Below are positions 1 through 64,000 of a DNA stretch of 64,000 nt, piece after piece (the stretch's first letter is position 1; each line of letters starts with the position of its first letter). Below the pieces are notes generated by a model. The model saw only the letters and a program-made list of their open reading frames with translations, was not told the origin of the DNA and did not search any database. The stretch spans positions 62,001-126,000 of the forward strand of contig NZ_RHNZ01000008.1 in NCBI RefSeq assembly GCF_003946395.1, written 5' to 3'. Source of the DNA: Levilactobacillus fuyuanensis. Lineage in GTDB: Bacteria; Bacillota; Bacilli; Lactobacillales; Lactobacillaceae. A program made the position numbers and the translations under genes.

Positions 1-359
1 TCCGTGGTCGTGACGACATCGGCATCGAGATAGATGGCCTTATCATACTGCGGGAACATTGCGGCAATGAAGAGCCGGTAGTAGATGGTCAAGGTGAACA
101 TATTTCCCCGCAGCTTCATGTGCTCGCCGGCGAGCTGCTTCATCAAGTCATCACTGACTGTGACAAAGCGAATCGATACGTTATCGGTCGCCAGCTGACC
201 CAACCGCTCACGGTTCTCCGCGTTGAGGTCCTCGTATAAAACAATGAGATCGTACTGCTGCTGATCATCGGCATTGGTAATAATTGAGGTCATCGCCACC
301 GAAAGAAACGGGGCATAAGCATCGTTGATTGAAAAGAACACTGGAATTGGTTGGGTCAT
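1..359 (-). CDS. GT8-family glycosyltransferase, N-terminal fragment
   Basis: The reverse strand encodes about 119 codons beginning MTQPIPVFFSIND and running off the window edge, so the C-terminus is missing. ATG lies at 357-359 behind an AAGGAGGAGATT ribosome site. Residues 110-116 read YLDADVV, the metal/UDP-sugar-binding DxD signature of family GT8 galactosyl/glucosyltransferases. It is 13 bases downstream of another GT8 gene and belongs to the same minus-strand operon as the acyltransferase beyond it. The acceptor cannot be read from sequence; a cell-envelope glycan or glycolipid is an inference from the neighbours. Confidence 0.8.
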   Translation of the reverse strand, partial: MTQPIPVFFSINDAYAPFLSVAMTSIITNADDQQQYDLIVLYEDLNAENRERLGQLATDNVSIRFVTVSDDLMKQLAGEHMKLRGNMFTLTIYYRLFIAAMFPQYDKAIYLDADVVTTT

Positions 360-372
360 GTTAATCTCCTCC

Positions 373-1194
373 TTACAGGGTCACAATTAATTTTTCATAT
401 TCCGTCAAAATATCATCATATTCATGGAGCTTTAGCTTACTGTGCACGTCCGCGACCTGCCAGGGTTTGACCGTGAGCGTGTGTACCCACGGGAATAGAC
501 GAAAGCTGGTCGTGAAATGTTGAAAAACGGTGTTCGCTTTCAAACGACGTTGTTCGTTGTAACGCCGTGGCATCAGTCGTTTATGCGCCGCTAGACTATT
601 AATTGCCGATTGATCAGGCATAAACATCTCACGGTTCCGGCAAAGTTCACGGCTGCGGGCAAATAACCCCGTCCGCCGAATCTCCTTGAGATTGAGCAAG
701 AGAACACCAGAGTTCAGATAGTCGAAGTGTTCCCAGTTCTGGTGGAAGAACCAGCGCCCGTAGTGATCGAGGACTCCCGCTACCTCGATGCCCTGAATGT
801 CTTGGTGATAAAACAGCTGACAATTGCGCCGACAGATGACATCAGTATCCAGGTACAGGAGCTTATCTGGTAACGTTGGCACTTGATCGGCGTACAGCCG
901 GAGCATGCAGCACGGGGTAAAGATCGTCTCGAGATTGGCGGTCGGTGGATTTGCAGCGACCAAGGCCGTCACGTCGACTCGAGTTACCCGGTTAGCTGGA
1001 TTATCCTGCTTGACCAGTGCATCCAGTTCGGCCGTCGTTTCGGCAGTCAACGGATAGAAATGACGCGATTTATTTTGCATAAATGCCGTCAAAATGGTGA
1101 TATTTAACGGTTCACGAGTCTGCTTCAATAACGAAAGAATTGAGATTAACAGCCCCGGCTTCATATTGTTATCGCCACAATACAAAACATTCAC
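373..1194 (-). CDS. GT8-family glycosyltransferase
   Basis: A 273-residue protein with no signal peptide. The start MNVLYCGDNN follows the N-terminal beta-strand pattern of GT8 enzymes, and residues 113-120 (LYLDTDVI) carry the DxD motif that binds the divalent metal and nucleotide sugar. A later HYGRWF...YLNSGVLLLNL stretch matches the GT8 acceptor region, where the NSGVL motif is common. It starts three bases after the acyltransferase stop and ends 13 bases before a second GT8 gene, so all three are probably co-transcribed. Likely cytosolic and membrane-associated, adding a hexose to an envelope glycan or glycolipid; substrate unknown. Confidence 0.85.
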   Translation of the reverse strand: MNVLYCGDNNMKPGLLISILSLLKQTREPLNITILTAFMQNKSRHFYPLTAETTAELDALVKQDNPANRVTRVDVTALVAANPPTANLETIFTPCCMLRLYADQVPTLPDKLLYLDTDVICRRNCQLFYHQDIQGIEVAGVLDHYGRWFFHQNWEHFDYLNSGVLLLNLKEIRRTGLFARSRELCRNREMFMPDQSAINSLAAHKRLMPRRYNEQRRLKANTVFQHFTTSFRLFPWVHTLTVKPWQVADVHSKLKLHEYDDILTEYEKLIVTL

Positions 1195-1197
1195 CTT

Positions 1198-1944
1198 TCA
1201 TCCCTCCTCATAGGTTACGTACTGGACGTTGCTGGTTGCCGCACGCTTGGTCATCTGGGCTTGAATCCGCTGCTGGAGGTCTCGCTGTTGTTGTTTCGGC
1301 AATAAACTCTGGTCCGCTTCAAACGGTCCATCCAGATACACGACTAACCGCGGTCGCCGCCACCGACGCTTACGGTAGGTCACCGTCAGACAATAGGCTG
1401 GCACCTGCGCGACCACTGGAAAGTGAAACGCCCCAGGATTGAAGGGCCGAATGCCAGTGTAGTACGGCCAGACGTGTTCCTCCGGATAAATCATCACCCA
1501 CTCGCCAGCCGCTAATTTCCCCACAACTGTCCGATTGAACAATCCCAGTTGGTGGAGCGTCTGCGGCGTTGGTAAGGCGCCCCCCAGCGTCGTCAACGGA
1601 CCAAGCACCGGGATACCCAGGTTAGCGGGACTAGCTAGGACATTGAATGTCTGCCGCTTCCCAAGGTAATAAGGAATCAGGACGTCACCCGTGGGCTGCG
1701 TGTGGTTACCATATACGACGAAACCGCCAGGGCCCCCTGCCTTCAACCGCCAAGCATTCTTGAACGTGATGGCTCGGCCTAAACGACAGTAGAGAACACT
1801 GATGACCTTAGCCGTCGTGCGAACCAGTCGCTGCTGCCATCCTTTCCCGGGACACCGCCAATTATAATCGCCGGGTAATCGCCAATCTTGATGACGACTC
1901 GTTACCAAATCATCGTGAAAACTGTGATAGATCCGCTTTCTCAT
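1198..1944 (-). CDS. PlsC-like lysophospholipid acyltransferase family protein
   Basis: A 248-residue protein. GNHTQPTGD at residues 79-87 resembles the acyltransferase NHx4D catalytic block but has five residues between His81 and Asp87 instead of four. YPEEHVW at 153-159 corresponds to the PEG-type substrate block (motif III). The family transfers acyl chains to lysophospholipids or related glycerol or sugar acceptors at the membrane. Start: ATG at 1944 with TGGAGGAGGGATT upstream. It is first in a minus-strand operon with two GT8 genes, which suggests acylation of a glycolipid or wall-linked polymer. The altered H-to-D spacing makes the exact reaction uncertain. Confidence 0.75.
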   Translation of the reverse strand: MRKRIYHSFHDDLVTSRHQDWRLPGDYNWRCPGKGWQQRLVRTTAKVISVLYCRLGRAITFKNAWRLKAGGPGGFVVYGNHTQPTGDVLIPYYLGKRQTFNVLASPANLGIPVLGPLTTLGGALPTPQTLHQLGLFNRTVVGKLAAGEWVMIYPEEHVWPYYTGIRPFNPGAFHFPVVAQVPAYCLTVTYRKRRWRRPRLVVYLDGPFEADQSLLPKQQQRDLQQRIQAQMTKRAATSNVQYVTYEEG

Positions 1945-1973
1945 GGCAATCCCTCCTCCACCTTTTAAAAATT

Positions 1974-2026
1974 AAGTGAGTGCTCAATTACCAACTTCAA
2001 TATAGCATATTCTTTTCAGAATGCAA
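1974..2026 (-). promoter_or_regulatory. Promoter and possible TetR-type operator of the acyltransferase/GT8 operon
   Basis: On the minus strand, TTGCAT (2021-2026), a 16-base spacer and TATATT (1999-2004) form a good sigma-A promoter. Just downstream, around 1977-1986, lies a near-palindrome TGAGTGCTCA of the type bound by TetR-family repressors. No TetR gene is in the window, so the operator is inference. Confidence 0.45.
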
Positions 2027-2048
2027 GACCAAAGTTAAAGCTTTTATG

Positions 2049-2088
2049 ACAAAAAAGCGCCAATCCCCACGAGGACTAGCGCTCACTA
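2049..2088 (-). terminator. Rho-independent terminator after the ADP-ribosyltransferase gene
   Basis: Minus-strand hairpin AGCGCTAGTCC / GGGATTGGCGCT followed by six T residues, directly after the stop codon. Confidence 0.75.
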
Positions 2089-3054
2089 TTATTGCAATAA
2101 ATTTAAAGTAACCAGTTGATACGATAATTTTTCATGGTCAACCTGCGTCTTGGATTTTTTGCCGGTCGCCGTCATCATGGTTGTCGTCGTGTGTCCGGTC
2201 ACGTGTTGGACCTTAGTCACGATCAGCTTGGTATTGGGGTTAAGCAGATATTCCTTCTCCCCATGAACCGTAGAGATTGGATCCAGATAGGCGCCGTGAT
2301 ACCCCTTGGGAAAGTTGATTTTGAGCAAAACTTGCGAGGTAAATTCTGTCGCAACCGCGTGACTGGTGCTGGTCGAGGCGAAGCCGGGATCTGAATACAC
2401 GGCTCCTGGCTTGAGGGCCTTCTGATGCAGTGCAAGCCGCGCAACCTTATTCGACGTACCTCGGTAGACGGTCATGGGATGAGTCAACTTGAATGTCTTG
2501 AGACTTGCCCGCAGATCTTTGACCCGTTGACGCGTCTTGGCTGTCGTTGCCCGTTTGGGATAACGTAGCGCGTTATTTAACTTATCGGAGCCATTGCCGG
2601 TATAGTTGCCAATGACCTTGATCTGACGCTTACTGAGCTTACCAGCCCACGCCTTGGAGCGCTTGACCAATACCCGATAATCGTGCTTGGTCAGCTTAAT
2701 GGCCCGGTTACTGTAGGTATAGCTACCGGTATCGGCAATCAGGAGTGACTGGGCGTTCCCAGGCACGGTCACCACCGTACCAGCGGCCGTGCATTGCACG
2801 ACCTTGAGTGCCGTATTCTTGGGAATCGCCACACTGACAGGTGTCGACTGGTCGGTAGGCTGCGTCAGTGCTGTCACTGCGCGGTTCGTAACTACCTGTT
2901 GCGTCCCAGCCGAGGTATTGGTCGACGACTCGCTGTCGATGTAGATCAGCTCGGGTGATTTGGCCTTGGCGCTCACCGGTAGTGGCCCCATTGTCCCCCC
3001 ACCTAATGTGAGTCCAGCGGCTACTAACCCTAATAAACGGGTAACTTTATTCAT
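2089..3054 (-). CDS. Secreted ADP-ribosyltransferase-like protein (R-S-E class)
   Basis: Start chosen at ATG 3054 because GAGGAGGAAATTTC precedes it and a signal peptide follows (MNKVTRLLGL..., hydrophobic core, cleavage near residue 30); longer in-frame extensions have neither. The protein is 321 residues. Its C-terminal half has the three marks of clostridial C3/VIP2/iota-type mono-ADP-ribosyltransferases: TVYRGT with Arg198, FASTS with the STS motif at 227-229, and GEKEYLL with the ExE pair Glu266/Glu268. These form the R-S-E active site that cleaves NAD and modifies a protein target. The N-terminal 160 residues match no family I recognise. No LPXTG anchor or translocation domain was seen, so the protein is probably released, with unknown target. 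No immunity gene is evident next to it. Confidence 0.8.
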   Translation of the reverse strand: MNKVTRLLGLVAAGLTLGGGTMGPLPVSAKAKSPELIYIDSESSTNTSAGTQQVVTNRAVTALTQPTDQSTPVSVAIPKNTALKVVQCTAAGTVVTVPGNAQSLLIADTGSYTYSNRAIKLTKHDYRVLVKRSKAWAGKLSKRQIKVIGNYTGNGSDKLNNALRYPKRATTAKTRQRVKDLRASLKTFKLTHPMTVYRGTSNKVARLALHQKALKPGAVYSDPGFASTSTSHAVATEFTSQVLLKINFPKGYHGAYLDPISTVHGEKEYLLNPNTKLIVTKVQHVTGHTTTTMMTATGKKSKTQVDHEKLSYQLVTLNLLQ

Positions 3055-3206
3055 GAAATTTCCTCCTCTGGAGTGAGCACCACCGGATTTCCCCGCCGGT
3101 AATGCGTCAATCCTCCGCTCATGAGTATAGCACGGTTGAACGCCCTTTGAACCATTTAGGGGCAAATTTAATTTTTACCCTGGTTATAGACTCATCACTA
3201 CCCACA

Positions 3207-3239
3207 CAAAAGGGAGCGACCACCTTCCAGTCACTCCCC
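3207..3239 (-). terminator. Terminator of the amidotransferase gene
   Basis: Minus-strand GGGAGTGACT / GGTCGCTCCC hairpin with one G-U pair, followed by TTTTGTG, 24 bases after the stop. Confidence 0.55.
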
Positions 3240-3263
3240 ATCGTCCATCGCAGACAATCCTAT

Positions 3264-3932
3264 TTAGTATTGCGTGATATAATCTAAAATCTGGAACATG
3301 GCCTCCCGATTTTCCTCAGGCACTGGCGTCGTCTCGATAGATTGCGCCGTCTGATTCAGCACGGAATCTGCCACGTAGTCGCCATCGTTGACCACCATTG
3401 CGTGCACATTATCTTCCGTGACCTCCAGGTGAAACTGCAGACCAACTACGTTACCGTTAACCACTAAGCCTTGATTCTGAATCTGCTCGCTGGCAAACAA
3501 TCGTGTCGCATCATCTGGTAACGCAAACATGTCCTGATGCCAGTGAAGGACTTTCAGCTCTTCTGGCAAGTCCGGAATCACATCGGCCTGTCGGGTGACC
3601 GGTGCCCAGCCGACCTCCTTGACCGGCGCCGGACTAATCGTTGCGCCTAAGAGCTTGGCAATCTGTTGGGCGCCAAAGCACGCCCCGAAAATGGGCTTAT
3701 GGACCGCCATCACTTCGCGCATCAAGTAACGCTCGGCTGCGATCCATGGTGCATCGTCGTTGGGACTGATTGGCCCACCCAAGACCACCAGTAGGTCCGT
3801 TTCCGCCGCTGACGGCAGCTTGCCGTGTTGCGCCGGATGGTAAACGTAGACCTGATGGCCGCGAGCGTGGGCCCAGATACGAATGGCTCCCGGTCCCTCC
3901 TCTGGTGTATGTTGCAAAATATTCACACGCAT
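3264..3932 (-). CDS. Class I glutamine amidotransferase-like protein
   Basis: Start ATG at 3932 is chosen over an upstream ATG because CGGGGAGGTC sits seven bases before it; the product is 222 residues. The GATase fold is marked by the nucleophile elbow GACFGAQ (Cys85), the oxyanion segment VVLGGPISP near residue 50, and FHLEVT with His168/Glu170 completing the triad. Stand-alone enzymes of this GMP-synthase-like family hydrolyse glutamine or related gamma-glutamyl compounds; the physiological substrate is unknown. Cytosolic, monocistronic, with its own terminator. Confidence 0.8.
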   Translation of the reverse strand: MRVNILQHTPEEGPGAIRIWAHARGHQVYVYHPAQHGKLPSAAETDLLVVLGGPISPNDDAPWIAAERYLMREVMAVHKPIFGACFGAQQIAKLLGATISPAPVKEVGWAPVTRQADVIPDLPEELKVLHWHQDMFALPDDATRLFASEQIQNQGLVVNGNVVGLQFHLEVTEDNVHAMVVNDGDYVADSVLNQTAQSIETTPVPEENREAMFQILDYITQY

Positions 3933-4048
3933 GTGAAGACCTCCCCGATTCATTTTAGGCGATTATAGCAGGTTGCGTTGATGAGCGTGCCACCAAGCCG
4001 TCGGTTAACTGAGTTAGCTTGCAAAGCTTTTCCTCGCAACCTGGTGAC

Positions 4049-4082
4049 AAAAAGAACTATCACCAACCCGAGTGGTAGTTCC
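4049..4082 (-). terminator. Terminator after the small secreted protein gene
   Basis: Minus-strand hairpin GGAACTACCAC / GGTGATAGTTC followed by TTTTTG, 15 bases after the stop codon. Confidence 0.7.
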
Positions 4083-4096
4083 TTTAAATACAGCAT

Positions 4097-4639
4097 TTAT
4101 GCGTAGTACACTTCACTGTGGAAGCGATGATTCTTCATCTGCTTAGCAACTTGCTTCGACGCATAGTAGTGCTGGGTGACCCAAACACCAGCTCCGCCAG
4201 CTTCACTGAGCACCGCAAATTTTTGCCCATGATACCGTTTGTTGGCCACTTTATAATAGGTCCCATCCCCGGCTGATTGGTTCCACCCGCGAAGATCGGT
4301 CCAATTGGCTCGCCGAACGGTCATTTTCCAGCCAACGACCCAATTGGCATGCCGCGCCAACTTGTCCGGGTCAGCGTTGAGATTGCGTTGGTGAAGCTTA
4401 GAAGTGCTGGCATAGCGACTACCATTTTGATAACCCACCGTCCGCCATTTAGTTGCTGTAAACTTTACTTTGTCGTACTTGCCGTGACCATCGTAATGGT
4501 ACCAGGCGCCTTGTAGCTTCTTAGGAAAAGCTTTCACACTCTTTTGCGTGCTAGCTTGTGCCGTGGTTGGTGCTACAATCTGCGTCCCGCCAAGCGTTAA
4601 ACCACCCAGTAATGCCATGAATAAAAGCTGTTTTTTCAT
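4097..4639 (-). CDS. Small secreted protein of unknown function
   Basis: A 180-residue protein with a clear signal peptide (MKKQLLFMALLGGLTLGG..., cleavage near AQAS at 27-30). The mature part is rich in Tyr, Trp, His and Lys and has repeated short beta-type stretches (GAWYHYD, WVVGWKMTV, TYYKVAN). This is common in lactobacillar exported proteins that bind wall components, but I cannot assign a named domain. No LPXTG or membrane anchor. Monocistronic, with its own terminator. Function not recognised. Confidence 0.7.
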   Translation of the reverse strand: MKKQLLFMALLGGLTLGGTQIVAPTTAQASTQKSVKAFPKKLQGAWYHYDGHGKYDKVKFTATKWRTVGYQNGSRYASTSKLHQRNLNADPDKLARHANWVVGWKMTVRRANWTDLRGWNQSAGDGTYYKVANKRYHGQKFAVLSEAGGAGVWVTQHYYASKQVAKQMKNHRFHSEVYYA

Positions 4640-4792
4640 CAGTCAAGATCCTCCCCAGGATTATGTCGTGTGATTGATACAGCCATAGTATACACCAGCT
4701 GACCACGCAATTACCGTATAAAAAAATAAATAACAGCCCCCAAAGATTCGGCCATTATTTATCCTTAGACGTTGTTGATTTACCAGGTGATA

Positions 4793-6352
4793 CTACGACT
4801 GCACGGGATGTTTAACCCAGCCAAATAATTGCCGTAATATCGTGAGTGACCGGCGAAAGGATAGCGTTCCCAAGATCAGAAATGCTGGTAAATATTGAAT
4901 CAGGTACCGACTCCGACCACCTTCAAACAGCAGTAAGAACATAAACGCCCCAATAATGGTGAGGCGCAGGACCTGAGTAAACTTGTGCTGATTGCTCCAG
5001 CCAAAGAAGATGATAACTAGCAAGACAATCCACCAAGCCTGCGCTAAATAGCGAAAATCACCCAATCGGGTCCCATACAAGTAGACAAATTCACGAATAC
5101 TGCGCGCAAATCCGGTGCCCTTGGGCTTCGTGCCGTGTAAAATAAAATGACCTTCCTTGATCCAGGCAAAGGACCCATCAGCGCTGTTATTGCGTTGTTT
5201 CTTCACCAAGAAAGCCAGATAGCCCCAAAATCCGCGTTGCTTTAGTCGTTTCAGATACATCTTTTTCGACCAATCCGCTCGCGATTTCTTCGTCGGCAAC
5301 TGGGCCATCTTCAGTGCATCCTTAGCGTTATAGCCACCATCCCCTGAAATCCCCATGCTCATGAAATGGACCGCTGGAATGGCGCGCGCCGTATTAATTT
5401 TAATGTAGCTCTGCGTGTCGAGAACGTGATTACCGGCAACGTAGGCACCACCGCCGGCCATACCACTGACTAAGAGACAAGCGACAACGATGAATCCTTT
5501 GCGTCGCGTCAGCCCCTGCCAGTATTCTCGGCGAACCACCTGAAGCAGTTCGACTAAAACAATGGCAATCAGGGCCACAATGGCGGAAGGTTTCATGAAG
5601 TACGCGGCCGCCACGTTTAGTCCTAAGCCAACTGCCGCCAGTAACTTGAGTGACCAAGGCCACTGGGCATAGCTCAGCACACAGTAACAGAAGATGTAGG
5701 CCGAGACGAACGGCAAGACCCAGGCATCGGTATAGGGCACGATGATCATGGGAAAGAGCGCCAGCCAACCGGCGTGAATGTACATGGCCGTTGGAACTTT
5801 GCGGTGGTCGATCACGGCAACGCTGAGGATATTGAATACGGCGGAGAGATCCGTCAAGATCAGTGTGGCCCAGTCAAAGAACAACCAAGAGGTCGTGTGA
5901 AAGGCCGTCGCTAACCAGTGTTGGGCCAATAGAATCGGCAAGTTGTTCGAGTTTTGACTAAAGTACGACATCATATCGGCATTCTTGGGGGCAATCAGAG
6001 CCTCATGAATGGCCCTCACATCAAAGCCAATAGCCGGATGCACGCACAACACAAAAACCACCTGCCAGGCAACGGTCAGCAATAAAAGCGTGCCCGCCGT
6101 CACAGCTTGGTGGCGAACGAAGAGCCATTTAAACACGCGTGACACCTGAGGATAAGCGAAACCCACGATCAACACGGTAATGGCCACAATGAGGACAATT
6201 GCTGTAACGACCGTTGTTTCGCTCCCCGTCTTGGCGTTGTCACCCAAAACCAAGTTGGCTGAGGTAATCGCGAAGTATGTGGTTAAGCCGAAGAAGAAGT
6301 AAAACAAGCCCCGAATGAATCGGTTACCGTAATTAAATAACTGATGGTCCAT
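4793..6352 (-). CDS. XrtG-associated polytopic membrane glycosyltransferase (TIGR03766-like)
   Basis: A 519-residue integral membrane protein with about 11-12 hydrophobic segments and a large loop around residues 320-410. The GT-C-like layout (first extracytoplasmic loop carrying VHPAIGFDVRAIH near residue 110, then many helices) and its position downstream of an exosortase and GT2 gene match the membrane protein known to co-occur with XrtG in Firmicutes. Such enzymes use lipid-linked sugar donors on the outer membrane face. It would be the last gene of the cluster, 75 bases after the GT2 gene. The family is named from context and topology; a profile search would settle it. Confidence 0.65.
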   Translation of the reverse strand: MDHQLFNYGNRFIRGLFYFFFGLTTYFAITSANLVLGDNAKTGSETTVVTAIVLIVAITVLIVGFAYPQVSRVFKWLFVRHQAVTAGTLLLLTVAWQVVFVLCVHPAIGFDVRAIHEALIAPKNADMMSYFSQNSNNLPILLAQHWLATAFHTTSWLFFDWATLILTDLSAVFNILSVAVIDHRKVPTAMYIHAGWLALFPMIIVPYTDAWVLPFVSAYIFCYCVLSYAQWPWSLKLLAAVGLGLNVAAAYFMKPSAIVALIAIVLVELLQVVRREYWQGLTRRKGFIVVACLLVSGMAGGGAYVAGNHVLDTQSYIKINTARAIPAVHFMSMGISGDGGYNAKDALKMAQLPTKKSRADWSKKMYLKRLKQRGFWGYLAFLVKKQRNNSADGSFAWIKEGHFILHGTKPKGTGFARSIREFVYLYGTRLGDFRYLAQAWWIVLLVIIFFGWSNQHKFTQVLRLTIIGAFMFLLLFEGGRSRYLIQYLPAFLILGTLSFRRSLTILRQLFGWVKHPVQS

Positions 6353-6427
6353 CCCGTTCTCCTCCCTTATTGCTTATTGGCCCAAGATAGCTGATACTAT
6401 TGCTACCATCGTATTGCCGGTTGCATC

Positions 6428-7777
6428 TTAGTTCCACTCACTGCCCTTTTTACTGCGGAGATAATGCACATCGTGATGAACAACGTGTTTCGCCTCGTGC
6501 GTTTCCGTTGAAAAGGTCGCCGTGTTCCAGACACCGGGTAATGACATTGAATTGATGACGCCCACTAGTCGAATCCAGGAAACAAAGAAATTATAGAGTG
6601 GCAGGGACCATATGACCCAACTGATGCTGCGATAAAATTTTCGTTCATTGGTGAATTTAGCCAGTAATCGACCTACGCTGACATAATTGACCAGCGAGAC
6701 GAAGACGTACAGGAGATAGATCACAATATACGATAACCCTAAGACGACGGGCGAATACCGGAAGAATAGCAACACGATACTAGCAAACATCCAGATCATC
6801 TTGGGAAAGACGAAGGTGTGATCGATAATCATGCGCCGAACCAAAAAGTTCTTAAAGAACTGGCCCAATTGCGCGTTCTGCTGCATGTATTGCTTGGAGA
6901 CTTCCAGCTCACCACGAATCCAACGCTGACGCTGCTTGTAGAGCTGTTCCAGTCCGGATAGCGGTTCAATGTAGAAGATAGCATCAGCACAGAGCATCAC
7001 CTTGCGCTTCAGTCGTTGCCGTACTTGAAAGGTCATATCGGTATCTTCGCCAACCGTATCTGTATTATACATAAATGTATCCAACAGGGTGTCCTTACGA
7101 AAGGCTGAGAACGCCCCCGACATCGTGAACAATTCGTTATTATCCGATTCAATCGTCCGTCCAGATAAGAAGGCTTGAGCGTATTCAAAATATTCCGTCT
7201 TCTGGATAAAACGCAGCCAGCGGTCCTTGGTGCGTTTGATCTGATACCGTTGGGTGAGGATTGTTCCCGTCATGGCGGCCAGATCAATGTCGTTTTCGAA
7301 GTGCAGCACCATGTTCATCAGTGCATTCTGTTCCAGGACCCCGTCGCTATCAATATTGACGATATAGGTGCCAATACACTGATAGATGGCCCCGTTCAAT
7401 GCCTTAGCCTTTCCCTGATCCGTCTGAATGAACTGCATATTGAGATTGAAGTGATTCTGTGCTCGGGCAAAGGAACTAAAACTATCATCGGTACTCTGAT
7501 TATCGGCCAGCACGATCTGCATACTATCATTGGGATACGTGGAGTCATTGATCGACTGCAGGCACGCAAAAAGCGTATCCTCAGAATTGTAGACTGGCAC
7601 GATAATTGAGATAAAGGGTAATTTAGCCGGCGCGGAAAGATCCTTCATGTGCCGACTTTGACGCATCAAATGAAACGCCGAGATCAGCGATGGGATGATT
7701 TCAACAACAATGGGAATCAGGGCCCAGGTAATCCAAAAGCCCATTTGCGTTAGCGTTAAATTAATAAAGTAATTCAC
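6428..7777 (-). CDS. XrtG-associated GT2 glycosyltransferase (TIGR03111-like)
   Basis: A 449-residue processive-type GT2 enzyme. A membrane segment (residues 5-35) is followed by the GT-A domain: VPVYNSEDT at 60-68, DSD at 143-145, acid motif GEDTD at 243-247, and the QRQRW product-site motif at 282-286. Three or more membrane helices follow (about 310-420). The ED/QxxRW set is the hallmark of cellulose/hyaluronan synthase-like enzymes. The stop-to-start gap from the exosortase gene is six bases, so the two are translationally coupled. Established co-occurrence of this GT with exosortase G supports a role in making a glycan linked to the sorted proteins; the sugar is unknown. Confidence 0.85.
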   Translation of the reverse strand: MNYFINLTLTQMGFWITWALIPIVVEIIPSLISAFHLMRQSRHMKDLSAPAKLPFISIIVPVYNSEDTLFACLQSINDSTYPNDSMQIVLADNQSTDDSFSSFARAQNHFNLNMQFIQTDQGKAKALNGAIYQCIGTYIVNIDSDGVLEQNALMNMVLHFENDIDLAAMTGTILTQRYQIKRTKDRWLRFIQKTEYFEYAQAFLSGRTIESDNNELFTMSGAFSAFRKDTLLDTFMYNTDTVGEDTDMTFQVRQRLKRKVMLCADAIFYIEPLSGLEQLYKQRQRWIRGELEVSKQYMQQNAQLGQFFKNFLVRRMIIDHTFVFPKMIWMFASIVLLFFRYSPVVLGLSYIVIYLLYVFVSLVNYVSVGRLLAKFTNERKFYRSISWVIWSLPLYNFFVSWIRLVGVINSMSLPGVWNTATFSTETHEAKHVVHHDVHYLRSKKGSEWN

Positions 7778-7783
7778 GAATGG

Positions 7784-8380
7784 TTACCCTCTCGAAAAGC
7801 GTCGTTTGAAATTGGCATAGAGACTCTGCGACAATTGCGAATAGGTAAAAACATTGTAATACAGCATGATGACCAACACGTAGAAGACAATTCGGCCAAG
7901 AAGCGTGTGTGCCATAAAGTACCAACCGGCACCCCCGAAGTAGACCAACGAGACGACCAACATCAAGCGAATCACATTGGACAGGTAGATCCACAGGGCC
8001 CCCATGACCAAGTAAAACACCTTCTCTTGACGACTATACGTCGGGAAGAAGGCTAAGAGCCCTACGAATGCCGTGGTCTCAATGATTCCGGAACATTCAT
8101 AGTCGATCGACATCGTCACGGGATTCGTGCCGTTGCCAATATAAACAATGCCGTACTTCGTGAAGACCTGACACCAGTGTGTTAAGTCTCCCAGCGTGGA
8201 CACACCATTGATGACTAAATGGGTCATAAACCACACCCAGTATGGGTTGCCCAACGTAATCAGGATAAAGAACAGGCCAACGCTACCCGCGATAAAGTAA
8301 TACGCGGAAAGGTGGGCCCGTTTTAACACCGAAATAACGTAGAGCCACCCAATAATACCTAATAACAGGTAGCTACTCAT
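7784..8380 (-). CDS. xrtG: Exosortase G (XrtG), Gram-positive exosortase family
   Basis: A 198-residue protein with about six membrane helices. The exosortase/archaeosortase catalytic triad is visible: Cys96 in YECSGI, Arg138 in SNVIRL and His158 in AHTLLG, each at or near a helix end, as in XrtA and ArtA. These membrane transpeptidases recognise a C-terminal tripartite signal (short motif, transmembrane helix, basic tail), cleave it, and are thought to transfer the protein to a lipid or glycan. The gene abuts the substrate-like gene 8381-9073 with no gap and the GT2 gene with six bases. The short length fits the Gram-positive branch, which lacks the extra domains of proteobacterial forms. 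Confidence 0.88.
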   Translation of the reverse strand: MSSYLLLGIIGWLYVISVLKRAHLSAYYFIAGSVGLFFILITLGNPYWVWFMTHLVINGVSTLGDLTHWCQVFTKYGIVYIGNGTNPVTMSIDYECSGIIETTAFVGLLAFFPTYSRQEKVFYLVMGALWIYLSNVIRLMLVVSLVYFGGAGWYFMAHTLLGRIVFYVLVIMLYYNVFTYSQLSQSLYANFKRRFSRG

Positions 8381-9073
8381 CTAAGCATTCCTCTGTCTTT
8401 TCGATTTAGATTTTGTTTTGATAAATGCGCCAGTCCCCCCCAGTGCAATTACCATGCCGATACCGGCCAGAATGAAGGGACCCGTTGAGCCACCGGTTGC
8501 CGTCAGCGTTTGCGTCCCCAGGTTGGCATTCTTCATAGTAATCGTCTGTGAACCACCAGCGACCTTGAGCTCGCTCAGTGGAATTCTTGCTTCCATGATG
8601 TCATTGTGACCATTGGCCGTCTTGTAACGGTGAACCTTCATCGTCGCCTGACTGAGATCACCATTGCCACCATTTTCACTATTCCAAGCATTGACGGTCC
8701 CAGAAACTGTTGTGCCATCAGACAACGTCCCATCTGTCTTAAACGTCACGTAAAACGTCTTGCTACCAACGTTCAAGACATACCCAGCTGGCTGGAGGGT
8801 ACTGTACCCGCCACCATGCTCTGGTGACATGTTGAGATAAAAGTAAATGTTGTTATCATCCGCGACTAAGGACTCGCGCTTGATGTTGTAATCATCTCCG
8901 GGTTCCTTAACCTCGGTCATCGGCTTGCCAGACCAGTCGTCAAAGTTACCGTCGATAGTAATATCGTATTTATTTGTCGCTGTGCGATTACTGTCCGCGT
9001 TAGCCATCGTGGTACTGGTCCCCCACCAAAACGCCCCAAACAGGGTAACAATTAATAATATGGCTCTTCGCAC
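8381..9073 (-). CDS. Firmicu-CTERM-type surface protein, probable XrtG substrate 1
   Basis: GTG start at 9073 with AAGGAGGAATTA upstream. The 230-residue protein has a signal peptide (1-26), then a beta-rich domain opening ITIDGNFDDW (38-47), a pattern shared with substrate 2. It ends in a sorting-like tail: TGGSTG at 193-198, a hydrophobic helix to about 217, and the basic end KTKSKSKRQR. This motif-helix-basic order is what exosortases recognise. The gene directly abuts xrtG, so exosortase and substrate are made together. Function beyond surface display is unknown; the DGxFxDW domain resembles carbohydrate-binding or dockerin-associated beta-sandwich folds, an inference only. Confidence 0.8.
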   Translation of the reverse strand: MRRAILLIVTLFGAFWWGTSTTMANADSNRTATNKYDITIDGNFDDWSGKPMTEVKEPGDDYNIKRESLVADDNNIYFYLNMSPEHGGGYSTLQPAGYVLNVGSKTFYVTFKTDGTLSDGTTVSGTVNAWNSENGGNGDLSQATMKVHRYKTANGHNDIMEARIPLSELKVAGGSQTITMKNANLGTQTLTATGGSTGPFILAGIGMVIALGGTGAFIKTKSKSKRQRNA

Positions 9074-9402
9074 ACTAATTCCTCCTTAACACTGTCACAC
9101 CTGATTGTGCTAACCGCTTCTTACAGGCTCCGACTAATTACTGGTAACAATTACCTGTTAGCCGAAACCTTTGCCCACCATCATCAAAAGATAGTTTAAT
9201 CTGTTAGCCAATCATTATTCGCCTTTATTGTAGTCACTTTTTTACAAAATTTCTACTGATTTTCCATCATAACCGAATAAGTGTGACATTACTATAGGAA
9301 TTAGGACGTAATTATGGATGTAAGCGAATTAATTTCGATTGCTATCCCATTGCAACCGATTGTTCATTTCTGTTTGACTCCAAGTCACTCACCGAGCATT
9401 AT
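9074..9402. other. Intergenic region between the two XrtG substrate genes
   Basis: No gene-sized frame. It is AT-rich and probably holds the promoter of the substrate-1/xrtG operon; the best minus-strand -10 is TACAAT at 9227-9232, without a good -35. No strong terminator follows the substrate-2 gene, so read-through is possible. Confidence 0.4.
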
Positions 9403-10041
9403 TTAAGCCACTTTTCGCCGACGAGCAACCTTCACAACACCGACAACGGCAATCCCAAAGCCAGCCGCTACCAGGATCACACCACCCGTGCTCCCACCGG
9501 TCGTCGTCAAGGTGGCACCGCCAAAGGTAGCATCACTACTGGTCATCGAAATATTTTGACTCGAGGTCGCAACCACACCAAGATCACTCAAGGGTAAGCT
9601 CATTTCAACAATTTCATAGTTGCCGTGGCTATCCTTGGGACGTGAAATCATAGCCTGTGCACTGCTAATCGTCCGACCGTTGGCGCTAACCGTTACGGCC
9701 TTGGCCTTGCCGGCCCCAAGGCCTTTAGCTTTACTCAAGGCAATGCTGATGGTCTTGTCACCAACCTTCAATGAATAGCTGCTGGGCAATGACACAAATC
9801 CGTGTTTATTATCGTTAGGATTCGTGTTCATATAGAAGTAAACGGTGCTATCATCCGCCACGAGTGAGGCTTTAGCATCTCCGTCCAGATTCGTCATCGG
9901 CTTGTCACTCCAGTCGCTAAAATCACCATCAATACTGATGTTCAACTTGCTACTAGTCGTTGCCGCTCGTGCGGTAGTGGCTGCACTGCCGATCCAAACA
10001 AGGCTTACACAAGTTAGCAGAATCCAAAATGCCTTACGCAT
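9403..10041 (-). CDS. Firmicu-CTERM-type surface protein, probable XrtG substrate 2
   Basis: Start ATG at 10041, seven bases after GGAGGAGATTTCT; an ATG 15 bases further up is inside the ribosome-site region. The 212-residue product has a signal peptide (1-26), the same opening NISIDGDFSDW (34-44) as substrate 1, and SLVADDSTVYFYMN (59-72), which aligns with SLVADDNNIYFYLN of substrate 1. The C-terminus carries TGGSTG (181-186), a hydrophobic helix (187-205) and a RRRK tail. It is shorter than substrate 1 in the middle. It lies 329 bases upstream of the main operon and is probably also read from its own promoter. A paralogue made by duplication. Confidence 0.8.
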   Translation of the reverse strand: MRKAFWILLTCVSLVWIGSAATTARAATTSSKLNISIDGDFSDWSDKPMTNLDGDAKASLVADDSTVYFYMNTNPNDNKHGFVSLPSSYSLKVGDKTISIALSKAKGLGAGKAKAVTVSANGRTISSAQAMISRPKDSHGNYEIVEMSLPLSDLGVVATSSQNISMTSSDATFGGATLTTTGGSTGGVILVAAGFGIAVVGVVKVARRRKVA

Positions 10042-10270
10042 AGAAATCTCCTCCAATCGCCATCACCCAGCAATTCGTACATCGGCTCAAATATTTTGGC
10101 CACGTAATGGTTGCCTCAAGTGTACGCTGTATTTTTAACGAAGATACCCTCGACTTAAAGGATGTGTGTAAACATTTAAGCTAGTTTTAAGGTTCACCAA
10201 ACTTGTTCTCCTTATCCTTAAAATAGTCCTAAAAGTCTGCATCATTATCTGTCTTTTCCGCCCCCCCCTC

Positions 10271-10309
10271 TACTTACTACTAATGTAATTTCGGCCAATT
10301 TAGTCGCAT
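10271..10309 (+). repeat. Short dispersed repeat, copy 1
   Basis: TACTTACTACTAATGTAA followed by TTTCGGCC and TTAGTCGCAT. Near-identical blocks recur at 14193-14230 and 57115-57152, each preceded by a run of C residues. Confidence 0.6.
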
Positions 10310-10342
10310 TATTTTGTCAAAGTTTACGAATTCTTTAGAACC

Positions 10343-10373
10343 AAAAGGCCAGCTCCATTTCCAGAGGCTGACC
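10343..10373 (-). terminator. Terminator of the gallate decarboxylase operon
   Basis: Minus-strand GGTCAGCC / GAGCTGGCC hairpin followed by TTTTGG, 20 bases after the lpdD stop. Confidence 0.65.
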
Positions 10374-10393
10374 TGAACTGATTCTCAACTATT

Positions 10394-10804
10394 CTACTGA
10401 GGTTGTTCGCTATCGCTATAATATTGCGGCGTTGGCGCACTCAGTGGGTGTTGCGCCAACCAAGCCACGATTTGATGGCCTAAATTCTCACCCATCGGTG
10501 CGGACGCCGCAATCTGGGCCTTCGTGATCTGATTGACGTGAATCCCAGCCGTCACCGTACAGCTACCTAGAAGCATCGGCTGAACCACCTTAGCAACCCG
10601 TTCACCAACAAAATTGTCCTTGTGGAACCGACCGTCGTGACTGGGATACTTGATAGTCTGCATCGTCGTATCCCGCGTCAGCGTGGTCACGTCCCCAATA
10701 TGGGGATTGCTACCGCCGGTGACGACGATCAGCAAGTCCTTGCCAATCACCGTCACGTCGGCGTCAATCGTGTAGTTTTCCTGTGTCACACTGAACTTGG
10801 GCAT
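10394..10804 (-). CDS. lpdD: Gallate decarboxylase accessory subunit LpdD-like
   Basis: ATG at 10804 is chosen because GGGAGGGGGATTAGC precedes it and it follows the ubiX stop by one base; an in-frame upstream ATG would overlap ubiX. The 136-residue protein is beta-rich (TIDADVTVIGKDLLIVVTGG, then IGDVTTL) and matches the small third protein encoded with UbiX and UbiD-type non-oxidative decarboxylases. In Lactiplantibacillus plantarum the homologue LpdD accompanies LpdB and LpdC. It is thought to help assembly or cofactor handling rather than catalysis. Last gene of the operon, followed by a terminator. Confidence 0.8.
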   Translation of the reverse strand: MPKFSVTQENYTIDADVTVIGKDLLIVVTGGSNPHIGDVTTLTRDTTMQTIKYPSHDGRFHKDNFVGERVAKVVQPMLLGSCTVTAGIHVNQITKAQIAASAPMGENLGHQIVAWLAQHPLSAPTPQYYSDSEQPQ

Positions 10805-10805
10805 G

Positions 10806-11369
10806 CTAATCCCCCTCCCAACGTTTGGCACTAACCTCGTGAATCCCGAAGGCGTCGAGCACCTTCATCGTCTGATGGTCGACGAGATCCTGAATCGTCT
10901 GGGGATGGTTGTAAAAGGCCGGAATCGGGGGAATGATCTGTGCACCGAGCTTGGCCAACTTGGTTAGATTCTCCAGATGAATTACGCTGAGCGGCGTTTC
11001 TCGCGGCACAATGACCAGCTTACGTTGTTCTTTGATCGTGACATCGGCCGCCCGGGCAACCAGGTTCTCACCGAACCCATAGGCAATGCTGGCCACTGTC
11101 TTCATGCTGGCGGGCACAATCACCATGCCATCATTTAGAAATGACCCACTGGCAATTGTGGCCCCCTGGTCGCGGTCGCTGTAGACCACATCGGCCAACG
11201 CCTTAATCTGCTCCAGTGTGTAGTCCGTTTCCAACGCCAAGTTTTTCTTCGCCCAGGCACTCATGACCAGGTGCGTTTCAACATCGGGTAGGTCTCGTAA
11301 CTTTTTAAGCAGATCGACCGCATAAATCGTTCCGGAAGCCCCGGTGACGCCAATCACAATCTTCTTCAT
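10806..11369 (-). CDS. lpdB: UbiX-type flavin prenyltransferase (LpdB)
   Basis: A 187-residue flavoprotein. The N-terminal ITGVTGASG-type loop (VIGVTGASGTIYA, residues 5-17) binds the FMN phosphate; PASMKTVASIAYGFGENL (83-100) and PRETPLS (122-128) are UbiX family signatures. The enzyme attaches a dimethylallyl group to FMN to make prenylated FMN, the cofactor of UbiD-type decarboxylases. It lies 15 bases downstream of the UbiD gene and one base upstream of lpdD, so maturation enzyme, decarboxylase and accessory subunit are one operon. Confidence 0.92.
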   Translation of the reverse strand: MKKIVIGVTGASGTIYAVDLLKKLRDLPDVETHLVMSAWAKKNLALETDYTLEQIKALADVVYSDRDQGATIASGSFLNDGMVIVPASMKTVASIAYGFGENLVARAADVTIKEQRKLVIVPRETPLSVIHLENLTKLAKLGAQIIPPIPAFYNHPQTIQDLVDHQTMKVLDAFGIHEVSAKRWEGD

Positions 11370-11384
11370 TCCCCATCACTCCCT

Positions 11385-12851
11385 TTACTTTAAGTACTTT
11401 TGCCAGTCCGGCACCTTCATGAATTGGGCTCGCACGAACTGATCCTTCATATCAAACGGCACCGTCCCGTCGATCATCAGCTTGGAAGACATCCCCTGCG
11501 TTCGAATCGACTTAGGATCGTACGCCGGACGTTCGGATGGATCCAACGGATGATTTCGCATACCTGGCAGCACCAGGAGATCTTGGTCGGCCTGGAACCG
11601 CGTATTGACGGTCCACATCGCATCATTCATATCGAAAATATCTACATCTTCACCGACCAAAATAACCGTCTTCAATTCCTTAAACGCCGAGAAGGCCAAC
11701 AGGGCCGCCTGTCGCTGAATCCCTTCATCGGCCTCGTCCTCCTTGTGAATCTGCATGATGGTCATCAACTTACCCCCACCTGCTGGCGGATTGTAGACGT
11801 TGCGGACCTTGCCGGGAATGGCCCGGTTGGTCAACTCTAAAATGCTGGCTTCGGTGGGGATCCCTGCCATGCTGACGTGTTCTTCGGAAGGACCGATAAC
11901 ACTCTGCATGATGGGATTCTCGCGGTGAGTCACGGCGGTTACCTTGATGACCTGTAGTGCTGGATTGGCATCGCCGTCGTAGCCAGGAAATTCGGGCATG
12001 GCCTTCCCAGTATGGGTGTTGATGTCTTCTTGAATGCGTTCGTTGGGCATGATGTAACCTTCCAACGTAAATTCGGAACGCGCGATAGCATTTTCATCGA
12101 CGGTCAGCGCTGGTGTTAGGCCAACGGCTTCTTGGCGAATCGCACCGGCGACACCCAATTCGTTGTACCCGAGCGGGGTGGTCGGTGGCTCGAAGGTACA
12201 GCCAATGGTAATGGCGGGATCTAGGCCGATATTGATGGTCACGGGCATCGGTTCGTTAACCGCCTCGTACTCCTTAGCAAATGCGCCAATGTGCCGACCA
12301 CCAGGCATAATGTAAATGCCCAATTTATCCTTATCTTCTAGCACCATCCGGTGAATCGTCACGTCACTCATCGTTTTAGCCTTGTTGGACCCCAGCACAA
12401 CCCCTACGGTAATGTACGGGCCGGCATCTTGCGGTGTATTGGTCGGCGCCGCCACGAGCTTGCGAATGTCGAAGTCGGGATCAGTCGCTTTGTGGACGAC
12501 TTCATGAGTGGGTGCATCGTCAACCATCACTGGTGGAATAGGGTTCTCGACGGAATCGTTGAGAAATTGTCCCAGCGTGTGATAGTCATGATGAAACATC
12601 ATGCCAACTCGCTTGCGGCTGGCCATTAGTCCCGTCAAGACTTTGGTCCCGGGGAAGCCAGTCACGTTATTAAACATCATCGCGGGACCTTCCTGCGTCG
12701 GCCGTTCAACGGTCCCACCGGCACCGATGTAGCGGTAAACACCGGAGAGTTCGGCGTTGGGATCGACGGCCACATCGGTCGCATGGTACTGACCGGGATG
12801 CGTCTGCAATTCGGCCAACACCTTGCGTAAATCATAGGGTTCATTTGTCAT
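11385..12851 (-). CDS. lpdC: UbiD-family gallate/phenolic acid decarboxylase (LpdC-like)
   Basis: A 488-residue protein, the length of LpdC. UbiD features are present: IHRM at 166-169 and GGRH at 184-187 line the prenyl-FMN site, IGCTFEPPTTP (about 215-226) and ENPIMQSVIGPSEEH in the C-terminal half match the hydroxybenzoate subgroup. It should convert gallate to pyrogallol, or protocatechuate to catechol, without redox change. Gallate is favoured because LpdD and a LysR regulator flank it and a TanB tannase lies 6 kb away. Start at ATG 12851 behind TAGGAGGTAATCAA. A structured repeat (copy A) lies 35 bases upstream in its leader. Confidence 0.88.
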   Translation of the reverse strand: MTNEPYDLRKVLAELQTHPGQYHATDVAVDPNAELSGVYRYIGAGGTVERPTQEGPAMMFNNVTGFPGTKVLTGLMASRKRVGMMFHHDYHTLGQFLNDSVENPIPPVMVDDAPTHEVVHKATDPDFDIRKLVAAPTNTPQDAGPYITVGVVLGSNKAKTMSDVTIHRMVLEDKDKLGIYIMPGGRHIGAFAKEYEAVNEPMPVTINIGLDPAITIGCTFEPPTTPLGYNELGVAGAIRQEAVGLTPALTVDENAIARSEFTLEGYIMPNERIQEDINTHTGKAMPEFPGYDGDANPALQVIKVTAVTHRENPIMQSVIGPSEEHVSMAGIPTEASILELTNRAIPGKVRNVYNPPAGGGKLMTIMQIHKEDEADEGIQRQAALLAFSAFKELKTVILVGEDVDIFDMNDAMWTVNTRFQADQDLLVLPGMRNHPLDPSERPAYDPKSIRTQGMSSKLMIDGTVPFDMKDQFVRAQFMKVPDWQKYLK

Positions 12852-12885
12852 TTGATTACCTCCTACATGTCAGTTGTGAAAAGTT

Positions 12886-13074
12886 GTCGCCTGCGGCTCC
12901 CAGGAATTCCACCTGCTGTGGGGACGCTCCAGCCTGAGAAACGGGCTTCCGACTCAATTTGAAGCCACGAAAAAACACGTGTCTTCAAGATTGCCCGTGG
13001 TGTAAATTGGCAAAAATCACCAATTAACGCCACCTCCACGGCCGGCTCCATCCCTGGCCTCCTCCGGCTAAGAT
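12886..13074 (-). repeat. Structured intergenic element, copy A (subfamily 1)
   Basis: Minus-strand copy of an element also found at 22343-22544 and 50550-50751. It opens CTTAGCCGGAGGAGGCC and closes GCCGCAGGCGAC. The closing helix CCAGGGAT / ATTCCTGG, hairpin TTAATTGG / CCAATTTA and hairpin TTGAAG-CACG / CGTG-CTTCAA all form, although their bases differ from the other copies. It sits in the 5' leader of the lpdC operon on the transcribed strand. Confidence 0.75.
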
Positions 13075-13307
13075 AACTTTCTGCCATAAATACATCCAAA
13101 AATCGAATGTGCAACATTTTATCAGACTACCTTATGGCTCGCTTCTCAATGACAATCACCATCCAACTGCGTTCAACTTTCAATCACTTTATATCTCAAC
13201 CTTAATCTCCAAAACTCTTGCAAACAAATCATGTTTCGACTAACGTTATGCTTAAATGGAATAACAGAGCTTTAAGCTTTATTGCCTGTCAGAAAGGACG
13301 GCCTCCC

Positions 13308-14186
13308 ATGACGCTAGATGATTTCTACAGCTTCATCGTACTCTACCAGATTCGTAATATCTCCGATGCCGCCGTCGAACTCAATATCACGCAATCAGCA
13401 TTGTCCAAACGCCTACGTAGCATGCAAGACGAGCTGAATACCAAACTGATTTCTACGCGGAATAAGCGCCAACTGACCATCACAGAAAGTGGCGAGGTCT
13501 TCTTTCGCTATGCCCAGACCATCACATCTCAATATCAGTTGATGCAGACTGAACTCCAGGACTATAAGACCTTACAACGAGGCACCTTACACATCGGGAG
13601 CGTTCCCGTCATGTCGCAGTACGGCTTAACTCGCAAGATGAGTCAGTTCATGCACGACTTCCCGCAGATCAATATTCGCTTGGAGGAGCTACAGGGAGCC
13701 GACCTCCTCAAACACCTCCAGAATCAGGAACTTGACCTGGGAATTCTCCGCGATGTCCAGAGTCAGCAACTCAACAAATCCCAATTTGAAGCAGTTAATC
13801 TGGACACGGATGAGCTGCGAGTCGTCTTGCCCGCCGACCATCCCTTGGCCCAGCAAGCGGCAATCAGCATGACCGACCTGCGCGACATTGAAATTGTCAC
13901 GCTCAATCCCGGTTCTGGTGTTTACGAAAAGATGGAGGCTCTCTATCAAGCGGCCGGTTTCACCCCCAACATTCGCTTTACCACCCCGCACATTGAAACT
14001 TTGCTGGGCATGATTGCCCATACGCAACGCGTCACCTTCCTATTCGCCAAGGCCGCGCAGCCCTTCCTCACCCCGGATTACGTGACCCGACCATTCAGTC
14101 AACCACTGATCAGCCACCTACAGCTCGTCTATCCTCGTGGCACCCTCACTCAGGCCGCCCGCCGCTTTGTGAGCTACCTTGAATAA
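13308..14186 (+). CDS. LysR-family regulator, TanR-like
   Basis: Start ATG at 13308, eleven bases after AAAGGA; a 292-residue product, the usual LysR length, beginning MTLDDFYSFIVLYQ. The winged HTH is at residues 1-60 (NISDAAVELNITQSALSKRLRSMQ), followed by the co-inducer domain. It is divergent from the gallate decarboxylase operon. In L. plantarum the LysR regulator TanR is located near lpdC and activates tannin and gallate genes, so this gene probably senses gallate or a related phenolic and activates the divergent operon. No gallate permease gene lies next to it here. Confidence 0.85.
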   Translation: MTLDDFYSFIVLYQIRNISDAAVELNITQSALSKRLRSMQDELNTKLISTRNKRQLTITESGEVFFRYAQTITSQYQLMQTELQDYKTLQRGTLHIGSVPVMSQYGLTRKMSQFMHDFPQINIRLEELQGADLLKHLQNQELDLGILRDVQSQQLNKSQFEAVNLDTDELRVVLPADHPLAQQAAISMTDLRDIEIVTLNPGSGVYEKMEALYQAAGFTPNIRFTTPHIETLLGMIAHTQRVTFLFAKAAQPFLTPDYVTRPFSQPLISHLQLVYPRGTLTQAARRFVSYLE

Positions 14187-14192
14187 GGCCCC

Positions 14193-14230
14193 TACTTACT
14201 ACTAATGTAAATTTCGCTGGATCAGTCGCA
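14193..14230 (+). repeat. Short dispersed repeat, copy 2
   Basis: TACTTACTACTAATGTAA followed by ATTTCGCTGG and ATCAGTCGCA, seven bases after the LysR stop codon. Shares 18 exact bases with copy 1. Confidence 0.6.
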
Positions 14231-14262
14231 CGTTTTTTTACTTCTTAGGAGGAACTTAACTA

Positions 14263-14805
14263 ATGGACTACTTGCTCATTTTGCGTGGTATCAATGGCGG
14301 AAGCTACCATCAGATCAAAATGGCTACCTTGCGAGCTCTGTTAACTGCCGGGGGCCTCGTGAATGTCACCTCGTACGCCAATAGCGGGAATCTCTGCTTC
14401 ACCAGCGACCAGTCTCAACCGGCTTGTGAGCAACAGATTGCCACCATTCTCGGTACCAACTTTGACTTCCCTATCAACTTTGGTGTCTTCACCAAAACGA
14501 CTTTCCTTACTGAGCTTAAGCAGGCCCCAGCATGGTGGGGTAGTCCGGACAATCGCCAACACATGTGTCTATTCAAACTAAAAAATTACGCGGAGCACGA
14601 TGGCTGGCTTCGCGACCACCTGACACCAATCGATCAAGTAGCGACGACACCGCATCTTATTTTCTGGTCGGTCGTAGCAAGCGGTAATTTCCAGCATTCC
14701 TGGTATGGCCAAGTCTGGGGAACCGCCTTCTACGCTCAAACCAGCACGCGTAGCTATCGAACGACCCGTAGACTCTGGCAACTTCTACAAGAACGCACAA
14801 CATGA
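14263..14805 (+). CDS. DUF1697 family protein, copy 1
   Basis: A 180-residue protein with the DUF1697 start YLLILRGINGGSYHQIKM and the SYANSGNLCF block, ending with the KTSARxYxTT-like segment (QTSTRSYRTTRRL). It is a paralogue of the next gene. This copy has diverged in the conserved GGNHKVPM loop (here GGSYHQIKM). Function of the family is not established; cytosolic. Ribosome site AGGAGG at 14248-14253. Together with the next two genes it forms a plus-strand group. Confidence 0.8.
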   Translation: MDYLLILRGINGGSYHQIKMATLRALLTAGGLVNVTSYANSGNLCFTSDQSQPACEQQIATILGTNFDFPINFGVFTKTTFLTELKQAPAWWGSPDNRQHMCLFKLKNYAEHDGWLRDHLTPIDQVATTPHLIFWSVVASGNFQHSWYGQVWGTAFYAQTSTRSYRTTRRLWQLLQERTT

Positions 14806-14888
14806 TATAATTGAGAAGACGCTTACATTAATGAATCGAGCAATGGTGATGGGCCTCAGCATTTCATAGCAGGAAAGGAATTGTTGGC

Positions 14889-15437
14889 ATGAACTATCTC
14901 TTACTTCTACGCGGCATCAACGTGGGTGGCAATCACAAAGTTCCGATGGCAACCCTGCGCGACCTCCTGACGACCGCTGGGTTTACGGCTGTGCGGTCCT
15001 ACATCAACAGTGGCAATCTGTTCTTCACCAGTGATCGTTCCGTTATGGACTGCAATGTTCTCGTTGCCCAAATACTGAACCGTAATTTTGACTTTCCCAT
15101 CGACTTTCGCCTGTTGACCCAGCCGGAGTTTCTCGCCGACCTCGCCCAGTCACCGACTTGGTGGGGTGCTGACAACACGCTACGTCACAACGCACTGTTC
15201 AAGCTGAACACCTATGACGAGGCTCATGACAGCTGGCTCGTCGACCACGTGACCGCCGACTATGACCAGGTGCTGATTACGCCCAATGTCATCTTCTGGA
15301 CCTCGACACTGCGGACCCATTTCAGCCGCTCGTTCTACTCAAAGATCATGGGCACCCCGTTCTACAAGCAGACCAGTGCCCGCAACTACAATACAACCCA
15401 TAAACTTAAACAAATTTTGGAGGAAACCAATGATTAG
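14889..15437 (+). CDS. DUF1697 family protein, copy 2
   Basis: A 182-residue protein keeping the family motif LLRGINVGGNHKVPMATLR (residues 6-24), followed by YINSGNLFFTSD, and QTSARNYNTTHKL near the C-terminus. It has the more canonical sequence of the two tandem copies, which share length and layout. Its last eight bases overlap the start of the deformylase-like gene, so the two are translationally coupled. Function unknown. Confidence 0.82.
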   Translation: MNYLLLLRGINVGGNHKVPMATLRDLLTTAGFTAVRSYINSGNLFFTSDRSVMDCNVLVAQILNRNFDFPIDFRLLTQPEFLADLAQSPTWWGADNTLRHNALFKLNTYDEAHDSWLVDHVTADYDQVLITPNVIFWTSTLRTHFSRSFYSKIMGTPFYKQTSARNYNTTHKLKQILEETND

Positions 15438-15840
15438 AAATGTTGTTCACGATCCCACGCAACTCAGTACGAAGGCCCAACCAGCCACCAAACTCGACAC
15501 AGCGGTCGTCACGGACCTACTCGATACTCTAAAAGCCAATAGCGAGAATTGCGTCGGCATGGCCGCCAACATGATCGGCATTAACAAACGAATCATCGTG
15601 GTCGACATGGGCGTGCTCCCTGTAGCCATGATCAATCCCCAGATTACCAAAAAAGCCGGTCCCTTTCAGACCAGCGAAGGCTGCCTGTCACTGACCGGTG
15701 AACGGCCAACGACACGCTACCAAACGATTGACGTGGACTTTTTAAATCAGACCTTCCAGCGTCAGCACCAGACCTTTACCGGTTTCGTGGCCCAGATTAT
15801 TCAACACGAGGTTGACCACTGCGAGGGTATCGTCATTTAG
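15430..15840 (+). CDS. Peptide deformylase-like metalloenzyme
   Basis: Start ATG at 15430 (TTGGAGGAAACCA before it) gives 136 residues; longer in-frame starts lie inside the preceding gene. All three deformylase motifs can be read: motif I as GMAANMIG (43-50), where the usual Gln is Asn, motif II EGCLS with Cys85, and motif III QHEVDH (125-130). Cys85, His126 and His130 would bind the metal. Length and the Asn variant place it in the short, divergent deformylase group common in Clostridia and lactobacilli beside the housekeeping enzyme. Removal of N-formyl from nascent proteins or another amide is likely. Confidence 0.8.
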   Translation: MIRNVVHDPTQLSTKAQPATKLDTAVVTDLLDTLKANSENCVGMAANMIGINKRIIVVDMGVLPVAMINPQITKKAGPFQTSEGCLSLTGERPTTRYQTIDVDFLNQTFQRQHQTFTGFVAQIIQHEVDHCEGIVI

Positions 15841-15858
15841 CAAAGGAGGATTTTGAAC

Positions 15859-16476
15859 ATGACTGAAGAAGAAAAAATGTTAGCGGGTAAACTCTACGAC
15901 CCATCCGACCCTCAGCTTCAAGAACGACTCCACTACGCTCATCGGCTGTCTCAGGAATACAATTGGACCTTTGATGATGAGACCGACAAGCGTGAAGAAA
16001 TTCTCCAGAAATTGGTTCCCAACCACGGTGAAGGTACCTACCTTCAGGGACCGATTTTCTTTGACTACGGGAGTTATACTCACCTGGGTAAGCACTTCTA
16101 CGCCAACGCCAACTTTACCGTGCTGGACTGCGGGTACGTGACGATTGGCGATAGTGTCTGGTTCGGTCCCAATGTCACGCTGGTAACGCCCATGCATCCC
16201 CTGCGCTACCAGGAACGGAACCTTCAACCGCACGCAGACGGCTCACTATTCGACATCGAATACGACAAGCCCATCAAGATTGGTGACAATTGTTGGTTCG
16301 GTAGCAACGTGACGGTTATCGGCGGCATCACAATCGGCAACGGCTGTGTCATCGGTGCTGGCTCGGTCGTCACCCGTGATATCCCCGATAACTCGCTGGC
16401 TGTCGGCAATCCCTGCCGCGTTGTGCGTGAAATTACCGAGGAAGATTCGATCAAATACAAACCCGAAATTCACTAG
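15859..16476 (+). CDS. Maltose/galactoside O-acetyltransferase-like protein
   Basis: Start ATG at 15859, ten bases after AAGGAGG; the alternative TTG at 15853 is too close to it. The 205-residue product (MTEEEKMLAGKLYDP...) has the N-terminal maltose-acetyltransferase cap, a left-handed beta-helix of hexapeptide repeats (about 70-185), the catalytic-His segment VTPMHPL and the loop GDNCWFGSNVTVIGG. It transfers acetyl from acetyl-CoA to the 6-hydroxyl of a sugar. Physiological substrate uncertain; followed by a strong terminator. Confidence 0.87.
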   Translation: MTEEEKMLAGKLYDPSDPQLQERLHYAHRLSQEYNWTFDDETDKREEILQKLVPNHGEGTYLQGPIFFDYGSYTHLGKHFYANANFTVLDCGYVTIGDSVWFGPNVTLVTPMHPLRYQERNLQPHADGSLFDIEYDKPIKIGDNCWFGSNVTVIGGITIGNGCVIGAGSVVTRDIPDNSLAVGNPCRVVREITEEDSIKYKPEIH

Positions 16477-16485
16477 AAACTAAAA

Positions 16486-16536
16486 ATAGCTCACCAGAAA
16501 TCCCGTTCTAACAGGATTTCCGGTGAGTTATTTTTT
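16486..16536 (+). terminator. Strong, probably bidirectional terminator
   Basis: Stem GCTCACCAGAAATCC / GGATTTCCGGTGAG followed by TTATTTTTT. It separates convergent genes. Confidence 0.8.
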
Positions 16537-16537
16537 C

Positions 16538-16906
16538 TTAGTTATGACGCCACAGCTGATAACTACCCCAACAAAGCAACCCGAAATCGAATAACATCAG
16601 AATTCCCCACAACCACAAATAATCCGTGAGCAACGGTGAATGTTGCGTGTGCAGGAGGTCGGCGGTCATGCCCAAGATGATGAGACCGTTGACCAGCAAC
16701 CCGATGCGTTTAGCCATTAGACTTTTGGCGCAAGCCGTCACAACGACCACGACCAGGATTAAGGAAACCGCCACGACGTCTGGATTGTGCCAGCTAAAGT
16801 CCAAGCCAAGACTGCTCGTCGATGAGGGAACCAGCGACATGACTAACAAGAAATATAGACTGCCGAGCCCCGTCAGTAGCGGTACGTACCCGTAAAGTTT
16901 ACTCAT
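16538..16906 (-). CDS. Small four-helix membrane protein, unknown
   Basis: A 122-residue, very hydrophobic protein with four predicted membrane segments (about 8-28, 43-60, 68-84, 94-116) and short polar loops, ending QLWRHN. No charged motif or known family was recognised. Monocistronic between terminators. Function unknown. Confidence 0.6.
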   Translation of the reverse strand: MSKLYGYVPLLTGLGSLYFLLVMSLVPSSTSSLGLDFSWHNPDVVAVSLILVVVVVTACAKSLMAKRIGLLVNGLIILGMTADLLHTQHSPLLTDYLWLWGILMLFDFGLLCWGSYQLWRHN

Positions 16907-16995
16907 GACTCACGCCACCCTTTCTCAGTGTTTGCGCTAACCATAGGTGATTTAACTCGGAAAGTAAACTGAAATGCGGGGGTTACGGCAGTCAG

Positions 16996-17023
16996 TAAAA
17001 AAGGCCACGCCGCAACGTGGCCT
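16996..17023 (-). terminator. Terminator of the disulfide reductase/thioredoxin operon
   Basis: Minus-strand GAGGCCACG / CGTGGCC hairpin with TTTTTT, seven bases after the reductase stop. Confidence 0.8.
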
Positions 17024-17029
17024 CAGATA

Positions 17030-18370
17030 CTAGGCTAAAAAGTATTTAATCTTGCTGGCTAACGTCGGGAAGATATACAGCTGTTGTTGCCGCCAATCAG
17101 CCACGGTCTGTCCCGACCCGATGACCCCAGCCAACTGGTTGATGTCGTCGGTTGCCGTCTGACTGACCTCTGAAGCCCCAACCAAGCGATTCTGTTGGTC
17201 AAAGATCCCGACTAATTCGGCATCCTCGTCGTTCGTCCCAGCATAGGCAAAGTCTGGTGACAATGCCAAGCGCTTGATTCGGTAGTCGCTGTTGCCGACT
17301 GCTTGGGCAACGGGCATGCCGACTTGCGCAATCTGAGGAAAGGTAAATGAACCAGTCGCCATCACGGGATATGCGATGGGTGCCTGTGCACCTGCCGCCA
17401 AATATTCGCCCTCAAACTGGGCAACTGGCGTCAATTGTGGGGCCACGGCAGGATCCTTACTGATAACATCCCCGGCCGCATAGATGCCGGCGACGTTGGT
17501 CTGTAAGTGATCATCCACCAAGATACCGTGACGGTCGGTGGCAACCCCAGCGACATCCAATGCTAACCGATCGATGTTGGGTACGCGACCGGATGAGTCG
17601 ATGACATAATCCGAATCGTAGTGTTGTCCCTCGGCCGTTTCAACGGTGAAACCAGTCGCCATTTGCCGGACGGCATTGACGGACTGCCCGAAGTGGAAAC
17701 GAATCCCCCGCTGCGTCATCTGCTTGACAACTATTGCGGCATGATCGGGATAAAAGGCACCTAAGGCATGCGGCGAGTGTTCGATAACTTCCACCTGAGC
17801 GCCAGCTGCACTGAGGACCGTGGCCAGTTCCATGCCCACATAACCACTCCCAATGAATGTTACCCGTTTGGGAAGCTCGGCAAGGTCTAAGACGTCGTTG
17901 CTAGAGTGCGTGTATTCTTGCCCCTGAATCGGTAAATGATTGGCTTTCAACCCGGTTGCAATGACAATTTTGTCGGCCTGATAGGCTTGGCCGTTGACCA
18001 GCACCGTCTTGGTATCGGCAAAGGTTGCCGTCCCCTGTAGTGTCTGTACGTAATCCGTGGTCATCGCTGACTGTGCGTTGTCGGGATACGGCGCAAACGT
18101 GGCCTGCTTAGCTGCCATCAGCGCTGCCCAGTCAATCTTAGCGGCTTGTTGAATGCCCCGACCTTGTAGTTGCTGTCCAATCAGGACGTTGCGGACGGCC
18201 CCTTCGAGGAAAATCTTAGGTTCGCATCCGTAATTGGGGCAGGTCCCACCGAACCGGTCGTTATCGATAATCAGTGCAGTCTTGGTACTCTGTTGTTCCT
18301 TAAGCGCCGTCGTTAAGCCAAAGGCAGCTGGACCGCTACCAATCACGATGTAGTCAAATTGTTTTGTCAT
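17030..18370 (-). CDS. Class I pyridine nucleotide-disulfide oxidoreductase
   Basis: A 446-residue flavoprotein of the glutathione/lipoamide reductase type. FAD-binding GSGPAAFG (11-18), the redox-active pair Cys44/Cys49 in GGTCPNYGCEPK, the NAD(P)-binding GSGYVGMELA near 175 and the second FAD segment AAGDV near 296 are visible. It lacks the usual C-terminal HPT(L)xE block; the C-terminus reads IFPTLASKIKYF instead, so the catalytic His-Glu dyad is not conserved, as in other atypical members. It is 22 bases downstream of a thioredoxin gene, so it may reduce that thioredoxin or a low-molecular thiol/persulfide. Confidence 0.83.
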   Translation of the reverse strand: MTKQFDYIVIGSGPAAFGLTTALKEQQSTKTALIIDNDRFGGTCPNYGCEPKIFLEGAVRNVLIGQQLQGRGIQQAAKIDWAALMAAKQATFAPYPDNAQSAMTTDYVQTLQGTATFADTKTVLVNGQAYQADKIVIATGLKANHLPIQGQEYTHSSNDVLDLAELPKRVTFIGSGYVGMELATVLSAAGAQVEVIEHSPHALGAFYPDHAAIVVKQMTQRGIRFHFGQSVNAVRQMATGFTVETAEGQHYDSDYVIDSSGRVPNIDRLALDVAGVATDRHGILVDDHLQTNVAGIYAAGDVISKDPAVAPQLTPVAQFEGEYLAAGAQAPIAYPVMATGSFTFPQIAQVGMPVAQAVGNSDYRIKRLALSPDFAYAGTNDEDAELVGIFDQQNRLVGASEVSQTATDDINQLAGVIGSGQTVADWRQQQLYIFPTLASKIKYFLA

Positions 18371-18392
18371 CTTTCACCTCATATAATTTAAA

Positions 18393-18719
18393 TTAGTCTG
18401 CGTCTAAAACTTTCTGTAACGCTGCTGCGAATAATGGTTTCGGCCGAGCACCAACCAGGCGATCAACCACTTGGCCATCTTTTTTGATTAGAAATGTCGG
18501 GATTCCTTGAACGTTGAAGCGACTAGCAACTTCCTGGTCGTGGTCGACGTTAAGTGATGTGAAGGTAACCTTCGTTTTGAAGTCATCACTTTCGGAAAGA
18601 CTCTTTAAGATGGGATCCATCATCTTACATGGCGGGCACCAGTCGGCCCGAAAATCAACGACGGTAACCCCGGTATTTGTCTCCTGTTCAAAGTTTTGGT
18701 CATGAATTCCTTTAATCAT
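18393..18719 (-). CDS. trxA: Thioredoxin
   Basis: A 108-residue thioredoxin with active site WCPPCKM (Cys28, Cys31) and the cis-proline segment GIPTFLI near residue 77. The CPPC pair, instead of the housekeeping CGPC, marks a specialised thioredoxin. ATG at 18719 follows CCAGGAGGGCTACAA. It is the first gene of a two-gene operon with a disulfide reductase, under two CsoR/CstR-like palindromes. A role in persulfide, metal or oxidant stress is inferred from that layout. Confidence 0.88.
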   Translation of the reverse strand: MIKGIHDQNFEQETNTGVTVVDFRADWCPPCKMMDPILKSLSESDDFKTKVTFTSLNVDHDQEVASRFNVQGIPTFLIKKDGQVVDRLVGARPKPLFAAALQKVLDAD

Positions 18720-18734
18720 TTGTAGCCCTCCTGG

Positions 18735-18750
18735 ATACCCTATTAGGTAT
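18735..18750. promoter_or_regulatory. CsoR/CstR-like operator, site 1
   Basis: ATACCCTATTAGGTAT, an interrupted palindrome like the TACCC-GGGTA operators of CsoR/CstR (DUF156) sensors. It is 15 bases upstream of the thioredoxin start. Confidence 0.45.
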
Positions 18751-18871
18751 TTAATGGTTGATTGTGAAGTTCTCGGCTAAGAGCATACAATAACGCACCT
18801 ATTCCGTATAGAATCGCGGTTATCGTAAATTTTGATTAATTATCTCTTCGCAATCAACAACGTTTATCAAT

Positions 18872-18887
18872 ATACCCCCATAGGTAT
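18872..18887. promoter_or_regulatory. CsoR/CstR-like operator, site 2
   Basis: ATACCCCCATAGGTAT, with the same half-sites as site 1, 121 bases further upstream. It lies between the thioredoxin gene and the tannase terminator. Confidence 0.45.
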
Positions 18888-18920
18888 TTTAATGCAAGCT
18901 TTTTTATTTAAAAGTAAGCA

Positions 18921-18952
18921 AAAAGCGCACAACATCTATCGTGCTGTGCGCT
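18921..18952 (-). terminator. Terminator of the tannase gene
   Basis: Minus-strand AGCGCACA / TGTGCGCT hairpin followed by TTTTTG, eight bases after the stop. Confidence 0.7.
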
Positions 18953-18960
18953 GATAAAGC

Positions 18961-20373
18961 CTACTCTGTTGCGGGTCGGCAAAGGTTGTCGATCCAATCA
19001 AAAAGTTCTGGCAAATCATAGTCACCGCTGTGAGGCCGACCCCATGGCAGGGCAAAATCCACGTCAAGACCGAGATTTTGTAATTTAGTTGCTAGAATCA
19101 CAGGAATAGCAAACGCCGTATCCCGATCGACAGCCCCGTGACGTATCCGCCAGTGCTGGGCAATCTGACTCTGATGAGTCGTGAGATAGGTCAACGGATT
19201 GATGGCCGCTACCAGACTGGCATCCGCCCACTGTGCGGGAACCGCACTGTGTTTCTGTGCAAAAGCCGTGAAATGCCGCGCCGCTATCAGCCGACTGCCG
19301 AACAGACTCGTTTCCGGACTGCTCAAGTCGAGCGCATCAAAAGCTGGCACCCGTTTCATCCGGGTAATACCGCGGAGATAGGCCGACCAATCCAGACTCG
19401 CCACCCGACCGTTGTTGACCTTAACTCCCTGAAAAATCGTCACGTCAGTCCCAGCTGCGAGTGCTCGCTGGGCAGAAGCAGTCAGATAATCCGCGATAAA
19501 CCGACGAAAACTACCGGCCCCATCAGCCTGAAGTTGTAAAGGGTTGCCGGCATGATCCTTCAACTCAAGGTGATTGAGATAGGGAATGAATGCCGATTTT
19601 AATTCGTTGGAAAGCTGTTGCTCGGTTGCCGTCAATTCGCCGGAGAGCGATGTCCGGTGAGCTTGGTTATTCACGACAGTGTAGCGCTGCTGGTGCCACT
19701 CAGCCAGATCGTTGAACTGCCACTCGTAAGCGGCATCGGCGTGCTCCAGGTTGTGAATGGGACAATAGGCAGAGACAGCAAAGATGTCATCGGTCGCCGG
19801 GGCTGCCCCCAAAGCTTGAAGCGGCGTCTCGAAAAAGTCGGCATTACCGCTGGCACCGGCGAGGGCTGCGGTCGCCCCACCGGCACTGGTGCCGTTGGTA
19901 ATAATCCGATCCGGATTGCCGGGTAGCCAACCAGCGTTGAATTTGACGTAACGAATGGCCGCCTTCATATCGACGATAAATGCGGGCGCTTTGCCACTAT
20001 ATTCCCCCTGGGCCGTCTTGGAGGTCCGACCACGTAGGCCGGCGGAAACGACGACGTAGCCGCGCACCAAGGCTTGTAGAATTGTCGCTCCTCGACTAAA
20101 GGATTCCTGGTTGCCGGGAAAATCACGCGGTCCGGGCAGGTAACCGCCAACCGTGTTGGGCATGAAGATGGGCGCCGTGACGCGTGTGTAGCCGTTGACC
20201 CGGCCACCCGTGAAGTATGGCTCGGGCACAAAGACATTGAGCTGCTGAATAGCATCGACCGGCATGGTCACGTAGTCCAGGCCAAGAAAGGCGCGGTACC
20301 GCAAGACTTGCCCATCAATGGTCACCTGTGCCGACTGATAACGTGTTTCATCAAATTTCAGTGGGGTCGTCAT
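18961..20373 (-). CDS. tanB: Tannase (tannin acylhydrolase), TanB type
   Basis: The ATG at 20373 is chosen because GGAGG lies seven bases before it but only one base before the ATG at 20379. The 470-residue enzyme has no signal peptide. GTSAGG with Ser163 matches the catalytic serine of L. plantarum TanB (Ser163), and Asp416 and His448 keep the 32-residue spacing of that enzyme's Asp419/His451. It hydrolyses the galloyl ester bonds of tannins and gallate esters, releasing gallate, which the LpdC system encoded 6 kb upstream can decarboxylate. Monocistronic and cytosolic. Confidence 0.9.
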   Translation of the reverse strand: MTTPLKFDETRYQSAQVTIDGQVLRYRAFLGLDYVTMPVDAIQQLNVFVPEPYFTGGRVNGYTRVTAPIFMPNTVGGYLPGPRDFPGNQESFSRGATILQALVRGYVVVSAGLRGRTSKTAQGEYSGKAPAFIVDMKAAIRYVKFNAGWLPGNPDRIITNGTSAGGATAALAGASGNADFFETPLQALGAAPATDDIFAVSAYCPIHNLEHADAAYEWQFNDLAEWHQQRYTVVNNQAHRTSLSGELTATEQQLSNELKSAFIPYLNHLELKDHAGNPLQLQADGAGSFRRFIADYLTASAQRALAAGTDVTIFQGVKVNNGRVASLDWSAYLRGITRMKRVPAFDALDLSSPETSLFGSRLIAARHFTAFAQKHSAVPAQWADASLVAAINPLTYLTTHQSQIAQHWRIRHGAVDRDTAFAIPVILATKLQNLGLDVDFALPWGRPHSGDYDLPELFDWIDNLCRPATE

Positions 20374-20494
20374 CGCCATTCCTCCATTCTGTATTGGGGA
20401 TCGTTTCCCTTAGCTTAGTGGAAAGTTGTGGCGGGTGCAATGAATGCGGGTTGCTTTGTTGCGCTATCGGAAATTTATTGGACAATATTTCTTC

Positions 20495-20525
20495 TTGCCT
20501 TGGAGTCGACTCAAAGGTTTATACT
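20495..20525 (+). promoter_or_regulatory. MerR-type promoter with 19-bp spacer
   Basis: TTGCCT (20495-20500), a 19-base spacer and TATACT (20520-20525). The spacer holds a 20-base dyad CCTTGGAGTC-GACTCAAAGG at 20498-20517 (9 of 10 pairs). This is the layout used by MerR-family activators, and a MerR gene is two genes downstream. Confidence 0.75.
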
Positions 20526-20559
20526 TCGTTTATTGAATTTCGAAAGGAAGTTTTCAACG

Positions 20560-21303
20560 ATGATTAAAGATAAAGTTGTATTGATTACGGGTGCCTCTTC
20601 AGGAATTGGTGCCGCTACTGCCAAGCTGCTAGCAAGTAAGGGTGCCAAACTAGTGTTAGGGGCGCGCCGAGAAGATAAGCTTCAACACTTAGCTAAAGAA
20701 ATTGAAACCGCGGGCGGAACGGTCGCTTACCAAACTATTGATGTGACCGACGCTGAAGCCAACAAGCGAATCGTTCAGTTTGCCAAGGAAACCTTTGGTA
20801 AGCTCGACGTTATCTTCCTTAATGCCGGTTTGATGCCAAATTCTCCCCTCTCAGAATTAAAGACTGACGAATGGAACAGCATGGTTGATGTCAACATTAA
20901 AGGCGTCCTCAATGGGATTGCGGCGGTTCTTCCCACGTTTAAAGCTCAGAAGTCGGGGCACGTCATCGCTACGTCTTCAGTCGCTGGCCTCAAGGCCTAC
21001 CCCGGTGGCGCAGTCTACGGCGCAACTAAGTGGGCTGTCCGCGATCTGATGGAAGTGTTGCGGATGGAATCAGCTCAAGAAAATAGCCATATCCGAACGG
21101 CTACGATTTACCCCGCTGCAATCAAGACGGAGTTACTCGCAAATACAACTGACCCAACAACTCTCAAGAGTGCTCAGGCCCTTTACGATGAATATCAAAT
21201 CAGCCCTGAGCGAGTGGCCAACGTGATTGCCTTTGCAATCGACCAACCGGATGACACCAACGTGAGCGAATTCACGGTAGGTCCTACTGATCAACCATGG
21301 TAA
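20560..21303 (+). CDS. Short-chain dehydrogenase/reductase
   Basis: Start ATG at 20560 (AAAGGAAG nine bases before) gives 247 residues. Classical SDR marks: TGASSGIG at 10-17 for cofactor, NAG at 88-90, catalytic Ser139 or Ser140, Tyr153 and Lys157 (YGATK). GARRED at 34-39, with arginines after beta-2, suggests NADP. The group resembles YdfG/serine-3-dehydrogenase-like oxidoreductases; the carbonyl substrate is unknown. It is transcribed from a MerR-type promoter with the regulator as next gene, a common pattern for aldehyde- or quinone-responsive reductases. Confidence 0.85.
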   Translation: MIKDKVVLITGASSGIGAATAKLLASKGAKLVLGARREDKLQHLAKEIETAGGTVAYQTIDVTDAEANKRIVQFAKETFGKLDVIFLNAGLMPNSPLSELKTDEWNSMVDVNIKGVLNGIAAVLPTFKAQKSGHVIATSSVAGLKAYPGGAVYGATKWAVRDLMEVLRMESAQENSHIRTATIYPAAIKTELLANTTDPTTLKSAQALYDEYQISPERVANVIAFAIDQPDDTNVSEFTVGPTDQPW

Positions 21304-21306
21304 ACT

Positions 21307-21693
21307 ATGGGTATTATGAAGATTAAAGAAGTTTCTGCCAAATTTAACGTTCCCGCTGACACCCTGCGCTACTGGGAAAGAGTGGGCGCCATCCCACCCG
21401 TTAACCGTAACGCAGCTGGCTATCGGGACTACGATGATGAAGATATCGATTGGATTACTTTTGCTAAGTGTATGCGTGAAGCTGGCGTGAGCATCGAGTA
21501 TTTAATCGAGTATATTACCCTGTTCAAGCAGGGAGATGCGACGCTCCAAGCACGCAAGGACTTGCTACATGAACAGTTAGATACGATTGCGCAACGTCTC
21601 CATGAAATTCAGCACACGTATGACTTGATTAAGGATAAGGCTGATCACTATGAAGCTCATGTTGAAGGATATCGTGGGAAGTTATTACAGTAA
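21307..21693 (+). CDS. MerR-family transcriptional regulator
   Basis: 128 residues: N-terminal winged HTH with MKIKEVSAKFNVPADTLRYW and the YRDYDDEDI wing, then a coiled-coil dimerisation helix (about 75-125). No Cys cluster for metal and no effector domain, as in the short MerR members that sense small organic electrophiles. The start may be 21307 or 21316 (MKIKEV); neither has a strong ribosome site, and translation is probably coupled to the SDR stop four bases upstream. It should act on the 19-bp-spacer promoter at 20495-20525. Confidence 0.87.
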   Translation: MGIMKIKEVSAKFNVPADTLRYWERVGAIPPVNRNAAGYRDYDDEDIDWITFAKCMREAGVSIEYLIEYITLFKQGDATLQARKDLLHEQLDTIAQRLHEIQHTYDLIKDKADHYEAHVEGYRGKLLQ

Positions 21694-21881
21694 TCTTTTA
21701 GAGACGGATTACTAAGACTTAGAAGCAATGATTAAGCACAAAACGCCGCTTTAAATAGACAAGCAGATGGTATGTTTTTTCTCGTGACAAATTTTTAGGT
21801 AACCCGTTTTACTTACCGCAGGCTTCCCCATCTATGGTACTATCAGGACAAGGTGTTCATCACCAATTAGGAGGCGCTTTC

Positions 21882-22226
21882 ATGACTGTCATTACTGATT
21901 ATATCGAAGATACAGATGTTAAACAACAGCCCCAGTTAACCGCCATGTATCAGATTCTCAAAAAATTACTGCCCGAAGCCACCGAAAAGATGAGCTATGG
22001 GATGCCCGCCTTTCACCAAGGCAAGGACATCGTTTACTTTGCGGCAATGCAGAATCACCTGGGATTCTACCCCACGAGCACACCGATCATTCAGTTTGAA
22101 GATGACTTGGAAGGCCGCTATAAATATTCCAAAGGTGCCATTCAATTCGACTATAACAAGCCGTTGCCCGCGGACCTGATTACGAAAATGGTTCAGTTTA
22201 AGCTAGATGAAATTCAACATAAATAG
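21882..22226 (+). CDS. DUF1801 (YdhG-like) protein
   Basis: Start ATG at 21882 behind TTAGGAGGCGC; 114 residues. The KMSYGMPAFHQGKDIVYFAA block (55-74) and the LGFYPT...YKYSKGAIQF stretch define DUF1801, the YdhG/frataxin-like fold sometimes called iron chaperone in Bacillus (Fra). Iron binding is not provable from sequence. Monocistronic, followed by a terminator and structured element copy B. Confidence 0.8.
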   Translation: MTVITDYIEDTDVKQQPQLTAMYQILKKLLPEATEKMSYGMPAFHQGKDIVYFAAMQNHLGFYPTSTPIIQFEDDLEGRYKYSKGAIQFDYNKPLPADLITKMVQFKLDEIQHK

Positions 22227-22227
22227 A

Positions 22228-22271
22228 TGAAAAGTGGTCGGTTCTTCTATAGAATCGACCACTTTTTAGTA
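22228..22271 (+). terminator. Terminator of the DUF1801 gene
   Basis: AAAAGTGGTCGGTTC / GAATCGACCACTTTTT hairpin directly after the stop codon. Confidence 0.85.
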
Positions 22272-22342
22272 GATTTAAATTATCGCTCCAAATACCTGTC
22301 TCGAGACCACACAAGCCATCGTTACAGCTGCCAATGTGACAG

Positions 22343-22544
22343 TTTGCTTAGCCGGAGGAGGCCGAGGATGGCGCCTGCAGTGACGACGGAGTTAGACCGG
22401 GCGACTGCTTCTTCCCGGCCTTACTCCGTGGGACGCGTTTGGAAACTCGCATGAATTCAGCGAGGTTTCAAACCGAGCCGGAAGCCCGCTCTCTGGCTGC
22501 AGGCGATCCCCACAGCGGCAGAATCCTCGGCAGCCGTAGGCGAC
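22343..22544 (+). repeat. Structured intergenic element, copy B (subfamily 1)
   Basis: Opens TTTGCTTAGCCGGAGG and closes AGCCGTAGGCGAC. Helices: closing GCCGAGGAT / ATCCTCGGC; hairpin CGGAGTTA...CCGGG / CCCGG...TTACTCCG; hairpin GTTTGGAAACTCGC / GCGAGGTTTCAAAC; then a GC-rich AGCCGGAAGCCCG block. It lies between the 3' ends of two convergent genes. Confidence 0.75.
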
Positions 22545-22563
22545 AACTCTCACCATTCGCTTG

Positions 22564-23214
22564 CTAGTCTTCACTGCCCATCATCCGGCCGACAAACGCT
22601 GCCAGGATGGCCCCAACTTCTGGGGCAACAATGTACAACCATAAGTGAGACAACGCACTGCCGCCAGCGAACACTGCGGGTCCGAATGACCGTGCTGGGT
22701 TCAACGATCCACCGGTCAGATTCAGGGCCACAATGATCAGGAAGCCTAACGTCACCCCAATTGTCAGCCCCGCAAAGTCACCGTTGCCGTGACGGTCGCT
22801 CGTCACGTTTAAGATAACCAGCAGGAACAGGAAGGTCACGAGTGCCTCAACCAAGAAGGCTAACCCCGTGGAAATCTTAGGGAAGTCCGTTTGACCTAAT
22901 TGGTTCGTTGCCAGGCCCAGTCCACCGACAAATAATTTCATAATAGCTGATGCTGCGGTGGCACCCAAGACTTGCGCCACGATATACCAGATGGCATCGC
23001 GCCCGGAGATTCGCCGGTTGATCAACATTGCCGTGGTGACGGCTGGATTAAAATGTCCACCGGAAATGCCACCAAAGGCATAAGCTGATACCGTAATGGC
23101 CAGCCCAAAGGCCAGCCCAATCGTTAATGTGCTACCGGCTGCCACGGTCACGGCACCGGTCCCTAAGAACACCAACATGAAGGTGCCCAAAAATTCTGCA
23201 GTATATTTCTGCAT
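22564..23214 (-). CDS. Aquaporin / MIP family channel
   Basis: Start ATG at 23214 with GATTGGAGGAATTAAC before it; 216 residues with six membrane helices and two re-entrant half-helices. The two pore motifs are complete: HFNPAVT near residue 62 and LNPARSFGPAV near 178. Length and NPARS context fit the AqpZ-like water channel rather than the longer glycerol facilitators. Monocistronic in the inner membrane. Confidence 0.88.
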   Translation of the reverse strand: MQKYTAEFLGTFMLVFLGTGAVTVAAGSTLTIGLAFGLAITVSAYAFGGISGGHFNPAVTTAMLINRRISGRDAIWYIVAQVLGATAASAIMKLFVGGLGLATNQLGQTDFPKISTGLAFLVEALVTFLFLLVILNVTSDRHGNGDFAGLTIGVTLGFLIIVALNLTGGSLNPARSFGPAVFAGGSALSHLWLYIVAPEVGAILAAFVGRMMGSED

Positions 23215-23338
23215 GTTAATTCCTCCAATCAAATTCTCTGTCGAACTAACATTATTATAATATAAATATTTCGGGAACGCTCCCAATACGCAAATTACTT
23301 AACGCATCCGCTAGTTAACACGTAACTTTTCTCTAGTC

Positions 23339-23950
23339 TCATGCCTCTGCTGCAACGATTGCCGTAATGGCTGCTGAGATGCCGTGAACATCATCTGCTA
23401 ATGACAAGGACGGCATATTTGGCTTGTCTGTGACCTGATTCGGTAGAAATGGAATATGCATGAACCCGGCTCGTAACGTGGGAAACTCTGTAGCACGTAG
23501 GTATTGAACCTGATACATGATGTGATTGCAAACGTAAGTCCCCGCCGTTGTTGAAACCTGACTCGGCAACCCAGCCGCCTGGATGGCCCGAACCATCGCC
23601 TTAATTGGCAGTTGCGTGAAATATGCAGCATCCCCTGCTGGCTGAATCGGCTGATCCACAGGCTGTTGCCCAGCATTATCCGGAATGCGACCATCACTCA
23701 AATTAATCGCGACCAGTTCCGGCGTGATGGCCGCGCGTCCTCCCGCCTGGCCAATGCTCAAGACAACATCTGGTTGCTCCGCGATAATAGCCGTTCGAAC
23801 CACTTCGGCACAGCGATTGAATACCGTTGGAATCTCTAGTTTAACGATATCGGCTCCAGCAATCTTGTCCGGCAACCGTTTAACTGCCTCAATAGCTGGA
23901 TTGGTGGTCTCACCACCAAATGGATCGAATCCTGTGACTAATATTTTCAT
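23339..23950 (-). CDS. pcp: Pyrrolidone-carboxylate peptidase
   Basis: A 203-residue cysteine peptidase of family C15 that removes N-terminal pyroglutamate from peptides. [18 protein letters not shown] is the family start. The triad can be placed as Glu78 (ITPELVAIN), Cys141 ([12 protein letters not shown]) and His165 (GFMHIPFLP). Start at ATG 23950 with CGGGAGGTC upstream. It is divergent from a PucR-like regulator gene, which may or may not control it. Confidence 0.93.
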
Positions 23951-24217
23951 GTCGATGACCTCCCGAATTGTTTGATTTCAATTATACTGCTCTCGCAACC
24001 CTAACGGCGATTCATCCGGGTTCTCACTAATTGCCAAATCATATAGATAGACGAAATCAGCTAACAATCATCTTCCGTAGACAAGTCGCCCACTAACTGA
24101 TATCATACTCTCATTGCTTTATCGCTGTAATATCAGTGAAAACGGGCATGCATAGTGCTAAACGCCTATCAATTAAATTAAGCAGTGTGCGGATTGCACA
24201 TCGAAAGGACCTGTCAG

Positions 24218-25294
24218 ATGAATAGGGAAGATTTTCTTCTAAAATCAATTCAATGTTCAACCATCGATGCACTGACGGACTTAGCTGTAACCTATCTCGA
24301 CCAGGCAATCATGCTAGCTGATCAATCCGGTCGCATCATCAGCAACAGTCGTACTCCTCTAACTCAGGTTCCCACGGACTGGCTGGATCCCAAGGCTAGC
24401 TTACCTCTGTATCGTCACGATCGGCTAGAATTCACGCGTCATATCATTAATCCAATGGCATTGAACAAATGGTACCTCTTCATATCACAAACCAAGGCGT
24501 ACCCGGCTGTCCCCGATCAAGCCCAACTCGTCATCCGGGTCATGAATAGTTTCATCGACCGGTATGCGCTAAATCCCAATCAGAGTGAGGTCAACAGCCT
24601 CTTTAGCCAGTTATTGACTCAGCCAGCACAAACGGATACGACCCTCTTGCAGCCACTTCTTGGGGACAAGATAGTCTGCGTGACCGCTACGCCTGAAGCT
24701 GGCGCCACTAACCAAACGGCCTTTGTTCAACAGCTCCGTGATCTCATCTCACCAATGCCAGTGGCTGAGAATCACCAGCACCTGATTTTTCTGCTGAACG
24801 CGGACGACCTGTCCCAGTTACGACCGAAGTTAAACCAGTTGGGAACATTCTTCCACCATTATTTCTTCATTTCAGAGGCTTACAGCGATGTCAGCAAAAC
24901 GGCTGAGTTCCGTAGTATCTGTGAACAGGCCGCCCAAATAGCTCAGAAATTGCGCACGTTGGCAGTGGTCAATTTCACACAAAAATACAATATTTATGTG
25001 ATTCTTTCTCAAGTGGATAATGCATCCCTATTGAAGAATACCATGTGCTCGCAGCTCCTATTCCTCCAAAAATACGACCGCCAACACCACAGTGAATTAT
25101 TCAAAACTCTCTTCGAATTTCTGGAAAATGACTGCAAAATCAGCGTCACAGCTGACCAGCTTCACTTGCACCGCAACAGCTTAACCAAGCGGTTGCAGAA
25201 GGTTCAAGACCTCATTGCCATCAACTTCGATGACCCCGACAAGACCTTTGGCCTCCGACTTAGTTACCGCCTATTCAACTTCTTACAAATTTAA
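24218..25294 (+). CDS. PucR/CdaR-like transcriptional regulator
   Basis: Start ATG at 24218, eight bases after AAAGGA; 358 residues. The C-terminal 55 residues hold the PucR-type HTH (QLHLHRNSLTKRLQKVQ) followed by RLSYRLF, as in purine-catabolism and sugar-diacid regulators. The N-terminus resembles a small sensory domain (ALTDLAVTYLDQAIMLADQSG). Effector unknown. It is co-directional with an HxlR-like gene 21 bases downstream, a two-regulator operon with no obvious structural target. Confidence 0.75.
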   Translation: MNREDFLLKSIQCSTIDALTDLAVTYLDQAIMLADQSGRIISNSRTPLTQVPTDWLDPKASLPLYRHDRLEFTRHIINPMALNKWYLFISQTKAYPAVPDQAQLVIRVMNSFIDRYALNPNQSEVNSLFSQLLTQPAQTDTTLLQPLLGDKIVCVTATPEAGATNQTAFVQQLRDLISPMPVAENHQHLIFLLNADDLSQLRPKLNQLGTFFHHYFFISEAYSDVSKTAEFRSICEQAAQIAQKLRTLAVVNFTQKYNIYVILSQVDNASLLKNTMCSQLLFLQKYDRQHHSELFKTLFEFLENDCKISVTADQLHLHRNSLTKRLQKVQDLIAINFDDPDKTFGLRLSYRLFNFLQI

Positions 25295-25315
25295 CGATGA
25301 AAGGACCGGTTTTAA

Positions 25316-25630
25316 ATGGCTCTAACTCAACTCAATCTAGGCAGCGAACTCGGCCTAGAGATTCTCCACCAGCGCTGGTACGCATTAGTTCTTTATCAGC
25401 TCGATCCAGCCCCCACGGACTTCATGGATCTGCGAGTCACAGTCCGCGGTATCTCAACGTTCAATCTCCTATTGCGGCTCAAGCGCCTGAAGGAATGGGG
25501 GCTAATTGAAACACTCCCCGAAGATGATTACAGCTATCGGTTAACCAAGGCTGGGGAAATGTTCCACCAGATTTTACGGGAATTAGAGGACTGGGGTAAC
25601 GACACCTTGGAGAATAATTTAGCGATATAA
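25316..25630 (+). CDS. HxlR-like winged-helix regulator
   Basis: A 104-residue protein in the HxlR/winged-helix layout: LEILHQRWYALVLYQL for helix 1, RGISTFNLLLRLKRLKEWGLIE for the recognition helix, and YRLTKAGEMFHQIL for the wing and last helix. The usual N-terminal Cys of redox-sensing HxlR proteins is absent. ATG at 25316 with AAAGGACCGG upstream. Probably co-transcribed with the PucR-like gene. Confidence 0.75.
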   Translation: MALTQLNLGSELGLEILHQRWYALVLYQLDPAPTDFMDLRVTVRGISTFNLLLRLKRLKEWGLIETLPEDDYSYRLTKAGEMFHQILRELEDWGNDTLENNLAI

Positions 25631-25632
25631 CT

Positions 25633-25667
25633 AAAATGGCGACCCGTTAAACCGGTCGTCATTTTTT
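25633..25667 (+). terminator. Terminator after the two-regulator operon
   Basis: AAATGGCGACC / GGTCGTCATTT hairpin followed by TTTTTT, just after the HxlR-like stop. Confidence 0.75.
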
Positions 25668-25780
25668 ATTAATCTGTTTGTGAAAGCGCATCATTATAAG
25701 CATTATCATACTTATTTAGGGGATACACGAACGCTGTGTATCAATTTCGTATGGTTCTTGTATTGGTTTGCCTAAGCCTG

Positions 25781-25809
25781 CTGACAAAGGGGTAGCCATC
25801 AGGTATGCT
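25781..25809 (+). promoter_or_regulatory. Promoter of the PAP2 phosphatase gene
   Basis: CTGACA (25781-25786), 17-base spacer, TATGCT (25804-25809). The start codon follows after a leader of about 50 bases with AAAGGCAGG. Confidence 0.65.
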
Positions 25810-25864
25810 GAATTTGTAACAAAAAATGAAAACGCACTCTCAATTTTGAAAGGCAGGTATTTTC

Positions 25865-27619
25865 ATGAAAATTAGACAACGGACTTGGACCAGACGGGCA
25901 GCGGCCATGCTCTCATTGGTTGCTGTCACCCTTCCCATGGTAACCAACGTGACGACCGCAAGTGCTAAGACGAAGCAACCTAACGTGGCGGCTTTGTTGG
26001 AGCCCCATGAGGCGAACTATGGGTACTTAGTAGACGAATATCACCAAAATTTGGATAACATGACCTACATGACCCCAACTAGTGACCCCGTAATTGGCGT
26101 CATTACAGGATTTACTAAGTATTGGGATAAGGGAAAAGTGATCGATAAGGACATGATTGATCTCAACCTTGCCAAGTCCGCTAAGGTTACCGAAGAACGT
26201 TCCTATAGTGAGATGGAACGGGCCTACTTCAGTGACCGTCGTGACCTGCGTTACAATTTAATTTCAGGATTAGGACCTTACGCCCCAGCGTTCATTAAAA
26301 ATGCCAACGCCCAAACAAATTACCTTTCCATGCCTAGTACCCCACTACCTGCCAACTACAGTCCAAAGAACCCCAAGTGGGCGACTCAGGACTCTCAACT
26401 GGGCGCACTCGTTAAACTTGTCGATGTCGCTGAGGGTTCTCCTTACTCTGGCATCAATTCACCTAAACACTATGTAGCCATGCCGCGGCCTTACCGCCTA
26501 AGTAAAGCTGTCAAACCATTACCAGCCGTTGAGAACATCATGGCCCATGCTAAGCCAGATTCCTTTGACTTACCAAGTGGCCATACTACCGCTGCATTCG
26601 ATAGCGGTATCGCCTTTGCCTATGCCCTGCCACAACGCTTCCAACAACTGGTAACCCGTTCTTCTGAAGTGGGTTATGACCGAATCATCGCTGGCCGTCA
26701 TTCACCATTAGCCGTCATGGGTGGCCGGATGACTGGTACAGCCATTGCGGCTGCTGTCTTGAACGATCCCGCCAACCAAAACGCCGCCAAGGCCGGCTAT
26801 GAAGCCGCGCAATCTAACGCGCTGTTGGGCAGTAAAGATACCACTGCTCAAGACGACTTTAAGAGCTACGAAAAGAACCGTCAAGATTACCGTTATCGCA
26901 TGACTTATGGCTTCGATCAAACCGGCGATACTACTCAAGAAATGCGCGTCCCTAAAGGTGCCGAAGTCTTGCTTAAAACACGCTTACCTTATTTAAATGA
27001 CACCCAACGTCGCGCTGTCCTCTTTACCACGGGAATGCCTTCTGGTTATCCTGGGATGGACGATGCCGAGGGTTGGGGCCGCTTGGACCTCTTCTCCGCG
27101 GCTAATGGCTACGGTTCCTTCTTAAACAACGTCAAAGTTAACATGGATGCCAAGAAGGGCACCTTCAACGCTAAGGATACTTGGAAAAACCAAATCGGTG
27201 GTACTGGTAAGCTGACTAAGGCTGGTACTGGCCAACTCACCTTGAGCGGCGCTAACCGATACACCGGTGGTACTGAACTCCAAGGTGGTACCCTTCAAAT
27301 TGCCAACGCCACTGGCTTGGGTAAAGGGAACGTTAAACTAGCTAAGGGTAACCTGAAATTAGCAACGACTAATGTCACCGTTCGTGGGCAATTCCAACAA
27401 GCTAAGGCTGGTAAGCTGACGATGAGTCGCGACGGTCGCTTAACGATCAAGAAGACTGCTAAGTTCAATGGGACCTTAAAGGTTACCAAGGGACAACTCA
27501 AAAAGGGCGCCAAACTGATTACCTACAAGAAACACACTGGTAAGTTCAAACACGTTAGCGGCCTACCTAAGGGGTGGCACGTGGTTTACAAGCCGCATGC
27601 CGTAAAACTCGCCAAATAA
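25865..27619 (+). CDS. Secreted PAP2 acid phosphatase with autotransporter-like repeat tail
   Basis: 584 residues with a signal peptide (1-34). The PAP2/class A acid phosphatase motifs are all present: RPYRL (208-212), PSGHT (237-241) and DRIIAGRHS (272-280, R-x5-H with Arg273 and His279). They hydrolyse phosphomonoesters outside the cell. Beyond residue 440 comes a Gly/Thr-rich region with one clear autotransporter-associated beta-strand repeat: GTGQLTLSGANRYTGGT, then LQGGTLQIANATGLGKG (about 454-488), and further LTI/LKV turns to the C-terminus, which ends KPHAVKLAK. There is no beta-barrel and no LPXTG, so the tail is probably a beta-helix for wall contact. Own promoter and terminator. 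Confidence 0.82.
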   Translation: MKIRQRTWTRRAAAMLSLVAVTLPMVTNVTTASAKTKQPNVAALLEPHEANYGYLVDEYHQNLDNMTYMTPTSDPVIGVITGFTKYWDKGKVIDKDMIDLNLAKSAKVTEERSYSEMERAYFSDRRDLRYNLISGLGPYAPAFIKNANAQTNYLSMPSTPLPANYSPKNPKWATQDSQLGALVKLVDVAEGSPYSGINSPKHYVAMPRPYRLSKAVKPLPAVENIMAHAKPDSFDLPSGHTTAAFDSGIAFAYALPQRFQQLVTRSSEVGYDRIIAGRHSPLAVMGGRMTGTAIAAAVLNDPANQNAAKAGYEAAQSNALLGSKDTTAQDDFKSYEKNRQDYRYRMTYGFDQTGDTTQEMRVPKGAEVLLKTRLPYLNDTQRRAVLFTTGMPSGYPGMDDAEGWGRLDLFSAANGYGSFLNNVKVNMDAKKGTFNAKDTWKNQIGGTGKLTKAGTGQLTLSGANRYTGGTELQGGTLQIANATGLGKGNVKLAKGNLKLATTNVTVRGQFQQAKAGKLTMSRDGRLTIKKTAKFNGTLKVTKGQLKKGAKLITYKKHTGKFKHVSGLPKGWHVVYKPHAVKLAK

Positions 27620-27638
27620 TTTCTAATCCTCCAAACAA

Positions 27639-27671
27639 TAAAGCGTCGAATCGTTAGGATTCGGCGCTTTA
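27639..27671 (+). terminator. Bidirectional terminator between convergent genes
   Basis: AAAGCGTCGAATC / GATTCGGCGCTTT hairpin with flanking A/T runs, serving the phosphatase and ABC exporter genes. Confidence 0.75.
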
Positions 27672-27694
27672 TCTCTCTATTCACCTGAGTTGCC

Positions 27695-29461
27695 CTATTC
27701 TTTGAATTGAATCTTAACGTAATCTCGATACAACGGTAAGCTTGCCATCAGTTCATGGTGCGTGCCGTGACCGCTGACGTGGCCATCTTCAATGAAGTAG
27801 ATATTGTCAGCATCAACGATAGTACTCAAACGATGGGCAATAATTAACGTTGTTCGGCCCTTCATCAGCTCCGTCAGAGCTTGTTGTACCATAGCTTCCG
27901 ACTCAGAATCCAGACTGGCTGTAGCTTCGTCCAACAAAAGAATCTTAGGATCACGTAGAAAGGCCCGTGCAATCGCTAACCGTTGGCGTTGACCACCACT
28001 AACCTTCACACCCCGTTCACCCACTTGGGTGTCCAGGCCATCCGTCATCTTAGCTACGAAGCCGTCCGCAGAAGCCAGTTTCAGTACGTGCCACAACTCC
28101 GAATCCGTAAACTCTCGGTCCGCACCATACGTCAGATTATGACGAATCGTGCCAGCCATAATCGCGGAGTCTTGACTGACGTAGCCAATCTGTGACCGCC
28201 AATCGCTGAGGTTGAAGTCCCGCACATCCGCACCACCAATGGTCACTTGACCACTCTGAGGCTGGTAATAGCGTTCCAGCAAGCCAAAGATTGTGGACTT
28301 CCCACCACCGGATGGTCCTGCAAACGCAACGACCGTGTTGGGCTTGGCTTCAAAATTCACATCGTGTAAGATTGGCTGGCCGTCTTCGTAAGCAAAGTCA
28401 ACGTGTTCCATAGCCAATGTAGCATCGCTAACGGACTGGGCCGTCCCCTCACTCAGCGCTTCTTCCGGTTCACTCAGCAACTCGCGAACCCGTTCAGTGG
28501 ATCCATTAGCCTTGGACAAGTCGGTAAAGAACCGGGCCAACGTACCTGCGGGACCGATGATTTGGAACAGGTACATCATGAAGGAAAACATTGTCCCCAT
28601 GCTCATTGTTCCTGCGGATACCCGCACAGCCGCGTAAGCCAGCACGCCCACAAAGACCGCCAACATGGTCGCCGTCATCACGGGACTAGCGATGGCATCA
28701 TAAATTGCTTCGCGCAGGCCAATCTGGTAAAGGTCCTGAATCTGCTGAGTCCCCGTCTGTGTTTCATAGCCCTCGGCATTAGATGACTTGACCAAACGAA
28801 TTTCACTGAGCGTCTCGTCAGTCTCACCACTAAAGGCAGCCATGGCATCCTGCCGTTGATGACCAATCTTACCGGATTGCCGCATAATCGGCCACATGAC
28901 AAGCATCATTAGAGGAACGGCACTGAACATAATGGCCGTCATTCGCCAATCCATCAGAAGCATAATGACGAGCGCTCCTACAAGTTGAAAGAGTGAGGTC
29001 ACCATCTGGGGAAACGAATTTGCCAGTAGATTCTTGATCTGCATAGTATCGTTGACCAGCCGTGAAGTCATCTCCCCGGTCTTCACGTTGTCAAAGTAAC
29101 TCACACGGAGTCGTACCAACTTTTGCCAGAGGTTGCTCCGTAAACGGGCGACAACGTTCTCGCCGAAGAACCCCAACAAGGCGCCAGAAACAGCGCTAAC
29201 AGCGGCACTCACGACAAATAAAATCACGACACCAATCAGTAATGGCTTGTTCATTGTATGCCCCAAGCCATTGATTAGCGACTGCGCAAACTTAGGCACT
29301 GCTAATTGGGCACCCGTTGCAATCAAGCCTAGGGTCAAGCCGACCCAGAGCTGCCAATACTTCGGCTTAGTCTGTCGAATCAAGTGTAAAAATCCTTTGA
29401 AATCAAACTTGCCTGTTCGCCGTTGCTTGGCGGTCCGTGGCGCTACCATTCTACGTTCCAT
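27695..29461 (-). CDS. Multidrug ABC exporter half-transporter (LmrA/BmrA type)
   Basis: 588 residues: six membrane helices (about 35-320), then a nucleotide-binding domain with Walker A GPSGGGKST, ABC signature VSGGQRQR, Walker B ILLLDEA and the H-loop HRLST. Homodimers of this type export lipophilic drugs or lipids. ATG at 29461 follows CGGAGGCAAATAGAG. It is 28 bases downstream of a MarR gene and shares its promoter, so expression is probably induced by MarR ligands. Confidence 0.92.
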   Translation of the reverse strand: MERRMVAPRTAKQRRTGKFDFKGFLHLIRQTKPKYWQLWVGLTLGLIATGAQLAVPKFAQSLINGLGHTMNKPLLIGVVILFVVSAAVSAVSGALLGFFGENVVARLRSNLWQKLVRLRVSYFDNVKTGEMTSRLVNDTMQIKNLLANSFPQMVTSLFQLVGALVIMLLMDWRMTAIMFSAVPLMMLVMWPIMRQSGKIGHQRQDAMAAFSGETDETLSEIRLVKSSNAEGYETQTGTQQIQDLYQIGLREAIYDAIASPVMTATMLAVFVGVLAYAAVRVSAGTMSMGTMFSFMMYLFQIIGPAGTLARFFTDLSKANGSTERVRELLSEPEEALSEGTAQSVSDATLAMEHVDFAYEDGQPILHDVNFEAKPNTVVAFAGPSGGGKSTIFGLLERYYQPQSGQVTIGGADVRDFNLSDWRSQIGYVSQDSAIMAGTIRHNLTYGADREFTDSELWHVLKLASADGFVAKMTDGLDTQVGERGVKVSGGQRQRLAIARAFLRDPKILLLDEATASLDSESEAMVQQALTELMKGRTTLIIAHRLSTIVDADNIYFIEDGHVSGHGTHHELMASLPLYRDYVKIQFKE

Positions 29462-29489
29462 CTCTATTTGCCTCCGGTATTGCTAAAAT

Positions 29490-30023
29490 TTAAAAGCGTG
29501 GGCGACCCATGCCACCCATGCCGCGGTGTGGCCAGTCTGTTGGCCGGTGTCCCATGAAGTCGCCCCAATCAAGGTCAGCGACCTGATGCGTCAACTTCGT
29601 TAATAACTGTTCCAATTGCGCTTGCTCATCCGGTGTCAATCCACCAAATAATTCATCGGCAGTCGTATCAACGTGCTCATCGTACTGAGCGAAAAGCTCT
29701 TTCCCTCGTTCGCTTAGCTGGACAATGACCGCCCGCTTGTCGGTTGAACTGGGAATCCGTTCAACGAAGCCAGCGTCAACTAACCGACTAATGGTTGCAC
29801 TCACGGAACTTGGCCGAATATCGAGCAATTCAGCAATCTCGGCATTCGTAAGACCATTCGGTGACTGCGCCAAGACCTTCAGCAACTTACCCTGACCACG
29901 ATTACCACCGTGTGGTCCACCATGGCCACCCATCCCGGCCTGATGCCCCACTGCCATCAAAAAAGCCCGGTTTTGCAGGAGCTTCCCAAAACTTTTTAAT
30001 AAATCACGACTCGAATCTGTCAT
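29490..30023 (-). CDS. MarR-family regulator with Gly/His-rich segments
   Basis: 177 residues; the winged HTH is read as LTNAEIAELLDIRPSSVSATISRL with the wing IPSSTDKRAVIVQLSERG. Two unusual low-complexity stretches frame it: GMGGHGGPHGGNRGQG near residues 30-45 and HRGMGGMGRPRF at the C-terminus. They may bind metal or only be linkers. First gene of the operon with the ABC exporter. It probably represses its own promoter through the TTAGTTAG / CTAACTAA palindrome upstream. Confidence 0.88.
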   Translation of the reverse strand: MTDSSRDLLKSFGKLLQNRAFLMAVGHQAGMGGHGGPHGGNRGQGKLLKVLAQSPNGLTNAEIAELLDIRPSSVSATISRLVDAGFVERIPSSTDKRAVIVQLSERGKELFAQYDEHVDTTADELFGGLTPDEQAQLEQLLTKLTHQVADLDWGDFMGHRPTDWPHRGMGGMGRPRF

Positions 30024-30056
30024 GTTAATTTCCTCCTCGTTTTCTTGATGCTGACA

Positions 30057-30099
30057 ATATTAGCATCTTAGTTAGCTTTTGTAAACTAAAACTAACTAA
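30057..30099 (-). promoter_or_regulatory. Promoter and MarR-type operator of the exporter operon
   Basis: Minus strand: TTTACA (30080-30085), 17-base spacer, TATATT-like TAATAT (30057-30062). The inverted repeat TTAGTTAG (30068-30075) / CTAACTAA (30092-30099) covers the spacer and the -35, so a bound repressor would block RNA polymerase. Confidence 0.7.
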
Positions 30100-30192
30100 A
30101 AACTAACATGTTTATGACTTGATTCGATATATATAATCTCGTATCCCATTAATACCAACGTTTAGCACAACAAAAATAATTTAAAACTATAA

Positions 30193-30221
30193 CAAAAAAC
30201 GATGCGTTCCCCGCATCGTTT
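30193..30221 (-). terminator. Terminator of the VOC gene
   Basis: Minus-strand AACGATGCG / CGCATCGTT hairpin followed by TTTTTGTT. Confidence 0.8.
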
Positions 30222-30229
30222 GCTTAAAT

Positions 30230-30589
30230 TTACGATTTAGCTTGCGCGATCACGAAGTAGTTGCCTTCGGGATCTCTGAAATTAAAGGTCGCGGTTCCAG
30301 CATTCTTCACAATTTCACCCGCAGTTGCCAATCGGTCATGTAGGGCATTGAAGTCCTTGCTATAGAACATTAAGGATGGTGTGTTCCCTAAGACCTCTGG
30401 TGAATACCGCCGAATAAACGCCTTTGCAAAGAAGGATAACTCCACGTTTGGTGCGACTTCTACCACAATATTGTTAGATTCATCTGGCAAAGCATTAACC
30501 TCAACCACTTTTGCACCCAACTCATCCTGCCAGAACTGCACAACCTGTTCCACATCATCGACATACAGCATTGTCCGCATCTTCTGCAT
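30230..30589 (-). CDS. VOC-superfamily (glyoxalase/bleomycin resistance-like) protein
   Basis: A 119-residue protein with the paired beta-alpha-beta-beta-beta modules of the vicinal-oxygen-chelate fold. MLYVDDVEQVVQFW opens module one, and the end FNFRDPEGNYFVIAQ is typical of glyoxalase-like proteins. Possible metal ligands are not clear, so it may be a binding protein rather than an enzyme. GAGGTGACGGGTC precedes ATG 30589. Monocistronic. Confidence 0.8.
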   Translation of the reverse strand: MQKMRTMLYVDDVEQVVQFWQDELGAKVVEVNALPDESNNIVVEVAPNVELSFFAKAFIRRYSPEVLGNTPSLMFYSKDFNALHDRLATAGEIVKNAGTATFNFRDPEGNYFVIAQAKS

Positions 30590-30701
30590 GACCCGTCACC
30601 TCACTGATTTATTTGATTACGTTCATCCTATCATGAAAAGAATTTGATGCCAATTCCAAATTTAGCTGGCTATTCTCCTAAATATCGCGTACACTAGGTA
30701 A

Positions 30702-30794
30702 TGCAGGCCACGCCTGTCCAGTTGCTCTGTACATTCCAGATGTATCCTATGGATCAACTGGTGCCCTCATCTAGGATTGATGGGGGCTTTTTTT
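30702..30794 (+). ncRNA. Probable free-standing small RNA
   Basis: A candidate promoter TGGCTA (30667-30672), 17 bases, TACACT (30690-30695) is followed by a 93-base region with three successive helices. These are CAGGC / GCCTG from 30704; CCAGTTG / CAACTGG, enclosing TACAT / ATGTA; and the terminator GCCCTCATC / GATGGGGGC (30763-30787) with seven T residues. There is no start codon with a ribosome site inside, and the nearest downstream gene is on the other strand. No known RNA class was recognised. Confidence 0.55.
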
Positions 30795-30844
30795 GCGCTC
30801 ATTTTGATTGTACCCCGCAAAACAAGACTAACCATTACCAACGA

Positions 30845-30890
30845 AAAGGTTCATGATCCACGCCAATCACGACGCCGATCATGAACCTTT
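30845..30890. repeat. Isolated 14-bp inverted repeat
   Basis: AAAGGTTCATGATC / GATCATGAACCTTT separated by 18 bases. With its T-run it could act as a second terminator in the plus direction; both flanking segments are non-coding. Confidence 0.5.
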
Positions 30891-31046
30891 TTAACGTATT
30901 CCAGGCTGTTTCAGTTGTCCTTGCTTTACCTATTTCACTCCCGTATACTTCTGGTTAACGAGTCGATCACAGTTCGATACCATGCCGGATTCTCCTGGGA
31001 AAATCACAAGCTTCCCTGTCAGCCATCACCGTTTTCCGGCATCAAA

Positions 31047-31092
31047 AAAGGTTCGCTAACGCCCCGCCAACCGGCACGTTTCGCGAACCTTT
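31047..31092 (-). terminator. Terminator of the transhydrogenase operon
   Basis: Minus-strand AAAGGTTCGC / GCGAACCTTT stem followed by TTTTTTGATG, 19 bases after pntB. Confidence 0.7.
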
Positions 31093-31110
31093 CTGTTACG
31101 CATTTTTAGA

Positions 31111-32529
31111 CTAGTCGTCTAAGTACTGCTTCGTTGCAGCCACAATGTCTTGCAGCCCAACCTTAGCATCGGAGAAGAACATCTGCGTGTTATCCAACGA
31201 GAACAGTGGGTTTTGGATACCTGCGTACCCGGTACTCATTGACCGCTTAATGACAACCACAGACTTCGACTTGTCGACGTCCAGGATAGGCATCCCAGAA
31301 ATCTCATTTCCACTTTCACGAGCCAGTGGGTTGGTAACGTCGTTGGCCCCGATAACCAGGGAAACGTCGGTACTTTCAAACATTGGGTTGGCATCGTCCA
31401 ACTGCTTCATCTGATCATAAGGGACGTTAACATCGGCCAACAGCACGTTCATGTGCCCAGGCATCCGCCCAGCAACCGGGTGAATAGCGTAGTTAACGTT
31501 GATACCCTTTTCCGTCAGAACCGTTGCCAATTCAGCAACTTCGTGTTGGGCTTGCGCTGCGGCTAACCCATACCCAGGAACAATCATGACATTCTGCGCG
31601 TAGGCCAGCTGCAGACCAATATCATCGGCTGAAGTTTCTTTAACATCAACTGGCACATCTGGACCAGCGCTACCACTGTCACTATCGCCAGTCCCAAAGC
31701 CACCGGCTAAGATATTGGCAACGGAACGGTTCATTGCTTCGGCCATTTGCAACGTCAGGATCGTCCCGGCGGCCCCAACTAAGGCACCAGCGATGATCAG
31801 GACTTGGTTATTGATAACGAACCCAGCAAAGGCAACGGCCAAACCGGTAAAGGCGTTCAAGAGTGAAACGACAACCGGCATATCGGCCCCACCAATTGGC
31901 AAGGTCATCAGTAACCCGAAGATCAGCGCCATGGCTAAACCAAGAACCACGAACCAGATGTTGGTTGGCGTTGCCAGCATGAACCAGGCAGCGACCAGCA
32001 TCCCTAAGACCACGATAATGTTAACTATTTTGGCGCCAGGGAAGGTAATTGGTTTCCCTGGAACTTTCCCAGACAACTTTCCAGTCGCAATCAGCGAACC
32101 CGAGAAGGTAATCCCCCCGATGATCACGTCAAGAAATACAGGAATCGAGAACGCAAGGCTTAAAGCAACCCCGTCACCCTTCATCAGGTAATCGAAGATC
32201 CCGATAACGGCAGCGGCACCACCACCCACGGCGTTGAACAGACTAACCAATTGTGGGACATCGGTCATTGGCACCTTACGTGCTTTGATGACCCCATATG
32301 AGAGTCCAACTGCTAAGCCGGCGATAAGGACAATCCAACCAGTAGCGGTAATCTTACCATCGGCCACGACTTCGATAATAATCATAATAACGGCCATAAA
32401 CATACCGATGGCGGAAAGCCCATTCCCTTTGCGGGCAGTCTTAGGAGAACGCATCATGTGCACACCCAGGACGTAGCACACCGCGGAAATTAAGTAAATT
32501 AAAGAGGCAATCGTTTGTAGGGTACTCAT
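31111..32529 (-). CDS. pntB: NAD(P) transhydrogenase, beta subunit
   Basis: 472 residues: about nine membrane helices (1-265) and a C-terminal NADP-binding domain III with GYGLAAAQAQHEVAEL near 325, AIHPVAGRMPGHMNVLLA and GANDVTNPLA near 400. This is the PntB architecture. The complex passes hydride between NADH and NADP coupled to proton movement, and normally makes NADPH. The pntA2 stop overlaps the pntB start (ATGA), so synthesis is coupled. Confidence 0.95.
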   Translation of the reverse strand: MSTLQTIASLIYLISAVCYVLGVHMMRSPKTARKGNGLSAIGMFMAVIMIIIEVVADGKITATGWIVLIAGLAVGLSYGVIKARKVPMTDVPQLVSLFNAVGGGAAAVIGIFDYLMKGDGVALSLAFSIPVFLDVIIGGITFSGSLIATGKLSGKVPGKPITFPGAKIVNIIVVLGMLVAAWFMLATPTNIWFVVLGLAMALIFGLLMTLPIGGADMPVVVSLLNAFTGLAVAFAGFVINNQVLIIAGALVGAAGTILTLQMAEAMNRSVANILAGGFGTGDSDSGSAGPDVPVDVKETSADDIGLQLAYAQNVMIVPGYGLAAAQAQHEVAELATVLTEKGINVNYAIHPVAGRMPGHMNVLLADVNVPYDQMKQLDDANPMFESTDVSLVIGANDVTNPLARESGNEISGMPILDVDKSKSVVVIKRSMSTGYAGIQNPLFSLDNTQMFFSDAKVGLQDIVAATKQYLDD

Positions 32530-32840
32530 TTGGAATCATCCCCCTCTGATTTTGCTTTTGGTTTACGGTCGAACATGCCGAGCATCCGGTCGGTAACGGT
32601 ATAACCACCCGCCACGTTGATCGCCGCAAACACGGCACCAAAGAATGCCAAGATGTAGAAGACCCAACTATTGGCTTCAGCGGCAATCACAAAGGCCCCA
32701 ACCACAACGACACCATGAATGGCGTTGGCCCCGGACATCATAGGGGTTTGCAGGGTTGCTGGGATTTTACTCATAACTTCAAACCCAACCAATAGACTTA
32801 AAACAAAAATTGCTAGATTCGTAAATAATTCCTCACTCAT
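32526..32840 (-). CDS. pntAB: NAD(P) transhydrogenase, alpha-2 membrane subunit
   Basis: 104 residues forming the three-helix membrane part of the alpha subunit, encoded as a separate protein as in many three-gene pnt operons. ATG at 32840 is preceded by a GTG at 32843 that may also serve; AAAGGAGCTG suits both. SGANAIHGVVVVGAFV and FFGAVFAAINVAGGYTVTDRML are typical. It links the NAD-binding subunit to PntB. Confidence 0.9.
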   Translation of the reverse strand: MSEELFTNLAIFVLSLLVGFEVMSKIPATLQTPMMSGANAIHGVVVVGAFVIAAEANSWVFYILAFFGAVFAAINVAGGYTVTDRMLGMFDRKPKAKSEGDDSK

Positions 32841-32842
32841 CA

Positions 32843-34051
32843 CTAATCAGCTCCTTTCGCGTCGTCTTGATCTTCAGCCGGCGTTTCAGGTTCTTCTGGT
32901 TCTGCTGGTTTACGTTCCGGCAGTTCCATGACAGACCGTAGCCGGTTACTAATGATTTCACCGTCATAGGTTGCCAAGAGTTCACCAACCACCTCATCGT
33001 CGATGTCAAAGACTAACTTGCCGTCCTCGTTTACATCATTTAAGACGGCTTGCACGTTCTTGGCGTACATGTCAGAAGCGGAGGCTGGTAATTGACTGGC
33101 CATATCGCCGGCACCCACAATTTCGGCACCATTTGGCGTTGTGACCGTTTCACCCGGCTTCGATCCGGCAACGTTCCCACCTAAATCACTGGCGGCTAAA
33201 TCCATAAATAACGTCCCGGTCTTAGCTTCGTCCACAGACTTCTGGGTAACCAGCAGTGGTGGCCGCCGCCCAGGCACTTGCGCGGTCGTGATGATCACGT
33301 TGTTTTGGGCGATAAATCCTTCCAATTCTGCTTGTTGCTGTGCGGTTTCTTCCTCGGTCAATTGCCGAGCATAGCCCCCTTCACCGGTGGCAGAAACGGA
33401 GGTCGTCAGGAAAGTTGCCCCTAACGATTCCACTTCGCCCCGTGAAGCTGGCCGAATATCGTAACCGGAAACCATGGCCCCTAACCGTTTAGCGGTCCCA
33501 ATGGCTTGTAGTCCGGCAACCCCGGTCCCTAAGACCAACACCTTAGCTGGCTTGGCAGTCCCGGCGGCGGTGATCATCATTGGGAAATACCGTGAGAAAT
33601 GATCCGCAGCCATCAGGCCTACCTTGTAACCAGCAACACTGGCTTGCGAACTCAAAACATCCATTGTTTGGGCCCGCGAAACCGTCCGAGGTAAGAGTTC
33701 AAACGCTAAAGCTGTAATCTTCTTGGCGGCTAATTTCTTAACAAAATCAGTATCCGTCAGTGGTGATAACAATCCAATCAGTGCTTGTCCAGCCTTCATC
33801 TGATCAATGGTTGCATCATCTGGTTGAGCAATCGTGGCGATTACAGTTGCTTGCATAATCGCTTCTGCGCGGTCAACGACTTTGGCACCGGCTTCGGTGT
33901 AGACTACATCCCGATAGAAGGACCGTTCCCCAGCACCTTGTTCAATCAGTACTTGGTAGTCATTCTTGACGAGCTTACGTACGACGTCCGGTGACAATGC
34001 GACCCGGTTTTCACCAGGCGCTTCTTTTAAAACCGAAATGGTAATTGCCAT
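32843..34051 (-). CDS. pntA: NAD(P) transhydrogenase, alpha-1 NAD-binding subunit
   Basis: 402 residues homologous to domain I of PntA and to alanine dehydrogenase: KEAPGENRVALSPDVV at 9-24, the NAD-binding VLGTGVAGLQAI near 171, and the mobile-loop region IITTAQVPGRRPP near 250. The C-terminus is a Pro/Glu/Asp-rich acidic tail (about 380-402) of unknown use. First gene of the operon, read from the promoter at 34090-34118. Confidence 0.94.
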   Translation of the reverse strand: MAITISVLKEAPGENRVALSPDVVRKLVKNDYQVLIEQGAGERSFYRDVVYTEAGAKVVDRAEAIMQATVIATIAQPDDATIDQMKAGQALIGLLSPLTDTDFVKKLAAKKITALAFELLPRTVSRAQTMDVLSSQASVAGYKVGLMAADHFSRYFPMMITAAGTAKPAKVLVLGTGVAGLQAIGTAKRLGAMVSGYDIRPASRGEVESLGATFLTTSVSATGEGGYARQLTEEETAQQQAELEGFIAQNNVIITTAQVPGRRPPLLVTQKSVDEAKTGTLFMDLAASDLGGNVAGSKPGETVTTPNGAEIVGAGDMASQLPASASDMYAKNVQAVLNDVNEDGKLVFDIDDEVVGELLATYDGEIISNRLRSVMELPERKPAEPEEPETPAEDQDDAKGAD

Positions 34052-34488
34052 TCAACACATCCCCTTTTTGATAAGCTGTTCACAAGTTAACTATAAAGCA
34101 TTTTAGGTTACAAAACAATGCTTTCAGCTCCATTTGTGCACAAGCAACAATTCTTTGTGCCACGCGGCAGTAAGTGCTTCCAGAGTTCAATGATATCACA
34201 AAATATTTTTCCATTTGAGCACTGAATTTTCGACACAATTAGTTAAGTGGGCTTGATAACAAGTTTTAACATTCACAAATAAAAGTGATGACTTTTTTTC
34301 AAATGTAACTTATTGGCCTAGACCCGGCTTATTTGTCTACCTACGCACTTCAGATTGACCATGCCTAATTTCCAACCGACTCATTACCATCCCATTGTGT
34401 CGGTTTCTCATTGGTTCGACCACTCTCGAGGTGCAATTTACGACTCTTTTCAGTTGTATCACTGCTATTTTTCATTCGCACCCCTTTG
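34052..34488. other. Intergenic region upstream of the transhydrogenase operon
   Basis: No gene. A minus-strand promoter TTGTTT (34113-34118), 17 bases, TATAGT (34090-34095) precedes pntA. A perfect 10-base palindrome TTGTGCACAA lies upstream near 34134-34143. The rest is AT-rich, without further structure. Confidence 0.45.
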
Positions 34489-35301
34489 CTAATTCAAGGC
34501 CCAGCGATTAATCGCCTCACTCACCCCAGATTCAAAATCTGCTAAGGTCACGTGAGTTGCTACCGCTTTGACTGCCGTTGAAGCATTTCGTACCGCAATG
34601 GCGCCGCCGACTTGCTTAAGCATCGCCAAGTCATTGGCACTATCGCCAATGCCCATAATCTCTGCTGGCGAAATACCTAGGCGCTGTCCTAGCGCGATTG
34701 TCGCTTGCCCCTTATCAACACCCACGGGGTTCACTTCCATGTAACGGCCCGATGAGAAAGTACACGTTACCGGTTGCGTGACCTGTTGCTTCACCGCTAC
34801 TCTCGCTGCTTGACGAACTTCCCCATTTGGACTCATCGCAATTACTTTCATGATTCGTCCCAATCGAAACTGCGAGAAATCACCACGCATGGTTGTTGCA
34901 GACACACCTCGCGTCTTCAGGTAAGCCAAATCATCTACTTTCGGATGATAGATTGCCAATCCCCGCAACGTATACACATGAATTGCCACATCAAACTGCT
35001 GTAAAACTTTAAAGACTGCTGCGGCCACTTCATAAGGAAGTTCATGGCTCATCAAGACATGATTGTCCCAATTTTCGACGGTTGCCCCACCATTGTATGA
35101 GATCACATACTGATTGGGTTGATTCCACAAGTCAAGGCGGCGTAAGAGCGGTTGGATGCTCAAGAAACTCCGTCCCGTATTCGGCACAAATTTAATGCCC
35201 ATTTGTGTGGCTCGCTTGATGGCAGCAATATTTGCAGTTGAAATACTACCATCCGCTCGGAGCAGCGTTTCGTCCAGATCACTCGTAATCATTCGGTACA
35301 T
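34489..35301 (-). CDS. HAD-superfamily (Cof-type) sugar phosphatase
   Basis: Start at ATG 35301 (MYRMITSDLDETLL) because GGGGG lies six to ten bases upstream, while the ATG at 35307 touches it; 270 residues. Motif I DLDETLL with the two aspartates, the Lys of motif III, and motif IV GIGDSANDLAMLKQVG are those of HAD-IIB Cof/YidA hydrolases with the C2 cap. They dephosphorylate sugar phosphates or related metabolites; the substrate is not predictable. It is 112 bases downstream of the FGGY kinase gene and may be part of that operon. Confidence 0.87.
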   Translation of the reverse strand: MYRMITSDLDETLLRADGSISTANIAAIKRATQMGIKFVPNTGRSFLSIQPLLRRLDLWNQPNQYVISYNGGATVENWDNHVLMSHELPYEVAAAVFKVLQQFDVAIHVYTLRGLAIYHPKVDDLAYLKTRGVSATTMRGDFSQFRLGRIMKVIAMSPNGEVRQAARVAVKQQVTQPVTCTFSSGRYMEVNPVGVDKGQATIALGQRLGISPAEIMGIGDSANDLAMLKQVGGAIAVRNASTAVKAVATHVTLADFESGVSEAINRWALN

Positions 35302-35413
35302 TTTCATTCCCCCAATTGAATGAAGAGTCCGAGAATAGTTCCCGAACTCCTCATTTAATCGTTCACGTTTACTCTCGAGTCTGCTCTCGTCAGCAATCGA
35401 TCATCATAACGTC

Positions 35414-36955
35414 TTAAGATTCTTCAATACCGGAGATTAACGACAAAGTGTGCATGTCATCGCCTAAATCATCATAGAGCTTCCGGTACAGCTTGTAGTA
35501 GTCATTGTAGGTTGCATGCTGTTCAGCACGTGGTTCAATCTTATCGCCCAGAACTTGCCACTTCTGAACTTCATCAACGGTTAAGGTATCTGTTGCCAAA
35601 CCAGCCAGCATCACATCACCCAGGTTGGCTTCTGCATCATCGACTGGTGTTCGTACTGCATAACCGGTTACGTCGGCAAACATTTGAACCCAGTCTGGTG
35701 AGTTCGTGACACCACCGGCAATCACAATGTAATCACCCAGGTCACGGCCCGTACTCTCCATACTATGGCGTAAGGCGTAGCAGACAGCTTCTTGGAAGGC
35801 ATGGAACAGATCAGCCTTGGTATGAACGAGTGACAATCCGAAGACCATGCCCTTGGCATCAGAGTTCCAGACGGGGGCTCGTTCACCCATAAAGTAGGGA
35901 AGAACCACTAAGCCACGACTACCAGCTGGCACGTCCTTAGCTTCCGCCCCCAGGGTAACGTAGGCATTCGGTCCACCCTGATTGTGAACGGCAACTTCAG
36001 CATCCCCAAAGTTATCACGGAACCACTTCGTAATGGCCCCTGCCGTAGCCGAACCACTAAAGTTATAAACCAGTTCTCGTGACTTATAAGGATACGGCCA
36101 AACGATGAGTCCTTTACCCTTGATTGGTTTTTCACTGACAAGTGCGGCGTTCATGGATGACCCGATGGCAGCCACGTACCGGCCAGGTTCAAAGACACCC
36201 ATCCCGATATTCGCAGCACCAACGTCGACACCCCCGGCGATGACTGGCGTTCCGGCATTCAATCCCAAGTCTGCGGCAACGTCCGCGGTCAACCGACCCG
36301 CAATCTCAGTCGCATCAACGAACTTCTGTGGCATTTTGTTCATCGGGACACCCATTGCATCCATCATTTCCTTAGACCAGGTACCCGTGTTCACATCGTA
36401 GAAACCACCGATGTTCCCAGCAGCCGAGTAGTCAATGGAGACTTCACCAGTTAATTTGTAGATAGCGTAATTGTTCGGTGGTAAGAACATCGCCGTTTTC
36501 TTCCAATTTTCTGGCTCGTGATTCTTGATCCACAGTACCTTCGTGTAACCGTAGTACGGATCAACCACGTCATTACCCGTAATTTCGGATAACCGGTCTA
36601 GGTCAACATGTTCCTTGACCCATTCCGTTTCACCCGCAGCGCGCCGATCCATCCAAATCAGGTCTGGCCGCACAGGATTCATGTCGGCATCCACTGGAAC
36701 ACCGGAGCCACCATACAAGCCACTCAGACCAATTCCGTTGATATCATCCGGTGAGACACCGCTTTCATTAACGACCGCCCGGATGGAATCCTTAACGCCC
36801 TTCAGCCAGACATCTGGCCACTGCTCAGCCCAGAGTGGACGTGGTGTCAGAACGTCGTATTCCTCCAAGTCCTGCGCAATTAACTTGCCGTTCGTGTCCA
36901 TCAGGATACTCTTCGTCCCCGATGTCCCAATATCAGTACCAATCAAGTATTTCAT
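35414..36955 (-). CDS. FGGY-family carbohydrate kinase (xylulokinase/gluconokinase-like)
   Basis: 513 residues, the normal FGGY length. ATP-binding IGTDIGTSGTKS at 5-16, the catalytic Asp in GGVDVGAANIG near 243, and the C-terminal AGGVTNSPDWVQMFADVTG signature (about 418-436) are clear. It should phosphorylate a ketose or sugar acid. Its neighbour is an SDR dehydrogenase and a GPH symporter, so a polyol such as a pentitol is probably taken up, oxidised to a ketose and phosphorylated here. The exact sugar is not decidable by eye. ATG at 36955 follows AGAGGGGAATAACG. Confidence 0.85.
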   Translation of the reverse strand: MKYLIGTDIGTSGTKSILMDTNGKLIAQDLEEYDVLTPRPLWAEQWPDVWLKGVKDSIRAVVNESGVSPDDINGIGLSGLYGGSGVPVDADMNPVRPDLIWMDRRAAGETEWVKEHVDLDRLSEITGNDVVDPYYGYTKVLWIKNHEPENWKKTAMFLPPNNYAIYKLTGEVSIDYSAAGNIGGFYDVNTGTWSKEMMDAMGVPMNKMPQKFVDATEIAGRLTADVAADLGLNAGTPVIAGGVDVGAANIGMGVFEPGRYVAAIGSSMNAALVSEKPIKGKGLIVWPYPYKSRELVYNFSGSATAGAITKWFRDNFGDAEVAVHNQGGPNAYVTLGAEAKDVPAGSRGLVVLPYFMGERAPVWNSDAKGMVFGLSLVHTKADLFHAFQEAVCYALRHSMESTGRDLGDYIVIAGGVTNSPDWVQMFADVTGYAVRTPVDDAEANLGDVMLAGLATDTLTVDEVQKWQVLGDKIEPRAEQHATYNDYYKLYRKLYDDLGDDMHTLSLISGIEES

Positions 36956-36994
36956 CGTTATTCCCCTCTTTGATCAACTATTAATTGCGACGGT

Positions 36995-37771
36995 CTACCA
37001 TGCCGTGAAGGCACCATCAACTAAGTAATCGGAACCAGTGGAGAAGCTGCTGGTATCGCTAGCTAAGTATACGGCCATCCCTTGTAATTCTTCTGGCTTA
37101 CCTAAGCGGCCAAGTGGTGCCCAGTCGTTCCAAGTCTTGATCAATGGCTTCAGGTCAGGTGAGTTCAAGGTCAAATCAGTCCCCATGTAACCAGGACTCA
37201 TGGTGTTGACCCGCACGCCCTTCTTAGCCCATTCAATGGCTAATGACTTAGATAATTGAATGACACCGGCCTTCGTGGCGTTGTATGAACATTGTGGTTG
37301 TGGCCGGTTAACAATGTGGGCTGACATTGAAGCGGTGTTCACGATTGAACCTGAACCTTGCTTCAACATGTAGCGACCAGCAGCCGTGGAGCAAAGGAAG
37401 ACGGCGTTCAAGTTTAAGTTGACGACCTTCTGCCATTGTTCAAACGTCATTTCTTCGGCTGGGACATTCAAGCACATGCCAGCGTTGTTGAAGGCGGCAT
37501 CCAACCCACCTAATTCTTTAACGACTGTATCGATCATGTTTTGGACTTGTTCAGGATCAGTAACGTCGGTCTTAATGGCAATGGCCTTTTGACCCGTAGC
37601 TTCAGCAATTTCCCGGGCGGTTTGTTGGGCCTTGGCAATGTTGATATCGACGATTGCGACATCGGCACCAGCTTCGGCTAACCCAGTTGCCATGGCTTTA
37701 CCTAAACCTTGAGCGCCACCCGTAACGTATGCTTTCTTACCATCAAGACGCATCTTATCTAAAATACCCAT
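36995..37771 (-). CDS. SDR polyol/ketose dehydrogenase
   Basis: 258 residues: cofactor loop GGAQGLG (18-24), Asp42 after beta-2 (VDIN), which favours NAD, NNAG (95-98), and the catalytic set Ser148, Tyr163, Lys167 (YNATK). The N-terminus with YVTGGAQGLGKAMATGLAEAG resembles arabinitol, sorbose and gluconate reductases. Sits 39 bases before the FGGY kinase gene. Predicted to interconvert a sugar alcohol and ketose feeding the kinase. Confidence 0.85.
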   Translation of the reverse strand: MGILDKMRLDGKKAYVTGGAQGLGKAMATGLAEAGADVAIVDINIAKAQQTAREIAEATGQKAIAIKTDVTDPEQVQNMIDTVVKELGGLDAAFNNAGMCLNVPAEEMTFEQWQKVVNLNLNAVFLCSTAAGRYMLKQGSGSIVNTASMSAHIVNRPQPQCSYNATKAGVIQLSKSLAIEWAKKGVRVNTMSPGYMGTDLTLNSPDLKPLIKTWNDWAPLGRLGKPEELQGMAVYLASDTSSFSTGSDYLVDGAFTAW

Positions 37772-37867
37772 GATAATTCCTCCTAAAAGATAAATGTATT
37801 TTGTAAAATGACTTTCTTTAATTCACGATTAAGCATAAACCCAAAATTTCTAGAAGTCAATCCTTTT

Positions 37868-37881
37868 TGGTACCGTTTTCA
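37868..37881. promoter_or_regulatory. cre box upstream of the SDR/kinase operon
   Basis: TGGTACCGTTTTCA, reverse TGAAAACGGTACCA, close to the CcpA consensus TGWAANCGNTNWCA. It is about 97 bases before the SDR start. Confidence 0.6.
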
Positions 37882-37929
37882 ACATTTTTTGATTTTTATC
37901 ATCGAACTCCGCCGTTAGCCCCGCCAGTT

Positions 37930-39336
37930 CTAGCTTTCAGCTGGCTGTGACTTTAACCGTTTCTTTAATTCACGCACAATTTCAGCGTGCTTTTCCTCAG
38001 TCAAGGTCACTTTGAGCCAAAAAATAAGTGCGGCAATCACTAACAACACAATTGGAATATAGAACATAAACATGTTGAATTGGCTGACACCACTGGCGGA
38101 AATATCGCTGGGTTTAGCATTACCCGTCATGCCAACCATTACCGCAACGATACCAACAATCCCGTTAGATGCTGCACCGGCAAGCTTATCGATCAACGGC
38201 CGAATCGACAACGTCACGGATTCATTCCGCACACCGTTGACCAATTGCCCGTACTCAACACTATCGGTAATCGTCATTAACGTTGCCAGGAAGATCAATG
38301 GGTATGGGAAGAAATAAAACGACACTGCTAGTAGAACCAACAGCAAGCTTTGACCGGCATACAAGAATAAAACATAGCCGATCAACATAAAGGCAATCCC
38401 ACCAATGTAAATCGCTTTCCGTCGAATCAAGGCCTCCAGTGCGGGATACAGGGCAACCGAGATCACGCCCAGAACACAGGTGATCACGCCAACCCAGGTA
38501 TAGGCACCAGCATTGCCCAAACGATAACGGAAGTAATACATCAGCAAGGAATTAGTGACCACATAGCTAAACGCAAATAGGAAATATGACGCTGCAATCC
38601 ACAACAACTGCTTGTTCCGACCGATTGCCCGAAAGATATCAGACAACGTGGTGTGCTTGACGTTGGCCCGAATCACGTTATGTTCTTCCTTCAGATTCAG
38701 CGAGGTAATCAGTGCTCCACCTGTACATAACACGGCCACAATCAACACGTAACCGGTCCAGCCTGCACGGGTTTGTTGCCCAAATGGCACCTTAGAAATC
38801 CAGTGTGAAAAGAGCATGATTGCTGGCGTAATAATCACAATCACAATTTGTGCCCCAAGCGTAGAGCCAATCCGTGAGGCCGTTCCGAATTTGGTTCGTG
38901 TCTTGGAATCCAAGCTAACCGCTGGAAGTAACGACCACAGCGCAATATCACTGAATGAATAGAAGACATCAACGATTAAGAAGGTCACCGCAATCAAAAT
39001 CAAATACATTGTGGGACTACTCCAGGCCAGCCCGAAGTAATCTGAGAACAAGAACACCAAGCCAACTGAAGCAACGACCGACCCAATCATGATCCACGGC
39101 CGGAACTTCCCCCACCGTGTGTTCGTGTTATCAACCACCCCACCAATCATGGGATCAAAGATAATCTCACCAACTCGAATCACCACAACCAGCATTGTGA
39201 CAATCCCCACCATCTTCTCGTCGCCGCTATTCGTAAATAGCTGACTCGTCAGAAACATCATGAAATAGATGCTCAACGTATTATAGAACGCATCGTGACC
39301 GAACGTTCCTAAAGCATAGGACAGGTACTTTTTCAA
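37930..39336 (-). CDS. GPH-family sugar/polyol cation symporter
   Basis: About 468 residues with 12 membrane helices. KFRPWIMIGS near residue 75, with the charged RWGKFRPW loop, and the DVFYSFSDIALWSLLPA stretch are glycoside-pentoside-hexuronide symporter signatures. Start taken as TTG 39336 because GGGG lies eight bases upstream; GTG at 39345 lies against it. It imports the substrate of the SDR/kinase pair by proton or sodium symport. Divergent from the ROK regulator, with cre boxes on both sides. Confidence 0.85.
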   Translation of the reverse strand: MKKYLSYALGTFGHDAFYNTLSIYFMMFLTSQLFTNSGDEKMVGIVTMLVVVIRVGEIIFDPMIGGVVDNTNTRWGKFRPWIMIGSVVASVGLVFLFSDYFGLAWSSPTMYLILIAVTFLIVDVFYSFSDIALWSLLPAVSLDSKTRTKFGTASRIGSTLGAQIVIVIITPAIMLFSHWISKVPFGQQTRAGWTGYVLIVAVLCTGGALITSLNLKEEHNVIRANVKHTTLSDIFRAIGRNKQLLWIAASYFLFAFSYVVTNSLLMYYFRYRLGNAGAYTWVGVITCVLGVISVALYPALEALIRRKAIYIGGIAFMLIGYVLFLYAGQSLLLVLLAVSFYFFPYPLIFLATLMTITDSVEYGQLVNGVRNESVTLSIRPLIDKLAGAASNGIVGIVAVMVGMTGNAKPSDISASGVSQFNMFMFYIPIVLLVIAALIFWLKVTLTEEKHAEIVRELKKRLKSQPAES

Positions 39337-39414
39337 TTTCAACACCCCACAGATAATTAATATAAATCATTTTGCAAACCCATTTGATAAAACCTATTAC
39401 TGCACCAGTATAAT

Positions 39415-39428
39415 TGCAATCGCTTTCA
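39415..39428. promoter_or_regulatory. cre box, symporter promoter region
   Basis: TGCAATCGCTTTCA; the reverse strand reads TGAAAGCGATTGCA, a good CcpA site, 79 bases upstream of the symporter start. Confidence 0.65.
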
Positions 39429-39628
39429 TAAGCAACCGATTAACTACTTAAATATCAATTTCACATGTCATCCAACAGCCAGAAACTCTGCTAAGTCAGT
39501 ACTCTGTCACTACAAGTTGTGTAAAACTAATTTACATCTGTGAAATTTTCACTTGCATGTTTTCTGAAGCTCGATCCCTCGTCGGCAGCCTTAAGGACGA
39601 CTAGTCGCAAGACCTGACTGTATTATTT

Positions 39629-39642
39629 TGGTAGCGCTTACT
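39629..39642. promoter_or_regulatory. cre box, ROK regulator promoter region
   Basis: TGGTAGCGCTTACT with the conserved CG centre and TG/AC half-sites, 79 bases upstream of the ROK start. The 286 bases from here back to the symporter gene hold no gene. Confidence 0.5.
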
Positions 39643-39720
39643 TAATTGTGGTAAGTCACTTTCTATTTCGTCCAAATGTGCTACACTAAAGTCATTCAAT
39701 CATTCAGAAGGGAGCCCCCC

Positions 39721-40839
39721 ATGAGCACAAGTAATATGCAATCCATTCAACGTTCAAATTACTCGGATATTTACCATCTGCTGTATGCCAACGACAAACT
39801 TTCCAAGCAGGACATCGCAGATCAATTGAATCTCAGCCTGCCCACGGTCAGCTCCAATCTCCAAAAACTAACCGAACGGCACCTCATCATTAAGAATGGC
39901 CAATTGAAGTCACTGATTGGGCGGCGCGCGACCGCCTACGCCATCGACCCCAATGTCAGCCTAAGCGTCGGTGTCGAAATTTTTCGAAATTACGCCACGA
40001 TTGCCGTTTTGAATCTTCGTAATGAGGTTCTCGACATTCACACGACGAATCTCCCCTTTGCCAATGACGACCAGTACGCCCAAGCGCTTAGCCAACAGCT
40101 GCTGGCTTTTCTACGAACTAAGGGCTTCAGCTTGACCCAGATCAGCGGCGTGGGAATTGGCATTCAAGGGCTGATTTCGAATGACGGGACGACGATTCTT
40201 TATGGTAAGATTCTCGATTGTACTGGGATGAAATCCGATAATTTTGGTCAGTACCTCCCCTTCCCCGTCACTTTCTACCATGACGCGGACTGCGTTGCTG
40301 TAGCCGAATACGCGAATCAGCCGACCGACGGGATTTTTCTGTCAATCAGTGAACATATTGGTACGGCCATCATCATCAACGGAAAGGTCTTCAAAAGTCC
40401 CAGTGGTCGGAGTGGGACGATGGAACACATCACGTTAAACTCCACTGATGGCCCCATCTGCTACTGTGGTCGCCGTGGTTGCATTGAAACCTATTGTTCC
40501 GTCAGCTCCCTGCTCCAAGCAAACGAAGATCTCGGCACATTCTTCGCAGATCTCCATCATCACGACGCGAAGATTGAACAGCGCTTTGAAACTTATCTCA
40601 ATTACCTGTCTGAAGCCATCTACAACCTTCACATGTTTGTCGACCTGCCCATCGTGATTGCTGGTGAGTTAACGAAATACCTCAGTGAAGCCAATATCAC
40701 CGCCTTAAAACAACGTTTAGGTAAACTGTCCGTCTTCCCTGAAACACAGGGATACCTACAACGAGGCACCGTTGTCGACCACGCCGTTGCCGTTGGTGCA
40801 GCTATTCCGGCCATTCAAGAACTCTTACAGAATATCTAA
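39721..40839 (+). CDS. ROK-family transcriptional regulator (XylR/NagC-like)
   Basis: Start ATG at 39721, with AGAAGGGAGC before it; 372 residues. The N-terminal winged HTH (DIADQLNLSLPTVSSNLQKL) is followed by an actin-like ROK domain. GVGIGIQG is present near 156, the Cys motif CYCGRRGCIE near 250 binds zinc, and an ETY motif follows. ROK repressors respond to sugars. Its divergence from the symporter/SDR/kinase genes makes it their likely local regulator. Confidence 0.87.
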   Translation: MSTSNMQSIQRSNYSDIYHLLYANDKLSKQDIADQLNLSLPTVSSNLQKLTERHLIIKNGQLKSLIGRRATAYAIDPNVSLSVGVEIFRNYATIAVLNLRNEVLDIHTTNLPFANDDQYAQALSQQLLAFLRTKGFSLTQISGVGIGIQGLISNDGTTILYGKILDCTGMKSDNFGQYLPFPVTFYHDADCVAVAEYANQPTDGIFLSISEHIGTAIIINGKVFKSPSGRSGTMEHITLNSTDGPICYCGRRGCIETYCSVSSLLQANEDLGTFFADLHHHDAKIEQRFETYLNYLSEAIYNLHMFVDLPIVIAGELTKYLSEANITALKQRLGKLSVFPETQGYLQRGTVVDHAVAVGAAIPAIQELLQNI

Positions 40840-40856
40840 ATAAAAACACAAAAATA

Positions 40857-40898
40857 ACGAGGAACCGTGCTAATTTAAGCACGGTTCCTCGTTGTTTA
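40857..40898 (+). terminator. Bidirectional terminator between ROK and ABC genes
   Basis: GAGGAACCGTGC / GCACGGTTCCTC perfect 12-base stem with A/T-rich flanks. Confidence 0.85.
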
Positions 40899-40924
40899 AT
40901 TTATTTCAGATTTTAATTATCCGC

Positions 40925-41698
40925 TTAGTTCGCAACCGTCTCCACCCAACGCTTCATCAAAAAGACGCTGATTAGAGATTCTAACGCGGCCACGACCAAC
41001 ATGCCAACCAATGGGATCACCACGTTCGTCAACCCTTGAACGTTGAGCGTCGTCATGAACTGATTGAGTTGTGAAAATAGGAAGACACCCACGCGCATCA
41101 CCAGCAGAATCACTACGATATACAGGATAGCATCCACGACCCGTTTACCAGCAGCTGGCAGGAAGTTATTCGTCGCACTGACCGTTAGATGGATCAGTGT
41201 GACCGTTGTCAGCGCTAAGATGAAGACTGTCAAGATGAGTAGTATCACAGTCAACGCAATTTGCGCGACATCGCCACCGTTGAAATCTAAGTGGTGACTC
41301 ATGGTCATGCCGCCTAATTCACTGCTGATCTTACGCCAGGCAACGGCGAAGCCCACCAGGTGTAAGCCGACTTGTAACAGGATTAAGTACAGGAACATCA
41401 CTAACGAGGAAGCCAAGTTTGCGACGTAAAAAGTAACGTTCTTGGCTGGAATCAGCCGGTACGTGTCCCGCGTGAAAGCCAATTCAGCCTGCCGCGCAAT
41501 CAGAACAAACCCAACGATGTAGACCAACCCCGACCAGCCACTCACGGCTCCCAGAAAGTTCATCTGTGACATGTGGCCCGAGACCAGCGTCCAGATGAGA
41601 CTGACCGCAATCGCCGCCAATTCAATCAACATTAACTGGTTGACCGCTGAGAACTTGCTGCGGTTGAACACCTTAAATAATTTGCCAAAATTAGTCAT
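40925..41698 (-). CDS. Membrane subunit of a YtrA-regulated ABC system
   Basis: Start ATG at 41698 (MTNFGKLFKVFNRSKFS), with GAGAGGGGC upstream and an eight-base overlap with the ATPase gene. 257 residues with about six membrane helices, the shape of ABC-2/YtrC-type permeases. Partner of the ATPase encoded at 41691-42401. Systems of this kind respond to wall-active antibiotics or peptides in Bacillus relatives. Substrate unknown. Confidence 0.8.
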   Translation of the reverse strand: MTNFGKLFKVFNRSKFSAVNQLMLIELAAIAVSLIWTLVSGHMSQMNFLGAVSGWSGLVYIVGFVLIARQAELAFTRDTYRLIPAKNVTFYVANLASSLVMFLYLILLQVGLHLVGFAVAWRKISSELGGMTMSHHLDFNGGDVAQIALTVILLILTVFILALTTVTLIHLTVSATNNFLPAAGKRVVDAILYIVVILLVMRVGVFLFSQLNQFMTTLNVQGLTNVVIPLVGMLVVAALESLISVFLMKRWVETVAN

Positions 41699-42401
41699 TG
41701 TCGTTGCCCCTCTCATACAGGCTCTCATAGTAAGCTTCAATTCCAATGTGGAATTCCTCACGCACTTCATCAGCCTGCCGGTGCGCGTAGATGGTCTGAT
41801 CCTTGACGATGACGATCTCGTCCAAGATTGGTGCAATCTCAGAAACGTAGTGATCACTAATCACCATCGTCGCGTTCTCCGGTTTCCACTGGATAATACT
41901 GTTGATAATCTTCTTACGACTCATACTGTCGATACCGCTAAAAGGTTCATCCAGCAGATACAAATTGGTCCGTCGTGCCAACGTCAGAGCAATAACCAAC
42001 TTTTCTTTCATCCCCTTGGACAGTGCCGCCAGCTTTAAACTGGTATCGATCTGTAAGAATGTCGCTAGCTCCGTGAACCGGTCCGCCTCGAAATCCTCGT
42101 AAACTGTCTCATAGAAAGCAATGATTCGGGTCAACTTCGTATTGCCGGCAAATCCTCGGAGTTGTTCAGAGAAGCTCACGTGGCGTTTGCGATCTGCCTC
42201 GGCGGTATCGCCACTCACCATGATGTCACCAGCGCCCTTGGCACTGCCCGTAATCAAGCGCATCAGTGTCGTCTTCCCGGCACCGTTTTCGCCAAGTAAT
42301 CCGACGATTTTTCCGGGTGCCAGCGTCAGGTTGGCATCGTGTAGGATCGTCTTCATTCCTCGTTTGTACGTCACATTTTGGATGCTTAAGCTGTCAGTCA
42401 T
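41691..42401 (-). CDS. ABC transporter ATP-binding protein
   Basis: 236 residues: Walker A GENGAGKTT (35-43), Q-loop FSEQLRGF, Walker B LYLLDEPFSG and H-loop segment MVISDHYV. The signature motif reads ALSKGMKEKL, a variant of LSxGxKxK common in YtrB/EcsA-type exporters. ATGA overlap with the GntR gene and an eight-base overlap with the permease gene show a tight operon. Confidence 0.92.
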   Translation of the reverse strand: MTDSLSIQNVTYKRGMKTILHDANLTLAPGKIVGLLGENGAGKTTLMRLITGSAKGAGDIMVSGDTAEADRKRHVSFSEQLRGFAGNTKLTRIIAFYETVYEDFEADRFTELATFLQIDTSLKLAALSKGMKEKLVIALTLARRTNLYLLDEPFSGIDSMSRKKIINSIIQWKPENATMVISDHYVSEIAPILDEIVIVKDQTIYAHRQADEVREEFHIGIEAYYESLYERGNDND

Positions 42402-42769
42402 TTGGCTTGCCCCTTCCGTTCAATATAGTGCTGAACACTCGCTAAAATTTCTTCATCGCTGAGATTCAAGGCGTGCAGCTGCTGGTAGACATGCGCCAGC
42501 TGCGTCGTCACCAGTTGTGTTTTTAAGTCTGTGATTTTTGTCGTTTCCATAGTGACAAAATTCCCCCTACCACGTTTGGATTCAATGATTCCGGCCGCAA
42601 TCATCTCGCTTAACGCCCGTTGAACCGTGTTTACATTGGCCGTGACGTCTACCGCCAATTGCCGTACTGATGGCAACTTTTCCCCTGGCTGTAGTGCGCC
42701 CGTGATAATTTCGTGGTAAATATGATTCTTGATTTGATAATAAATCGGGATCTTATCATCGAAATACAT
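42398..42769 (-). CDS. GntR-family regulator, YtrA subfamily
   Basis: 123 residues: winged HTH (GEKLPSVRQLAVDVTANVNTVQR) followed by only a short two-helix C-terminus, which defines YtrA. PIYYQIKNHIYHEIITG is the usual start. Represses its own ABC operon from a palindromic site just upstream. ATG 42769 follows TAGGGAGGCAACGGAC. Confidence 0.9.
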   Translation of the reverse strand: MYFDDKIPIYYQIKNHIYHEIITGALQPGEKLPSVRQLAVDVTANVNTVQRALSEMIAAGIIESKRGRGNFVTMETTKITDLKTQLVTTQLAHVYQQLHALNLSDEEILASVQHYIERKGQAK

Positions 42770-42783
42770 GTCCGTTGCCTCCC

Positions 42784-42809
42784 TAGTGTTATATTTTACT
42801 ATTACACTA
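42784..42809 (-). promoter_or_regulatory. YtrA-type operator
   Basis: TAGTGT (42784-42789) and ACACTA (42804-42809) form an inverted repeat 15 bases upstream of the GntR start. It embeds AT-rich promoter-like sequence. Confidence 0.6.
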
Positions 42810-42921
42810 TAACATCAATTTCATTGGCTGGCAACCCTCATGCTCAAATCCAGCTACGCGTTGACATCTCCCCGGCATTCGCCCACACTAGGATTAAGTG
42901 ATTTATAAGGAGATTTACGCA

Positions 42922-43638
42922 ATGACCTGGCTACTCATAATTTTATTCGGTTTTCTCGCCGGCATGGTTCAGGGTTTGACGGGCTTCGGCGCGGCCATCA
43001 TGATGATGATTTTTCTACCCAGCATTCTGCCGATTGCGGAAAGTGCCGGTGTGGCCTCACTGATCATGGTGGCCAGCGTCCTAACGTTGGTTCTGCGTTA
43101 CCGCCACGACATTCACATCAAGCGGATCATTATTCCCTTTCTGGTCTACGCCAGCGTGGCGGCCTGGTCGGTCCACCTCGTGCGGATATTCGACGTCCAC
43201 CTGCTACGCATGCTTCTCGGTGGGCTATTGATTGCACTGTCCCTCTACTTTACATTTAATAAAAAGGCCGGGGCCAAGCCCTATCCGTGGCTGATCGCCG
43301 GTATCTTCATGATCATATCGGGCTTCTTCAACGGTCTCTTTGGCATCGGTGGCCCGCTGATGGCCCTGTACTTCCTCTCACTCGCCAACACTACCGGTGA
43401 ATATATTGGAAACATCCAAACGTTCTTTCTGATTGACACTGTCTATATCACCACACTGCGGGTGTTCAACGGGATTCTAACGACCAGCCTGATTCCCTAT
43501 ATTCTGGTAGGCATGGTCGGCGCCATCATTGGAACGGTGATTGCCGCACGCCTGCTGAACCACCTGAATATCGGTACCGTGAAACGGTATATCTACGTCT
43601 TTATTGGGGCGAGCGGACTTTATTACTTGCTATTTTAG
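42922..43638 (+). CDS. TSUP-family (TauE/SafE) membrane permease
   Basis: Start ATG at 42922, preceded by ATAAGGAGATT; 238 residues with about seven or eight helices. The two halves carry the family motifs GLTGFGAAIMM near 20 and GLFGIGGPLMALY near 140. TSUP proteins move sulfite, sulfonates or organic anions; the substrate is unknown. Monocistronic, with a terminator. Confidence 0.85.
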   Translation: MTWLLIILFGFLAGMVQGLTGFGAAIMMMIFLPSILPIAESAGVASLIMVASVLTLVLRYRHDIHIKRIIIPFLVYASVAAWSVHLVRIFDVHLLRMLLGGLLIALSLYFTFNKKAGAKPYPWLIAGIFMIISGFFNGLFGIGGPLMALYFLSLANTTGEYIGNIQTFFLIDTVYITTLRVFNGILTTSLIPYILVGMVGAIIGTVIAARLLNHLNIGTVKRYIYVFIGASGLYYLLF

Positions 43639-43675
43639 AGAGCAAGCCAAATGAATATGAGATTTTCTAAAACTA

Positions 43676-43719
43676 AAAACAAACGGTCACCCCAGCAAAT
43701 TGAGGTGACCGTTTGTTTT
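43676..43719 (+). terminator. Bidirectional terminator
   Basis: AAACGGTCACC / GGTGACCGTTT 11-base perfect stem with GTTTT and AAAAC flanks, between convergent genes. Confidence 0.85.
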
Positions 43720-43731
43720 ATCACAGCCTAC

Positions 43732-44403
43732 TTAACTCAGCCAACCATCCATCTCAAACTTCTTCATCTGAATGATTTCGCCAGCCGTTTCCGTCAATGT
43801 CTGCGTCGTTGCAGCCTCCACATCAGTAGCCGTTTGCCGGTCAAATTCAGCAGTCAGCTTGGCTAGGCGTGCCTCGTCGCTGAAGAGATATGGCAACGCC
43901 TTTTGCTGGCGCAATAACAACCACAGATTCATGTCCGCCGCTGTCAGTTGCTGACGGTCTATATTCCCGGCCAAGTTGTCAGCGACGTGGGCGCGGCTGG
44001 CATCTGTGGGTTCATAGATGACGTGCGGCTTCAGATTATTTTGGAAGATGACCCGCTCCACCTGACCATCCCGCTCTAACTCAGCACCGATGCCATCATA
44101 AATTTCGTTGACAATATTCCAGCTGGTGACGAGCTTCAATGCCGACTTTAGCTGAGCATCCTGCTGCAGGTCATTTTGCAACCGAATCTTGAGCTCATCT
44201 AAATACTGCGGGAGCGCCGCCAACTTCGCCTGGTCAGCAATCTTCATTTCACCCGCCGTCACGGTCAGAACACCCTGGTCACGTAAATCCAGTAACGTGG
44301 CCAGAATCAGATAAGCTTGGGTGGTAAAACGCGTTCGTAGCATGGGTTTCTTGCCAATTCTTTCAGTTAATAAGAGATAATTCTTTGCGGTCGTCAGTGA
44401 CAT
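43732..44403 (-). CDS. Uncharacterised cytosolic protein
   Basis: A 223-residue, mainly helical, acidic protein without signal peptide or membrane helix. MSLTTAKNYLLLTERIGKKP is the start, followed by an L-rich helix pair (AYLILATLLDLRDQGVLTV). The layout faintly recalls GOLPH3/GPP34-like domains, but no residue pattern is decisive. Not recognised. CAAGGAGGATGCCCGA precedes ATG 44403. Monocistronic. Confidence 0.55.
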   Translation of the reverse strand: MSLTTAKNYLLLTERIGKKPMLRTRFTTQAYLILATLLDLRDQGVLTVTAGEMKIADQAKLAALPQYLDELKIRLQNDLQQDAQLKSALKLVTSWNIVNEIYDGIGAELERDGQVERVIFQNNLKPHVIYEPTDASRAHVADNLAGNIDRQQLTAADMNLWLLLRQQKALPYLFSDEARLAKLTAEFDRQTATDVEAATTQTLTETAGEIIQMKKFEMDGWLS

Positions 44404-44501
44404 TCGGGCATCCTCCTTGAAGATTTTCGATTATACTGCTTACATTTAGTCAGTATATCACACCCCTCGTAAAACCGTGATAGCTCGGATAAGCCCTCAG
44501 T

Positions 44502-44515
44502 TGTAAGCGCTGTCT
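44502..44515 (+). promoter_or_regulatory. cre box upstream of gusA (copy 1)
   Basis: TGTAAGCGCTGTCT matches the CcpA consensus in TGnnAnCGnT, 77 bases before the start. Confidence 0.55.
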
Positions 44516-44591
44516 GTGCGTGCTATCCTAACCTTGCAGTATCCCGCATCTTCACTAACCCAACATTGATAGTCAAAGGAGATTATGATCT

Positions 44592-46403
44592 ATGCTCTAT
44601 CCCGTCAGCAATACTGACCGCACCGTCCTCGACCTCGACGGCACCTGGAAATTCAAGGTCGAAGACGAGCAACACCCCGTTGATGTCACCCAACCACTCG
44701 TCACCACCACATTCATGGCCGTTCCCGCCTCATTCAACGATCAAACGGTGGACCCCGCCATTCGCCAACACGATGGCTTTTTCTGGTACGAACGTGACTT
44801 TTCCATCATGCACGCTCTCCAAGACCAACGACTCGTCCTGCGTTTTGGTTCGGTCACCCACGAGGCTTGGGTCTTCGTGAACGGCATCGAAATCACCCAT
44901 CACAAGGGTGGCTTCACCCCATTTGAAGTCGTTTTAAACGACCACCTCATCCCCGGCAAGAACCGTTTAACGGTCAAAGTCAGCAACCTTCTCGACCACA
45001 CAACTCTGCCCGTCGGCAACTATCACGAAACGACCGATGCAGATGGCCGCGTGACCCGCCACGTCGACGAAAACTTCGACTTCTTTAACTACGCCGGCAT
45101 CCACCGGCCCGTCAAGATTTACACGACACCGCGCCACTTTATCAGCGACATCACCATCGTACCAACCGTGGACTTCACCACTGGAACGGCAGCGGTCACG
45201 GTCACAGCCACCGGTGAAGGTCTCGACCTGACGACGACCATCTGCGACGCCGCCGGTCAGGCCGTGGCAACCGTTGACCCAACGACCCACATGGCAACTA
45301 TTCCACACGCCCATCTCTGGCAACCCGGCAACGCCTACCTCTACACGGCGCACGTAACGGGGACCCGTTCTGGCGAAGTCATTGACCAGTACGATGAGCC
45401 CTTTGGCATCCGCACAGTTGAAGTCAAGGCTGGTCAATTTCTGATCAACAATCAGCCGTTCTACTTCAAAGGCTTCGGCAAGCATGAGGACACCTACGTC
45501 AACGGTAAGGGACTCAATCAGGCCTACAACGTCCTCGACATCAACCTTATGAAACAGATGGGCGCTAACTCCTTCCGCACCTCGCACTACCCTTATTCCG
45601 ATGAAATGATGCGGCTGTGTGACCGCGAAGGTATCGTGGTCATCGACGAGACGCCGGCGGTCGGCCTGATGACCCGCTTTGATTTCAACATGGACGCCGT
45701 TGTTCAACCCGACTTCAACGACGGGACCTGGACCAAGATGAAGACCGAAGCGGCCCACCGCCAAGTCATTCACGAAATAATCGACCGCGATAAGAATCAC
45801 GCCTGTGTCGTCATGTGGTCGATTGCGAACGAGGCCGCCAACTACTCTCTGGGCGCGCACGAATACTTTGCGCCACTCTTCCAGTTAGCTCGCCAGTTGG
45901 ACCCCCAGAAACGACCGTTAACTTACGTGGGCGAAATTCAAGCGTCACCAGCCGCCGATAAATCATCCGACTTGGTCGACGTGCTGGCCCTCAACCGCTA
46001 CTACGGCTGGTACCTCGACACCGGCGATCTACCAGCCGCTGAGACGCACCTCCGTGCCGAATTGCAGGCGTGGCAAAAACTATATCCCGACAAGCCGATC
46101 ATGTTTACCGAATACGGTGCCGACACCATCGCCGGGGTCCACAGTGCTTACGGCGAACCGTTCTCCGAAGAATACCAGACCGATTACTACCGCACTTACA
46201 GCAAGGTCTTCGATGAGATGCCGAGCTTTGTGGGTGAGCAGCTCTGGAACTTTGCCGATTTCCAAACGAAATTTGGCATTCAACGGGTGCAAGGCAATAA
46301 GAAAGGCATCTTCACCCGTGCCCGCGAACCGAAGCAAGCCGTCCAGTACCTCTCTGAACGCTGGCATAACATTCCTGATTTCGGGTATAAGACTAAAAAG
46401 TAA
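44592..46403 (+). CDS. gusA: Beta-glucuronidase, GH2 (copy 1)
   Basis: 603 residues with the three GH2 modules: jelly-roll (about 10-180), Ig-like (180-275) and TIM barrel (275-600). The acid/base is Glu414 in SIANEA, the nucleophile Glu507 in FTEYGADT, and the glucuronate-specific NxK pair is Asn569/Lys571 (GNKKG), matching Asn566/Lys568 of E. coli GUS. No signal peptide, so it acts on imported glucuronides, perhaps plant flavonoid glycosides. Followed by a strong terminator. A paralogue is at 61448-63256. Confidence 0.93.
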   Translation: MLYPVSNTDRTVLDLDGTWKFKVEDEQHPVDVTQPLVTTTFMAVPASFNDQTVDPAIRQHDGFFWYERDFSIMHALQDQRLVLRFGSVTHEAWVFVNGIEITHHKGGFTPFEVVLNDHLIPGKNRLTVKVSNLLDHTTLPVGNYHETTDADGRVTRHVDENFDFFNYAGIHRPVKIYTTPRHFISDITIVPTVDFTTGTAAVTVTATGEGLDLTTTICDAAGQAVATVDPTTHMATIPHAHLWQPGNAYLYTAHVTGTRSGEVIDQYDEPFGIRTVEVKAGQFLINNQPFYFKGFGKHEDTYVNGKGLNQAYNVLDINLMKQMGANSFRTSHYPYSDEMMRLCDREGIVVIDETPAVGLMTRFDFNMDAVVQPDFNDGTWTKMKTEAAHRQVIHEIIDRDKNHACVVMWSIANEAANYSLGAHEYFAPLFQLARQLDPQKRPLTYVGEIQASPAADKSSDLVDVLALNRYYGWYLDTGDLPAAETHLRAELQAWQKLYPDKPIMFTEYGADTIAGVHSAYGEPFSEEYQTDYYRTYSKVFDEMPSFVGEQLWNFADFQTKFGIQRVQGNKKGIFTRAREPKQAVQYLSERWHNIPDFGYKTKK

Positions 46404-46420
46404 AGTTGCTAATCCCATCT

Positions 46421-46473
46421 AAATAGCCGCCATCTCCCTCGCATTTCAGCGATACGGAGATGGCGGCTATTTG
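46421..46473 (+). terminator. Bidirectional terminator after gusA
   Basis: AATAGCCGCCATCTCC / GGAGATGGCGGCTATT perfect 16-base stem. Confidence 0.85.
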
Positions 46474-46501
46474 CTAACCATTTACTTTCAACTCAGTAGA
46501 C

Positions 46502-47965
46502 TCAACTGACCAGCACTTCTGCGACCAGAATGGCGCCACCGAAGATCAGGACGAAGAGCACGACTGGCCAAACGAACTTGAACCAGTGCGAATACTTCAT
46601 GTCCAGCATCTGTAGCGTTGCCATGACCAGACCGGTTGGGGCCAGGAAGAGCATCGCGTACTGCCCGAATTGGTAGGCCGTCACCACGGCGAACCGTGGA
46701 ATATCAACAGTATCGGCCAACGGCGCGAAGATTGGCATTGCCAGCACGGCCAAACCGGATGAGGAAGGCACGATGAATCCAAGAACGAAGAAGATCAGCA
46801 TCAGAATCAGGATGAAGACCGATCCGCTCACGTGCGCCACCAGCGTTGAGGAGTACTGGAGAATTGTATCGGAGATGAGTCCTTCGTTCATGACCAGGTT
46901 AATCCCCCGGGCAAGTCCAATGATCAGTGAGACGCCGACTAGACTCGCGGACCCGTTGGTGAAAGCATCCACGACGCCTTTTTCACCGATCCCGTATTTC
47001 CCAGTCGCCGTCAGGAACATGATAATAATGGCAAATGCCAAGAAAGATGACGCCATGGTTGGGAACCACCAGCCCTGAGACATCACACCCCAGACCATGA
47101 TGGGGAACGTCACCACGAACAGAATTAGAATTAATTTCTTCCGGAAGGTAAACTCGCTACCCTCTTCGCTGTCACCGGAGGCCACCGACCACATCTTGTT
47201 AAACGACGTGCGGTCCTCGTAAGTATAGGAGAAGGCTGGCGTGTTCTTAACCTTCTTACTGTACCAGTGCAGGTACCAGATGACGAAGATGGACGCCACA
47301 ATCAGCCCAACAATCCGCCAAACGATCCCTTCCGTAAAGTTGATGCCGGCCGCGTTGGACGCGATCACCACAGAAAACGGATTAATCGTGGAGAACGACG
47401 TCCCGACCGAACTCGCCAGGAAGATGGCCCCGACACAGACGATGGAGTCGTACCCCATCGCAATGAAGATTGGCACCAGAATCGGATAGAAGGCCACAGC
47501 CTCCTCTTCGATTCCACAGAGCGTTCCCCCTAAGATCATCAGGACGGCCACCATGAAGATCAGCATAAACTCGTGGCCTTTCGTCTTCTTGGTCAATGCC
47601 AGCAGGCCGGCTTCAAACGCCCCGCTGGCTTTAACCACACCAATGAGCCCCCCTAATACGAAGATGAAGACCATGATGTCCACGGCTTCGATGGTCCCAC
47701 GTACCATACTACTGGTGATGGCCCCCAGTCCCGCCGGATGTTGTTTCAAACGTTGATAAGTATTGGGAATCGAGACAGCTTGGGTGATGCCGCCTGAGGT
47801 AAATTCCTTGATTTGAATCTTCACACCCAGCTTATCCAGTTGTTCCTGAGTCGCCGCCACCTTTTCCGTCTTCCCCGAAGGCTTGGTGATGACTAATGAC
47901 GAACTGGACGACTCGTAGGCAAGCTTGGAATAGGACCCCGCGGGAATTATCCACGTCGCCATCAC
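46502..47965 (-). CDS. YfcC-family arginine/citrulline-ornithine antiporter-like, 5' end probably lost
   Basis: 487 residues, about 11-12 membrane helices, with the YfcC/ArcD-like signatures WIIPAGSYSKL, LGGTLCGIEEEAVAFYPILV and the FSTINPFSVVIAS helix. Position after arcB and arcC suggests citrulline or arginine uptake against ornithine. The N-terminus is odd. Family members have about 20-30 residues and a full first helix before the WIIPAG motif; here only GTG-ATG (47965/47962) precedes it, without a ribosome site, and an in-frame stop closes the frame upstream. Structured element copy D begins six bases upstream. The gene has probably been truncated by the element, and may be non-functional. 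Confidence 0.65.
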   Translation of the reverse strand: MMATWIIPAGSYSKLAYESSSSSLVITKPSGKTEKVAATQEQLDKLGVKIQIKEFTSGGITQAVSIPNTYQRLKQHPAGLGAITSSMVRGTIEAVDIMVFIFVLGGLIGVVKASGAFEAGLLALTKKTKGHEFMLIFMVAVLMILGGTLCGIEEEAVAFYPILVPIFIAMGYDSIVCVGAIFLASSVGTSFSTINPFSVVIASNAAGINFTEGIVWRIVGLIVASIFVIWYLHWYSKKVKNTPAFSYTYEDRTSFNKMWSVASGDSEEGSEFTFRKKLILILFVVTFPIMVWGVMSQGWWFPTMASSFLAFAIIIMFLTATGKYGIGEKGVVDAFTNGSASLVGVSLIIGLARGINLVMNEGLISDTILQYSSTLVAHVSGSVFILILMLIFFVLGFIVPSSSGLAVLAMPIFAPLADTVDIPRFAVVTAYQFGQYAMLFLAPTGLVMATLQMLDMKYSHWFKFVWPVVLFVLIFGGAILVAEVLVS

Positions 47966-47970
47966 GGCAA

Positions 47971-48147
47971 CCGTGAGGGCAGCGTAAATTGGCTCAGCCG
48001 TGGGAATCCCCTAAGTGGCGAGCCGCTTAGGGGATCGGCGGGTTTGAAACTCGCTCCTCAGAGGTTCAAACCCAAGCCTAAAGACCGCTCTGTGGCTTTA
48101 GGCGTCCGCCCACGCGATCCAGCCAATTTACGCTGCCCGGTAAGGCG
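47971..48147 (+). repeat. Structured intergenic element, copy D (subfamily 2)
   Basis: Outer arms GGGCAGCGTAAATTGGCT (47977-47994) and its exact complement (48121-48138) enclose several hairpins. These are TCCCCTAAG / CTTAGGGGA; GGGTTTGAA / TTCAAACCC; and GCCTAAAG / CTTTAGGC, with a GGATCG / CGATCC closing pair. Flanked by CCGTGA and GGTAAGGCG. Its left end abuts the YfcC gene. Confidence 0.8.
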
Positions 48148-48254
48148 GTGGCAAGCTTTGTTCCAATCCAAAACGCGGTCCCAAGAACGGGTGCTACGCC
48201 AACATCCCTTGGACCGCGCTCTATGTGTCTGCCAAAATATAGCGATTGTTGCGG

Positions 48255-49181
48255 TTACTTAATCAGTGTGCCGACCTTTCCAGCCAACGCATCATCCAGC
48301 CGGTCTAGTGAGGTGATTAGGGCCGTCCGGTTGCTACCCGAAGCGACGAATTCTAAGCAGGCTTCAATCTTTGGTAGCATGCTGCCTGGTGCAAACTGAC
48401 CTTCGTCAATGTAACGTTTGGCATCCGTCGCCGTCAGTTCACGGAGAACATCTTCATCCGGTTTTCCGTAGTTGACGTACACGGCATCGACCGCCGTCAG
48501 GATAATCAGCTGTTCCGCTGCGATGTTGGCCGCCAGTAAGGCACTGGAACGGTCCTTGTCGATCACGGCCGGCACGCCCTTCAAGCCTGCTGGGGTCTTG
48601 ACGACGGGGACCCCACCGCCACCGCCAGCGATGACCAAGTTGTCATTTTCAATCAAATCATTGATACTCTTGAGTTCAATAATTGATTTAGGCTGTGGTG
48701 AGGGAACCACTTGCCGATAACCCCGGACCGCGTCTTCAACGAAGGTATAGCCTTTTTCGGCCACGATGCGGTCGGCATCTTCCTTGCTGTAGAACGCGCC
48801 GACTGGCTTAGTTGGGTGCTGGAATGCCGCGTCACTTTCGTCGACCTCGACCTGGGTGACGACTGACGCCACATCCTTCACAATCCCCCGTTGGTGGAGT
48901 TCATTTTGCAGACTCTGTTGGAGGTGATAGCCAATATAGCCTTGGCTCATCGCCCCACATTCAGGAAACGGGAACGCCGCCGTCTGGCCGTGTTCCGCCG
49001 CATAGTTCATCCCCAGATTAATGGCCCCGACTTGCGGACCGTTCCCGTGACTGATCACGACCTTGTGGCCAGCTGCCACGAGACCAACTAGTGAGGTTGC
49101 GGTGTGTTTAACCAATTGTAATTGTTCTTCTGGTGATTTCCCTAGGGCGTTTCCGCCGAGGGCCACAACAATTTTTGCCAT
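48255..49181 (-). CDS. arcC: Carbamate kinase
   Basis: 308 residues of the amino-acid kinase fold: [11 protein letters not shown] start, the nucleotide site [13 protein letters not shown] near 45, GGGGVPVV (about 204-211) and the C-terminal KIEACLEFV. It makes ATP and ammonium bicarbonate from carbamoyl phosphate, the last step of arginine/citrulline catabolism. Starts 15 bases after arcB. Copy D follows its 3' end. Confidence 0.94.
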
Positions 49182-49196
49182 TTGCTTGTCCTCCGC

Positions 49197-50195
49197 TTAT
49201 TCGCCTAAGGTCGCTACCATCACCGCTTTGATGGTGTGCATCCGATTTTCGGCTTCCTGGAAGACCACCGATGCGTCGCTTTCGAAGACTTCATCGGTCA
49301 CTTCCATTTCGGTAATGCCAAACTTCTCAGCGATTTCTTTACCCACCTTAGTTTCTGTATCGTGGAAGGATGGCAGGCAGTGTTCGAAGATACAGTTTGG
49401 ATTGCCGGTCTTAGCCATCATTTCGCTGGTAATCCGGTAAGGTGAGAGTAATTTGATCCGTTCCGTCCAGACTTCATCTGGTTCACCCATCGATACCCAA
49501 ACATCGGTGTAGAGCACGTCGGACCCCTTCACCCCTTGGTCCACGTCATCGGTGATAAAGATGGTTGCCCCGGTCTTTTCAGCGATGGCTTCAACCTTAG
49601 CCAGTAATTCTGGCGATGGGTTCAGTTCTTGTGGGCAGACCAGGTGGTAGGTCATCCCCATAATTGCCGCCCCGATCATTAACGCGTTAGCGACGTTGTT
49701 CCGACCGTCACCCACGTATGTAAAGTGGATTTGGTTGTAGGGTTTCTTGAGAATTTCCTTAGCCGTTAAGAAGTCCGCCAACACTTGGGTGGGATGGTCT
49801 TCATCAGTCAGCCCGTTCCAAACTGGAACACCTGAGTATTCGGCCAATGTTTCTACGGTCCGTTGGGAGAAGCCCCGGTATTCGATACCGTCAAACATCC
49901 CGCCTAAGACACGCGCCGTATCCTTAGCCGATTCCTTCTTACCCATTTGTGTGCCGGAAGGGCCGAGGTAAGTCACGTGGGCGCCTTGGTCGTAGGCCCC
50001 AACTTCAAATGCACAACGGGTCCGAGTTGAGTTCTTTTCAAAAATCAAAGCGATGTTCTTGCCCTTCAATTTTTGCTGTTCCGTGCCCGCATACTTGGCA
50101 TTCTTGAGATCTTCAGCCAGTTGTAACAGGAAGCCCATTTCCTTAGGGGTGTAGTCCAATAAAGTGAGAAAACTCCGATTCCGCAAATTGTACAT
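49197..50195 (-). CDS. arcB: Catabolic ornithine carbamoyltransferase
   Basis: 332 residues. Carbamoyl-phosphate motif STRTRCAFE (57-65), ornithine-side DEDHPTQ near 130, and HCLPSFHD near 270 are complete. Splits citrulline with phosphate to ornithine and carbamoyl phosphate. No arginine deiminase (arcA) is in the window; the operon here is arcB-arcC and then the YfcC gene. ATG 50195 follows AAAGGAGGAATTAAC. Confidence 0.94.
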
Positions 50196-50232
50196 TGTTA
50201 ATTCCTCCTTTGTTATTTACAATGACAGTATA

Positions 50233-50246
50233 TGTAATCGGTTTCG
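50233..50246. promoter_or_regulatory. cre-like site upstream of arcB
   Basis: TGTAATCGGTTTCG; the reverse strand CGAAACCGATTACA differs from the CcpA consensus at one flank position. It is 38 bases upstream of the arcB start, so likely in its promoter. Confidence 0.45.
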
Positions 50247-50549
50247 TAAAACTTCACGGAGCTTCAAAGTGTCAGGAAAATACTTTTTTTATTATATTGG
50301 TGTGACCTCGTCTGCCAGCTCTAGTTAGTGATTCAAACCGATGTAAATGCTGATGCATCAAACGTTGCATGCCCTTTGCTGTGCAACTCACTTACGCACT
50401 ACCTCCGCTTGAGTCACGCCAAAGAATGAATATAATTATCAATCTCATCAGCATTCCTCAATGATGGCAAATTTAGAACAGGGATTCCCTCGGCGAAATC
50501 CGCCAAATACGTTACACTGAACAAGAATCGATTGCTATTGACCGGTAAA

Positions 50550-50751
50550 TTTGCTTAGCCGGAGGTAGGCAGGGATGGCGCCAGCCGTGACGGCGATGTT
50601 AGACCGGGCGTTCGATTTTTCCCGGCCTTACATCGCGGGACGCGTTTGGAAACTCGCACGAACTACGCGAGGTTTCAAACCGAGCCGGAAGCCCGTCCTT
50701 CGGCTGAAGGCGGTCCCCACAGCGGCAGAATCCCTGACTACCGCAGGCGAC
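50550..50751 (+). repeat. Structured intergenic element, copy C (subfamily 1)
   Basis: Opens TTTGCTTAGCCGGAGG and closes CCGCAGGCGAC. Helices: closing GGTAG-CAGGGAT / ATCCCTG-CTACC; CGATGTTA...CCGGG / CCCGG...TTACATCG; GTTTGGAAACTCGC / GCGAGGTTTCAAAC. It lies 83 bases upstream of the sensor kinase start, in the same orientation. Confidence 0.78.
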
Positions 50752-50834
50752 CCCCACACCGTTTACAAGTCAAAAACAATCATACATATATTTGCAACGT
50801 CCATTGTCCATAATAAGTTAGGAGTTATTTCAAG

Positions 50835-52133
50835 ATGTTGAAACAATCCCGCTTCATTAGTCACGAACGTTATCGGCGGATTCTCATTGCCGCCATCTGC
50901 ATCGCCTTAGCCTCACAAGTCAACTTTACCGCCTACACGCCGGGGTTTATCCTGACGTTATCCGCCCTGCTCCTACCAATCTTTCTCTACTTTAACGGCG
51001 ACCTGAATCCGATTCACCTAACGTTCGCCATCGCCGGAGCCTCCCCCATCTTCCGGGGAATCCTATTGTTCATCGGCAACGATGTCAGCCGTACCGATAA
51101 TCTGCGTTACGTTGCGGCCGACATGGTCTTCTACGTCTGTTACGGCGTGCTTTATTATTGGTTGTACTGGCGTAAGGGCCAGCGAAACAACAGCTCTTTT
51201 CTACTGACGATCATCGTCTGCGACTACCTCGCCAACTTGCTGGAAGTCAGCATCTTAACTGGGTTCACCGATTACCACTACCGACTGTTTCAGTTGCTAT
51301 TTGTCACCGCCCTCCTGCGCAGTCTACTCAGCTGCTGTCTGGCTTTCCTCTACCACCACTTTACCCTGCTCGTCCGCGATGAAGACCATGAGCAGCAGTA
51401 CTACCACTTCATCTGGGTGGCATCGGTCGTGAAGAGTGAAGTCTACTTCATGCGTAAGAATATTACGGAAATTGAGAATGTCATGAAGAACGCCTACCTC
51501 TTGAACAAACAGCTTCAAAACGCCAACGTTACGCCTGAACAACGCGAAATGGCCCTGGACATCGCCCGTGACGTTCACGAAATCAAAAAGGACTATCAAA
51601 ACGTTATCTGTGGACTGGGCAGTTCCTTTGGCAACGATCAAGCGACCCCCATGCAACTCGCTGATATTCTGCGCGTGACCACCCGCTACATCCGCGAAGC
51701 CCTAAAGGACGAGCAACGAGGTGTCGTTATTGATACCCACAGCCACGTCGACATCGTCATCCCCAACCACTACTATGTAGTCTCAATTCTCTCCAACCTG
51801 ATCTTCAACAGCGCCGACGCCATGCTTGACCAGACCAACGGCTACATTCGCATCACGGTGGCTGACGCCGGACCAAACGTGATCATTACCGTCAGCGACA
51901 ACGGCTCCGGCATGGACGAAGAGACCCAGGCCATGATCTTCCAGCCGGGATTCAGTACCAAGTTCGATGAGACTACCGGGAACGTTTACCGGGGCATCGG
52001 CCTCTCGCATGTTAAAATTATTGTTCAGGAACAGTTTGACGGCGACATTCAGGTTCACTCACAACTCGGCAAAGGAACTAATTTTGAAATTACGCTCAAT
52101 AAACAGCGACTCGCACAGGAGGTTTCCGCATGA
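50835..52133 (+). CDS. Sensor histidine kinase, GlnK (YcbA)-like
   Basis: 432 residues: six hydrophobic N-terminal segments (20-180), a linker coiled coil (200-235), the phospho-acceptor His248 in ARDVHEIKKDYQN, and a HATPase_c domain with N box LSNLIFNSADAM, G1 SDNGSGMDEE and G2 GIGLSHVKI. The membrane part has no extracellular sensor domain, as in 5TMR-type kinases. A four-base overlap couples it to the response regulator. Family members sense glutamine or nitrogen-linked signals; here the arginine genes are divergent. Confidence 0.87.
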   Translation: MLKQSRFISHERYRRILIAAICIALASQVNFTAYTPGFILTLSALLLPIFLYFNGDLNPIHLTFAIAGASPIFRGILLFIGNDVSRTDNLRYVAADMVFYVCYGVLYYWLYWRKGQRNNSSFLLTIIVCDYLANLLEVSILTGFTDYHYRLFQLLFVTALLRSLLSCCLAFLYHHFTLLVRDEDHEQQYYHFIWVASVVKSEVYFMRKNITEIENVMKNAYLLNKQLQNANVTPEQREMALDIARDVHEIKKDYQNVICGLGSSFGNDQATPMQLADILRVTTRYIREALKDEQRGVVIDTHSHVDIVIPNHYYVVSILSNLIFNSADAMLDQTNGYIRITVADAGPNVIITVSDNGSGMDEETQAMIFQPGFSTKFDETTGNVYRGIGLSHVKIIVQEQFDGDIQVHSQLGKGTNFEITLNKQRLAQEVSA

Positions 52134-52960
52134 AATTCTACATCGTCGACGACGACCCTGCTATTCCCATGATGCTACGCCGCATTCTCGAACAGGATGC
52201 CAACAACAGCGTGATTGGCGTGGCGCCCAACGCCCAGAAGGCCATCGCCGATATCATGATTCAACACGTCGACATCGTCCTAGTTGACCTGTTGATGCCC
52301 GGTATGTCCGGGATTGAACTGGTTGAAAAGCTCAAGCACCTCCATCCCGACCTCCGTTTCATCATGATTTCCCAGGTTAAGGATGACGAACTACGGGCTG
52401 AGGCCTATCAGGCAGGTATCGAGTTTTTCATCGACAAGCCGATCAACCTGATTGAGGTCAAGACGGTTGTGGAAAAAGTATCTCAAAACATCCAGATGGC
52501 CGCTAAACTCAATGCCGTTCAGTCGCTGGTTGGTGGCATGCCCACGGCAACGCCGACCGTGGATCCCCACCAAGCCCAAAAAGCCAAGATTCTATCGATT
52601 TTGCGTTTCCTGGGCATCACTTCCGAGGCTGGTTCCGCCGATATTCTGGCCATTACACAGATCATGATTGATCAACAGTTGAGCTTTCGCGAAATTGACT
52701 TCAACGTTGCCTACCACATCGACGACCGCGAAAAGAAGATTGTCTTCCAGCGGGTCCGACGCGCCATCAAGACTGGTTTGACCAACCTCGCCCACCTCTG
52801 TCTCGATGACATGGGGGACGAGATCGTCGTCGAATACGCCAATACGCTCTACGAATACAAAAACGTTCGCAGCGAGATGCTCTATCTAGAAGGTGAGCGC
52901 AGTACTCGTGGGAAAATTTCCCTCAAACGCTTCTTCGATGGCCTGGTGCAGGAGATCTAA
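52130..52960 (+). CDS. Response regulator with YcbB (GlnL-like) output domain
   Basis: 276 residues: receiver domain with acid pocket VDDDP, phospho-acceptor Asp53 (LVDLLMPG), and Lys of FFIDKP. A Gln/Pro-rich linker (130-155) leads to a C-terminal YcbB-type helical output domain (160-276) with REIDFNVAYHIDD. In Bacillus the pair GlnK/GlnL controls glutamine uptake. Here it may control the divergent arc genes, an inference from position. Confidence 0.85.
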   Translation: MKFYIVDDDPAIPMMLRRILEQDANNSVIGVAPNAQKAIADIMIQHVDIVLVDLLMPGMSGIELVEKLKHLHPDLRFIMISQVKDDELRAEAYQAGIEFFIDKPINLIEVKTVVEKVSQNIQMAAKLNAVQSLVGGMPTATPTVDPHQAQKAKILSILRFLGITSEAGSADILAITQIMIDQQLSFREIDFNVAYHIDDREKKIVFQRVRRAIKTGLTNLAHLCLDDMGDEIVVEYANTLYEYKNVRSEMLYLEGERSTRGKISLKRFFDGLVQEI

Positions 52961-52986
52961 CACACACTTCATTTCAAATTCAACCA

Positions 52987-53034
52987 CTGACGTCACAGTC
53001 TACTTCTTTCAAGTAGCTGTGACGCTTTTTTGTT
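52987..53034 (+). terminator. Terminator of the two-component operon
   Basis: GTCACAGTCTACTT / AAGTAGCTGTGAC hairpin with TTTTTTG, 27 bases after the regulator stop. Confidence 0.8.
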
Positions 53035-53071
53035 CCCTAGACGCGCGACAAATCCGAAGCGTATTTTTTCG

Positions 53072-53122
53072 TTGACAAATGTAAACGATAGCCGTATGCT
53101 ATTTACATCGATTACGTTTGTA
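53072..53122 (+). promoter_or_regulatory. Copper-operon promoter with two cop-box sites
   Basis: TTGACA (53072-53077), 17-base spacer, TATGCT (53095-53100) is an excellent promoter. The CopY operator pattern KACAnnTGTA occurs exactly as GACAAATGTA (53074-53083), overlapping the -35, and with one mismatch as TACGTTTGTA (53113-53122). This tandem arrangement is typical of CopY-repressed copper genes. Confidence 0.75.
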
Positions 53123-53152
53123 AACTTAAAAGGAAAGACAGGTTTGATCATC

Positions 53153-53524
53153 ATGGATAAATTAATTGTTACGATCGGCGCCATTATTGCGATAAGCTTC
53201 ATTGCCTGGTGGTTTTTCGGCAAGCACACCACCGCTACCGTCGACGCCGCTGTGGCGCACGATAAGCAAGACGTCGATGTTGCCGTCAGTGGGGGTTACA
53301 CCCCCAGCACCGTCGTCCTCAAACGCGGGATTCCCGCCCAGATCACTTTTAACCGCAAGGATGCCTCCAGTTGTCTGGAACAGGTCGTCTTCCCCGACTT
53401 CGGCATCAACGAATTCTTGCCCAAGGACGAAAATCACGCGATTGCCATCGACACCAGCACCCCTGGCGAATACGAGTACGCTTGCGGGATGAACATGTTC
53501 CACGGCAAGGTCATCATCAAGTAA
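53153..53524 (+). CDS. Membrane-anchored cupredoxin-like protein
   Basis: ATG 53153 with AAAAGGAAAG upstream, 123 residues. An N-terminal membrane helix (5-22) is followed by an outward-facing cupredoxin fold (40-123). Possible copper ligands are Cys74 (SSCLEQ), Cys111, Met113, Met115 and His117 in ACGMNMFHG. The first ligand His of blue-copper proteins is replaced by Cys74, so this may bind Cu(I). First gene of the copper operon, likely passing copper to the exporter. Confidence 0.82.
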   Translation: MDKLIVTIGAIIAISFIAWWFFGKHTTATVDAAVAHDKQDVDVAVSGGYTPSTVVLKRGIPAQITFNRKDASSCLEQVVFPDFGINEFLPKDENHAIAIDTSTPGEYEYACGMNMFHGKVIIK

Positions 53525-53554
53525 TCATCACACAATCCTATTGGAGGTCATCTT

Positions 53555-53836
53555 ATGACAAATACAAATACCACTCAAAACGCCACTGTTATCGTTAACG
53601 GCGGCTACCAACCCGACACCGTTGTTCTGAAGCAAGGCGTGCCAGCCACGATCACCTTTAATCGTATCAATGACGCCGGCTGTCTGGATCAGGTTCAGCT
53701 CCCAGACTTCGACGTGTTGGCTGATCTCCCACTGAACCAACCACAGGAAATCGTCATCGATACCAGTCAAGCCGGCACCTACAAGTTTGCCTGTGGCATG
53801 GACATGTTCCGGGGGAAGGTGGTCATCGAGCCATGA
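53555..53836 (+). CDS. Soluble cupredoxin-like protein
   Basis: 93 residues without signal peptide or membrane helix, paralogous to the preceding protein. The fold is the same ([17 protein letters not shown]), with Cys43, Cys80, Met82 and Met84, but the final His is Arg86 ([10 protein letters not shown]). It therefore may hold Cu(I) through Cys/Met only, as a cytosolic chaperone. AGGAGGTCATCTT before ATG 53555. ATGA overlap with the ATPase gene. Confidence 0.82.
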
Positions 53837-55767
53837 GTATCAAAAACCGTTTCGTCTTCTCGCTGATTCTCTCCCTCCCCATGTTGGTTGAAATGGTGGC
53901 AGCCCCCTTCGGCTTCATGCTTCCCGGTGGCGCCTGGACGATGTTTCTCCTCACGACCGGGATCATGGCCGTCTCCGCCCGGCCCTTCATTCAAAGTGCC
54001 TGGGCCGCCTTTCGCCACCACCACGCCAACATGGACACGCTAGTCGCCATCGGAACTGCGACGGCCTACCTCTATAGTGTTTACGCGATGCTCACGGGCA
54101 GGGCCGTCTTCTACGAGAGCGCGGCGTTCGTGATCACCTTCATCCTCCTCGGCCAATACTTCGAAGAAAAAATGAAGCACTCCGCCTCAGGAGCTGTAGA
54201 AAAGCTGATCGGTCTCCAAGCCAAGAGTGCGGCCGTGCTCCGCAACGGTCAGTTCATCCAGGTTCCCTTGAGTGACGTCATGGTCGGTGATACGATTCGC
54301 GTCAAACCTGGCGAAAAGGTCGCCGTCGATGGCACCATCGCCGACGGCCACTCGAGTATCGATGAATCCATGGTGACTGGCGAAAGTATGCCCGTGACCA
54401 AGCAGGCTGGCGACCACGTCATCGGCGCCACCATCAACGGCACCGGAACCTTTACGTTTACCGCCAGCAAAGTTGGCGACGACACCCTTCTGGCGCAAAT
54501 CGTTGAGATGGTCAAGAAGGCCCAAACCAGCCACGCACCCATTCAAAAGACCGTGGACCGGGTCGCCGACATTTTCGTCCCCACCGTCCTAATTGTGGCC
54601 ATCCTCACCTTTACCGTCTGGTATGTCGTATTGGGTGCCAGCCTCGTCAACGCCATGTTATTCGCCGTTTCAGTTATCATCATCGCCTGTCCCTGTGCAC
54701 TGGGAATCGCCACGCCAACAGCGTTGATGGTCGGTACCGGCCGTAGTGCCAAGATGGGGATCCTCATCAAAAACGGTGAGGTTCTTGAGGCGGCCAACAA
54801 GATCAAGACGGTCGTGTTCGACAAGACCGGAACGATCACTGAGGGACATCCTCAAGTCACCGACATCGTGGGTGGACCCGAAGTCCTTCAAGTGGCCGCC
54901 AATCTGGAGGTTGCTTCCGAGCATCCCCTAGCGACCGCCGTGCTGGATAAGGCCAGTAGTGCCGGTCTCACCCCCGTTGCCGCAACTGATTTCCAAGCCA
55001 TTCAAGGTAAGGGTGTGCAGGCCACGGTCGCTGGCCAAGCTGCCTTCATCGGTAACGAGAAGCTCCTCGACCACTACACCCTCACACCAGAACTGACGCA
55101 GCAAATGACGCAACTGCAAAATGCCGCCAAGACGGTCGTCATCGTTGGCCGTGCCGACCAAGTCATCGGCCTGATTGCCATTCAAGACGCACCCAAAGTC
55201 AGTTCAGCCGGTGCCATCGCGGCGCTCAAGACACGCGGTCTGCGGACCGTGATGCTGACCGGAGACAACGACCGGGTAGCCCGAGCTATCGCGGATCAAG
55301 TCGGTATCGATGAAGTCATCGCCAACGTCCTGCCTGGTGACAAGGCATCGGCCATCACACGGTTGCAGGCCGATGGTCCCGTAGCCTTTGCGGGCGATGG
55401 GATCAACGACGCACCAGCCCTGACGACCGCCGACGTCGGCATCGCCATGGGTTCCGGCACCGATATCGCTATCGAAGCCGGGGGCATCGTCCTGGTCAAA
55501 AACGACCTGCAGGATGTGGTCCGCGCCCTCGAACTCAGCCAAAAGACTTTCAGCCGAATCAAGTTGAACCTCTTCTGGGCGTTCATCTACAACACGCTGG
55601 GAATTCCCGTGGCAGCCGGACTCTTCGCGGCACTCGGACTCATTCTCAGCCCGGAGATTGCCGGCCTCGGCATGGCACTCAGCTCACTTTCCGTGGTCGC
55701 CAGCTCGCTGCTCTTGAACAAGTCTAAGCTCACGTCCACCGTTACGCCGACCACCAAAGTCGCCTAA
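53833..55767 (+). CDS. copB: Copper-translocating P1B-type ATPase without N-terminal metal domain
   Basis: 644 residues. Membrane helices, actuator loop TGES (motif near 182-186), CPC at 286-288 in the metal-transport helix, phosphorylation site DKTGT at Asp330, SEHPLA and hinge [10 protein letters not shown] are all present. It starts directly at the first membrane helices ([18 protein letters not shown]), with no HMA (CxxC) or His-rich N-terminus. The soluble cupredoxin may stand in for the missing domain. Exports Cu(I) under CopY-type control. The symbol is tentative; CPC would also allow copA. Confidence 0.9.
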
Positions 55768-55779
55768 GGAGGGCCAACC

Positions 55780-55881
55780 ATGACTGAAAAATTCTGGCAA
55801 AAGGACACCTGGACCACCATCGCAGTTGCGTTAGTTTACGTGATTGCGGCGATCGGGATCGGTTCCTTAATCGCCCATTAA
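55780..55881 (+). CDS. 33-residue membrane peptide of the copper operon
   Basis: ATG at 55780 behind AAGGAGGGCCAACC encodes a short amphipathic start (MTEKFWQKDTWTTIAVA) and then one membrane helix ending GSLIAH. The gap to the ATPase stop is 12 bases, and the operon terminator follows. Size and position resemble small regulatory or stabilising subunits of P-type ATPases, like KdpF. The peptide is new to me; function not recognised. Confidence 0.7.
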   Translation: MTEKFWQKDTWTTIAVALVYVIAAIGIGSLIAH

Positions 55882-55889
55882 TTTAAACA

Positions 55890-55943
55890 AAAATCGTGTT
55901 GCCTAGCGGGTAAAAACTATCCGGTAAGCAACACGATTTTTTT
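55890..55943 (+). terminator. Copper-operon terminator
   Basis: AAAATCGTGTTGC / GCAACACGATTTTTTT hairpin starting eight bases after the small-peptide stop; the stem is perfect over 12 pairs. Confidence 0.85.
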
Positions 55944-56006
55944 CATGTTTAGAAATTATTGGGTCGTTTCTCAGTCTAAATGGTGTGCCTAATTGACTGA
56001 CAATTG

Positions 56007-56483
56007 TTAGTCAGCCGCCCCCAACGCCTGCACAATGGCGTCTTCAATACTCTCTGGCTTGGTAATTGGTGCATAGCGGTCGATCAACTGACCATCCCGC
56101 CCAACCAAGAATTTAGTGAAGTTCCACTTGATCCGACCGTGACCGGCCGTGGCTTTCAGGTAAGTAAACAATGGATCTTCGTTCTCACCATTCACGCGTA
56201 CTTGCTTGGTCATGGGAAAGGTCACGCCATAATGTAGCTGGCAGAAGTCACTCGTCGCTTCGTCGGAGTCCAGTTCCTGGTGAAACTGATTCGACGGTAA
56301 TCCCAGGACTTCTAGGCCCTGATCATGGTACCGTTTGTACAATGCTTCGATTCCCTCTAGCTGCGGTGCCAGGCCACACTTGCTGGCCGTATTTACGATT
56401 AAGACAACCTTTCCCTGATAATCAGTAAAGTCGATTGTTTGACCACTCATTTCAGTTTCGGAAAAATCATAAATCGTTGCCAT
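56007..56483 (-). CDS. gpx: Glutathione peroxidase family protein
   Basis: Start ATG at 56483 with GAAGGGAAG upstream; 158 residues. The peroxidatic Cys is in NTASKCGLAPQ (Cys36 region), with LGLPSNQF and the WNFTKFLV segment supplying Gln, Trp and Asn of the tetrad. A Cys (non-selenium) enzyme probably reduced by thioredoxin. Monocistronic. Confidence 0.9.
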   Translation of the reverse strand: MATIYDFSETEMSGQTIDFTDYQGKVVLIVNTASKCGLAPQLEGIEALYKRYHDQGLEVLGLPSNQFHQELDSDEATSDFCQLHYGVTFPMTKQVRVNGENEDPLFTYLKATAGHGRIKWNFTKFLVGRDGQLIDRYAPITKPESIEDAIVQALGAAD

Positions 56484-56551
56484 TCGAAAACTTCCCTTCT
56501 TGAAACGATTGTGCATAATCTAATTATACACTAATTAGTTTCGAAGGGCTG

Positions 56552-57049
56552 CTATTCTGCCGCAGGATAGACTGTCGCAAAGCTGCCATTCCAGATGCTT
56601 TCATGGTGCTTGCAGATTACGGTCGCACTGAGTTCCGGTGTATCGAAGGTGGTACTCATGCCAGCCATCGTAATCATGTCGAAGCCGCGGTCGTGGCCGA
56701 CCCGAAACGCCGTATCCACGCAGTATTCCGTCTGCAGGCCACAGACTTCCACGCTTTCAGTCAGAGTGTGGTGCAAGCGATCCGCCAGACCAGTCTCGTA
56801 GAAGGCATCCGTATGATACTTCAGAAAGACGGTATCATCGGCCTGTCGATGCAGGCGCGCATCGAGGCGCCAGGCATCGCTACCGTAAGCCATTTCATCA
56901 TCGGTGTGTTGCATGAAGATGACCGGTCGCTCTTCGTCGTGGTATATATCGAGACGCTCGTTGATACGATCCACCAGCGCGGCGTATCCCGCGGCCTGGC
57001 TCAGTCCGTTCTGAACATCGATTACTAATAGTACATCTGCTTGTGGCAT
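56552..57049 (-). CDS. Isochorismatase-like cysteine hydrolase
   Basis: Start ATG at 57049 because AAAGGA is eight bases upstream; the ATG at 57058 overlaps that site. 165 residues. The family triad Asp (VIDVQNG), Lys (FLKYHTDAF) and Cys (GLQTEYCVDTA) is complete. Such enzymes hydrolyse amides or related bonds, as in nicotinamidases; the substrate is not predictable. Monocistronic. Confidence 0.85.
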   Translation of the reverse strand: MPQADVLLVIDVQNGLSQAAGYAALVDRINERLDIYHDEERPVIFMQHTDDEMAYGSDAWRLDARLHRQADDTVFLKYHTDAFYETGLADRLHHTLTESVEVCGLQTEYCVDTAFRVGHDRGFDMITMAGMSTTFDTPELSATVICKHHESIWNGSFATVYPAAE

Positions 57050-57114
57050 GGTTGTCATCCTTTCAGTACTTAGTTGTTTTGAGTGTAGCACGATCCTCTT
57101 AAGATTACCCCTTA

Positions 57115-57152
57115 TACTTATTACTAATGTAAAAATCGCCGTTTCAGTCTCA
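57115..57152 (+). repeat. Short dispersed repeat, copy 3
   Basis: TACTTATTACTAATGTAA, then AAATCGCCG and TTCAGTCTCA, preceded by ACCCC; 17 of 18 core bases match copies 1 and 2. Confidence 0.55.
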
Positions 57153-57171
57153 TCTCTTTTTCGAAATCATC

Positions 57172-57210
57172 AAAAAAATCGTCTGCACCCGGTTAAGGCA
57201 TGCAGACGAT
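57172..57210 (-). terminator. Terminator of the GH59-like gene
   Basis: Minus-strand ATCGTCTGC / GCAGACGAT hairpin followed by TTTTTTTG, 110 bases after the stop codon. Confidence 0.75.
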
Positions 57211-57319
57211 AGTGATTCAATACATTAATGATTTTTTGTTTTTATCAATCATGCTTGAAGAAATTCGACTTTTTCACTTTTCTTCCAGTATACTTGAAGA
57301 ATTCAGAAGTACACTCAGC

Positions 57320-59851
57320 CTACCGGTAAAACCCAACCGCATCCAGCGTATAGGTCCCGGCCGTCACCGCAATCGTGACATGGTGTTTGACGGCAGACAA
57401 CCCCAAGAAGACGGCATTCTCCACCTTATCGGCCGCCCGCTGTGGTTCGAAGTTTGGAGCCAACAGGTGACCATCGACCTTGACCGTCAAACGACTAGCT
57501 GCGACCTGCTTGCCATATAGCGCAAAGCCGGTCCCGGTGAAGTCAAACGCGACCTGAGTTTCCGCGCCGGCAGTTCCCGTCGACAGAGTTCGGTTCCAAA
57601 TCGTATTGCCCAACCCACAAACGTGTTGCCAGTCACCACGGTACGTGACCCGCTCATCCAAATCGTCGAGCCGCTGATACTGGACACCATCCGCCACATC
57701 GTTCTTCTTGACGACAATCTGGGTAATCTCCGTGTGATAGTAGCCGGTTCCCAGCTTGACGCGCCCGCTGTAGTGCGGATTGTCCGTATCCACAAAGGTC
57801 AATACGGTCTGGCCGTCGATGCTCGCCGTCAGCTGATTGCCGCTGACGCCAAAGCTCAGCTGGTGAATCTGCGTCAGGTCCAGACCATCCACGTACCCCA
57901 AAGCCACGACACGATCATCTTTCAGCAACTGACAACTGCCATCCGTGGCCACCTTGAAGACGTACGGTGCACTCTCCAGCCGCCCCTTGACGTCCGTCAC
58001 CTGATACAGGCCGATGCCAAAGTAATTGCCGGTCGGCGAATTCTGCTGGGTCGTGTCGTCGAATTTCACGGAAACCATTACGGTGTAATTGCACCAGCGG
58101 TCATCCCCCAGCGTCAGGTTCGGCGCATAGGAATATTCCCAGTCCAGCGCACGTTGCGCCTCGGTGATCTGCTGGCGCAAGACCCCCTGACCATGACGCT
58201 GCTCGACTTCAAAGGCCCCACCCTGATCCGTGGTGTAACGCGGTGTGCCGCCCCGAGTCGTCTGGTAATCCACCGCGTAACCGAAGTCATCCTGATAGAA
58301 AATATCTTGGCTATCCGCCACGTCCAACAACGTATTGGCCACCGGTGCCGTCTGCCGGGTGTAAAGAACCTCGGGATCAGTCCTCAGATCCAGCGTCGTT
58401 GCGGTCACAATACTGTGGGGGCGAACGAGCACCGTCAGCTTGCCGGCCGTAGCCGTGAGTGTTTCCCGTTGTTGTTTCAACCCGCTATCGTAAGCTTGTC
58501 CCAGTTCCGGGCCGCGACTCTCCCACACCGTGACTGGCTTACCGACTGCTGGTAAATTGACGAGTGATAGCGTGTATTGCCGTGAATACGCACTATCGTT
58601 GACCAAGACTGTCGAAAAGTCCTGTTTATCCGGCGCCACCAGCGTCAGATAACTCGGTGCGTCCGTGTGGCTATCCAGATTCTCCGTCCCACCAACCTGA
58701 CTGTCGCAGGCACTCGGCAAGTAACGCCAAGGGTTGCTCTCGTGCCACCCGGCTTGGGCGAAGTCCGTGAAGTGCTTCATGACCTGCAGCCCCACGTTGT
58801 CGACCTCAAAGTACCCAGACCATGGATGACTCGCCGTGATCAGCTCCTTGTGGCTGTAGTTGACCCCGGGATAGTAGGCCGAAACGGCTGGCTGGAAGAT
58901 GTAGAAGGTCCGCCGAGAATTCACGTAGCTCTTGATCAGCCGGTTAGCCACATCCAGACCACTCTGTTTGCCGCCAATGCCATCACCGGAGCTGGCCCGT
59001 ACCCGATATTTACCAAAGGTCATCGGCGCAATGCCCTCGCTGTACCAAACCTCGTGTTGGTGGTCATCGGCCAAGCGTTTGTATTGATTATGAGGTCCAT
59101 CATCGGTATTGTAGTGATATCCGACTGCCGTAACCTGTTTGAGTAGCTCACGATCATTCAGCATAGTATTACCAAACTCGGTCTCGTAGTTCTGGTCGGC
59201 CGCAATCAGCTTGATCTGGTGGTAACGTGCCACAGGAAAGTCCGCCGGAAAATCAGTGTCGTTATGCAACCGATCGGCAAACCATTTGATCCAGCGATAC
59301 ATGGGATGCTTCGTCTCGTTTCTGTCCGGGTCCACGTAATCGAAGAGGTAGCCAAACTGCTGGTATGCCGCCACGATGGTCTGCTTGTAGAGCTGATACA
59401 TCGGTTCGTAAGCCGCCTCTGGAACGTTATGATCGGGGTCGGCACTCTTGACCGGGGCCCACAATGGCCGCAGGTATCCGGGTTCACCCCATCGTAGCAG
59501 ACTAGTCTTCAGCTGGGGATTCAACTTTTTGGCATCGGCAATCAGCTGGTAGCCGGCACCCCGTAGGACGTTGGCCGGCTCATCGACACTGCGTTTGGTC
59601 GCCGGTTCAGTCCCAGACGACGTGTTCGCATCATCCCCGAGCTCTAGCTTGACCATTGACATTAGGGGGTGCTGTCCCCCGAAGAGAATTTCTAAGATCT
59701 GCTGGTAACTCTTGGGCTGTTCCCACTTGTAATCCAGCAGAAGTCGCGACGAGTTGTTGCAGCTCAAGTACCCGAACCCCTTGAAGGTATTGGCATCCTG
59801 CGCCGACGCATCCAGCAAATCACCATCAATTGTTACCTGTGTTGTATTCAT
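57320..59851 (-). CDS. GH59-like galactosidase (galactocerebrosidase family)
   Basis: 843 residues, no signal peptide. The N-terminal barrel follows GH59: FKGFGYLSCNNSSRLLLDY (23-41), KLELGDDANTSSGTEP (68-83), the acid/base Glu179 in DRNET and the nucleophile Glu272 in YSEG. Beta-sandwich domains and a lectin-like C-terminal half (about 560-843) follow. Family members release galactose from lipids or glycans; a bacterial substrate could be a plant galactolipid or galactoside. It is divergent from a LacI regulator, near two glucuronidases. Start ATG 59851 lacks a strong ribosome site. Confidence 0.8.
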   Translation of the reverse strand: MNTTQVTIDGDLLDASAQDANTFKGFGYLSCNNSSRLLLDYKWEQPKSYQQILEILFGGQHPLMSMVKLELGDDANTSSGTEPATKRSVDEPANVLRGAGYQLIADAKKLNPQLKTSLLRWGEPGYLRPLWAPVKSADPDHNVPEAAYEPMYQLYKQTIVAAYQQFGYLFDYVDPDRNETKHPMYRWIKWFADRLHNDTDFPADFPVARYHQIKLIAADQNYETEFGNTMLNDRELLKQVTAVGYHYNTDDGPHNQYKRLADDHQHEVWYSEGIAPMTFGKYRVRASSGDGIGGKQSGLDVANRLIKSYVNSRRTFYIFQPAVSAYYPGVNYSHKELITASHPWSGYFEVDNVGLQVMKHFTDFAQAGWHESNPWRYLPSACDSQVGGTENLDSHTDAPSYLTLVAPDKQDFSTVLVNDSAYSRQYTLSLVNLPAVGKPVTVWESRGPELGQAYDSGLKQQRETLTATAGKLTVLVRPHSIVTATTLDLRTDPEVLYTRQTAPVANTLLDVADSQDIFYQDDFGYAVDYQTTRGGTPRYTTDQGGAFEVEQRHGQGVLRQQITEAQRALDWEYSYAPNLTLGDDRWCNYTVMVSVKFDDTTQQNSPTGNYFGIGLYQVTDVKGRLESAPYVFKVATDGSCQLLKDDRVVALGYVDGLDLTQIHQLSFGVSGNQLTASIDGQTVLTFVDTDNPHYSGRVKLGTGYYHTEITQIVVKKNDVADGVQYQRLDDLDERVTYRGDWQHVCGLGNTIWNRTLSTGTAGAETQVAFDFTGTGFALYGKQVAASRLTVKVDGHLLAPNFEPQRAADKVENAVFLGLSAVKHHVTIAVTAGTYTLDAVGFYR

Positions 59852-59903
59852 GTCTGATCACACACTCCAATCTATCAAAGGTGAAGAAATTTAGAAGTTT
59901 CAA

Positions 59904-59940
59904 GTTTAGTAAACGTTTTTCCGAAATTTACGGCTATAAT
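59904..59940 (+). promoter_or_regulatory. LacI-type operator and regulator promoter
   Basis: TTAGTAAACGTTTTTCC centred on the palindrome AAACGTTT (59911-59918), 17 bases before a perfect TATAAT (59935-59940). The operator lies at the -35 and in the GH59-like gene's divergent region, so it may serve both. Confidence 0.55.
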
Positions 59941-59999
59941 AATTATAAGGAATGGAATACATAGCATATAAATAAATCTAATCGAAGGAGGACTACCCG

Positions 60000-60995
60000 A
60001 TGACAACCATCAAGGACGTGGCGAAAAGCGCCGGCGTATCGGCATCTACCGTCTCTCGCATCCTAAATTACGATGCCACCCTCGCCGTCAGCGAAGACAC
60101 CCGGCGCAAGGTCCTAGAAGTCGCCGAAAAGTTGCAGTACAAGAAGAAGCCCAAGAAGGCCAAGCAGTCCGGAACGAAGATTGCCGTGGTCCAGTGGCAC
60201 TCCGACAAGGAAGAACTCAACGACCTGTACTACTACCAGATTCAGTACGGCATCGAGACCAAGGCCATGAGTGGCGGCGTTTCGGTCGATACTATCTCAT
60301 TTAATAATATCGCCAACATCGACCTGACCGGCTACTCCGGCATCATCGCGGTGGGTAAGTATGATGAATCCGAAATCCACCGATTGGCCGGCTACCACAA
60401 GCCGCTGGTCTTCATCGGGGAGAACTATCTACTCTACGGCTTCGACAGCGTCCAGAGTGATTTCCTAACGCCCATCAACTGGATCATCAATCACTACCTA
60501 GCTGAAGGTATCACTGATATCGGCCTGATTGCCGGTCAAGAGAAAACGCTGACCGAGCACAACGCTGTCTACGATCCCCGCGCCACGACCTATCGCAACC
60601 GACTCGTCCACGAGGGTCTCTTCAACCCCGACTTCCTGTTCACGGGCAGTTACGGTCCGGACTCCGGCTACCAATTGATGGAACGCGCCATCACCGAGCT
60701 GAAGGAGGACTTACCACACGCTTTCATCATCGGCAGTGACTCCATGGCAATTGGGGCGCTGAAGGCCCTGAAGCAACACGACATCGCCGTCCCAGATCGC
60801 GTCAACATCATCAGCTTCAACGACGTGGCAATTGCCAAGTACGCCTACCCGGCGCTGACGACGGTCCACGTCTACACGGAAATCATGGGCGAGCGGGCCT
60901 TCGACCTCCTGCAGGAGCAGATCAAGGATGCCAACAAGATCCCGGAATCCGTGGTCATCAGTACCCGCATCATCAAGCGAGACAGTAGCATCTAA
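60000..60995 (+). CDS. LacI/GalR-family regulator
   Basis: 331 residues: HTH TTIKDVAKSAGVSASTVSRIL (2-22) with the hinge helix near 50, then a periplasmic-binding-protein-like effector domain. GSDSMAIGALKAL and ISFNDVAIAKY match EbgR/GalR members. ATG 60000 follows GAAGGAGGACTACCC. Probably represses the divergent GH59-like gene, perhaps also the gus genes, until a galactoside or glucuronide binds. Confidence 0.9.
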   Translation: MTTIKDVAKSAGVSASTVSRILNYDATLAVSEDTRRKVLEVAEKLQYKKKPKKAKQSGTKIAVVQWHSDKEELNDLYYYQIQYGIETKAMSGGVSVDTISFNNIANIDLTGYSGIIAVGKYDESEIHRLAGYHKPLVFIGENYLLYGFDSVQSDFLTPINWIINHYLAEGITDIGLIAGQEKTLTEHNAVYDPRATTYRNRLVHEGLFNPDFLFTGSYGPDSGYQLMERAITELKEDLPHAFIIGSDSMAIGALKALKQHDIAVPDRVNIISFNDVAIAKYAYPALTTVHVYTEIMGERAFDLLQEQIKDANKIPESVVISTRIIKRDSSI

Positions 60996-61045
60996 TACAC
61001 CGCTACACCGGTTAGCGACCTTCAAAAACAATCCCACAATTAAAA

Positions 61046-61097
61046 TAAAACCGCAGTAAATCCAAGGTTCTCAACACCTGGTTTACTGCGGTTTTTA
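61046..61097 (+). terminator. Terminator of the LacI gene
   Basis: AAAACCGCAGTAAA / TTTACTGCGGTTTT hairpin with final T-run. Confidence 0.85.
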
Positions 61098-61259
61098 GCT
61101 GTTTAATTGGTCTAAATTGTTTAGAAACCGACATCGCTAAATTTCCACAAAAACCTAGTCAAGGTTTCCTCAACGTGATGAAATCATTGATAACTGACCT
61201 CACACAATTTTATAAAATATCCAAGAAAGTCGAATAACTTTGAACTAACACAACGTCAG

Positions 61260-61437
61260 CCGTGAGGGCGGTGAAAATCAACTCAGCTGTGGGAATTCCC
61301 TTAGCGGCTAGGCCGCTTAGGGAATTGGTGCCTTTGAGACTAGTCTCTCAGAGGATCAAAGCAAGCCTAAAGACCGCTCTATGGCTTTAGGCGCCCGCCC
61401 TCAGCGTTCCAGTTGATTTTCACCGCCCGGCAAGGCG
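61260..61437 (+). repeat. Structured intergenic element, copy E (subfamily 2)
   Basis: Arms GGGCGGTGAAAATCAACT (61266-61283) and the exact complement (61411-61428) match copy D in layout but differ at six positions, all compensated. Inside: AATTCCCTTAGCGGC / GCCGCTTAGGGAATT; CTTTGA / TCAAAG; GCCTAAAG / CTTTAGGC. Flanks CCGTGA and GGCAAGGCG are shared with copy D. Confidence 0.8.
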
Positions 61438-61447
61438 CAAGGAAGCG

Positions 61448-63256
61448 TTAGTTCTTAAAGTTATTGTCGATGTCGAGCCAACGATGGCGGAGGTAGAACG
61501 CCGCTTCCTTCGGCTGACGGTCCCGCGTGAATAGGCCCTTCTTATTCCCATTGACCCGCATGTTCCCTTCAACCGTTTGAAAATCGGCCAGGTTCCAAGG
61601 CTGTTCCCCCCGAATGAAGTCATAAGAATCGAAGACCCGGTTGAACATCTGTAGCAGCTCAATCTGATACTCTTCGCTCCACATCACGGAAGGCAACTTG
61701 TGCAGGCCCGGCTGAGTATCGGCGCCATATTCGGAGAACACAACGGGTTTGTCGATATCCGAGGCTGCCCACTTGTCGAGTTCCTCACGCAGACCGGCTT
61801 CGCCATCGGAAATTTCGTAGCCCCACTTGTGGTACCAACCAGGATAACGGTTCAACAGGTAGAAGTCAGGGAACTGCTTGCAATAAGAGGTGTCGAAGGT
61901 GTCATCTTCATTCAACGTAAAGGTCCGTGGCCGTTGATCAGGGTCCAAGGCCTTGGTGGCCGCAAACATCTTCTCAAAGTACGGCACAGCAGACTTGCTG
62001 GACGTATCGGGCTCATTGAAGAGGCTCCAGGCCAAGACACTCGGGTGATTCTTATCCCGGTGGATCATGTCGGTTACTTGATCGAGATGCTTCTTGTAAA
62101 GCTCCTCAGTCCAGTCACCGTCAAAGAAGGACTGGTCGAGGCCCCCGAGGAAACTGGCCGCCGCCATCTTAAACCCAACGGCGGGCACCTCATCGATGAT
62201 CAGGAAGCCTTCGCGGTCGGCAAAGCGGTAAACCTCTTCGTCGTAAGGATAATGCGACGTCCGGAAGGAGTTGGCTCCCATCCATTTCATCAGCTCGAAG
62301 TCGCGCTTTTCCACGTTAAGATCGAAGGCACGACCGGCATAGATGCTGTCTTCGTGCCGCCCGAAGCCTTTGAGGTAAACGGGTTGACCGTTGACTTCGA
62401 TCTGGTGTCCAGCAATGGTGATTGTCCGAATCCCAATCTCATCGCTGTATTCATCGATTAAGTTGTCGTTGGCCGTGACTTGAATCGTCAGCGTATAGAG
62501 GTGGGCGTCGCGCACGTTCCATAACTGTGGGTGCTGCACGACGAGGTCCCCGGTTCGGCCATTACTAGTAGCCACAATTTGGTCGTCCTTATCACGCAAT
62601 GTGACGCTCACGCTACCGACGGATTGACTGGTCGTCACGGTGTAATGAACCGTGGCCAAGTCATCCCCCAGCGTAGAAACGGCGGTGTAGTCCACCACGT
62701 GATTCTCCGGTGTAGCGACGAGATGGACGCTACGATTCAGGCCGGAGTAATTGTAAAAGTCAAAGAACGGCTTCACCATTTTCTTCCCGTTCTTCAAGAC
62801 AGCTGTATCACCAGCTGGCAAGGCATCGCGGTGCAACTCGTTGTTCATCTCGAGCACAACTAAGTTTTCCTCGTCAAATTTCACGGCACTGGTAATGTCG
62901 GCGAGAAACGGCAGAAAGCCACCCTCGTGACTACGGATCTCCTGACCGTTGACGTAGACCGTAGCGCGATGCGTAGCGGCACCGAACCGCAGGCCAATCA
63001 GCTTACCGCGCAGTGAGCCGGGGACAAAGACCCGCTTGGCATACCAGAAATCGCCAGTGTATTCACGAGAATCCTTGTCCGTAAAGAAGTCGTTGAAGCT
63101 GGCCGGAACGGGCATCTTGATTGGATCGGGTAATTTTGCGGTCCAATTGTCAGCCAGTCCCTGGCTTTCACGGTCAAACTCGAAGTCCCAGAGACCATCT
63201 AGCTTCTGGTCAAAGCGGCATTTATTGGTAAGTGGATAGAGTAACTCTTGCTCCAT
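61448..63256 (-). CDS. gusA: Beta-glucuronidase, GH2 (copy 2)
   Basis: 602 residues, same three-module GH2 plan as copy 1. Acid/base Glu415 in FNEPDT, nucleophile Glu509 in FSEYGADT, NxK pair Asn570/Lys572 (GNKKG). Copy 2 has the classical NEP at the acid/base, unlike copy 1 (NEA). 21 bases downstream of the DUF2264 gene, so an operon handling uronate-containing glycans is likely. CTGGAGGAATCAGAC before ATG 63256. Confidence 0.93.
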   Translation of the reverse strand: MEQELLYPLTNKCRFDQKLDGLWDFEFDRESQGLADNWTAKLPDPIKMPVPASFNDFFTDKDSREYTGDFWYAKRVFVPGSLRGKLIGLRFGAATHRATVYVNGQEIRSHEGGFLPFLADITSAVKFDEENLVVLEMNNELHRDALPAGDTAVLKNGKKMVKPFFDFYNYSGLNRSVHLVATPENHVVDYTAVSTLGDDLATVHYTVTTSQSVGSVSVTLRDKDDQIVATSNGRTGDLVVQHPQLWNVRDAHLYTLTIQVTANDNLIDEYSDEIGIRTITIAGHQIEVNGQPVYLKGFGRHEDSIYAGRAFDLNVEKRDFELMKWMGANSFRTSHYPYDEEVYRFADREGFLIIDEVPAVGFKMAAASFLGGLDQSFFDGDWTEELYKKHLDQVTDMIHRDKNHPSVLAWSLFNEPDTSSKSAVPYFEKMFAATKALDPDQRPRTFTLNEDDTFDTSYCKQFPDFYLLNRYPGWYHKWGYEISDGEAGLREELDKWAASDIDKPVVFSEYGADTQPGLHKLPSVMWSEEYQIELLQMFNRVFDSYDFIRGEQPWNLADFQTVEGNMRVNGNKKGLFTRDRQPKEAAFYLRHRWLDIDNNFKN

Positions 63257-63277
63257 AATGTCTGATTCCTCCAGATT

Positions 63278-64000
63278 CTATTTAAATTCATCCAGGGTGA
63301 CCTTGGTGGTCTGCCCATTCAATGTCATTTCAACGCGGTTCCCGACCAACGCAATGGTTGGCATCGCAATCTCACCATTAGCATCCAGGCTCTCCAACTC
63401 GCGGTCCCCCAGATAAAGGGAAACCAAGGTGTACTTTCCAGGCTTCAAGATCCCGGTCTGTAGCGGAATCTTCGTCTTAGGGAAGTAGATGTTGGTGTTG
63501 GGTTCCGGCACGGACAGTTCCACCTTTAAGTTATCTGACAGGCCAACTAACCCGGTGATGCCGACCCGCGTCTGATAGAAGACGGCATTCTTGGCTTTGA
63601 CCGCCACCTCGTGTTCGCGAGGATCGCCGCTATCGGGACCGGCGAAGCTTCCTTCAGCCACGTGTAATTCCCGCGCGGTATCAATCTGGTGAATCCGCAC
63701 GTGCCATGGCATATCTGGAATCACGTAATTCTTAATATCCACGTCATCCCATGGTTGCCAGTCGGAGTAAACGTAATCGTCATGGATCTGGTAGTCCGAA
63801 TACTTGAAGGCCGTCCGCCAGAAATTCTCGGATTCGGAGACCGCCAGTGTGTTGTCGAAGGCCCCTTGCTTGAGTAATACGGAACCCTTAGGCGTACTGA
63901 ATCCAAACGATGAGGAGTACACGTACTTTTCGTATTTGGCAGCACCGGCAGCGTGTTCGTGGGAATGTTGACCGGCAGTAAAGGACTGGACTTCCATCCC
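63278..64000 (-). CDS. DUF2264 family protein, C-terminal part
   Basis: The frame runs off the window, so only about the last 240 residues are seen. SHEHAAGAAKYEKYVYSS near the start and a later beta-rich tail (VPEPNTNIYFPKTKIPLQTG) fit the C-terminal region of DUF2264, a family of (alpha/alpha)6-barrel proteins placed beside uronate-cleaving enzymes. The Met at 63997 is not necessarily the start. It precedes gusA2 by 21 bases in the same operon. Confidence 0.75.
   Translation of the reverse strand, partial: GMEVQSFTAGQHSHEHAAGAAKYEKYVYSSSFGFSTPKGSVLLKQGAFDNTLAVSESENFWRTAFKYSDYQIHDDYVYSDWQPWDDVDIKNYVIPDMPWHVRIHQIDTARELHVAEGSFAGPDSGDPREHEVAVKAKNAVFYQTRVGITGLVGLSDNLKVELSVPEPNTNIYFPKTKIPLQTGILKPGKYTLVSLYLGDRELESLDANGEIAMPTIALVGNRVEMTLNGQTTKVTLDEFK

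What the first reader, a model, noticed from the sequence alone, without database searches (positions are those of the whole stretch)
4793..10041. Gram-positive exosortase G locus with two matched substrates and two glycosyltransferases
Seen: an integral membrane protein with the exosortase Cys96/Arg138/His158 triad, abutting a protein ending in TGGSTG, hydrophobic helix and basic tail. A second protein with the same tail and the same IDGxFxDW domain lies upstream, and a GT2 and a polytopic GT lie downstream, six and 75 bases apart. Known: XrtG with TIGR03111- and TIGR03766-like partners occurs in Firmicutes, but its biochemical product is not established. Inference: the sorted proteins are joined to, or decorated by, a glycan made by the two GTs, a sortase-independent anchoring route in a lactobacillus. 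I see no 6-pyruvoyl-tetrahydropterin-synthase-like partner in the window.
Basis: partly seen in the sequence, partly recalled or inferred. Interest (0 to 1): 0.82.

Follow-up and report, generated by a model that had tools for sequence, protein, structure and literature searches.

The report
Exosortase G polysaccharide locus in Levilactobacillus
A food-type lactobacillus carries a real but already catalogued set of genes that appears to build a surface sugar polymer and to trim a partner protein onto the cell surface, and relatives elsewhere suggest how that little-understood set works and how to test it.

Summary
The five genes at 4793-10041 score far above curated cut-offs for the exosortase G (XrtG) system: XrtG, two XrtG-associated glycosyltransferases, two Firmicu-CTERM proteins. 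The locus is a new member of a known kind. Comparative work added five points. (1) The genome holds a second XrtG system, apparently split by a contig break, with the 6-pyruvoyl-tetrahydropterin-synthase-like partner missing here. (2) The GT2 has the D,D,D,QxxRW signature of processive synthases in 102 of 102 relatives; PgaC is its next best family. (3) The sorted domain most resembles carbohydrate-binding module family 9, the second glycosyltransferase GT-C enzymes, both weakly. (4) GGDEF genes lie in 17 of 80 related loci against about 1.7 expected, hinting at c-di-GMP control. (5) In one distant clade the sorted domain is fused to XrtG; all 10 fused sequences lack the catalytic cysteine, 0 of 99 unfused ones do; this is one evolutionary event. 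Best reading: a regulated exopolysaccharide synthase with a surface carbohydrate-binding subunit processed by XrtG. No step is shown experimentally.

The parts
9403..10041 (-). Firmicu-CTERM protein 1: signal peptide, one IDGxFxDW domain, TGGSTG + hydrophobic helix + basic tail
   Evidence: TIGR04145 151.7 bits, cut-off 50; ATG with GGAGGAG upstream
8381..9073 (-). Firmicu-CTERM protein 2, same architecture, abuts xrtG; AlphaFold2 model is a beta-sandwich plus a C-terminal helix
   Evidence: TIGR04145 216.3 bits; model mean pLDDT 81.7; Foldseek best match CBM9 7nwo, E 7.7e-3, prob 0.99, TM-score only 0.32; Pfam PF14683 CBM-like 15.8 bits, below its cut-off of 27
7784..8380 (-). XrtG, exosortase family protein, Cys96/Arg138/His158
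   Evidence: TIGR03110 236.2 bits, cut-off 102.75; the three residues invariant in 27 of 27
6428..7777 (-). GT2 (TIGR03111) with D97, D143/D145, E244-D245 and Q282-R-Q-R-W286, PgaC-like
   Evidence: 630.8 bits, cut-off 363.95; next family TIGR03937 PgaC/IcaA 127.2 bits, below its cut-off; motif letters 102 of 102
4793..6352 (-). Polytopic XrtG-associated glycosyltransferase (TIGR03766), GT-C-like model
   Evidence: 734.5 bits, cut-off 500; model mean pLDDT 89.5; best Foldseek matches ArnT and oligosaccharyltransferases, E 8e-3 and up, TM-scores 0.25-0.36
4718..4762 (-). Possible intrinsic terminator ending the operon (hairpin then T run)
   Evidence: Seen by eye; not in the list
9074..9402 (-). 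329-base gap between the two substrate genes; may hold a separate promoter for substrate 2-xrtG-GT2-GT-C
   Evidence: promoter-like matches are no more than chance (11 found in the region, 9.2 expected)

Best explanation
The locus is an XrtG system: an exopolysaccharide synthase with a dedicated surface subunit. The GT2 polymerises and extrudes a beta-linked, PgaC-like glycan (inferred from the processive signature). The GT-C-like protein, helped by the PTPS-like protein supplied in trans by the genome's second system, adds sugars outside from a polyprenyl-phosphate donor (inferred from fold and, in distant relatives, gene fusion). The two Firmicu-CTERM proteins are exported and held by their C-terminal helix, and carry a carbohydrate-binding-module-like domain. 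XrtG's Cys96 cuts at or near TGGSTG and moves the new C-terminus to an acceptor at the machine, by analogy with archaeosortase A possibly an amine on the glycan or a lipid, so that the domain holds the polymer on the cell. Output is probably controlled by c-di-GMP. Tested here by computation: families, conserved residues, gene co-occurrence, GGDEF proximity, the fused Cys-less clade. Inferred: every biochemical step.
For: Profile scores. GT2 within 40 bases of XrtG on the same strand in 79 of 79 fetched loci that hold both. GT2 D,D,D,QxxRW in 102 of 102. Co-occurrence in 151 Lactobacillaceae genomes: substrate family in 26 of 26 XrtG genomes and 1 of 125 others; TIGR03112 in 25 of 26 and 2 of 125. 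GGDEF in 24 of 26 XrtG genomes and 44 of 125 others, Fisher 7e-8, not corrected for kinship; GGDEF in 17 of 80 loci, expected about 1.7, inside or next to the gene run in Enterococcus (L143, L144), Ligilactobacillus (L171), a Streptococcaceae MAG with an EAL gene (L161) and G112 (L067). Substrate fold nearest CBM9; GT-C fold nearest ArnT/STT3. Fused substrate-XrtG lacks Cys in 10 of 10, unfused keeps it in 99 of 99 distinct sequences, and the 9 genomes with the fusion show no other exosortase or substrate domain. Precedents: PssA and PssD, whose genes lie beside artA in Methanosarcina, are involved in ArtA-dependent maturation, and PssA loss ends lipid attachment (PMC7157517, passages); a PEP-CTERM protein lowers released and raises bound polysaccharide (PMC9850573, abstract).
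Against: Both fold matches have E above 0.001 and TM-scores of 0.25-0.36, and a profile search of PDB sequences finds no relative of the substrate domain, the GT-C or XrtG. Sugar-binding residues of CBM9 were not tested. TIGR03937 is far below its own cut-off (127 against 422 bits), so the product cannot be named. The window itself has no PTPS-like gene and no GGDEF gene. One system in Secundilactobacillus oryzae (L135/G020) has substrate, XrtG and GT2 but no GT-C or PTPS-like gene, so those two are not indispensable. Lactobacillaceae also have a different c-di-GMP-linked PgaC-like operon (gts, PMC6123363), so GGDEF genes may serve that. XrtG genomes with no GGDEF match exist (G010, G145). The Cys-less fused group is one clade, so it is a single event, and the distant substrate domains score below the TIGR04145 cut-off (15.5-19.4 bits).
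Confidence: 0.5

Rival explanations
1. Protein glycosylation: GT2 loads a polyprenyl carrier with sugar, the GT-C transfers it to the Firmicu-CTERM proteins outside, and XrtG releases or anchors the glycoprotein. The glycan decorates the sorted protein rather than being a free polymer.
For: GT-C fold nearest ArnT, STT3 and AglB, with PMT further down the list: enzymes that use polyprenyl-linked donors, several with protein acceptors; near-perfect co-occurrence of substrate family and XrtG.
Against: The GT2 has QxxRW in 102 of 102 and PgaC as its next best family, not expected for a polyprenyl-phosphate sugar transferase; a locus with no GT-C still keeps substrate, XrtG and GT2 (L135); the extracellular domain tolerates fusion to XrtG or to a PTPS/PF10131 protein.
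Confidence: 0.2
2. Classic archaeosortase-like anchoring: XrtG swaps the C-terminal helix for a phospholipid or glycolipid, and the GTs make only the sugar head group of that lipid.
For: ArtA works with a lipid pathway (PMC7157517, passages read); XrtG matches the TIGR04178 exosortase/archaeosortase signature at 59.5 bits.
Against: Processive GT2 signature; none of the 14 recurring neighbour clusters printed was recognised as lipid synthesis, judged by eye on the first 70 residues only.
Confidence: 0.2
3. XrtG is a plain processing protease that releases the domain into the medium; co-location with GT genes is operon history.
For: Direct evidence for any acceptor is absent; PEP-CTERM proteins may be matrix components (PMC9850573, abstract).
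Against: GT2-XrtG adjacency in 79 of 79 loci; in the fused clade the domain has no sorting tail of its own, so XrtG cannot release it that way, yet it is kept beside the GT2.
Confidence: 0.1

Closest known systems
XrtG system of NCBIfam (TIGR03110, TIGR03111, TIGR03766, TIGR04145, TIGR03112)
   Same: Four of five models met above curated cut-off in the window
   Different: No TIGR03112 gene in this copy; two separate single-domain substrates where 41 of 80 related loci have one tandem protein
Lactiplantibacillus plantarum XrtG system LP_RS09090-RS09075
   Same: Named as a complete XrtG system with one Firmicu-CTERM protein, Xrt and two GTs (PMC12854382, passages)
   Different: Reported as over-expressed transcripts in interferon-inducing strains; no mutant or product in the passages read
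PgaC/IcaA poly-GlcNAc synthase and Lactobacillus acidophilus GtsA-GtsB-PdeB (PMC6123363)
   Same: PgaC-like GT2; c-di-GMP genes nearby; GtsA and GtsB stimulated EPS and biofilm in E. coli (abstract and passages)
   Different: 'exosortase' has 0 occurrences in that paper; window GT2 scores far below the PgaC cut-off
Haloferax volcanii archaeosortase A with PssA/PssD
   Same: Membrane enzyme with active-site Cys-173, tripartite C-terminal tail, partner enzymes that supply the acceptor pathway (passages)
   Different: Neighbours here are glycosyltransferases, not phospholipid enzymes
Gram-negative PEP-CTERM/exosortase with exopolysaccharide loci (PMC1569441, PMC9850573)
   Same: Exosortase-type sorting linked with exopolysaccharide (PMC1569441: search listing only; PMC9850573: abstract)
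   Different: Many substrates per enzyme there (recalled); here one or two beside one enzyme

Membership tests
XrtG system | TIGR03110 exosortase above cut-off with Cys/Arg/His | tested here: met
   236.2 vs 102.75 bits; C96, R138, H158 in 27 of 27
XrtG system | TIGR03111 and TIGR03766 glycosyltransferases adjacent | tested here: met
   630.8 and 734.5 bits, gaps of 6 and 75 bases
XrtG system | Firmicu-CTERM substrate (TIGR04145) at the locus | tested here: met
   216.3 and 151.7 bits, cut-off 50
XrtG system | TIGR03112 partner in the locus (usual, not universal) | tested here: not met
   Absent here and from 14 of 80 fetched loci, some cut by contig ends; present once elsewhere in this genome, C53:154067-154396
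XrtG system | Cleavage and transfer of the substrate C-terminus | not testable with these tools
   Needs mass spectrometry
Processive GT2 synthase (PgaC-like) | D,D,D,QxxRW signature | tested here: met
   D97, D143/D145, E244-D245, QRQRW in 102 of 102; the signature's meaning is recalled
Processive GT2 synthase (PgaC-like) | Above the TIGR03937 cut-off | tested here: not met
   127.2 vs 422.3 bits
GT-C glycosyltransferase | GT-C membrane fold | tested here: inconclusive
   Top six Foldseek matches are ArnT, oligosaccharyltransferase and AglB chains, prob 0.85-0.99, but E 8e-3 to 0.14 and TM-scores 0.25-0.36
CBM9-like domain | CBM9 beta-sandwich | tested here: inconclusive
   Top two of 905 Foldseek matches are CBM9, prob 0.99 and 0.95, E 7.7e-3 and 1.1e-2, TM-scores 0.32 and 0.30; no PDB sequence match
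CBM9-like domain | Sugar-clamping aromatic residues and carbohydrate binding | not tested
   Not examined

The most novel reading that the evidence does not exclude
XrtG systems are c-di-GMP-controlled exopolysaccharide synthases in which the exosortase is a structural member of the synthase. Its proteolysis only serves to fix a carbohydrate-binding subunit at the machine, so that in one clade, where the subunit has been fused to XrtG, the catalytic cysteine was lost (9 sequences Asn, 1 Ser) while the rest of the active-site fold was kept: an exosortase turned into a non-proteolytic scaffold.
Probability: 0.35. Interest if true: 0.75.

Novelty: new member of a known kind. Interest (0 to 1): 0.55.

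Why it matters
XrtG systems are widespread in food and gut lactobacilli (26 of 151 Lactobacillaceae genomes sampled; 206 related stretches in a collection of one genome for each of 84,980 species). In the paper searches made here, two relevant papers name the system, one as over-expressed transcripts and one as a line in an enzyme table, neither with a function in the passages seen. The processive GT2, the GGDEF neighbours and the natural Cys-less fusion turn an open question, what an exosortase is for in a Gram-positive cell, into a set of simple tests in harmless laboratory lactobacilli.

Tried and rejected
Tried: sequence search of PDB with the substrate, GT-C and XrtG alignments, no relatives. 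Considered: the locus as plain LPXTG sortase anchoring, rejected because the tail matches TIGR04145; the one sortase-type model listed (NF041528, 10.8 bits) is below its cut-off of 30. Considered: a further partner gene conserved in all loci; clustering of 796 neighbour ORFs in 80 loci printed 14 recurring clusters, led by GGDEF (16 loci, 12 genus labels) and, by eye, an ABC ATPase (16 loci, 9 labels). Considered: promoter and terminator scans, no better than chance for promoters. Considered: absence of the PTPS-like gene as loss of the whole function; the window-like loci without it (window, L095, L096, L097) have close relatives with it (L098-L101). Of seven genomes whose fetched locus lacks it and which could be searched (L155, L141, L109, L139, L132, L142, L113; L113 is cut by the contig end), five have a copy above cut-off, L132's is broken and L139's has none; L095's genome was not held; how far those five copies lie from the loci was not worked out.

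Dropped rows: one search left out XrtG pieces with under about 140 matched residues (for example the frameshifted G057 pieces); the tree uses 33 of the 109 distinct XrtG, chosen by hand for breadth; one search left out GT2 and PTPS-like pieces that were short or low-scoring. The GGDEF expectation rests on 72 matches that I summed by hand over 26 genomes and about 58 Mb that I estimated, counts weak matches, and was set against a search with a different model, built from the loci themselves. A4 uses 61 and A5 59 of the 69 and 69 reference stretches, plus the window's own. One search failed on a file name and was redone; the tree printing failed and was redone on a subset.
Full report
OBSERVATION. 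Five genes on the minus strand were read and translated. NCBIfam places each protein above its curated cut-off: TIGR04145 for both substrates, TIGR03110 for XrtG, TIGR03111 for the GT2, TIGR03766 for the polytopic glycosyltransferase. In Pfam only the GT2 reaches a cut-off; XrtG matches the exosortase model at 20.7 bits (cut-off 25.7) and substrate 2 a carbohydrate-binding-like model at 15.8 bits (cut-off 27), both below. This is not chance.

THE GENOME. The window lies in a genome of 2.72 Mb, nearest to Levilactobacillus (a 99% identical XrtG in an uncultured Lactobacillus MAG, 91% in Lactobacillus sp. HBUAS51381, 90% in L. hammesii). A second XrtG system appears split by a contig break: tandem-domain substrate, XrtG and GT2 at the start of contig C21 (L044), PTPS-like TIGR03112 and GT-C at the end of C53 (L045), with a GGDEF gene 611 bases from the GT-C. 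I infer the join from gene order in relatives; it was not assembled. Among 151 Lactobacillaceae genomes XrtG occurs in 26. The Firmicu-CTERM family is in all 26 and in 1 of 125 others, that one below cut-off; TIGR03112 in 25 of 26 and 2 of 125 (tests). TIGR03766 above cut-off is in 23 of 26 (split in G007 and G112, absent in G020) and in 2 of 125, one of these (G019) with the locus running off a contig. Below the cut-off TIGR03766 relatives are common: 76 of 151 genomes have some match.

RELATED LOCI. A scan of one genome for each of 84,980 species found 206 related stretches; the best 80 were kept as loci. They include L. plantarum, L. brevis, Enterococcus gallinarum, Oenococcus oeni, Leuconostoc, Clostridium guangxiense, a Coriobacteriaceae MAG and, on a contig of a methanogen MAG (Candidatus Methanovirga), a complete set that looks transferred or misbinned. 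In these 80: GT2 79, substrate 79, GT-C 73, PTPS-like 66; GT2 lies within 40 bases of XrtG on the same strand in 79 of 79. Some absences are contig ends.

THE GLYCOSYLTRANSFERASES. In 102 distinct GT2 sequences the residues D97, D143, D145, E244, D245, Q282, R283, R285 and W286 are identical. That is the D,D,D,QxxRW pattern of processive synthases (recalled), and the next best family is PgaC/IcaA, though far under its cut-off. In an Agathobacter MAG the GT2 is fused to a sulfatase-fold domain closest to phosphoglycerol transferases (L169), which would fit a decorated polymer. The GT-C was modelled from 60 sequences (mean pLDDT 89.5); the best solved structures are ArnT and oligosaccharyltransferases, with ALG3 at rank 8, all with E above 0.001 and TM-scores of 0.25-0.36.

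THE PTPS-LIKE PARTNER. H17, H29 and H31 are conserved in 86 of 86 sequences, the likely zinc ligands by comparison with the PTPS family (recalled). In distant Firmicutes it is fused to PF10131, a large membrane domain, and in G266, G281 and G247 that same protein of 1,287-1,300 residues also ends in a Firmicu-CTERM-like domain with a tail (in G266 15.9 bits to TIGR04145, below its cut-off). A signal-peptidase-like stretch before that domain (seen by eye, motif recalled) may free it, so the fusion shows coupled production rather than a permanent link.

THE SORTED DOMAIN. The model of substrate 2 (63 sequences, mean pLDDT 81.7) is a beta-sandwich with a C-terminal helix of low confidence. The two best of 905 Foldseek matches are CBM9 modules, E 7.7e-3 and 1.1e-2, prob 0.99 and 0.95, TM-scores 0.32 and 0.30. 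A profile search of PDB sequences finds nothing. So: CBM9-like fold, weakly supported; binding untested.

A NATURAL EXPERIMENT. In 10 loci of 9 distant genomes the substrate-like domain is fused to the N-terminus of XrtG with no sorting tail. All 10 lack the catalytic Cys (9 Asn, 1 Ser); the Arg is kept in all 10, and the His in the 9 that reach it (L201 is cut by its contig end). All 99 other distinct XrtG keep Cys. A fused one still passes the XrtG cut-off (L086, 108.9 bits against 102.75), while its substrate domain reaches only 15.5 bits to TIGR04145; that it is the same domain rests on the IDGxFxDW-like start, its place, and its likeness to the tailed domains of close relatives. The same family (f22) also holds unfused pairs with tail and Cys (L088, L195-L198), and one genus (g250) holds both kinds (G459 unfused, G527 fused). 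In each of the 9 fused genomes the fused gene (two copies in G521) is the only match to the substrate domain and to the exosortase/archaeosortase signature, though G530 and G531 are only 67% and 88% complete. The fused rows form one clade with support 95/87, so this is one event, not ten. I read it thus: the Cys acts on the tail of that domain, and XrtG keeps a role that needs no proteolysis.

c-di-GMP. GGDEF matches occur in 24 of 26 XrtG genomes and 44 of 125 others (genome size and kinship not corrected for). They lie in 17 of 80 fetched loci, against about 1.7 expected from their density (approximate; loci of near relatives are not independent). In Enterococcus (L143, L144), Ligilactobacillus saerimneri (L171) and G112 (L067) the GGDEF gene is 111 bases or less from the substrate gene on the same strand; in the Streptococcaceae MAG (L161) a GGDEF and an EAL gene run into it. 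The window itself holds no GGDEF gene. A different PgaC-like operon of L. acidophilus is tied to c-di-GMP and EPS (PMC6123363, abstract and passages), so such control has precedent in this group, and the neighbours might also serve that system.

LITERATURE. Searches for XrtG, the TIGR numbers and Firmicu-CTERM and for exosortase with Lactobacillus gave two relevant papers. PMC12854382: transcripts of a complete L. plantarum XrtG system are over-expressed in strains that induce interferon, with no mutant of it in the passages read. PMC8951740: a table of Levilactobacillus brevis glycosyltransferases lists one 'exosortase G system-associated' GT2 (one passage). 'exosortase' with '6-pyruvoyl' gives 0 papers; with 'c-di-GMP' 8, none on Gram-positive XrtG by title or start of abstract. 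Most subscription journals are not held, so earlier descriptions of XrtG (I recall Haft and colleagues, 2012) were not seen.

VERDICT. The window locus is an ordinary member of the XrtG kind, one of two copies in its genome. The comparisons make a specific, testable mechanism likely enough to be worth a bench test.

Noticed in passing
window 2089-3165 (-): Secreted-looking protein with an ADP-ribosyltransferase domain (PF03496 101 bits, PF01129 38 bits); identity and role unknown.
   Followed up: no
window 14263-14805 and 14889-15437 (+): Two adjacent, similar ORFs of about 180 residues starting MDYLLILRGINGGS / MNYLLLLRGINVGG, apparently a tandem duplication.
   Followed up: no
L169:4226-7066: XrtG-associated GT2 fused to an LtaS/MdoB-like sulfatase-fold domain in an Agathobacter MAG.
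   Followed up: partly
L157: Complete XrtG system with a GGDEF gene on a contig assigned to a methanogenic archaeon (Candidatus Methanovirga); transfer or misbinning.
   Followed up: no
L085, L087, L088 and other distant substrate domains: D-x-N-x-N-G-x-Y-like loop conserved in the distant substrate domains (A6), looking like a calcium site (motif recalled).
   Followed up: no
L057 (G057), L052, L067, L069, L073: XrtG systems with frameshifted, split or missing genes, including the GT-C of Oenococcus oeni.
   Followed up: no
L167:10941-12296: A second TIGR03111-like GT2 directly after the first in a Limosilactobacillus MAG.
   Followed up: no
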